Below are positions 1 through 26,200 of a stretch of DNA of 26,200 bases, one piece after another. This DNA comes from a virus: positions 1 to 26,200 of IMG/VR virus record IMGVR_UViG_3300047472_000459. The stretch is one strand, 5' to 3'. The stretch's first letter is position 1. Each line of letters starts with the position of its first letter. A program made the translations under genes and the position numbers. The notes beneath the pieces are model-generated. The model was not told the DNA's origin. It worked only from the letters and a program-made list of their open reading frames with translations, and ran no database searches.

Positions 1-117
1 GGTCAGCGGCTTGAGGATGGAGGAGGCGAACACGGCGCGCGACTGGGCGCCCGCCGTGCCACCGCTGTAGGCTGAGCGCCCCGCGTTGCCGTAGGACCGC
101 TGGCCGCCGCGCGCCAT
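1..117 (-). CDS. Small phage protein, 3' end cut by the window edge
   Basis: An open frame starts at an ATG on the minus strand at 117 and stays open for 39 codons to position 1, where the window ends. The visible N-terminus (MARGGQRSYGNAGRSAYSGG) is rich in Gly, Ser, Ala and Arg. It begins 3 bases after the stop of the preceding 76-residue gene, so it looks co-transcribed with the head genes. In HK97-like phages this slot usually holds small hypothetical proteins or head-tail connector proteins, but nothing in the 39 residues identifies it. Confidence 0.5.
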   Translation of the reverse strand, partial: MARGGQRSYGNAGRSAYSGGTAGAQSRAVFASSILKPLT

Positions 118-120
118 CGC

Positions 121-351
121 TCAGGCGTCCTTGTTCTTGTCGGCCGCGCCTTCGGCCTTGTTCTTGTTCGCGGCTTCCTTCTTCGCCTTTTCGAAGGCGG
201 CCTCCGCCTTGGCGTCGTGCTCGCCGAGCACCTCGGCATCGACCAGGTGCTTGACCATGTTCGCATCGTCGACCTCGCGGGTTTCACCCGGCTGATAAGG
301 CTCGTGCGGGCGGTCGCCGATATGCGTGCTCAGCGTGGTAAATTTGGGCAT
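121..351 (-). CDS. Small hypothetical phage protein downstream of the major capsid gene
   Basis: 76 residues. The N-terminal half (MPKFTTLSTHIGDRPHEPYQ) looks folded and the C-terminal half, from about residue 45, is a charged Lys/Ala/Glu-rich tail that probably forms a helix or is disordered. A good ribosome site (GGAG, 7-base spacer) precedes the ATG at 351. It lies directly after the capsid gene and the hairpin at 369-396. Short proteins of this kind often follow HK97-type capsid genes and may be head-associated, but I do not recognise a named family. A 94-residue frame over the same bases (3-287) is the out-of-frame shadow. Confidence 0.7.
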   Translation of the reverse strand: MPKFTTLSTHIGDRPHEPYQPGETREVDDANMVKHLVDAEVLGEHDAKAEAAFEKAKKEAANKNKAEGAADKNKDA

Positions 352-368
352 GGACGTTCTCCAAAAGA

Positions 369-396
369 AGCGGGCGGCCGTTTCCAGCCGCCCGCT
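369..396 (-). terminator. Hairpin after the major capsid gene, probable (partial) terminator
   Basis: A perfect 10-bp inverted repeat (AGCGGGCGGC / GCCGCCCGCT) with an 8-base loop sits between the capsid stop and the next gene. Read on the minus strand it is followed by the T-rich run TTCTTTTGG. The run is interrupted, so it may be a leaky terminator or an mRNA 3'-end stabiliser that makes capsid mRNA more abundant than downstream mRNA. The ribosome site of the next gene starts right behind it. Confidence 0.6.
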
Positions 397-426
397 AGGT
401 CACCGCAGCTGGGGGTATCCTGCGGT

Positions 427-1725
427 TTAGAAAGCGCCCTTGATGAGCGCCGCCGGACGCTTCACCGCCAGCGCGAGACGCTCTTCGCAGCGCATCGTCA
501 GCAGGTTCTTCTCGAAGTCGTCAGCGTTCTCGGACGAGATGAGGACTTCCGGCTGAAGGCGGTCGTACAGGGTCGCCGCCTGCTTGAACGCGCCGACAAG
601 GAAGTTGCCGACCGACATCGACTGCGTCTGCGCGACCGGCTTGCCCCACAGCGTCGGGCCGGCCATCTGCAGCGGGTTGGCGAAGATGTAGCCCCCCGCC
701 GCGTCCTTCAGGACTTCGATATTCGCCCAGTCGATCGGGTTCAGAACCATGCCATCGGCCGGGTAAAGAGCCAGTACCGACTGCAGGATCGCCATGCGAA
801 GCTTGTCGATCTGTGTTGCCGGGGCGGTTGCGCCGGCAGGGAGCGCATATGCGGTCGCCTGCGGGTAGAGACCGTACAGGTTCTCTCCGGTGCCATCCCC
901 GAGAAGGATCTGGCTGTCCTCTACCAGGACGAGGCCATAACGCATCTCGGAATCGACCTCGGCCTGCAGGCGCGGGGCGTCGTCAAGCGCCTGGCGCGTG
1001 AGCTTGGCGAGGTGGGCGATCGTGCGCACGTTCGCGGTCGCTCGGGTCCAGCCGTAGTTGCTGTACGGCTTCGTCGTACCCTCGGCGGCGGGGGCTGCCG
1101 CGTTGGTCCGGGTGGACTGCTTCGGATATTCGACTGAGCTGGTCGAGATCGGCATGACCGTCAGCAGATCGCGGAGGATGATATCGGGCCGCTTCGGGAT
1201 CCCGACGATCTCGGTTTCGCGCTGGCTGACGATCAAGCCCCCTGCAGAGCCCGTCGCCGACGTGATCGCCTTGAGCTCGATGCGCAGCGCGTTCCGCTCC
1301 TTGCTCGACAGCGACTTGATGCCATCGTGCTCGGCGACCTGCTGGCCGTAGCTCTTCGCCTTCTCTTCCTGTCCGCCGCCGGGGCGCGTCGCCTTCTGCT
1401 CCAGGTCGTCGATGCGAGCCTTCAGGCCGTCGAGCACGTTGAACTTCGTCAGCGCCTCGTCCGCCTTCTGCTTGGTCTCGCCAGACAGGTCGCCCAGGCG
1501 CTTGACCTCGCGCTCGGCGTCGCCGGCGATCTTTTTCACCTGCTCGAGCGCGTCGTTAACCTGCTTGACCAGCTGCTCCGGCGACAGCTGCGTGCCGCCG
1601 TCGGGGTGACCCGTGCCGTCACGCATGTAACGACCACGGGAGCGTTCGGCCGCAGTCATGGCGCCGAGCGAGGACATGCCAAGGATCGCCGCGGTCGCGG
1701 CGTTGAGCGAAATCAGTCGAGACAT
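427..1725 (-). CDS. HK97-family major capsid protein
   Basis: 432 residues; forms the icosahedral head shell. Residues about 45-120 are a charged heptad-like region (around QLVKQVNDALEQVKKIAGDA) that fits the scaffolding delta domain removed by the prohead protease. From about 150 onward comes the HK97-fold core, with TSATGSAGGLIVSQ, then a region on RDLLTVMPISTSSVEYPKQ, and near the C-terminus GKPVAQTQSMSVGNFLVGAF, typical of the Phage_capsid family. The ATG at 1725 has GGAG with a 7-base spacer; Met34 is an alternative start. It follows the protease by 25 bases, the canonical order portal-protease-capsid. The cleavage point is inferred to lie near residues 145-160 and is not directly visible. 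Confidence 0.95.
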   Translation of the reverse strand: MSRLISLNAATAAILGMSSLGAMTAAERSRGRYMRDGTGHPDGGTQLSPEQLVKQVNDALEQVKKIAGDAEREVKRLGDLSGETKQKADEALTKFNVLDGLKARIDDLEQKATRPGGGQEEKAKSYGQQVAEHDGIKSLSSKERNALRIELKAITSATGSAGGLIVSQRETEIVGIPKRPDIILRDLLTVMPISTSSVEYPKQSTRTNAAAPAAEGTTKPYSNYGWTRATANVRTIAHLAKLTRQALDDAPRLQAEVDSEMRYGLVLVEDSQILLGDGTGENLYGLYPQATAYALPAGATAPATQIDKLRMAILQSVLALYPADGMVLNPIDWANIEVLKDAAGGYIFANPLQMAGPTLWGKPVAQTQSMSVGNFLVGAFKQAATLYDRLQPEVLISSENADDFEKNLLTMRCEERLALAVKRPAALIKGAF

Positions 1726-1750
1726 GGGATTTCTCCGATGGGAGTTGAGG

Positions 1751-2440
1751 TCAGGCCTTCAGGTGCTCAGCGAGCATCTTCCAGAAGGTGTCAGGGCTCG
1801 CCGTCGCCTCGGGATCCCCCCGAAGATGTGGCGTCGCCTTGGCCGCAACCGCGGCAGCCAGGCTTTTCGAGAAGCCGCCCGCATCCCGCAGGAACTCCTC
1901 GAATTCTCGCACGGTCGGCAGAAGGCCGGCCGCGATCATGTGCTTCACGTCCGTCACGCGCGCCTTCTCATTCGCAGCGAAGGTGACGACGGAGACCTCT
2001 TTGAGGTTGAGCTTCTTGAGTGAGAGAACGCCCGATTTGTCCGGGTGCGGCGCAGCCTCAACAACCCGATAGCCGATGGAGAGACCGTCGAGCGCTCCTT
2101 CCTTGAGGAGCTCATATGCGGCGGTCGCCTGAGGCACCTTGTCCTTCAGCAGCCGCCCTTTGACGTAGAGGCCCTTCGAATCCTCCGCCATCTCGCCCCA
2201 GACACCGATCGGCTGGGAGGGGTCATGCTGCCAGAGCATCTTGATTGAGCGGCCCTTCTGGCGAGCATCAACCAAGGAGGCCGTGAATGCGCCGGGCTCG
2301 ACAACTTCGCCGTACGAATCGACGTTCTTGAAGATCGATCCGTAGCCTTCGAAGGTACCGTCGTCGCCGAGAGCTTTCACCTCGAGCGGCTCGCCCGCAT
2401 TCTTCGTGAGCAGGCCAGTGGCCGCTTTAAAGACCGCCAT
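1751..2440 (-). CDS. HK97-family prohead protease (S78-type)
   Basis: 229 residues. This serine protease matures the prohead by removing the capsid delta domain. The family pattern is clear: FEGYGSIFKNVDSYGEVVEP (about 30-49), then MLWQHDPSQPIG with the expected catalytic His72, then the catalytic Ser in ALDGLSIGYRV (Ser121), and EVSVVTFAANEKARV (about 146-160). Length matches the family. The start overlaps the end of the portal gene by 14 bases, so the two are probably translationally coupled. The C-terminal part after about 165 is a variable region that ends in a helix. Confidence 0.93.
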   Translation of the reverse strand: MAVFKAATGLLTKNAGEPLEVKALGDDGTFEGYGSIFKNVDSYGEVVEPGAFTASLVDARQKGRSIKMLWQHDPSQPIGVWGEMAEDSKGLYVKGRLLKDKVPQATAAYELLKEGALDGLSIGYRVVEAAPHPDKSGVLSLKKLNLKEVSVVTFAANEKARVTDVKHMIAAGLLPTVREFEEFLRDAGGFSKSLAAAVAAKATPHLRGDPEATASPDTFWKMLAEHLKA

Positions 2441-3803
2441 TGAGCAACCTCCTGTATTCCTGCATCGCCATGACCGTTGCCTCCATGTCGCGGAGGTCGA
2501 TCGCTTGCTTGAGCGCCATCAGGGCCAGCAACTTCCGAGGGTCCGCCGGCTCCACCGGCACGGTCGGCGCGGGCGGCGCGACCCCGAGCTGGTCAAGGGG
2601 GATGAGGTTGGACTGGACCGTGAGCATGTCGGCGCCCGGGCTCGTGTCAGGCGGAAGATTTTCCTTCGCCCGCATCTCATTGCGCTTCATCACGCCATTC
2701 TGGCCGAGCGATGAGTAGAGTGCGGCTCGGGCGGCGCTATCAGCGCGCAGCAGGCCTTCGACGCTATGTTCCGCGTAATAGCTACCCCGGTCCTCCGGTA
2801 GCAGCAGCTGCCGACCGACCGCTTCCTCGATCCGGGTCAGCTCCGGGCCAAGGCCGAGCGTGAGCCACGCCAGCACCAGCTGCTCGATGCCACTGCCCCA
2901 CATCGTTTGGCCCTGGGCCGCGTGGCCGATCAGGACAGGGAAAACCCCAAACCAGCGGCAGATTTCCTCGACCGAAAAGCGCCGCGTCTCCAGGAGTTGT
3001 GCATCGGACGCCGTCATTTTGAGCGGCGTGAACTTCATGCCGGGGTCGAGCGGCATAACCTTGCCGGTCTGAGAGGATCCGGCGAACCGCTCGAACAGGG
3101 CGACAAGCTGCTCGCGCTGCTCAGTCTTTAAGGTTGTGCCGGTCGCGAGTTCAACGAAACCGGCGACCTGTAGGCCGCTTGCGAAGGTTGACCCCGCCAC
3201 CTCTTCGGCCGCGAGCGACGTGGCGAGGGTCTGACGGCCGAACCCGATAGGGGACAGGCCCTCATCGCCCCCGGCGCCGAAGCCACGGAGATGGAAAATG
3301 TCGCTCGCGCCCAGATCTTCCTCCCGGGCGCCGGTCCACGCCTTGTAGCGGCGCTCGCCGGCGGCGGTGCGATATGGGCGAACACGATCGGGGACGAGCG
3401 GCCAGAGTGCTACGACCTGACCATCGCCGCGCCGCCCAATCCGCGCATACGCGTTGCCCCGAAGGTTGAGGGCGGTGATTTGCCCCTCCCAAAACTCCAT
3501 CGCGGACTGATCAGTATTGGGGGCGTCCTGCAGCACACGATAGAGCGGATGATCCTCCGCCGGACGGCGTTCGAGCGCCGAGGTGCGCTGGTAGAGCTTG
3601 AACGGGAGTGCCCCGATCGTCCGCGCGTTAAGCCGCACGCAAGCCCATGCCGCAGAAAGCTGCATTGTGCTCTCGGCGTTGACCGCCTTGCGAGCAAACG
3701 TTGGGCCACCGGCCAGGCGCCACTCATCTTCTCGGCGGGACGAGCGTTCCAGCTTCGCCGGCGTCCCCGATAGCCAGGATACGACGGTCTGATAGATGCT
3801 CAC
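2427..3803 (-). CDS. HK97-family phage portal protein
   Basis: 458 residues; forms the dodecameric ring at the packaging vertex through which DNA enters the head. Recognisable stretches are AESTMQLSAAWACVRLNART (about 43-62), the core around PLYRVLQDAPNTDQSAMEFW, and the central RRFSVEEICRWFGVFPVLIG, all typical of HK97/Phage_portal proteins. The C-terminal 60 residues are Pro/Ala-rich and then helical. It overlaps the terminase gene upstream by 4 bases (3800-3803) and the protease downstream by 14, fitting a tightly coupled head operon. Confidence 0.95.
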   Translation of the reverse strand: MSIYQTVVSWLSGTPAKLERSSRREDEWRLAGGPTFARKAVNAESTMQLSAAWACVRLNARTIGALPFKLYQRTSALERRPAEDHPLYRVLQDAPNTDQSAMEFWEGQITALNLRGNAYARIGRRGDGQVVALWPLVPDRVRPYRTAAGERRYKAWTGAREEDLGASDIFHLRGFGAGGDEGLSPIGFGRQTLATSLAAEEVAGSTFASGLQVAGFVELATGTTLKTEQREQLVALFERFAGSSQTGKVMPLDPGMKFTPLKMTASDAQLLETRRFSVEEICRWFGVFPVLIGHAAQGQTMWGSGIEQLVLAWLTLGLGPELTRIEEAVGRQLLLPEDRGSYYAEHSVEGLLRADSAARAALYSSLGQNGVMKRNEMRAKENLPPDTSPGADMLTVQSNLIPLDQLGVAPPAPTVPVEPADPRKLLALMALKQAIDLRDMEATVMAMQEYRRLLNGGL

Positions 3804-5722
3804 GCGAACATCGCCCCCGCGGCGAGGAAGTCATCCAGGGTGCGCACGGTGCCTTGGGTGGCGATGAGCGTTCCCACGGCCATGCAGACCGCTACGGCGG
3901 CGTCGATTTTGTTCACGCTGCGCTCCTTTGTGATCCAGTGGTTGCCCCAGCGGTCTTCATCGGTGACGGCTGACATGATGGCGGAGATCAGCACGGGGTT
4001 GGTGCGGAGCCGCAGCCGGCCTTCCGCGAGGAGATCCTCGACCAGCCGAACGGAGCCCGGCATCCACAATCCTTCGGGCTTTCGATCAGCGGCCTTGGCC
4101 GCATCGATCATTGCCTGCGAGGGCTGACCCTTCTTGGTGCCGCCCTGCGGGTGCTCGATCTGCTCAATCTCAAGCCCGAGATCCGTTATCTCGGGCTCCA
4201 TACTCGTCGCGTAGGCGTAGCGATCGTATCCCAGCGCAGAGATGTCGAAGTCCCGGTCGTATTCGGCGAGGGCTTGGGCCACCTGCCGATATGCGATGCT
4301 TTTTCCCTTCGGCGCGTGCAGGTGCCCCTGCTCGACCCACAGCTCGTACGGCGCCTTGTCCTTATCAGCCCGCACTTTCAGCGTGTCGCCGGGGGTCCAT
4401 GCCTCGATCCACGCATCGTACGTCGGGCGCATGACGCGAACGATTTCGTCGCCGCGTTTGACTTCCACTTCCTTCTCGCCGGTCTCCACGCAGGCAGCGA
4501 GGGCCGTGATATCCTTGTTTCGGGAGAGATCGAGGCCGAGGCCTATCCGCTTGCCATGGTGCTGCGCGGGGTCGAACTCAGCTAGGCACGGTTCCAAGAT
4601 ATCCCGGGTGATCCATGCCACTTCAGCGTCAGTCCAGACGCAGAAATGCAGGCGGAGGATGCCGTTGCGCTTGCCCGGCATCATCTTTGCCTGCTTCACG
4701 ACGTCGGCGAGATAGTCCTCCTGGATGGTCACCCCGAGAAGCGGGTTCGCCTTCGGCCAGCAACTCGGATCTTCGAGTGGGTCGTCGCCCTTATCGAGCC
4801 CGCAGACGTAACTGAACGTGCTGTCGTCGATGACCTCGCCCAGGTACTTGGCGTCGTCGTCTTTCGCCTCGGTGTTGCCGGCCGCCACTTTGATTGCGTG
4901 GTCGTGCTCCTCACGAGCAATCGAGTTGCGGTCCGATCCGCTGTTCGTGATCATGAACAGGAGCGGCTGGCGCCGGAATTTGAAGCCGCGCTCCAGCATC
5001 TCCATCACGCCACGATCCGGATGCTCATGCACCTCATCGCAAAGTGCGAAATGGGGCCGCGGACCGGAGCCTGTCTTCTTCGCCTCGCGACTGATCGGCC
5101 GGAAGAACGAATTGCTGGCGAGATGGGCCAGGTTGTATTCCCGCCCCGGCCCGCCGCTCGCTTTGATCCGCTTCTTCAGGTCTGGCGACTTGTCGACCAT
5201 GTTGACGGCGTCGCGGAACAGAATGCCCGCCTGATCTTTCGTCGCGCCGGCGGCGTAAATCTGAGCGCCAGACTCGCCGTCTGCAAGCATACCGTAGAGG
5301 CCGATGCCACCGGCGACAGGCGACTTCCCGTTGCCCTTTCCTTGCTCGATATATGCGCGACGGAAGCGCCGATATCCGTCAGCCTTCTTCCACCCGAACA
5401 GGGATCCGACCAGGAAGGCCTGGCTTGGATGGAGGATTAGGGGCCGCCCCTCAAATTGGCCCTCGCTGAGCTTCAGCTTCGTTTCGAAAAACCGGATGGC
5501 GCGGTCCGCCGAGATACGGTCGAAGGAGAGTCCGCGTTTCGCGCCCAGCTTCAGATCGTCGAGATGGCGGCGACAGGCATTCCGTACATGGGGACCGGCG
5601 ACAATCTTTCCTGCGACGACGTCCCTTGCATAAAGCGTCGCCCGGTCAGACTCCGCTGGCGGCTTAGTCGCCGAAGAACTCGTCCTTTTCTTCCTTGGGG
5701 ACGTCGGCGCGATTCCGCTCAT
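3800..5722 (-). CDS. Terminase large subunit (Terminase_1 / HK97-like)
   Basis: 640 residues; the ATPase-nuclease motor that cuts and packages phage DNA. The ATPase domain shows a variant Walker A, EQGKGNGKSPVA (about 126-137), Walker B FALCDEVHEH (about 225-234) and coupling motif MITNSGS (258-264). The RNase-H-like nuclease domain starts at IGLGLDLSRNKDITAL (Asp398) and its last acidic residue is probably in NKIDAAVAVC (Asp about 607). TLYARDVVAGKIVAG near residue 30 is the usual family N-terminus, preceded by a basic tail. The start overlaps the small terminase by 59 bases; no later ATG precedes the conserved part, so I keep this start. Confidence 0.95.
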   Translation of the reverse strand: MSGIAPTSPRKKRTSSSATKPPAESDRATLYARDVVAGKIVAGPHVRNACRRHLDDLKLGAKRGLSFDRISADRAIRFFETKLKLSEGQFEGRPLILHPSQAFLVGSLFGWKKADGYRRFRRAYIEQGKGNGKSPVAGGIGLYGMLADGESGAQIYAAGATKDQAGILFRDAVNMVDKSPDLKKRIKASGGPGREYNLAHLASNSFFRPISREAKKTGSGPRPHFALCDEVHEHPDRGVMEMLERGFKFRRQPLLFMITNSGSDRNSIAREEHDHAIKVAAGNTEAKDDDAKYLGEVIDDSTFSYVCGLDKGDDPLEDPSCWPKANPLLGVTIQEDYLADVVKQAKMMPGKRNGILRLHFCVWTDAEVAWITRDILEPCLAEFDPAQHHGKRIGLGLDLSRNKDITALAACVETGEKEVEVKRGDEIVRVMRPTYDAWIEAWTPGDTLKVRADKDKAPYELWVEQGHLHAPKGKSIAYRQVAQALAEYDRDFDISALGYDRYAYATSMEPEITDLGLEIEQIEHPQGGTKKGQPSQAMIDAAKAADRKPEGLWMPGSVRLVEDLLAEGRLRLRTNPVLISAIMSAVTDEDRWGNHWITKERSVNKIDAAVAVCMAVGTLIATQGTVRTLDDFLAAGAMFA

Positions 5723-6059
5723 CCGTGAGTCCCAGCTCGGCCATGTAGGCGCGCAGCTGGCCGTGCTTCGACGCCGGGAACATGCGGGGTCCGTCTCGGA
5801 ATTCCTGCCAAAGCTCGCAGAAGGCGATTGCCGCCGCTTCGCGCGATGCGTCCAGCCACGCGGCCGGCTCGATGAAACGTTTCCACGCCCATGCAGCCTC
5901 GCCCTTCAGATAACTGGGCTTCGTCAGCTTCCCGAAGCCGGCCTCCGCGGCCTCTACTTTTTGCTCCGCTTCGGCGGCCCTGCCATGGCGCGTCGTGCGA
6001 TGTGTTCCGTCGACGAGCCGCAGTTTGACTGGCTTTGGCTTCGCTCCTCGCTGAGCCAT
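5664..6059 (-). CDS. Terminase small subunit (P27/Terminase_4-like)
   Basis: 131 residues; recognises the packaging site and feeds DNA to the large subunit. The N-terminus MAQRGAKPKPVKLRLVDGTH has the RG-KPKP-LKLxxG pattern typical of P27-family small terminases, and RAYMAELGLTDERNRAD near the C-terminus matches the family's LGLTPxxR segment. I place the start at the ATG at 6059, because GGAG lies 9 bases upstream; the frame can be extended 6 codons to a TTG at 6077 without a ribosome site. It sits directly upstream of and overlaps terL. Confidence 0.9.
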   Translation of the reverse strand: MAQRGAKPKPVKLRLVDGTHRTTRHGRAAEAEQKVEAAEAGFGKLTKPSYLKGEAAWAWKRFIEPAAWLDASREAAAIAFCELWQEFRDGPRMFPASKHGQLRAYMAELGLTDERNRADVPKEEKDEFFGD

Positions 6060-6149
6060 ATTAGGCAACTCCGGCAATCAATCTGGCTTTGCGCGTAATT
6101 TGGGCCGGGGACGGTGTCCGTCCAGAAGGGCCCGGACTTTTGACCCGCC

Positions 6150-6494
6150 CTACCCCTGCAGGGCCTTCGAAGGCCGGAAAAACGGCGGTTTTCCGCCATT
6201 TCTTGGGCGTTTTGAGGTCGGTTTCGCAGCCTCGACCGGCCATCCGTCGGCACCGATCTCGGCCTTCTGGGCATGCCCGAACTGCTCTGCGGTCACCTCT
6301 TCGTGGCATGGGCCGCACAGGCACCTGATGTTCGTGTCGTCGTCAGTGCCGCCGAGCGCGAGGGGCTCGATATGGTCCGGCACGGTGGAAGGGGTGATGA
6401 GCCCGCGCTCAAGACATCGCCTGCACAGCGGCTCAGCCTCTAGCCGGCGGCGGCGCTGCGCCTGACCAGCGCGGCCACGAAGGCGTTCCGCCAT
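6150..6494 (-). CDS. HNH endonuclease
   Basis: 114 residues. The zinc-finger HNH fold is visible: CRRC (Cys24, Cys27), the catalytic segment VPDHIEPLALGGTDDDTNIR with Asp40-His41 and Asn55, then CLCGPCHEE (Cys60, Cys63, His64). HNH proteins next to terminase genes are common in HK97-like phages and are known there to assist the terminase in cutting DNA for packaging. The C-terminal 40 residues are basic and probably disordered; within their coding sequence lies a 7-bp inverted repeat (6175-6195) of no clear role. The ribosome site is weak. Confidence 0.93.
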   Translation of the reverse strand: MAERLRGRAGQAQRRRRLEAEPLCRRCLERGLITPSTVPDHIEPLALGGTDDDTNIRCLCGPCHEEVTAEQFGHAQKAEIGADGWPVEAAKPTSKRPRNGGKPPFFRPSKALQG

Positions 6495-6506
6495 TTTCCA
6501 GGCCCG

Positions 6507-6731
6507 TCAGCGTGTCGGTCGAGGTGGCTTGCACCTCGGCATCGGAGGCGAGAACGGCACCTCCCCGTTGACGATGCACGCCTTCGCGCGCACCCACCGT
6601 CGGGCCAGCCGCAGCCATTCACGTCGCGACACATCGCGCCCCGAACGCTCGATGCGCTTCAGGTCCGCGATGAGGGCGCGCATGGGTGCCTCGGGGTCAA
6701 TCCTAAAGCCAGGCGGTGCGGTGGGGGACAT
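6507..6731 (-). CDS. Small basic hypothetical protein
   Basis: 74 residues, rich in Arg and Pro, with a central helix-prone stretch MRALIADLKRIERSGRDVSR followed by a Trp/Arg-rich segment. A clear ribosome site (GAGG, 9-base spacer) precedes the ATG at 6731, and the gene lies 12 bases upstream of the HNH gene in the same direction. That makes it likely to be the first protein gene of the late transcript. I recognise no domain; the terminal region MPRCKPPRPTR has no partner Cys to suggest a zinc site. Confidence 0.6.
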   Translation of the reverse strand: MSPTAPPGFRIDPEAPMRALIADLKRIERSGRDVSRREWLRLARRWVRAKACIVNGEVPFSPPMPRCKPPRPTR

Positions 6732-6779
6732 GGGCAGCTACCTCGGGGACGGGCCTATCGAAGTTCACCATCGGGCCCG

Positions 6780-6852
6780 CTCCCGCGCCCGGAATCGAAC
6801 CGGGATCCTCCGGAGCTTGAAGCCCGGCTCTCTACCATTGAACTACGCGGGG
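6780..6852 (-). tRNA. tRNA-like gene with an 8-nt anticodon loop; isotype unresolved
   Basis: On the minus strand this folds as a cloverleaf: acceptor strands CCCCGCG (6852-6846) and CGCGGGA (6787-6781) pair at six of seven positions with a C1:A72 mismatch; D arm GTTC-AATGGTA-GAGA (tRNA-Gly-like); perfect T arm CCCGG-TTCGATT-CCGGG; variable loop AGGAT. The anticodon stem CCGGG/TCCGG closes an 8-base loop CTTCAAGC instead of 7. Read from the first T pair the anticodon would be TCA (UGA-reading); shifted by one it would be CAA. No CCA is encoded. It may be a functional odd tRNA, or a decaying copy. Confidence 0.65.
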
Positions 6853-6890
6853 TCCATGGGGCGGTGCACCGCCTTGCGGAAGCAGGTACG

Positions 6891-6920
6891 AAAAAGCCCG
6901 CGAGCCGGGTGGCTGCGGGC
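6891..6920 (-). terminator. Intrinsic terminator upstream of the late genes
   Basis: Minus strand: stem GCCCGCAGCC, loop ACCC, stem GGCTCGCGGGC (one bulged base), then TTTTTCG. This is a textbook intrinsic terminator. It is oriented to stop transcripts heading left toward the tRNA-like gene and late genes, yet no minus-strand gene ends just before it. The stretch 6853-7177 has no convincing gene; it holds only this terminator and the repeats described at 7071-7151. A terminator in a late leader would fit control of late genes by antitermination, which is inference. Confidence 0.8.
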
Positions 6921-7070
6921 GCAGTTCGATGAATTAGCCGATGTCTCCCATTTTACCCCACATCTGTCAATTGCCATCGCCCGGAGCTCCTGCGTCGCTC
7001 GACGTAAGCACGCATGCAAAGCTAGAAACTCTCCTTTAATCAGTACGATGGCTGAATGTGAAACTCTAAA

Positions 7071-7151
7071 TGTTCCTTTTTGGGACATTAAGTACGCATA
7101 ATCATGTGCCATGCGTGCTTGTTGCACGCATGGCATTCAGAGTATGCGTGC
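7071..7151. promoter_or_regulatory. Repeat-rich control region upstream of the P63C gene
   Basis: Contains a 12-bp perfect inverted repeat TGCCATGCGTGC / GCACGCATGGCA with loop TTGTT (7107-7135), another copy of its core ATGCGTGC at 7144-7151 and a fourth (inverted) at 7008-7015. A second dyad TGTTCC-TTTTT-GGGACA lies at 7071-7087 (one G:T mismatch). A possible -10 CATAAT is at 7097-7102, just before the large palindrome, with only a weak -35. Repeated half-sites around a promoter suggest an operator for a DNA-binding protein. Confidence 0.5.
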
Positions 7152-7177
7152 TGTTGGTAGTGCAGGAGGCGATCACG

Positions 7178-8233
7178 ATGGACGGTATCAGCGAAGGACG
7201 AGCGAAAGGCGGACATGCACGTGCGGCGAAGCTAACGAGCGAGGAGCGTAAGGAAAGCGCCAAACTTGCTGCTGAGGCGCGTTGGCAGCGTGCGCGAGAA
7301 CGAGAGCGAGAAGTGGAGATCGTCGAAGGTAGCATGGAAGCGCTGCCGCCCGAACCATCTATGCCGATTGCCCGCCATCGAGGGGTGCTCAACATCGTTG
7401 GTATCGAAGTTCCATGTTACGTTCTCGACACGGGCGAGAAGATCATCGGTCGGACGTCCGCAACAGAGCTTCTAACAGGCGTGAAGGGCGGTGGTGCGCT
7501 CGAGAAATACCTTGCGGTTAAGTCTCTCGAGCCGTTCATCAACAGCGGATCCGTTCTCGAGCGGATGGTACCGTTCAGGCTGCTCGAAGTTGAAGGTTTA
7601 GAGAAGGCCGTCAAAGGCCTCCCAGCCGACCTGCTTATCGACATCTGCCAAGGTTTCGTTGCCGCACTTCAGGCGAGCTTACAAGCCGATTCCCCTTATC
7701 CTCGTATGACCGATCGCCAGCGGCAGATGGCCATGCAAGCAAGTATTTTTCTCTCGGCTTGTGCAAAGACGGGCCTCGAGGCCCTTATCGATGAAGCGAC
7801 GGGCTATCAATACGAGCGGGCTGAGGACGCTTTGCAGGTGAAGCTACGTGCGTTCATCGCAGATGAGCTACGCGCTTGGGAGAAAACGTTTCCTGATGAG
7901 CTCTGGGCCGAATTTGGCCGCCTCACCGGTTGGAGCGGTAGCCTTAAAAGTCGGCCGAAGTGGTGGGGGAAACTCGTCATTGAGTTAATCTATGACACGC
8001 TCGATGCCGATGTAGCCAAGTATTTAAGAGACAATCGGCCGCCCGCTGGTGTCCATTGGCACAGGCAGTTGACAAATAACGTTGGGGTCAGAGCTCTAGT
8101 ATCAAGATGCTACGAGGTGATCGGCATGGCGAAAACATGTACGAGCATCCGTGAGCTCAGGGATAAGGTGGCAGAGCATTATGGAAAGGAAATTGTTCAG
8201 CTTTCCTTCTCGCTGCCGAAGGCCGTGAATTAG
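7178..8233 (+). CDS. P63C-domain protein
   Basis: 351 residues from the ATG at 7178, which has a perfect AGGAGG with an 8-base spacer; the frame is open 36 codons further upstream without a ribosome site. N-terminus GRAKGGHARAAKLTSEERKE is a basic helical segment common in such proteins. The C-terminal third has the P63C pattern: AWEKTFPDELWAEFGRLTGW, then a WGKLVIELIYDTL segment and an HWHRQLTNNVG segment followed by a helical end. P63C proteins occur in phages, plasmids and mobile islands; their biochemical role is not established. The gene runs opposite to its neighbours and has lower GC by eye, suggesting an acquired accessory gene. Confidence 0.88.
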   Translation: MDGISEGRAKGGHARAAKLTSEERKESAKLAAEARWQRAREREREVEIVEGSMEALPPEPSMPIARHRGVLNIVGIEVPCYVLDTGEKIIGRTSATELLTGVKGGGALEKYLAVKSLEPFINSGSVLERMVPFRLLEVEGLEKAVKGLPADLLIDICQGFVAALQASLQADSPYPRMTDRQRQMAMQASIFLSACAKTGLEALIDEATGYQYERAEDALQVKLRAFIADELRAWEKTFPDELWAEFGRLTGWSGSLKSRPKWWGKLVIELIYDTLDADVAKYLRDNRPPAGVHWHRQLTNNVGVRALVSRCYEVIGMAKTCTSIRELRDKVAEHYGKEIVQLSFSLPKAVN

Positions 8234-8247
8234 TAGGGTAACCGAGT

Positions 8248-8274
8248 TGCGGGGTGCTTTTATGGTGCCCCGCA
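8248..8274. terminator. Hairpin between converging genes
   Basis: TGCGGGG (8248-8254) and CCCCGCA (8268-8274) form a 7-bp GC stem with a 13-base loop, followed on the plus strand by GCTTTCG. It lies between the plus-strand P63C stop (8233) and the minus-strand stop at 8300, where a shared terminator is expected. The T run is poor, so termination strength is uncertain. Confidence 0.5.
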
Positions 8275-8299
8275 GCTTTCGTCATCTCCGCGTGAGTTT

Positions 8300-8878
8300 T
8301 CATCGTCGGTAAGACGACAGTTCTGAATCGACGCGCTTCGCTGCCATCTGAATCTCCAGGCGAGCTACCGCTACCGTCCCGAGCTTCGGTTCGAGCGACG
8401 TCGACACTTTTCCTCGGCCTCGATCACGGCGCTTTTCTAAGGCGCCGTGCTTCGCGATTGCCCATTGGCTAAGTGATACGTCGTTCACAACCACGGCGCG
8501 CAAAATGTCCACAAGCGATCCGGCGGCACGCTCGCAGTCGTCTCGCACTCGCACTGCGTTGAGCATTTCGATGGTGGGCCCGACGCCAGTACCGCCATTG
8601 CGCTGCTGATTGAGGCTGTCTCGCGTGGGGGAGCGGTCCGCGATATCAGCATGGTGCCGGTAGTGCTGGAGAGCCTTGAACTCGGCGTCGCTGAACACGC
8701 CTTGCCCCGCGAGCGTCTCGATCATGGGCTTCTGCCGATAGGCGGTGCCAAGCACGATCGAGCCGCCGCCTGGGCGCCGGTCAACAACAGTACCTAGCTC
8801 ATATGCATTGCGGCCGTGCTGCTCAGGCGTAGGCCCCAGCGTCTCAATCTTTGTCGGCTTGCGCTTGGCCTTGCCCAT
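8300..8878 (-). CDS. DUF6456-like phage regulatory protein, candidate late regulator
   Basis: 192 residues. The N-terminal 30 residues are basic. After about residue 60 the pattern GVFSDAEFKALQHYRHHADI, then DDCERAAGSLVDILRAVVVN and VSLSQWAIAKHG, ending in AVARLEIQMAAKRV, resembles DUF6456 proteins, which have a helix-turn-helix-like C-terminus. Its place at the downstream end of the leftward early direction and just ahead of the late genes is that of lambda Q. The ribosome site is AGGGG, 7 bases before the ATG. Assignment to DUF6456 rests on eye comparison only, and the late-regulator role is inference. Confidence 0.6.
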   Translation of the reverse strand: MGKAKRKPTKIETLGPTPEQHGRNAYELGTVVDRRPGGGSIVLGTAYRQKPMIETLAGQGVFSDAEFKALQHYRHHADIADRSPTRDSLNQQRNGGTGVGPTIEMLNAVRVRDDCERAAGSLVDILRAVVVNDVSLSQWAIAKHGALEKRRDRGRGKVSTSLEPKLGTVAVARLEIQMAAKRVDSELSSYRR

Positions 8879-8945
8879 ACATCACCCCTGTTTGTACGCT
8901 GAAAATACGCGTTCCGTTCTCGCCGCGCCAGTCCCTCGGATATTT

Positions 8946-8994
8946 TATGTAGTTACATTTTCCGCTTGCGCAGATGAATAAACGTAGCTACATA
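8946..8994. promoter_or_regulatory. Inverted repeats upstream of brnT, probable BrnA operator
   Basis: TATGTAGTTAC (8946-8956) and GTAGCTACATA (8984-8994) form an 11-bp inverted repeat with one mismatch, 27 bases apart. Each arm also carries an internal near-palindrome (GTAGTTAC, GTAGCTAC). The second arm ends one base before the first ATG of brnT. BrnA antitoxins are known to repress their own operon through palindromes at the promoter, so this is the likely site. I could not place a clear -10/-35. Confidence 0.5.
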
Positions 8995-8995
8995 A

Positions 8996-9271
8996 ATGCG
9001 CATGGACATCGAGTTCGACACCGCGAAAGACGCCCTCAACCGCGACAAGCATGGCGTGTCGCTCGCCTTCGGCGTCCGGGTGTTCGAAGACCCCATGCAT
9101 CTGGTGCTCGGCTCGATCCGCCCGGTTGACGGCGAAGACCGGTTCAAGGCTATCGGTATGGTCGAAGGTCGCCTTTGGACCGCCGTTCACGTTCTGCGTG
9201 GAGTGCGCGTCCGTTTCATCTCTGTGAGGAAGAGCAACGATGGTGAGCAAAAAGTCTACTGTCGGCCTTAG
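8996..9271 (+). CDS. brnT: BrnT-family ribonuclease toxin (type II TA)
   Basis: 91 residues, the family's usual length. The BrnT/DUF497 pattern is clear: IEFDTAKDALNRDKHGVSLA (about 5-24), FGVRVFEDP, DRFKAIGMVEGRLWTAVHVL and the C-terminal VRFISVRKSN, where Arg/Ser/Lys residues of the RelE-like fold are expected. BrnT cleaves mRNA and is neutralised by BrnA. Two in-frame ATGs (8996 and 9002) are possible starts. The antitoxin gene starts inside its 3' end (32-base overlap), toxin first, as is normal for brnTA. Confidence 0.93.
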   Translation: MRMDIEFDTAKDALNRDKHGVSLAFGVRVFEDPMHLVLGSIRPVDGEDRFKAIGMVEGRLWTAVHVLRGVRVRFISVRKSNDGEQKVYCRP

Positions 9272-9482
9272 CGCCGACCCGACCGACCCCGACGACTTCG
9301 ACGTCAGCGAGGCCGAGGTCGCGCGGGCACTGGAGGCGCGCCGCAAGCGCGGGCGACCGGCAGGCGGGAACAAGGAACAGGTGACCCTGCGGCTCGATAA
9401 GGACGTGCTGGCCGCGTTCAAGGCGGGCGGCGAGGGCTGGCAGACGCGCATCAACGATGCGCTTCGCAAGGCTGTTGGCTGA
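9240..9482 (+). CDS. brnA: BrnA-family antitoxin
   Basis: 80 residues. The N-terminal part is acidic (DPTDPDDFDVSEAEVARALE) and would bind the toxin; the C-terminal part KEQVTLRLDKDVLAAFKAGG with GWQTRINDALRKAV is the ribbon-helix-helix DNA-binding domain of the BrnA family. It overlaps brnT by 32 bases. Its 3' end also overlaps the end of the converging minus-strand gene by 32 bases. Expected to repress the brnTA promoter at the palindromes just upstream of brnT. Confidence 0.92.
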   Translation: MVSKKSTVGLSADPTDPDDFDVSEAEVARALEARRKRGRPAGGNKEQVTLRLDKDVLAAFKAGGEGWQTRINDALRKAVG

Positions 9483-10110
9483 CCGCTTCCGCCTTCTCTA
9501 CCTCGTCGAGCTGCTCCTGCGTGAATGCCCCGGTGCTGACCCCGAGCCGACGCATCGAAGCGGACATGCGCTTGATCTCGTCGAAGCTGAACGGCGCGCC
9601 TTCCTCTTGCGGCGGTAGCGCGGGTGTCTCGCGGCGCGCGCGAAGCGGGAGATCCTCGATGCGGCGCCGTGCGTGGTTGCGCTCGGCCAGCACCATGGCC
9701 GCGATATCGCGCACGATGCCCTCAACCTCGTTGAGAAATTTCATCGGCTTGTGCAGCGCCCGCTTCGCGGCGGTGAGTGACACCATCGCCGGAAGGTCGC
9801 TCAAGGCGTCCACCATGACCTCGCGCCATACGGCGGCGGGCGCCTCTGGCATGCCGGGCGCGATCTTCGCGGCGAGGCGACGTAGGCGCTCGTCCATCGC
9901 TGTCTTCCAGCCCTTCAGCATCTCGGGATCGGTGGGGACGGGCGCGAGGCCCTCGGCGAGATAGGCGAGGCTCTCCGCGACCGCGCCATCAAGGTCAGGC
10001 CCGGCGAGCGCCAGCGCGGCTTCAGTCGTCCAGGGACGCGGGCTCAAGGCCAGCATGGCCAGCGCGGGGCGCCCATCCGCTCGGTCGGTCGTGATAATTT
10101 CGTTGCGCAT
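9451..10110 (-). CDS. Hypothetical protein downstream of the replication gene
   Basis: 219 residues, mostly helical, Ala/Arg/Glu-rich, with a middle segment KRALHKPMKFLNEVEGIVRD and a C-terminal SFDEIKRMSASMRRLGVSTG. The ATG at 10110 has AGGGATAGG upstream, which supports a long (89-base) overlap with the preceding gene. No family recognised. Its place immediately after an HTH replication protein with internal iterons is that of lambda P (helicase loader), but no Walker motif or loader signature is visible, so that role is only a suggestion. It converges on and overlaps brnA. Confidence 0.75.
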   Translation of the reverse strand: MRNEIITTDRADGRPALAMLALSPRPWTTEAALALAGPDLDGAVAESLAYLAEGLAPVPTDPEMLKGWKTAMDERLRRLAAKIAPGMPEAPAAVWREVMVDALSDLPAMVSLTAAKRALHKPMKFLNEVEGIVRDIAAMVLAERNHARRRIEDLPLRARRETPALPPQEEGAPFSFDEIKRMSASMRRLGVSTGAFTQEQLDEVEKAEAVSQQPCEAHR

Positions 10111-10735
10111 TACGCCTATCCCTACTGGTGAATTTCTCTTCGTTGCCGACCCACGTCCGCCAGGCGGCGTCCCAATCGACCATCCGGCTTCCCTTGCCGG
10201 CGTGGTGGTTCCGGAAGCCGTCCAGCGCCCGCTCCAGCCTCCCGGGCTCCCACCGATCGACGATCACCGCCGATACGCCGGTGAGGGGCTTGGGCGACCA
10301 GTCATCAGCGAGACGACTGGCACGGTCCTCACGGGCAACCTTCGAAGGCGCAGCCTTCGGAGGTATGGGGGTTACTGGAGGTTTGGGTGCACGTGGTGCG
10401 GGGGTCGGCGCACCTCCTGCGGGGCGCACCTCCTGCGGGGGTGCATCCTGTGCGGGGGCGCATGTGGTGCGGGGGTGGACCGTATAGAGGACGCCGCGGC
10501 CCGGATTCTCGACACGCGACAGATGACCACCGGCGACGAGCGCCTTGATAGCGATCTGAATCGCCCGCTCGGAGAGCGAGGTCATGGTGATCAGGTCCAT
10601 CTTGTCGCGCAGCGAGCGGATAGCGATCCAAGTGATGCCGGCGTCATCGGCACAGTCGGCCAATGCTGCCAGCACCACCTTCTCGGTGGCTGGCAAGGAA
10701 AGCTTCCACGCAACGGACAGCAGGCGGTTGCTCAC
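10022..10735 (-). CDS. HTH replication-initiation-type protein
   Basis: 237 residues. The N-terminal winged-helix domain (about 1-85) starts MSNRLLSVAWKLSLPATEKV and contains LAALADCADDAGITWIAIRS, the pattern of HTH_36 replication proteins. Residues about 88-135 are a Pro/Ala linker. The C-terminal domain contains ALDGFRNHHAGKGSRMVDWD and AWRTWVGNEEKF, common in phage replication proteins of alphaproteobacteria. The linker is encoded by the five iterons listed separately, as in lambda O where the origin lies inside the initiator gene. The start overlaps the methyltransferase stop by 4 bases. Confidence 0.85.
   Translation of the reverse strand: MSNRLLSVAWKLSLPATEKVVLAALADCADDAGITWIAIRSLRDKMDLITMTSLSERAIQIAIKALVAGGHLSRVENPGRGVLYTVHPRTTCAPAQDAPPQEVRPAGGAPTPAPRAPKPPVTPIPPKAAPSKVAREDRASRLADDWSPKPLTGVSAVIVDRWEPGRLERALDGFRNHHAGKGSRMVDWDAAWRTWVGNEEKFTSRDRRNAQRNYHDRPSGWAPRAGHAGLEPASLDD
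10387..10474 (+). repeat. Five 17-bp iterons, candidate phage replication origin
   Basis: Five direct copies of a 17-mer with consensus GYGCAYSYNSTGCGGGG lie at 10387-10403, 10408-10424, 10424-10440, 10441-10457 and 10458-10474. Copies two and three are identical. Start-to-start distances are 21, 16, 17 and 17 bases; three of the four are not multiples of three, so the copies are read in different frames and cannot be explained as a repeated peptide. They sit in the linker-coding part of the HTH replication gene. Iterons bound by the initiator encoded around them define the lambda-type origin; binding here is inferred. Confidence 0.7.
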
Positions 10736-12609
10736 GCGGCCACCTGCTCCTGACGAGCCACCGCATGGGACATGTTAGCGGTGGTGAGCGCCTCCGCGAG
10801 CGGAGGGCAGACGCTGTTGCCGCACTTGGCGACCTGCGCCGTCTTGGTGATCGGCGCGCCAGTGGCATCGTGCTCAATGATGTAATCCGCCGGGAAGCCC
10901 TGCGCGTTGAACAGCTCACGCGGAGTCAGCATCCGCATGCCGATATCAACGATCACATATTCCTCGCCTTCGATCGTCACGGTGACGAGGCCGAAGCGCG
11001 CCTGGTGCGTAAGTGTGTGCAGCGGCTCGTCTGCCTCCTGGCCATGCTGCGCGGAGCTATAGTATTTGAGCAGGAACGCCCGAACCTCGGCCATGTGCGT
11101 GCCACCAGCGCTGACAGTATGCAGCGGCTCGTCGACCGGCTGGCCGTGCTGGCAAGTGCCGCGCAGCTTCACCAGGTTGGATGTGACGAGGCGCTGCTGC
11201 GATCCTGATGTGGCGACAGTCGAGAGGGGGGTATCTGCCGGACGGCCTGCGAGGTTGTCGTTGTTCGGGCCGCCGTTCGCCTGCTCGAGGTGAGCGCAGA
11301 CCGCAGCATGACGCGGCGCGCCGGCCATGACCGTATGCAGCGGTTCGGCCGGGTCGATGCCTTTGCCGTTCTCAGCGAATTTCTGCATGAAAGCCGCGAC
11401 GACATGGTGCTTGATCCCGCCCGCGACCGCAGTGCCAAGCGGCTTCTCGATATCCATCGCGCGAGGAGCCTGCCCTTCCCGCTCACCGTTCCCGATATGC
11501 ACGAGGTGGGCTGCGGCGATGCAGTTCTGATCCTTGCTGGAGGCGCAGATCGTGTACATCGGCTCATCGGCGGGCCGATTTGCTCCGCCCTGCTGCGCAT
11601 AGGTGGCGAACGGCGCGATGGACGCCTCAACGAGACCAAGGGGCGCAGATCCGCCCGGCCGCTTCACAAAGCTGTTGGCGGTGACCGTGGCGAGGGGCTC
11701 ATCGATGCCGTGACCGATTGCTCCTGTCCGGAACTTCGTCACGTGGGGCACGATGATGGCATGCTCGCCACGGTTGGCACCGGTCACGGTAGCCATAGGC
11801 TGATCGATGCCCGCCCCACGCGCACCGGCCTGGTGGTGGGTCAGCGGCACGATGAAAGGGTTAGGGTTGTTGACCACGAACTTCATGATGCCGTGGGCAA
11901 TCCGGCGCAGGGTCTTCTCGGCGAGCGGCTTCTTCCGCTCGAAGATCGACGGGCACGGGATCGACCAATCGATGATCTCGGCAGCCGTGCGCCACGGCTT
12001 CAGCTTACCACTGAGAACCGCGGGGGAGGTCGGCTTGCCATGCGTCGGCTCAGGCCAAACGATCGGGCGGCCATCGCAGCGGGCGACCATGAAGAAGCGC
12101 TTCCGGATCGTCGGCGCGCCATAGTCGCACGCGCGAAGTTCGCGGAACTGGATCTTGTAGCCCTGCTTGCGCAGCGACTTGCACCACTTGTCGAACGTCT
12201 CGCCAGCTCGCGCCTTGATCGGTTGGCCTTCGTCGTCGAGCGGGCCCCAAGTGCGGAACTCCTCGACGTTCTCCAGCAGGATCACATCCGGACGGACCTT
12301 CTCGGCCCACAGCACGACGACCCACGCCAGATCGCGGATGCTCTTCTCGCGCGGCTTTCCGCCCTTCGCCTTGCTGAAGTGCTTACAGTCCGGCGAGAAC
12401 CACGCGAGCTCGACGTGCTGGCCGCCAGTCACATCGCGAGGGTCGATCTGCCAGATGTTGTTCCTGATGTGGCGGGTCGCCGGGTGGTTGACCTCGTGCA
12501 TGCGGATAGCCTGCTCGTCGTGGTTGATGGCGATGTCCACGGCGCGACCGAGGGCCGCCTCGATGCCCGTCGAGGCACCACCGCCACCGGCGAAATTGTC
12601 GACGATCAT
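10732..12609 (-). CDS. DNA (cytosine-5) methyltransferase with a repeat-built target domain
   Basis: 625 residues. Transfers methyl from S-adenosylmethionine to cytosine in DNA. Motif I is DNFAGGGGASTG (4-15), motif IV WFSPDCKHFSK with catalytic Cys75, motif VI LLENVEE (111-117), motif VIII region TIRKRFFMVA (167-176), motif IX RMLTPRELFNAQGFP (559-573) and motif X QVAKCGNSVCPPLAEAL (592-608). Between about 255 and 555 the target-recognition region holds eight units ending in a DEPLxTVxA-like motif. Likely protects phage DNA from host restriction. It overlaps both neighbours by 4 bases (ATGA type). No restriction enzyme gene is adjacent. Confidence 0.93.
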   Translation of the reverse strand: MIVDNFAGGGGASTGIEAALGRAVDIAINHDEQAIRMHEVNHPATRHIRNNIWQIDPRDVTGGQHVELAWFSPDCKHFSKAKGGKPREKSIRDLAWVVVLWAEKVRPDVILLENVEEFRTWGPLDDEGQPIKARAGETFDKWCKSLRKQGYKIQFRELRACDYGAPTIRKRFFMVARCDGRPIVWPEPTHGKPTSPAVLSGKLKPWRTAAEIIDWSIPCPSIFERKKPLAEKTLRRIAHGIMKFVVNNPNPFIVPLTHHQAGARGAGIDQPMATVTGANRGEHAIIVPHVTKFRTGAIGHGIDEPLATVTANSFVKRPGGSAPLGLVEASIAPFATYAQQGGANRPADEPMYTICASSKDQNCIAAAHLVHIGNGEREGQAPRAMDIEKPLGTAVAGGIKHHVVAAFMQKFAENGKGIDPAEPLHTVMAGAPRHAAVCAHLEQANGGPNNDNLAGRPADTPLSTVATSGSQQRLVTSNLVKLRGTCQHGQPVDEPLHTVSAGGTHMAEVRAFLLKYYSSAQHGQEADEPLHTLTHQARFGLVTVTIEGEEYVIVDIGMRMLTPRELFNAQGFPADYIIEHDATGAPITKTAQVAKCGNSVCPPLAEALTTANMSHAVARQEQVAA

Positions 12610-12842
12610 TTGGAGGCCCCCATCTCGGCGCGAGCGCGGTCATTCTGGAAGGTGGTCTGGCGCTTCGTCGCGGCACCCTTGTGAGCGCGAGACTGCCGCT
12701 CCGCCCGCGCCAGGCGGCGAGCAGCCAGCGCAGCTTCGAACTCACGGTGCAGCTGCGCGAGGCGTTCCTCGCGCAGCTGACGCCGCAGGAAGGCACGGCG
12801 CAGGGCCATGCGGCGTGTCTCCCCGCCGATCATGCCGCCCAC
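12606..12842 (-). CDS. Small Arg-rich helical protein
   Basis: 78 residues, very rich in Arg, Ala and Gln, with a long helical stretch (RRAFLRRQLREERLAQLHRE). Its stop overlaps the methyltransferase start by 4 bases and its start lies inside the 3' end of the zinc-ribbon gene (13-base overlap), so translation is coupled on both sides. Met12 is an alternative start. Function unknown; the composition suggests nucleic-acid contact. Confidence 0.65.
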   Translation of the reverse strand: MGGMIGGETRRMALRRAFLRRQLREERLAQLHREFEAALAARRLARAERQSRAHKGAATKRQTTFQNDRARAEMGASK

Positions 12843-13405
12843 CGTGCGCTGACGCTGGCGAGCTTGGAACGCAGCGTGGCGAGATCTTGCGACATCTGCG
12901 CGGAAGCTTCCCTGTGGAGCTGCTCCAGCGCGTTGATGTCGGAGCGAAGCTGGCGGATCTCCGACGGCTCCTTGATCTCACCGAATGCGGCACGGCGGAC
13001 TTCGACAACGTGCTCGACAGCCAGCTTGGTGTCGGCGGCGATCTTCTGATCGCTCCAGCCGGTGGCATAGGCGCCCTTGTCGGTGTCGAACTGCTCCTGA
13101 AGGAGCGTGATCATCTGCACCTGCGCCTGCAAAGCGGCGGGTGACGGCTTCGAGGCCATTGTCTTCTCCTTGGCCCGGCGGGCTCGGCAATCGGGGCAGA
13201 CGTGCGGATCGATGGTCCAGCCAGCCTGCGCGAACTTCTGATCGATCTGGTCGGGCGGCAGGATCTGCCGGAGCTTACGCTCACCGACCGTCGGGCACCG
13301 CGAGCACGCGAGGTGCGCGGCGTGGCTGATGCCGCCGACACCCGGGGCGCTCGTGATAGAGCGGCCCCGGATGCTGTTGCGGTACAGATGCCCCTCACGG
13401 GCCAT
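12830..13405 (-). CDS. Zinc-ribbon plus helical-domain protein with an internal start
   Basis: 191 residues from the ATG at 13405 (AGG about 10 bases upstream); the open frame continues further upstream but only over the DUF2303 gene. Residues 1-82 look like a stand-alone small zinc-ribbon protein: ACSRC (Cys34, Cys37), LPPDQIDQKFAQAGW, and HVCPDCRARR (Cys70, Cys73). Residue 83 is a Met (ATG at 13159) preceded by a strong AAGGAG with a 6-base spacer, opening a second part (MASKPSPAALQAQVQMITLL) that ends in a coiled-coil-like region. So one frame may give both a fusion and a shorter C-terminal protein. Function unknown. Confidence 0.75.
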   Translation of the reverse strand: MAREGHLYRNSIRGRSITSAPGVGGISHAAHLACSRCPTVGERKLRQILPPDQIDQKFAQAGWTIDPHVCPDCRARRAKEKTMASKPSPAALQAQVQMITLLQEQFDTDKGAYATGWSDQKIAADTKLAVEHVVEVRRAAFGEIKEPSEIRQLRSDINALEQLHREASAQMSQDLATLRSKLASVSARWAA

Positions 13406-13410
13406 CAGGT

Positions 13411-14370
13411 TCAGGCCTCGGGCTTGCCGGTGAAGACGGGCAGTTCCGTCTCGACCTTCACGCGCTCGACAGCCTCCTTGAAGGCGTGGTCGAACGTGCG
13501 ATCGGTGCGCCACAGTTCATACCAGAAGGTGAGGCGGCCACCGTTCTTGCGATAGCGCAGGCGCGCGGCGACCCGGTACAGCGGCCCGTTGCGGAAGACG
13601 GGGATGCCGATCAGGAAGAGCGACGGCACCTTGACCGGCTGGCCGTGCGCGTCGGTGTGCTCCGACTGGAAGCGGACGATGCCCTCGCCGCTGTTGAGGT
13701 TCACCGCCTCCTGAACAACGGCACTCTCGTTGATCTGGAGACCGCGAGCGAGCTCCATCAGCTTGTTGGGCGTCGCCACCATGTTGTCGCCGCCGAGCGT
13801 ATCGACGAGACGCTGCACGTCCTCGGGGAGGCTATCCTCGCCGGGGATGATGAAGAGCACGTCGATGATGCGGTTCTCGAGGAACTCCGCGAAGTCGGCC
13901 ATGCCCATCGGCTCGGCATTCTTCGCATTCCACGCCAGCCACTCGTCGGAGAGCGGGAAGGCGAAGGCGGAACGATGTTTGCCAAAGCGCTGGCTATTGT
14001 CGATCGCCTCGCCTCCGGGGTGATAGTCCAGCACGGCGGTGAGCGACGGGCGGGCGCGATCGTCATCGGCGAAGACTGCGCTGCCGCCATCCTTGAAGCG
14101 GTTGATGTGGTCGATCAGGCTGTCGAGCGAGAGCATCAGCGCCGTACCGTCGCGGAAGCGCGGCTGATCGCGGAACGGCTCGAACAGACCAGTCGGGAGC
14201 ATCGAGACGCGGGCGCCAGCGACGACGGCCAGCGCCTTAACGCCAGTCTCCGGTTCGGTGACGGTGATGACATCCGCCTTGGCATAATCCTCGACGAGGG
14301 AGCGGACGGCGTGAACGACGCCGTCGCCGGCGAAAGCCACGCCGCTGCCATTCTGGTTGGGTGCACTCAT
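13411..14370 (-). CDS. DUF2303 family (YfdQ-like) phage protein
   Basis: 319 residues from the ATG at 14370, which has AAGGA upstream; the open frame reaches 14508 but that part only shadows the next gene. Family features: SLIDHINRFKDGGSAVFADD, a LTAVLDYHPGG segment, HRSAFAFPLSDEWLAWNAKN, MADFAEFLENRIIDV, and the C-terminal ARLRYRKNGGRLTFWYELWR. DUF2303 proteins are common in early regions of temperate phages, often near recombination or replication genes; their role is not known. It follows the 144-residue gene by 37 bases. Confidence 0.92.
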   Translation of the reverse strand: MSAPNQNGSGVAFAGDGVVHAVRSLVEDYAKADVITVTEPETGVKALAVVAGARVSMLPTGLFEPFRDQPRFRDGTALMLSLDSLIDHINRFKDGGSAVFADDDRARPSLTAVLDYHPGGEAIDNSQRFGKHRSAFAFPLSDEWLAWNAKNAEPMGMADFAEFLENRIIDVLFIIPGEDSLPEDVQRLVDTLGGDNMVATPNKLMELARGLQINESAVVQEAVNLNSGEGIVRFQSEHTDAHGQPVKVPSLFLIGIPVFRNGPLYRVAARLRYRKNGGRLTFWYELWRTDRTFDHAFKEAVERVKVETELPVFTGKPEA

Positions 14371-14407
14371 TGTCGTTCCTTCTCTGGGGTGGTGAACAGG
14401 GGAGGGA

Positions 14408-14842
14408 TTAGGAGGCGTCGCGGAAGCCGCCGCCGCCGCCGGTGCCGCGCACCTCACGCATGCCGAAAAGCTCGGTCTGGCGCGGGTTGTGCGGGGTGAA
14501 GCGGCCATCCTGCGTGGCCCACATCACCGACTTCGGGCGCTTGCTCTCCGGCACGTCCGTCTTGAACTTGGACGCGATGGAGAACACGTTGCCCTCCAGC
14601 GAGAAGTCGAGCGTCAGGACCAGCTTGCCCTTGGACTTGCCGCCGCTCTCGATCGCGGCGTTGCACATGTCGCTGTTCAGCTCCTTGAGAGCGACGGTCG
14701 CGTCAGCGTTGAGCTGGCCGTCCTCGAGGAAGCGGATCAGGTCGCTCAGGCTGTTCGCCGCCGGGGCGAGCGGGGCGCCATCGGCGGCGCGGTCCGACGC
14801 CTGACGCGACGGCGGGTTCTCGGGATCAACGAGCACAGGCAT
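14408..14842 (-). CDS. Hypothetical early protein next to DUF2303
   Basis: 144 residues. A disordered N-terminus (1-28) leads into SLSDLIRFLEDGQLNADATV and a beta-rich core KGKLVLTLDFSLEGNVFSIA, followed by KRPKSVMWATQDGRFTPHNP and a Gly-rich end. Proteins of this shape recur immediately upstream of DUF2303 genes in prophages, suggesting a joint function, but no named family is assigned here. Its start overlaps the preceding gene by 17 bases. Confidence 0.8.
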   Translation of the reverse strand: MPVLVDPENPPSRQASDRAADGAPLAPAANSLSDLIRFLEDGQLNADATVALKELNSDMCNAAIESGGKSKGKLVLTLDFSLEGNVFSIASKFKTDVPESKRPKSVMWATQDGRFTPHNPRQTELFGMREVRGTGGGGGFRDAS

Positions 14843-15383
14843 TCTCCTTCTGCGTGGTGAAGCGGTTGGCGGCGTCGCGGCCGAACAGGCAGGCGAGCAT
14901 CGCGATTTCGGGGGTGGTGCCGGCGGCAGCGGCCTCGCGCTCGTAAAGCCAGACCATGCGGCGCAGCAGCGCCTCGCTGGCTTCGCGGGTCTCGGTGGCG
15001 ATGCTGATGTCGCGGTTGAGGCCGAGCGGCTGGGAGTCGTCGGGGACGGGCCGCTGGCGCGGTTTTTCCTTGGCGATCACATGACGGACGCGGCGGACGC
15101 GATCGAGCGGCGTTCCCAGATAGCCGGCGATGTAGCGGTCATCGGTGATGTAGGCGCAGAGCTTCTGGATCTCGCCGTCCATGCCCGCCGGCTCGACCAT
15201 GCGTGTGCCGGTGCCGCCGAGGTTGATCCGCTTGGGGCGGATGCCCTTGCGCGCGAGGCGGGTTTGGATGCTGCGCCAGGTGCGATCGGGCAGGGCTTCG
15301 AGGAAGACGTTTTCTGACCAGCCTGCGCGGAAGCCGCCGGCGAGGATATCGTCCTCGAATTTCGTCCAGGGACGCACGCTCAT
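14826..15383 (-). CDS. SANT/Myb-like domain protein
   Basis: 185 residues. The N-terminus (WTKFEDDILAGGFRAGWSEN, then LPDRTWRSIQTRLARKGIRP) has the pattern of a SANT/Myb-type DNA-binding helix set, about residues 4-50. A middle part around GTRMVEPAGMDGEIQKLCAY may contain a second small helical domain, and the C-terminus is a helix with Cys residues near the end. Overlaps the gene upstream by 4 bases and the one downstream by 17. A DNA-binding regulator of the early operon is plausible but unproven. Confidence 0.75.
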   Translation of the reverse strand: MSVRPWTKFEDDILAGGFRAGWSENVFLEALPDRTWRSIQTRLARKGIRPKRINLGGTGTRMVEPAGMDGEIQKLCAYITDDRYIAGYLGTPLDRVRRVRHVIAKEKPRQRPVPDDSQPLGLNRDISIATETREASEALLRRMVWLYEREAAAAGTTPEIAMLACLFGRDAANRFTTQKENACAR

Positions 15384-15871
15384 GCGCCCGCTCCCATCAC
15401 GGCGGCGAGCGCATTGAAGCGCTGCCGTACCTGCTCGTAGCCAAGGCCGAGACGCTCCGCCGCCTGGAGGAAGGTCGCGCCCTCAGACATGGCATCCATC
15501 AGCTCGGCGTCGCGATCGTCGTTCCAGATCGACTGGCCGATGGCGCGGGGATGGGCGGAGCGAACCATGCCTCCCGTGCGCTTGCCGGTGCTGACGATGG
15601 TCACCACCCGGTTGCGCACGCCACGCTCAACTCGGATGAGGTTCATCGCTTCGAGCAGCGAGATGGCATTCGCCGCCGTGGCGATGCCGCGAACGCCGAT
15701 CGCGTCCGCAATCTCCATATTGGTGGGGCAGGCCGCCGCCTTCTCGGCCGCATCGTTCAGAAGGCGCATCAGGACGGTGACACGGTCCGGGACCGCAATA
15801 CCGTTCTTCTTCGCAGGCAAAGCAAAGCTGCTCGCGGAAGCACCTGCTTCCGCGCCGGGACTCACATTCAT
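15380..15871 (-). CDS. Winged-HTH protein with a second helical DNA-binding motif
   Basis: 163 residues. Residues about 26-95 look like a winged helix of the LexA/MarR style: VTVLMRLLNDAAEKAAACPT, NMEIADAIGVRGIATAANAI as turn and recognition helix, then the wing LIRVERGVRNRVVTIV. The last 50 residues (DDRDAELMDAMSEGATFLQA, ERLGLGYEQVRQRF) resemble a second HTH of the SANT/sigma-4 kind. GGAG precedes the ATG at 15871. The 47 bases between this gene and the one upstream hold only the ribosome site. Likely a transcriptional regulator of the early genes. Confidence 0.75.
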   Translation of the reverse strand: MNVSPGAEAGASASSFALPAKKNGIAVPDRVTVLMRLLNDAAEKAAACPTNMEIADAIGVRGIATAANAISLLEAMNLIRVERGVRNRVVTIVSTGKRTGGMVRSAHPRAIGQSIWNDDRDAELMDAMSEGATFLQAAERLGLGYEQVRQRFNALAAVMGAGA

Positions 15872-15918
15872 GGTTTCACTCCCTCGGGCCGCTCAGCCCG
15901 TCAGTTCACACACTCAGG

Positions 15919-16386
15919 TCAGGCGACGCTCCGAAGGCGGAGACGTTCGCGAAGGGTGTCGATCGCGCGGCCGGCGGCTTCCAACTCGGGGCGCATGGCC
16001 ACCAGCTCGCGATCGTCGATCTTGCCGTCATCGGCCAAGGCGATGGCGACCTCGTTGAGGATGCCCGTCAGGGCGGTCAGCGTGTCGCGGTCCGACGTGG
16101 CCGACGATACGACCGACACGACCTTCATGCCGAACAGGCCGAGCGCATCGTTGATGAAGCGGCCATCCCACTCGCGGATGCCAAGCAACAGGGACACGAC
16201 GCCCATATCTGCGGTGCCCGAGCGGTACTTGCCCGCCTGGTCGTCGCTCTTGCCCAGCACGCGGCCGAGGTCGACGTCGGTCAGCCCGTCCTCGCGCTTG
16301 ATCCGGTCAAGGCTGTCGCCCAGCGTCTCCAGCATCTTCGAAGCGGGAACGGTCCTGAAACGACCGGGGATTGTCGGGGCGGACAT
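15919..16386 (-). CDS. HTH (XRE/CII-like) phage regulator
   Basis: 155 residues. Residues about 15-60 contain SLDRIKREDGLTDVDLGRVL followed by GKSDDQAGKYRSGTADMGVV, which reads as a helix-turn-helix in which the second helix carries DQAGKYRSG, similar to phage CII-like or XRE proteins. The C-terminal half is helical. It is the fourth gene of the leftward early operon, close to where cII lies in lambda. Its ATG is coupled to the stop of the preceding 60-residue gene (TGATG). Confidence 0.7.
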   Translation of the reverse strand: MSAPTIPGRFRTVPASKMLETLGDSLDRIKREDGLTDVDLGRVLGKSDDQAGKYRSGTADMGVVSLLLGIREWDGRFINDALGLFGMKVVSVVSSATSDRDTLTALTGILNEVAIALADDGKIDDRELVAMRPELEAAGRAIDTLRERLRLRSVA

Positions 16387-16568
16387 CAGTTATTCGCTCC
16401 GTTATGAGGAAGCCGTTCGCCACCGCTGACCGAGATGACGCCATCCGGCATCGCCACCGGGATGAAGAGCATCGACTTGCCGGAAACGGTGACCGTGCGC
16501 GCATTCCGGTCGAGCAGCTGGGCGCGCTGCGCAGGCTGCACGACCATAGGATTGATGGCGCCGATCAT
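16386..16568 (-). CDS. Small hypothetical protein
   Basis: 60 residues; beta-rich, with RTVTVSGKSMLFIPVAMPDG in the middle. Start overlaps the upstream stop (ATGA) and its own stop overlaps the downstream start (TGATG), so it is firmly embedded in the translational chain of the left operon. No family recognised. Confidence 0.7.
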   Translation of the reverse strand: MIGAINPMVVQPAQRAQLLDRNARTVTVSGKSMLFIPVAMPDGVISVSGGERLPHNGANN

Positions 16569-16744
16569 ACGCTTTCACCGTCCCAAGGCTTTGTCGGCGA
16601 GACTTCGCCCGCGATGGAAGCGCTCAGCGCGTCGAGCTTTTCGAAGAACGGCCTCACCGCTTCGGCAACCGAGGCGCCAATGATGGTGGCCAGCTGCTCG
16701 GCGGTAAGCTCTACGCCGTTCGGATTACCCCCTTCGATCGTCAC
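16565..16744 (-). CDS. Small hypothetical protein, GTG start
   Basis: 59 residues read from a GTG at 16744 that overlaps the stop of the Cro-like gene (GTGA); its TGA overlaps the ATG of the next gene (ATGA). Sequence begins VTIEGGNPNGVELTAEQLAT and continues as a helical stretch with VAEAVRPFFEKLDALSAS. Both junctions are of the exact overlap type used throughout this operon, which is the main evidence that it is a gene. Function unknown. Confidence 0.7.
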   Translation of the reverse strand: MTIEGGNPNGVELTAEQLATIIGASVAEAVRPFFEKLDALSASIAGEVSPTKPWDGESV

Positions 16745-17004
16745 GCGTGCGCCTCCGCCGGGTTCCGGCCGACGGTGCGACGGGTCCGCTTGCGAAAAGG
16801 GGGCGGCGATGCCTCGGGAATATCGAAGAAGGAGTTAGCCGTGACGTGGCCTTCCGTCTCTTTCACAATGCGGGGCATTGTTTCGCGATCGGGAATGCGA
16901 TCTCCCGCCGCATATCGCCGGACTGCCTCAGCCGTGCGCTTGATCCGCGCGCCGAATTGGGCGTGCGACAACCCCTTCCAATCAAGCCACTCTTTGAGCG
17001 TCAT
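16741..17004 (-). CDS. Cro-like HTH repressor
   Basis: 87 residues from the ATG at 17004, which has AAGGAG with an 8-base spacer; the frame extends 8 codons upstream without support. MTLKEWLDWKGLSHAQFGAR then RTAEAVRRYAAGDRIPDRE is the compact HTH pattern of Cro/CI-family phage repressors (about residues 3-50), followed by a basic tail. First gene of the leftward early operon, divergent from the CI-like gene and transcribed from the promoter that overlaps operators 1 and 2. By analogy with lambda it competes with CI for those operators. Confidence 0.85.
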   Translation of the reverse strand: MTLKEWLDWKGLSHAQFGARIKRTAEAVRRYAAGDRIPDRETMPRIVKETEGHVTANSFFDIPEASPPPFRKRTRRTVGRNPAEAHA

Positions 17005-17022
17005 CCGATGAACTCCTTGCAC

Positions 17023-17095
17023 CACCATTATGGTGTCGAAGCAGTGTATCAGTCAACACCAATTTGGAGTGTGGAGCTGCTCCACCAAATTGGTG
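17023..17095. promoter_or_regulatory. Divergent immunity control region with three operators
   Basis: Three palindromes sit between the Cro-like and CI-like genes: CACCATTATGGTG (17023-17035), CACCAATTTGGAG (17057-17069) and CACCAAATTGGTG (17083-17095). The consensus is CACCAw-n-wTGGTG. On the minus strand a promoter with -35 TTGACT (17056-17051), an 18-base spacer and -10 CATAAT (17032-17027) faces the Cro-like gene; its -10 lies inside the first operator and its -35 abuts the second. This is the arrangement expected for repressor-operator control of a phage early promoter. The rightward cI promoter is not clear. Confidence 0.85.
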
Positions 17096-17106
17096 CAGAT
17101 GGTGTC

Positions 17107-17805
17107 ATGAACTCCGTCAACAACATCGAAGCGCTGCGAGAGGCGCGCGGATGGAAGCGGCCAGAGCTGGCTAGGCGGATGGACACCACTCCTCAGCAAG
17201 TGGAGCGGTTGGAAAAAGGACAGCGGAAGCTGAGCCAGGATTGGATAGACCGGGCCGCAAAAGCCTTTGGTGTCGCCCCCGCCGACATCATTAGCCCGGG
17301 GGTGGATGTATCCGCCGCGGTGATGCAGCCGGGCCCTCGCGACAGATCGGCGCAGTCAGATCATCTTCCGACGCGGAGCGCGCACCAAGATGACGGCGCG
17401 GTCGAGGTTCGCCAAGTTGATCTTGCCTACGCTATGGGGCCGGGCACACATGTCGATGATTTTCCTGACGAAATCCCCGTTAAGTTTGACCCTCACTTTC
17501 TGAGGGCTTTGACCCGGGCCGCCCCCGAGCGGCTGTTCGTAGCCCGAGGCGACGGCGACAGCATGTCCCCGACGCTGATCAACGATGACATGGTCATGAT
17601 CGACACCACGCAGAAGATGCTCAACATGCAGGACCGCATCTGGGCTGTTAGCGTCTACGGCGCTGGAATGATCAAGCGGCTTAGAGCGACCGGTGAGGGA
17701 AAAGTAATGGTTTTGTCGGACAATCCGACGGTGCCCGAGCAAGAGGTCAGTGCAGAGGATCTGCATATCGTCGGGCGAGTCATCTGGGTCGGGCGACGGA
17801 TCTAA
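17107..17805 (+). CDS. CI-like phage repressor (XRE HTH plus S24 peptidase-like domain)
   Basis: 232 residues from the ATG at 17107; the open frame upstream runs through the operators and is not coding. HTH domain at about 6-60: NIEALREARGWKRPELARRM and TPQQVERLEKGQRKLSQDWI. A linker about 62-100 leads to the LexA-like S24 domain with Ser152 in ARGDGDSMSPTLINDDMV and Lys190 in GAGMIKRLR, the usual catalytic pair. Ala-Gly or Cys-Gly, the usual self-cleavage sites, do not occur in the linker. Expected to hold the prophage silent by binding the CACCA/TGGTG operators on both sides and to drive the downstream three-gene unit. Confidence 0.92.
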   Translation: MNSVNNIEALREARGWKRPELARRMDTTPQQVERLEKGQRKLSQDWIDRAAKAFGVAPADIISPGVDVSAAVMQPGPRDRSAQSDHLPTRSAHQDDGAVEVRQVDLAYAMGPGTHVDDFPDEIPVKFDPHFLRALTRAAPERLFVARGDGDSMSPTLINDDMVMIDTTQKMLNMQDRIWAVSVYGAGMIKRLRATGEGKVMVLSDNPTVPEQEVSAEDLHIVGRVIWVGRRI

Positions 17806-17834
17806 AAGTTGCGTGAGTGCGTGGGGGATTTTGT

Positions 17835-18728
17835 TTGGCAACCTTTGAACTTCATCATCTATCGCTCGCGCCACGCTTACAGGCTGGGCTTTTCGACGAG
17901 CGACTCAGCAAGCCGGACTGGCTCCGGAAAGCTTTTGGAGAGCAACGTCGATTTGAGCATCGGGGAAATCTGTTCCACTGGGTGCCTTATGACACGTCAG
18001 GCGCGATCATTGGGGTCATCGAGCGCCAATATCCCATAAACCATTATGATCCCCCTGAAGATGGGGGCAAGCCGACATCGAGCGACATTTGGCAAGGTGC
18101 GGTCGTTACAATCGATCCTGAGCACCATAATGATGGACAAAAGCTGGCGTTCGAGCGCGGCACTAAGGTCGGGCAGCCCCTTGCAGTACTATCGTCGCTT
18201 GTGGGCCAACTAAATCTTATTGATGGCGCGCCTTACATAATTACCATCAAAGCGATCTGGGACGAGCAGAGTTTTCAGACATTCGCCAGCCGGCATGCCA
18301 ACATTCTCAAATCGATCACGTTTGACTTTGTCGTTCCGAACATGTTCGATTTGTCTGGGAAGCTAGACGAAAAGTTGAAACAGGTCGGCGAAGATACGGG
18401 GGCCCAGCATGTGAAGCTGACTCTGGAAAGCCCGGACGGCGTCAAGGCGGATGCTCCCGAGGTCCAAGCAGGAGTTGCATATGGCTCGAAGGGGCAGGCA
18501 ACGTTGACGGCGGTTGCCATGGACGGAGACAGATACACCTCGACGAACAAAGTGAGAACAAGTAGGGTTGCGAGCCTGCTTGGGCAGGGGAAGGCATTGC
18601 TCGCCGTGATTAGGGATAAGCTCGACGAGGTGTTAGGACAGGACGATGCTGGTACAGGTGGCCCTGATCGCGATAGCGACGATTCTGGCGACGGCCAGCA
18701 TAAGCCTACCGGGCGCACTGAGCGATAG
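17835..18728 (+). CDS. RexA-like protein (candidate superinfection exclusion sensor)
   Basis: 297 residues. Start set at TTG 17835 because GGGGGA lies 6 bases upstream; a GTG at 17817 is in frame. Soluble, no membrane segment. Order of segments parallels lambda RexA: GNLFHWVPYDTSGAIIGVIE (RexA LYIHKIDGKTFLF), a QGAVVTID...LAFERGT stretch (RexA FLFVEGD..GFARTVFGPT), ILKSITFDFVVPNMF (RexA SLDIVIKPKF) and a late VKLTLESPDG...SKGQATLT stretch (RexA ISLRAKDEAG...KGHLSAPL). Identity is low. It lies 29 bases after cI and overlaps a membrane protein gene, the lambda cI-rexA-rexB order. Lambda RexA senses phage DNA-protein complexes. Confidence 0.5.
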   Translation: MATFELHHLSLAPRLQAGLFDERLSKPDWLRKAFGEQRRFEHRGNLFHWVPYDTSGAIIGVIERQYPINHYDPPEDGGKPTSSDIWQGAVVTIDPEHHNDGQKLAFERGTKVGQPLAVLSSLVGQLNLIDGAPYIITIKAIWDEQSFQTFASRHANILKSITFDFVVPNMFDLSGKLDEKLKQVGEDTGAQHVKLTLESPDGVKADAPEVQAGVAYGSKGQATLTAVAMDGDRYTSTNKVRTSRVASLLGQGKALLAVIRDKLDEVLGQDDAGTGGPDRDSDDSGDGQHKPTGRTER

Positions 18729-19074
18729 CGGCAATGCTTTTCTCAAAGGCTTTGTAAACCAAGAGCTGTTGGCGACGCTTGGCGTGATCGTGACAATAAC
18801 CCTAGCTTCCGCTGGCAGCATCCACATCGAGCTTGGAAAGCTCGGTCGGCAGCTTTCGGTAAACTTCGACCGTGAAAAGCAAGCCGTCCGAGCCAGTGCC
18901 TACCTGCTTATCGCCATTTTTTTGGCGTCGCTAGTTCTAGTCGTTCTGAAGCCCATCGTGGCTACGGCAGAGCGAGCGTCGGCATTTGCGAATTCCGCTG
19001 GTATCTTCCTTTTGGTGTGGGCAGTGGCGGTTCTATACGACCTTACACGTGCGGCTTTTCGCATTAGTAGGTGA
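18646..19074 (+). CDS. RexB-like four-helix membrane protein
   Basis: 142 residues, close to lambda RexB (144). Four hydrophobic segments at about 3-22, 41-61, 85-105 and 115-134; between the second and third is a charged cytoplasmic-type loop (ELGKLGRQLSVNFDREKQAV). The last helix ends VAVLYDLTR, where lambda RexB ends LVFQLYNLTR. RexB is the inner-membrane effector that depolarises the cell when activated by RexA. The gene starts 83 bases inside the rexA-like gene, with AGGACAGGA before the ATG, so translation is coupled. Homology is inferred from size, topology, the final motif and context. Confidence 0.5.
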   Translation: MLVQVALIAIATILATASISLPGALSDSGNAFLKGFVNQELLATLGVIVTITLASAGSIHIELGKLGRQLSVNFDREKQAVRASAYLLIAIFLASLVLVVLKPIVATAERASAFANSAGIFLLVWAVAVLYDLTRAAFRISR

Positions 19075-19085
19075 GCATCTCAGTC

Positions 19086-19490
19086 ATGAGCCTCGCCGTC
19101 GTTGGCGTCGCGTACCCTAATCGCAAAGGCGGGAGCCGCCAGTTCGAAATCGCGGTTTGCGAGCCTGGCGAGCCCGTTGAGCTCCGACCGGAGCCTACTA
19201 ACCCGGCAGATCACTACGCCGTTGCGGTTTATAGCTGCCGCGGCATTCAGATGGGCTATATTACTGCGGAGCGAGCGCCTTGGATCAGCCGCCAGCTTGC
19301 CGAAGGGCGCGAAATCCGCGTCATCTTCCAGAATAGCTTTCCCCGCGGCGCGTGGATTCGAGCAGCTTTTGACGGCTTCGACCCCATTCTGCCGCCCATG
19401 GCGCCACCCTTGTTCATCTCAACTCGCGACTCTGACGCCGTCGATGTCGAATCCTCCTTCGAGCCGGACTTCATTCCACCAGACGATTAA
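19086..19490 (+). CDS. HIRAN-domain protein
   Basis: 134 residues from the ATG at 19086 (AGGTGAG about 10 bases upstream); a GTG at 19071 overlapping the membrane gene stop is an alternative. Residues about 2-80 form a HIRAN domain: LAVVGVAYPNRKGGSRQFEI, EPVELRPEPTNPADHYAVAV, then SCRGIQMGYITAERAPWI. HIRAN domains bind DNA, in eukaryotic HLTF at free 3' ends. The acidic Pro-rich C-terminus (DPILPPMAPPLFISTRD onward) looks disordered. It closes the cI operon, and the first of the two right operators starts at the last base of its stop codon. A DNA-end sensor for the Rex-like pair is a hypothesis. Confidence 0.85.
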   Translation: MSLAVVGVAYPNRKGGSRQFEIAVCEPGEPVELRPEPTNPADHYAVAVYSCRGIQMGYITAERAPWISRQLAEGREIRVIFQNSFPRGAWIRAAFDGFDPILPPMAPPLFISTRDSDAVDVESSFEPDFIPPDD

Positions 19491-19535
19491 CACCAATACG
19501 GTGTTGACACGATAACACCAATGTGGTGTTTTTAT
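19490..19535 (+). promoter_or_regulatory. Early right promoter with two CI-type operators
   Basis: Two copies of the immunity-region palindrome are present: ACACCAATACGGTGT (19490-19504) and AACACCAATGTGGTGTT (19514-19530). A consensus -35, TTGACA (19504-19509), lies between them and shares its first base with the first operator, exactly as in the left control region, where an operator also abuts TTGACT. The -10 is not clear (TGTTTT at 17 bases or TTTTAT at 20). It faces the rightward operon starting at 19556. Confidence 0.75.
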
Positions 19536-19555
19536 CTCCATCCGGCCAACCGCCG

Positions 19556-20056
19556 ATGGAGATCGCCTTGCTTCACCAAGACATCGATAGGCCGTTCGGC
19601 GAGGATCAGGACGCGAACCGCGGGGCTCGGTCGATCATGTCGGCCGTTGGCCAGCTGAGCGTCGAGAGCCGCAAGCTCGCTCAAACGAACTTCCAGAACG
19701 TCAACGCCATGCACCGCCAGCGTCTGCTGGTGCAGGACCTGCGCGACCAGGTGGTGAGCGCGGCGAGCCGGGCGCACGTCCCGGCAGATGACATGCTCGA
19801 AGCGGCCCGGCGCCTGCTGGAGAAGCAGACGCGCCGCCGGATCGTGATCCACCCGGCGCCGATCGAGCGGCCCCACATGGACGCCGACCAGCGCCGCCTC
19901 GACGCCGCAGTGCTCGACGCGCAGGATCAGCTGCTCCGCGCGGAGGACACGCTCAAGCGCGTCACCACCCGCGTGCAGAACCTCAAGCTGCTGCTGAGCC
20001 AGCGCCAGGCCGACGCGACGCGCCACCGGGCCGTGCAGCTGGGGAGGGCGGCATGA
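19556..20056 (+). CDS. Helical hypothetical protein, first gene of the rightward early operon
   Basis: 166 residues starting MEIALLHQDIDRPFGEDQDA; the open frame extends to 19523 through the operator, which is not coding. Almost entirely helical with heptad-like stretches at about 40-75 and 115-155 (LDAAVLDAQDQLLRAEDTLK). No strong ribosome site precedes the ATG, perhaps because the transcript starts close by. Located directly behind the operator-controlled promoter, so it should be expressed first after induction. No family recognised. The 164-residue frame on the opposite strand is a shadow. Confidence 0.75.
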   Translation: MEIALLHQDIDRPFGEDQDANRGARSIMSAVGQLSVESRKLAQTNFQNVNAMHRQRLLVQDLRDQVVSAASRAHVPADDMLEAARRLLEKQTRRRIVIHPAPIERPHMDADQRRLDAAVLDAQDQLLRAEDTLKRVTTRVQNLKLLLSQRQADATRHRAVQLGRAA

Positions 20057-20376
20057 GCGACGAGATCCGCCCGGGCGACGTCGTGGTGTGCGTGGACGAG
20101 AGCCCGTGCAAGTGCTGCGGCGGCATTGATCCCGATCTGTGTATCGGCCGCATGTTCCGCGTGGTCACTGTGGGGCGCGGCTTCAACACGGCCCACCGCG
20201 TCTGGGTCGATACGCTGCATTGGCCCGGACAGTCCGATTTCAACGGCCATCCTAGCTATGCTGGGAAGAACATCGCCCGCTTCCGCAAGCTCCCCACCGC
20301 CGACACTGAATTCACCGCGCAGATGCGCGCGATGAAGCCGCGCAAGCGCCGCGCCCAGCAGGCGGTCCGCGCATGA
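20053..20376 (+). CDS. Hypothetical phage protein with Cys-rich N-terminus
   Basis: 107 residues. Starts MSDEIRPGDVVVCVDESPCK followed by CCGGIDPDLC; Cys at about 13, 19, 21, 22 and 30 could bind metal. GRMFRVVTVGRGFNTAHRVW and a WPGQSDFNGHPSYAGKNIARF segment give a small beta-barrel look, similar to SH3-like early phage proteins. Basic C-terminus. Overlaps both neighbours by 4 bases (ATGA). Function unknown. Confidence 0.75.
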   Translation: MSDEIRPGDVVVCVDESPCKCCGGIDPDLCIGRMFRVVTVGRGFNTAHRVWVDTLHWPGQSDFNGHPSYAGKNIARFRKLPTADTEFTAQMRAMKPRKRRAQQAVRA

Positions 20377-20648
20377 CGCTGCTCGATCGCTACTTCTTCC
20401 CGCATGTGCTGCGCTACCTCGCGGCCGTCATCGGCCTCGCGGCTGCGCACACACTTTACCGCAGCGACATGTGGCTCGGCTGCAATCTCGCGGCGTCCGC
20501 GCTGCTCATCTTCTTTGCCCGTCACCTCTTCGATGAGGCGGTGACGCCCGCGCTCCCCCCAGCCCCGTCCGCTCATGCCCTCCCGGCGGATCCTGCAACC
20601 CACGACGGCGCCTTCGGGGTGGGCGCCGTCGCAACCCGCGAGGGCTGA
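20373..20648 (+). CDS. Small membrane protein
   Basis: 91 residues. Two hydrophobic segments at about 10-28 (VLRYLAAVIGLAAAHTLY) and 35-51 (LGCNLAASALLIFFARHLF) separated by a short RSDMW turn, then a Pro/Ala-rich tail from about 58 that is probably exposed. The tail-coding bases carry a perfect 10-bp inverted repeat (20603-20631). Coupled to the gene upstream by a 4-base overlap. Function unknown. Confidence 0.7.
   Translation: MTLLDRYFFPHVLRYLAAVIGLAAAHTLYRSDMWLGCNLAASALLIFFARHLFDEAVTPALPPAPSAHALPADPATHDGAFGVGAVATREG
20603..20631. repeat. Perfect 10-bp inverted repeat inside a gene end
   Basis: CGACGGCGCC and GGCGCCGTCG are separated by TTCGGGGTG, with direct copies of GCAACCC near both ends. 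It lies in the last 15 codons of the membrane gene, 18 bases before the next start. There is no T run, so it is not an ordinary terminator; an mRNA-processing or translation-modulating hairpin is possible. Confidence 0.5.
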
Positions 20649-20649
20649 C

Positions 20650-21036
20650 ATGAGCGAAGAAACGGCCATCACGCCCCCCGCAGGCGAATACGCAATTGTT
20701 GAATGCTTGGGCCACCGGACCCTGGTCGGTCGCACGAGCGAGGTCGAGCGGTTCGGAACTAAAATGCTCTCGATCGAGCCCATCTTTCGCAACGAGTTGA
20801 TGCCGGCCGTTCTCGTTGGTGGGTCGTCACTCTACGCCTTCACGCCGTGCAGCGGAGAAGTCGCGTTCGCAAGGCAGCCCCGCAATGAATGGGAGTTGCC
20901 TGCCTCGATCCGAGCTACGCTGCCGGCGTTGGCATTGCCTGCGCCAGGCGAAGAGGCACCCGAGTTTAATCCGCAGTTCCTTAGGGAAGCGCCCCACGTC
21001 GACGGGTGCGACTGCGACGATTGCACGATGTTCTGA
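20650..21036 (+). CDS. Conserved hypothetical phage protein
   Basis: 128 residues from the ATG at 20650 (GAGGG, 6-base spacer). The pattern EYAIVECLGHRTLVGRTSEV, FGTKMLSIEPIFRNELMPAV and SSLYAFTPCSGEVAFARQPR is one I recognise as recurrent in proteobacterial phages, but without a known function. The C-terminus ends GCDCDDCTMF, with three Cys that could bind metal. It follows the membrane gene by one base, and its stop overlaps the nuclease start (TGATG). Confidence 0.8.
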   Translation: MSEETAITPPAGEYAIVECLGHRTLVGRTSEVERFGTKMLSIEPIFRNELMPAVLVGGSSLYAFTPCSGEVAFARQPRNEWELPASIRATLPALALPAPGEEAPEFNPQFLREAPHVDGCDCDDCTMF

Positions 21037-21434
21037 TGCGCCGTCGGTTCATTCCTATCGGCGAGCCTATGGCAGAGCGGAGCGTTCAGCGCGGCGCCAT
21101 CGGCTTGCTGGCGCGCTTCGGCTTTCGCGCCGCGCATGTACCGAACGGTGCCCAGCTCGCCGGCGACCGGCTCGCGCGGATCAAGCAGATCGCCGCGCTG
21201 AAGGCGGACGGGTTCGCGCCCGGCTTCCCCGACCTGATCGTCTTCGGGAAGCGGGCCGGTGAGATCGGCTTCATGGAGTGCAAGCGGGAGAAGGGCGGCA
21301 AGCTGTCCGACGAGCAGCTGCACTGGCGCGACTTCCTCCTAGCGCTCGGCTTCCGCTGGGCGCTGGTCGAGACGCCGGAGGATGCCCTGACGGCCGTCCG
21401 ATCGTGGGGCTGGATGGAGGCGGTTGCGGCATGA
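21036..21434 (+). CDS. VRR-NUC domain nuclease
   Basis: 132 residues from the ATG at 21036. PD-(D/E)XK core is visible: GFPDLIVFGK (Asp66), GFMECKREKGGKLSDEQ (Glu81 and Lys83, then Gln94), typical of VRR-NUC phage nucleases. The N-terminal helix ERSVQRGAIGLLARFGFRAA also fits. Such enzymes are thought to act on branched or structured DNA during phage replication or recombination. ATGA overlap with the next gene. The frame upstream to 21006 is not supported by a ribosome site. Confidence 0.9.
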   Translation: MRRRFIPIGEPMAERSVQRGAIGLLARFGFRAAHVPNGAQLAGDRLARIKQIAALKADGFAPGFPDLIVFGKRAGEIGFMECKREKGGKLSDEQLHWRDFLLALGFRWALVETPEDALTAVRSWGWMEAVAA

Positions 21435-21850
21435 CGCACTATCCCGCGGTCGCTGTGCCAGATGAGCGAGGCACCATGCCGCGCTTCCTCACGTCCGAGC
21501 AGGAGAAGCGTCTCCGCGGCGCCTATTACGTCACGCCTTCGAACATCAACGTCTGGTTCGGCAGCTGGCGCGAAGGCCGGCTCCTGACCGCGCAACAGGA
21601 GCGCAAGCTCTGCGCGCTGCTGCTCGATCCGGCCACCGTCGACACGATGGAAGTCCAGGTCGTCGCCAGCGCTCGCGAATGGTCGTGGGACGGCAGGGAG
21701 AAAGCACCCGTCCGCCTCATCACCTGCCCAATCATCGGCCGTGGTGCCGAACGCATCCGCGTCATCGCCCCGCATGGGGAGGTGAAGCTCGTTTATCCGG
21801 GCGGTCACCTGACGCGCCCGCGCCCGCCAAGGAAGTGGAGCCGTTCATGA
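21431..21850 (+). CDS. Hypothetical early protein
   Basis: 139 residues from the ATG at 21431; the longer frame from 21278 only shadows the nuclease. Contains RFLTSEQEKRLRGAYYVTPS, NINVWFGSWREGRLLTAQQE and a beta-rich end GRGAERIRVIAPHGEVKLVY. Overlaps both neighbours by 4 bases. No family recognised. Confidence 0.75.
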   Translation: MTHYPAVAVPDERGTMPRFLTSEQEKRLRGAYYVTPSNINVWFGSWREGRLLTAQQERKLCALLLDPATVDTMEVQVVASAREWSWDGREKAPVRLITCPIIGRGAERIRVIAPHGEVKLVYPGGHLTRPRPPRKWSRS

Positions 21851-22329
21851 CCGTTTCGTATGCCAGCATCGATGACATGGCTGCGTGGGCACGCGCCAAG
21901 ATGCAGCGTCACCCGGATTATGTGATTGGCGACCCCGCCGCACCATACATGCGCCGCTGGTGGATCGTGCCCCGGAATGAGCAGCAGAACGTCTACCTGC
22001 ATCACATCCTGCGGGACGATGACGATCGCGCCTTGCACGATCACCCGTGGGACAACGTCTCCTATCTGCTGATCGGCCGCTATCGGGAGATCACGCCGGA
22101 GGGGACGTTCGTCCGCGAGGCCGGCTCGATCGTCTCGCGCCGTGCCACTGACTGCCACCGGCTGGAAGTGATCGACGGTGAGCCGTGCGTCTCGCTCTTC
22201 ATGACAGGCCCGAAGGTGCGGGAGTGGGGTTTCCATTGCCCCAACGGCTTTGTGCACTGGCGTGACTTCACCGCTGGCGAAAACGGCGAGCTCGTCGGGC
22301 GCGGCTGCGGCGAGATGGAGGCGGCATGA
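21847..22329 (+). CDS. Cupin-like phage protein
   Basis: 160 residues from the ATG at 21847. LHHILRDDDDRALHDHPWDN carries His64 and His66, followed by SYLLIGRYREITPEGTFVRE and, later, TDCHRLEVIDGEPCVSLFMT (His104), the order of metal ligands expected in an RmlC/cysteine-dioxygenase-type cupin barrel. The C-terminus has WGFHCPNGFVHWRDF. Substrate unknown. Similar proteins are carried by several phage early regions. Coupled by ATGA overlaps on both sides. Confidence 0.75.
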   Translation: MTVSYASIDDMAAWARAKMQRHPDYVIGDPAAPYMRRWWIVPRNEQQNVYLHHILRDDDDRALHDHPWDNVSYLLIGRYREITPEGTFVREAGSIVSRRATDCHRLEVIDGEPCVSLFMTGPKVREWGFHCPNGFVHWRDFTAGENGELVGRGCGEMEAA

Positions 22330-22580
22330 TCCCGGTTGTCATCGAGGGATACACCCGCGTCCTCGGCGCGCCATTCGGTTGGACGCCGGAAACGAGCGGC
22401 CCATGCGGTGCCCTTGCGATCCGTGACGGCATGAACGGCGATATGCCGAACATGATGTCCTCGTGGGAGCCGACACCGGAAGAACTGGCGGCGCTTAATG
22501 CCGGCGCGAAGGTCGAGTTGAGCGTGATCGGGAGCGGTCACCCGCCGGTTTGGGTCAGCGTCGGGCAGGTGCCGAAATGA
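22326..22580 (+). CDS. Small hypothetical phage protein
   Basis: 84 residues; starts MIPVVIEGYTRVLGAPFGWT and ends with a beta-rich segment AKVELSVIGSGHPPVWVSVG. The central part (MPNMMSSWEPTPEELAALNA) is a helix preceded by a Pro-rich turn. ATGA overlaps with both neighbours make it a secure member of the operon. Function unknown. Confidence 0.75.
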   Translation: MIPVVIEGYTRVLGAPFGWTPETSGPCGALAIRDGMNGDMPNMMSSWEPTPEELAALNAGAKVELSVIGSGHPPVWVSVGQVPK

Positions 22581-22807
22581 TGCGCGACGTCTTCCGCCCC
22601 GATGCATCGCTCTTGCCGTTGATGCCGGCCGAATGGCGCGAGCGCTTCGAGGCTCTCGCCGCCGGCCGTTCAGTCGAAATCTTGATCCACCAGCCGGAGG
22701 GGATCGGTCAGGCCGACGCGGTCGAGGTGGCGCGCGAGGTGCAGGAATGGATCGCGGCCAATGGCGGCGAGCAGCAGGGAGATTTGCTCAATGGCCAGCA
22801 TCGCTGA
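22577..22807 (+). CDS. Small hypothetical phage protein
   Basis: 76 residues starting with a double Met (MMRDVFRPDASLLPLMPAEW); start set at 22577, where it overlaps the upstream stop (ATGA). Contains WRERFEALAAGRSVEILIHQ and a C-terminal helix VAREVQEWIAANGG. No family recognised. Confidence 0.65.
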   Translation: MMRDVFRPDASLLPLMPAEWRERFEALAAGRSVEILIHQPEGIGQADAVEVAREVQEWIAANGGEQQGDLLNGQHR

Positions 22808-23123
22808 CCTCGCGCGGCATTGGACGCGGCAGACCGACAAGGGGAAGGGCATCCGCATCGAGGCGGAGGCCATGGACGTGCTCAACGCCATCGGCGTGGG
22901 TGAACTGATCATGATGAAGGCCGCCGAGGCCCAGAGGGACGCATGCAACCAGCGGATCAAGAGCTCTACGCCCGCGGCAAATACCGCCTCTCGTACGATC
23001 GAAAGCGAGACGGAAGCCTCCGAACCCCGTTTCTCCAGATCGTCTGGTATGACCGCGACAAGGGACGTATCCGCAGCCGCTCGACGGGCACAGAGAGCGT
23101 CGAACAGGCCGAGGCGGAGCTAG
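22791..23123 (+). CDS. Small hypothetical protein overlapping the integrase start
   Basis: 110 residues from the ATG at 22791 (GGGAG about 9 bases upstream). The first 60 residues, MASIADLARHWTRQTDKGKG onward with a DVLNAIGVGELIMMKAAEAQ stretch, look like a genuine small helical protein. The last 60 codons lie inside the integrase gene in another frame and read as low-complexity Ser/Thr/Arg/Ala, so that half may be unconstrained. It sits where an excisionase would be, but shows no Xis-type HTH. Confidence 0.55.
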   Translation: MASIADLARHWTRQTDKGKGIRIEAEAMDVLNAIGVGELIMMKAAEAQRDACNQRIKSSTPAANTASRTIESETEASEPRFSRSSGMTATRDVSAAARRAQRASNRPRRS

Positions 23124-24217
23124 ACGCCCTTTATCTGAAGCGGGAGCGCGGCCAGGCGGTTTGCGCAACGTGCGGGCAGGCGCTGCGCGCGGGCGCGAGG
23201 CATCTGCTGACGGACGCGATCGCCGACTATCTGATCGCTCGCGAGGGCCGCTCGAGCATCGCGTCGATTCGCCCGCGCCTTGCACACGTCACGGCCTATG
23301 TGACGGAGAACGAGCGGCTCGATACCGCATGCGAGGACGTGGACGAGGACTGGATCGACGCATTCCGGGAATGGGCCATCGAAATGCCCATCATCGAGCC
23401 GAAGAGCGGCAAGGCCCGCGAGCGCGCACCGGGCACGGTAGAGGCCAGCGTCCGCCAGCTCGCGGCCGTCATCAACTACGCCTATGGCCGCAAAGATACG
23501 CTCTTCCCGGCAGCCTTCGCCGCAAAGAAGCCGGAGGAGGTCAGCCGGACGCCGAGCTATCGCGCGGACGTGAAAACGCTCGCGGCCATGTTCCGCTATT
23601 GCGTCGACCCGCAGCTGAAGCCCGGCGAATTCGAGAAGCTGCGGCAGCGGCGCCTCTTGTGGCGTGCCGACCTGCATCGCTTCCTTCAGATCAGCATCGC
23701 CACCTGGGCGCGCCCGGACGCCGCACACGACGTCTCGGCCGATCGGAAGCGCGACCAGTGGAATTCGAACGCGCGCGCGCTGAACCTCAACCAGCGCGGC
23801 CGAACGCAGACAAAGAAATACCGGCCAATCGTGCCCATCGGGCCGCGCGTGGCCGCGCTGCTTGATGCCACCGAGGGCTTCTTTGTGCGCGCCGATTCGG
23901 TGGGTCGCGCCTTCCGCGAGATGCAGTCGGCGCTCGGCCTGCCGGGTGACGGCGAGAGCGGCCTGAAACTGATCCGCCGCTCCGTTGCCCACATCGCGCG
24001 CCAGCGGATGGGCGAACGAGACTGGGTGGAGGGCAAGATCATGCTCGGCCACCAGCGGATTTCGACCTCCGACAAGTATGCGCCCTTTGACCCTGGCTAC
24101 CTCGGCGAGGCGCTGCGCGTCACCAACGAGATCATCGAGGAAATCGAGAAGCTGACCCCAGGCGCGTTTGCGCCGGCGTTCGCGCTCGCCACCGGCAGGC
24201 AGGAGGGTGCGGCGTGA
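22943..24217 (+). CDS. Phage integrase (tyrosine recombinase)
   Basis: 424 residues; joins phage and host attachment sites. An N-terminal arm-binding region (about 12-60: LSYDRKRDGSLRTPFLQIVW then RIRSRSTGTESVEQAEAEL) is followed by a core-binding SAM-like region (about 85-220). The catalytic domain has Arg257 in ATWARPDAAHDVS, a Lys-bearing TQTKKYRPIVPIGPRV strand, LKLIRRSVAHIARQRMG (box II, with Lys in place of the usual first His), LGHQRISTSDKYAPFDP with His370 and nucleophile Tyr379. GAGGG precedes the ATG. Overlaps the 110-residue gene by 181 bases and the next gene by 4. The attachment site is not visible. Confidence 0.9.
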   Translation: MQPADQELYARGKYRLSYDRKRDGSLRTPFLQIVWYDRDKGRIRSRSTGTESVEQAEAELDALYLKRERGQAVCATCGQALRAGARHLLTDAIADYLIAREGRSSIASIRPRLAHVTAYVTENERLDTACEDVDEDWIDAFREWAIEMPIIEPKSGKARERAPGTVEASVRQLAAVINYAYGRKDTLFPAAFAAKKPEEVSRTPSYRADVKTLAAMFRYCVDPQLKPGEFEKLRQRRLLWRADLHRFLQISIATWARPDAAHDVSADRKRDQWNSNARALNLNQRGRTQTKKYRPIVPIGPRVAALLDATEGFFVRADSVGRAFREMQSALGLPGDGESGLKLIRRSVAHIARQRMGERDWVEGKIMLGHQRISTSDKYAPFDPGYLGEALRVTNEIIEEIEKLTPGAFAPAFALATGRQEGAA

Positions 24218-25032
24218 AACGACGCTCAAACCCTCAGGGAACGCTTGATCTGGATTGGGGCAAAGGCCGCCGCCTGCTGTGGGTCGATGGCGTCAACAGT
24301 GCTGTCATGGCTCACTTTATCTTGGCCGATGATCCCGATGCCATCCCTGTCCATTGCGACCTTGGTGAGAGCGTCCATGAGGATAGCCGGCGGTTCATCG
24401 ACGATCTGGAGCAATGGTACGGCAAGGCGATCATCCGCATCCGTAGCTCGCAATACGCGACGATCGATGAGGTGTTTGAGGATCGCAAATACCTCTCAGG
24501 CATGAACGGCGCGCCTTGCACCGGGGCCATGAAGTTTGCGCCCCGCCTCGACTTTCAGTTGCCGAGCGACACGCACTTTTGGGGCTACGCGGCTGATAAA
24601 CTCGACGCCGCTCGCTTCGACGGGATGCTGTCTGACTATCCGCTCCTGAAGCAGCGCTCGCCGCTGATCGAGAGGGGGCTCAAAAAGAAGGACACGCACG
24701 CGATCCTGCGTCAGCACGGCGTGAGGCGGCCTTGGGTTTATGAGATCGGGATGCCGAACGGCAACTGCCCAGGCTGCGTGAAGTCGAGCAGCGCGAATTA
24801 TTGGGCGCTGATCCGCGAGTGGTTCCCCGAGGTGTTTGCCCGCCGCAACGACCAGTGCCGCCGCTTCGGTGCGCGGCTGGTCATCATTGGCCGCGAGCGA
24901 GGATCTGATGGGAAGATGCACAACATCCGCTGCTTTCCCGATGAAATTCCGGCTGACTGGTCGACGAAGGTTCGCGGCGCGGACTTCGGCGGCTGCGGCT
25001 TCCATTGTAATTCCGAAAGGCTCGCCGCATGA
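24214..25032 (+). CDS. PAPS-reductase-like PP-loop protein
   Basis: 272 residues. Overall pattern of phage PAPS-reductase/DndC-like PP-loop proteins: LLWVDGVNSAVMAHFILADD (PP-loop about 24-33), VHCDLGESVHEDS, the YLSGMNGAPCTGAMKF segment with Cys102, FWGYAADK, then NGNCPGCVKSSSANYW (Cys185, Cys188) and a final GGCGFHC (Cys261, Cys265). The Cys set could hold an iron-sulfur cluster. The PP-loop reads VDGVNSA where SGGxxSA is usual, so ATP handling may differ. Phage homologues are proposed to act in DNA modification or defence; role here unknown. Coupled to the integrase by a 4-base overlap. Confidence 0.85.
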   Translation: MKRRSNPQGTLDLDWGKGRRLLWVDGVNSAVMAHFILADDPDAIPVHCDLGESVHEDSRRFIDDLEQWYGKAIIRIRSSQYATIDEVFEDRKYLSGMNGAPCTGAMKFAPRLDFQLPSDTHFWGYAADKLDAARFDGMLSDYPLLKQRSPLIERGLKKKDTHAILRQHGVRRPWVYEIGMPNGNCPGCVKSSSANYWALIREWFPEVFARRNDQCRRFGARLVIIGRERGSDGKMHNIRCFPDEIPADWSTKVRGADFGGCGFHCNSERLAA

Positions 25033-25184
25033 CCAGCCCTGAAGAGGTCGCGCGGGATGATGGTCGCTGCCCCGATTGCGGGACGCTCGACTGCGTCTGT
25101 TCCGATGATGAGCCGGAGTACGAATACGACCCCGCGCACAGTGCGGCCGATGGATCAATGGCAGGCGTCAGCGCGAATTCGTGA
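25029..25184 (+). CDS. 51-residue zinc-ribbon protein
   Basis: Starts with an ATGA overlap on the upstream stop. MTSPEEVARDDGRCPDCGTL is followed by DCVCSDDEPEYEYD; four Cys in a CPDC...CVC arrangement within 10 residues could hold one zinc ion. Acidic overall. It is the last gene of the rightward operon; its stop codon directly abuts the end of the converging toxin-like gene, with no room for a terminator. Function unknown. Confidence 0.65.
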   Translation: MTSPEEVARDDGRCPDCGTLDCVCSDDEPEYEYDPAHSAADGSMAGVSANS

Positions 25185-25592
25185 CTATGCCGCGTCGTCA
25201 GCTTCTTCCACTGTGGGACACAGGGAATCGAGTGCTTCGGATACAAACCGCTTATCGCTTCTCGCGAGCGTACGTACACCCTCGAGGTGCGTCAAAAGAG
25301 TTCGCGCGACATCTACGCTGATTTCGCCCACTTTCTCTGCAGCGAAAAGATCTAAGCGTTCCTGAGTGTATCTCGGGAGCATGCTAAAGCTTACAACGCT
25401 TTCACCGGTTCGTGATGCGGGGAGCGGAAAGTCTGCGCAGGGAAATCTGCGGTCCCCGGTAAATCCATTTTCCGAATTCAGAAAAAGGAAGAGGAACGTC
25501 CCTTGCGCGTTTTGACCCAAGCAGATGTGGTACTTCGGGTAACCGACGGCGGGCGCCATAACGCGCACGATATCACCGCAGGCAGGTGTCAC
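25185..25592 (-). CDS. Probable toxin partner of the Panacea antitoxin
   Basis: 135 residues. N-terminus MTPACGDIVRVMAPAVGYPK followed by YHICLGQNAQGTFLFLFLNS is a run of beta strands beginning with the GDIV pattern of PemK/MazF-like SH3 barrels; then a SRTGESVVSFSMLPRYTQER segment and a helical C-terminus. It starts inside the last 4 bases of the Panacea-domain gene (ATGA), so the two are co-translated. Toxins paired with Panacea antitoxins are very diverse. That this one is a toxin follows from context, and the PemK-like fold is a weak inference. Confidence 0.55.
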   Translation of the reverse strand: MTPACGDIVRVMAPAVGYPKYHICLGQNAQGTFLFLFLNSENGFTGDRRFPCADFPLPASRTGESVVSFSMLPRYTQERLDLFAAEKVGEISVDVARTLLTHLEGVRTLARSDKRFVSEALDSLCPTVEEADDAA

Positions 25593-26200
25593 AGCGACTT
25601 GGAAGCAAAAGCCAGTTCGCGGATCAGCCTCGGATTCGGCTCATCCAGAAGGTCTTCATACCGCATCGGCGCCCGCTTCGCCGTTCCGCGCTGCTCCCAT
25701 GCGAGATCATAAGCTGGGTCTCGATGGGTTTTATCCCACACGCCCTTAAATCCGAGCTTCTTGACCAATTGGAAAGCGGCTTCGAGTTCGTCCATATCGC
25801 TCTCTGACAGGATATCTTCCGATGCCGGGCGCGCAGCCTTCGAAAACCGGCAAACCGTACCGCGTACGTTTTCCGACACCCAAAGTGGCTTTTGCAAACC
25901 CGCCGCTTCGAGCGCTGCCGCATCATCTTTCAGAATATCGTAGCCGAGCGATGGAGCCGGGCCGTCCTTGAGCGCATAGTACTGATCGAACGTGACTGGT
26001 CTGCCGTACCGGTTGAGATGGGATCGATCGGCAAAAAAGAGCGTCTTCAGGATATCGTACTGCGTCGCTTCAGTACCGGTTTTATCGGCCATATCAATGA
26101 CATGCAGAATCGCCTCTCGGACTTTATCCGGGAGCGGCCGCGGCGCGGCGGGGTTAGCAGCCCAACGATCGACATTCTCGAAAACCGGCAGTCTCCTCAT
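25589..26200 (-). CDS. Panacea (DUF4065/SocA-like) domain antitoxin candidate
   Basis: 203 residues as visible; the ATG lies at the very last bases of the window, so the true start could be further upstream. The Panacea/DUF4065 signature is YDILKTLFFADRSHLNRYGR (about 48-67) and VTFDQYYALKDGPAPSLGYD, followed by a helical part and AYDLAWEQRG near 170. Panacea proteins act as antitoxins that bind and neutralise many unrelated toxins; they are frequent in prophages. Lower GC by eye than the phage early genes. Together with the next gene it forms a two-gene unit at the right end. Confidence 0.8.
   Translation of the reverse strand: MRRLPVFENVDRWAANPAAPRPLPDKVREAILHVIDMADKTGTEATQYDILKTLFFADRSHLNRYGRPVTFDQYYALKDGPAPSLGYDILKDDAAALEAAGLQKPLWVSENVRGTVCRFSKAARPASEDILSESDMDELEAAFQLVKKLGFKGVWDKTHRDPAYDLAWEQRGTAKRAPMRYEDLLDEPNPRLIRELAFASKSL

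Follow-up and report, generated by a model that had tools for sequence, protein, structure and literature searches.

A recurrent HIRAN-domain gene at the end of the cI operon in lambda-like immunity regions of temperate phages of sphingomonads

The sequence studied is a 26.2-kb virus record (IMG/VR IMGVR_UViG_3300047472_000459, positions 1-26,200), referred to below as the window. Two features of lambda-like immunity regions are present in it (Table 1): a divergent cro/cI pair with operators in between and, as in the related loci described below, a second set of operators with a promoter behind the final cI-operon gene. The Cro-like gene is also matched by the repressor family PHROG 35 (E=4e-4) and has a counterpart at the same place in a related locus (L004); cI is assigned to the repressor family PHROG 4 (8e-38). 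The Ser-Lys dyad of the S24 domain (Ser152/Lys190) is conserved across the cI family, which carries a conserved (S/A)MG where lambda CI and LexA have their Ala-Gly cleavage site, so that damage-driven cleavage of CI is only putative here. The palindrome ACACCAw-n-wTGGTGT occurs in three copies between cro and cI and in two at the HIRAN end; altogether, the window holds seven matches, as against 0.9 expected, of which five are the OR and OL sites.

Table 1. Features of the immunity region in the window.
Feature	Position	Strand	Evidence or remark
Cro-like HTH gene	16741..17028	(-)	Divergent from cI; HTH match E=0.0016, below Pfam cut-off
OR-type operator CCACCATTATGGTGT	17022..17036	.	Palindrome match
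OR-type operator ACACCAATTTGGAGT	17056..17070	.	Palindrome match
OR-type operator CCACCAAATTGGTGC	17082..17096	.	Palindrome match
cI repressor, HTH + S24 peptidase domain	17107..17805	(+)	Peptidase_S24 6e-15, HTH_31 9e-11 (Pfam)
Cargo gene 1, "RexA-like", 297 aa, soluble, TTG start	17835..18728	(+)	Homologues L100-L103
Cargo gene 2, "RexB-like", 142 aa membrane protein	18646..19074	(+)	Four hydrophobic segments
HIRAN gene, final gene of the cI operon	19071..19490 (alternative ATG start 19086)	(+)	ORF, Pfam, PHROG, AlphaFold2, Foldseek
HIRAN-domain part matched by PF08797	19092..19304	(+)	Pfam; residues 8-78 counting from 19071
Acidic-aromatic C-terminal tip FEPDFIPPDD, conserved	19458..19487	(+)	Alignment of relatives
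OL-type operator over the HIRAN stop codon	19489..19505	.	Palindrome match
TTGACA, -35-like, of a PL-type promoter, between the two OL operators	19504..19509	(+)	Sequence
OL-type operator, second	19514..19530	.	Palindrome match

The open reading frame of the HIRAN gene is intact. Its start is probably the upstream GTG rather than the ATG, since the GTGA overlaps the stop codon of the gene before it and yields an N-terminus as long as those of the relatives. As read from the sequence, the gene is translationally coupled to its upstream neighbor; in 59 of the 67 related loci compared in detail, the HIRAN start lies at most 30 bp from the preceding stop (median 6 bp). An earlier note on this DNA had placed a HIRAN gene behind a RexB-like gene in the cI operon, and this assignment is borne out: the protein matches PF08797 with 41.3 bits at a cut-off of 24.7 (E=1.4e-10), PHROG 27141, a family of unknown function, covers its full length, and in a Foldseek comparison of its AlphaFold2 model (pLDDT 91.6, from an alignment of 87 relatives) with the PDB, the HIRAN structures of HLTF rank first (4xzg, E=1.1e-5, TM 0.59/0.65). 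Profile comparison of the HIRAN family with HLTF gives E=2e-7.

Eleven positions are invariant among 87 sequences of the family, including N39 and D42, the counterparts of HLTF N91 and D94 in the alignment. In the HLTF HIRAN domain, a dinucleotide is stacked on Y72 and Y93, and DNA binding is abolished in the NN90,91AA mutant (PMC4666394). An aromatic residue equivalent to Y72 is found in 99% of the relatives (alignment by eye); N90 and Y93 are not kept, the latter being replaced by Ala in the window. The fold, the N91/D94 equivalents and the aromatic at the Y72 position (again by eye) are common to the phage protein, HLTF/Rad5 and the stand-alone bacterial protein lp_0118 (3k2y), whereas the phage protein differs from HLTF/Rad5 in standing alone without a helicase, in the Y93 replacement and in its acidic-aromatic tail. 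This tail had been described as acidic and disordered; it is indeed acidic, but it consists of a variable linker that ends in a conserved tip. The motif [FWY]xPD lies within the last 18 residues of 90 of 108 distinct cI-linked HIRAN proteins, compared to approximately six with shuffled tails. Since a terminal motif behind a variable linker is usually a binding site, the tip may well bind some partner. The closest pairs of HIRAN genes have dN/dS values of 0.10-0.24.

HIRAN is the sole Pfam match in the protein. Prokaryotic HIRAN domains are also known in a conflict setting, as here, from the HipL kinases and HipN antitoxins (PMC8262856), from which the phage protein differs in that both a HipS and a Hip kinase domain are absent; membership in HipN/HipL was rejected on these grounds. 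Phage HIRAN proteins have already been annotated as such, for example in DLP4 (PMC6469090). The titles and abstracts of open papers on HIRAN and prophages, to which the literature search extended, contain no description of HIRAN in a repressor operon.

The two genes between cI and HIRAN resemble rexAB in layout: the RexA-like gene begins 30 bp after cI, and a soluble protein with a multi-pass membrane partner in this place is also the arrangement of lambda RexAB and of RexABpp of Pseudomonas putida, with approximately 300 aa for the soluble and 142 aa for the four-segment membrane protein (PMC11077077, PMC12894663). In contrast, similarity of sequence to lambda RexAB was not detectable. Neither protein has a match in the protein-family libraries searched (Pfam and PHROG among them), and hhalign gives probabilities of 0.1% for RexA-like versus lambda RexA and 0.7% for RexB-like versus lambda RexB, in both cases with a profile of five sequences that remote homology may escape. 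The AlphaFold2 model of the RexA-like protein, built from five sequences, is too poor (pLDDT 43) to judge an RdgC-like two-domain fold, and this low-confidence model yielded no Foldseek match at E<=0.001. Homology of the pair to lambda RexA/RexB was thus not retained: the "Rex" neighbors of the earlier note stand as a layout behind cI, and "Rex-like" is a statement on layout alone.

The RexA-like protein was found on four other viral contigs, at 73-78% identity in three (L100-L102) and as a distant homologue in the fourth (L103). All four carry the pair, and all four lack HIRAN; in L101, the order is cI-rexA-rexB-operators. This distribution suggests that the pair is a mobile two-gene module, and it is exchangeable cargo, being probably an exclusion or defense module in its own right. 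In L100 and L103, the pair adjoins an apparent tail or late-control gene.

The recurrence of the locus was assessed from two directions. A search of viral and genome collections seeded with HIRAN returned approximately 100 loci, almost all of them in sphingomonads or in phages of these bacteria; most have a co-directional S24 cI upstream of HIRAN, which itself is the final gene ahead of a promoter. Among the 80 best loci of a second search, which was seeded on cI and blind to HIRAN, 67 have HIRAN downstream of cI, and 13 do not, one of these on a contig that stops just past cI. The cI profile was derived from HIRAN-linked cI and is biased toward such loci; hence, the proportion of 67/80 holds for this branch of cI, and among the nearest cI matches in 200 genomes of the family, HIRAN is found in only about half. 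Both searches combined gave 105 distinct cI-HIRAN loci. Their recurring order is cI-[variable cargo]-HIRAN-OL/PL, and the Rex-like pair accompanies HIRAN in a single one of them, the window itself. The proposed block is therefore confirmed for cI and HIRAN and not for cI-rexA-rexB-HIRAN: downstream of cI, HIRAN is accompanied by many unrelated genes or by no cargo, and the pair occurs elsewhere without it. Since the genes between cI and HIRAN, here the Rex-like pair, differ between viruses while HIRAN stays, HIRAN appears to belong to the dormancy switch rather than to the pair. It is not essential, as the 13 loci without it indicate, together with L101 and L104, which have the same OL layout and no HIRAN; a strict requirement for HIRAN throughout the cI family was also rejected in view of its absence from many more distant genomic cI loci. 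The best reading of these sequence comparisons is that HIRAN is a near-core protein of the lysogenic operon in a lambda-like immunity region found in sphingomonad temperate phages. Related S24 cI genes in other prophages (L171-L188) lack HIRAN and are accompanied by variable genes of their own; several of these loci end beside a late-control-D-like gene.

The architecture downstream of HIRAN recurs as well. A TTGAC is found at most 70 bp after HIRAN in 49 of the 67 loci (44 of 1,340 random windows), and its two flanks are alike in 37 of 47 loci, compared to 2.6% of shuffles, giving an operator-TTGAC-operator arrangement within 13-55 bp after HIRAN. Each phage has its own operator palindrome, which often recurs upstream of cI: the palindrome after HIRAN matches one upstream of the phage's own cI in 34 of 67 loci and in 12 of 335 comparisons of mismatched phages, a count that does not derive from the fixed 15-base scan for odd palindromes, which misses operators of even length.

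The interval between cI and HIRAN is shorter than 60 bp in 21 of the 67 loci, leaving no room for cargo, and extends up to 2,067 bp in the others. Over the 105 loci, it contains 110 proteins of 72 families, 54 of which were seen once. Recognizable cargo includes a HipA_2 kinase with DUF3037 (PADLOC candidate PDC-M66), a PemK toxin and an AAA/STAND ATPase, besides acyltransferase-SGNH and Rap1a proteins, DUF1828 and DUF7946/7947; the most frequent family is a GGGG-coiled-coil-membrane protein with 12 copies. HipA_2 kinases occur only as separate cargo, in two of the 67 loci. The modules around the slot differ in divergence, the median identity being 17% for the HTH halves of cI, 39% for the S24 halves and 58% for HIRAN. 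Distances of S24 and HIRAN are weakly correlated (Mantel r=0.25, p=0.002), and those of HTH and HIRAN are uncorrelated (r=0.005), the HTH halves being so diverged that their distances may be saturated. In one pair of loci (L052/L054), the HIRAN sequences share 91% identity, and cargo, OL and S24 are close to background level; in another (L040/L051), HIRAN and S24 are kept, and cargo, HTH and OL differ. Close relatives retain HIRAN while cargo, operators and the HTH domain are swapped, and such persistence amid exchange suggests a core function in the phage more than an optional defense gene.

The immunity region of lambda itself (NC_001416) likewise has a divergent cro, OR, cI as the first gene, accessory genes and then OL/PL in the same direction. 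However, the operon here ends with HIRAN and not with rexB, OL adjoins the HIRAN stop (lambda rexB lies 174 bp from OL3), and the sphingomonad loci have a hypervariable slot between cI and the last gene and many operator specificities in one family. The sphingomonad region thus adds to the lambda layout a last gene that is new and constant, together with a variable slot. Most knowledge of temperate phages comes from lambda, with rexAB after cI; in the loci described here, a near-constant HIRAN gene ends the lysogenic operon, and a domain known from eukaryotic fork repair provides a testable link from DNA-end recognition to prophage stability. The cI-HIRAN interval is a mapped and easily searched insertion slot, the families of which are mostly unknown and in part related to toxins or candidate defense systems. 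It may serve as a catalogue of genes predicted to be expressed in lysogeny in bacteria whose phages are little studied.

HIRAN genes also occur away from cI. Sphingomonas chromosomes contain stand-alone homologues that mostly branch outside the cI-linked set, and 6 of 48 chromosomal HIRAN genes without cI lie less than 150 bp from tRNA genes (L091, L092, L144, L148, L153 and L154), that of L153 between tRNA-Tyr and tRNA-Gly. In addition, fifteen Sphingobium/Sphingomonas plasmids carry a HIRAN gene, 39-53% identical, for example at 195340-195747 of NZ_CP005190. In view of these copies, the notion that every HIRAN copy is a phage gene was rejected.

The most likely role of the protein is that of a DNA-end-binding modulator of prophage stability, the mechanism being inferred. 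In the following manner, HIRAN, as the conserved last gene of an operon ordered cro, OR, cI, cargo, HIRAN, OL/PL, could tune prophage induction, a reading that we favor tentatively and with somewhat less than even confidence: The protein would be expressed in lysogens under the cI promoter. The HIRAN domain would bind stalled forks or single-stranded 3' ends of DNA, and the acidic-aromatic tip may hold a partner from host or phage. Together, domain and tip would set the DNA-damage inducibility of the prophage by tuning the RecA/SOS-driven inactivation of CI. This role is favored because HIRAN stays while the defense-like cargo turns over, also where cargo is absent, and because two other products of cI operons, 434 Hex (PMC3564112) and lambda RexA (PMC11077077), tune their switches. 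Hex, which is proposed as a functional precedent and is likened to HIRAN by role only, is likewise a second cI-operon product with lysogenic expression, although its reading frame overlaps the repressor gene. The main rival, which we consider rather unlikely, is that HIRAN on its own is a superinfection-exclusion or defense protein that recognizes the 3' ends or replication intermediates of incoming phages and either blocks them or uses its tail to trigger a response. Its position in the lysogenic operon beside a slot with toxin, HipA_2/DUF3037 (PDC-M66), STAND-like and acyltransferase genes would fit such a function, as would the presence of HIRAN in the PADLOC candidate PDC-M03B and in the kinase-antitoxin proteins HipL/HipN (PMC8262856). 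However, defense-like genes at this locus turn over fast and HIRAN was kept in 67 of the 80 cI-seeded loci, it carries no fused effector domain or partner, and the copies on chromosomes and plasmids are solitary or lack linkage to cI.

Stand-alone chromosomal homologues in Sphingomonas, some of them by tRNA genes and mostly outside the cI-linked set, would agree with HIRAN being a captured host DNA-repair gene that aids infection or replication; it would then have stayed next to OL mainly because the HIRAN-OL segment acts as an anchor for module exchange, with lysogenic expression incidental, and HIRAN does stay alike where both flanks are replaced (L052/L054). We regard this as improbable: in lambda-like switches, a gene of the cI operon is repressed or out-competed once lytic growth is under way, the spacing from the gene before it indicates that HIRAN is translated together with cI, and OL is swapped independently of HIRAN in the very same pair. 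The idea that HIRAN could serve all cargo as a shared DNA-end sensor, signaling damaged or invading DNA to any effector that occupies the slot, the Rex-like pair included, would mean one sensor for dozens of unrelated defense cargos; the cargo-free loci argue against it, and its chance appears slim. Least of all do we expect HIRAN to be the third subunit of a Rex system that supplies DNA recognition. In the window, the three genes overlap or abut and follow cI, which had led to the proposal of HIRAN as a sensor of invading phage DNA for such a system, but this combination is limited to one of the 105 distinct loci, HIRAN is found without the pair everywhere else, L100-L103 have the pair but not HIRAN, and the sequence comparisons gave no link to RexA/RexB. 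The mutual absence leaves the sensor idea unsupported, and a Rex partnership was rejected on co-occurrence.

Outside the immunity region, a gene with a VRR_NUC nuclease domain is found downstream of OL at 21006-21434 (Pfam, E=2e-7), and the minus strand encodes the large terminase subunit (3800-5722) and a large DNA methyltransferase-like protein (10732-12609), both identified by PHROG.
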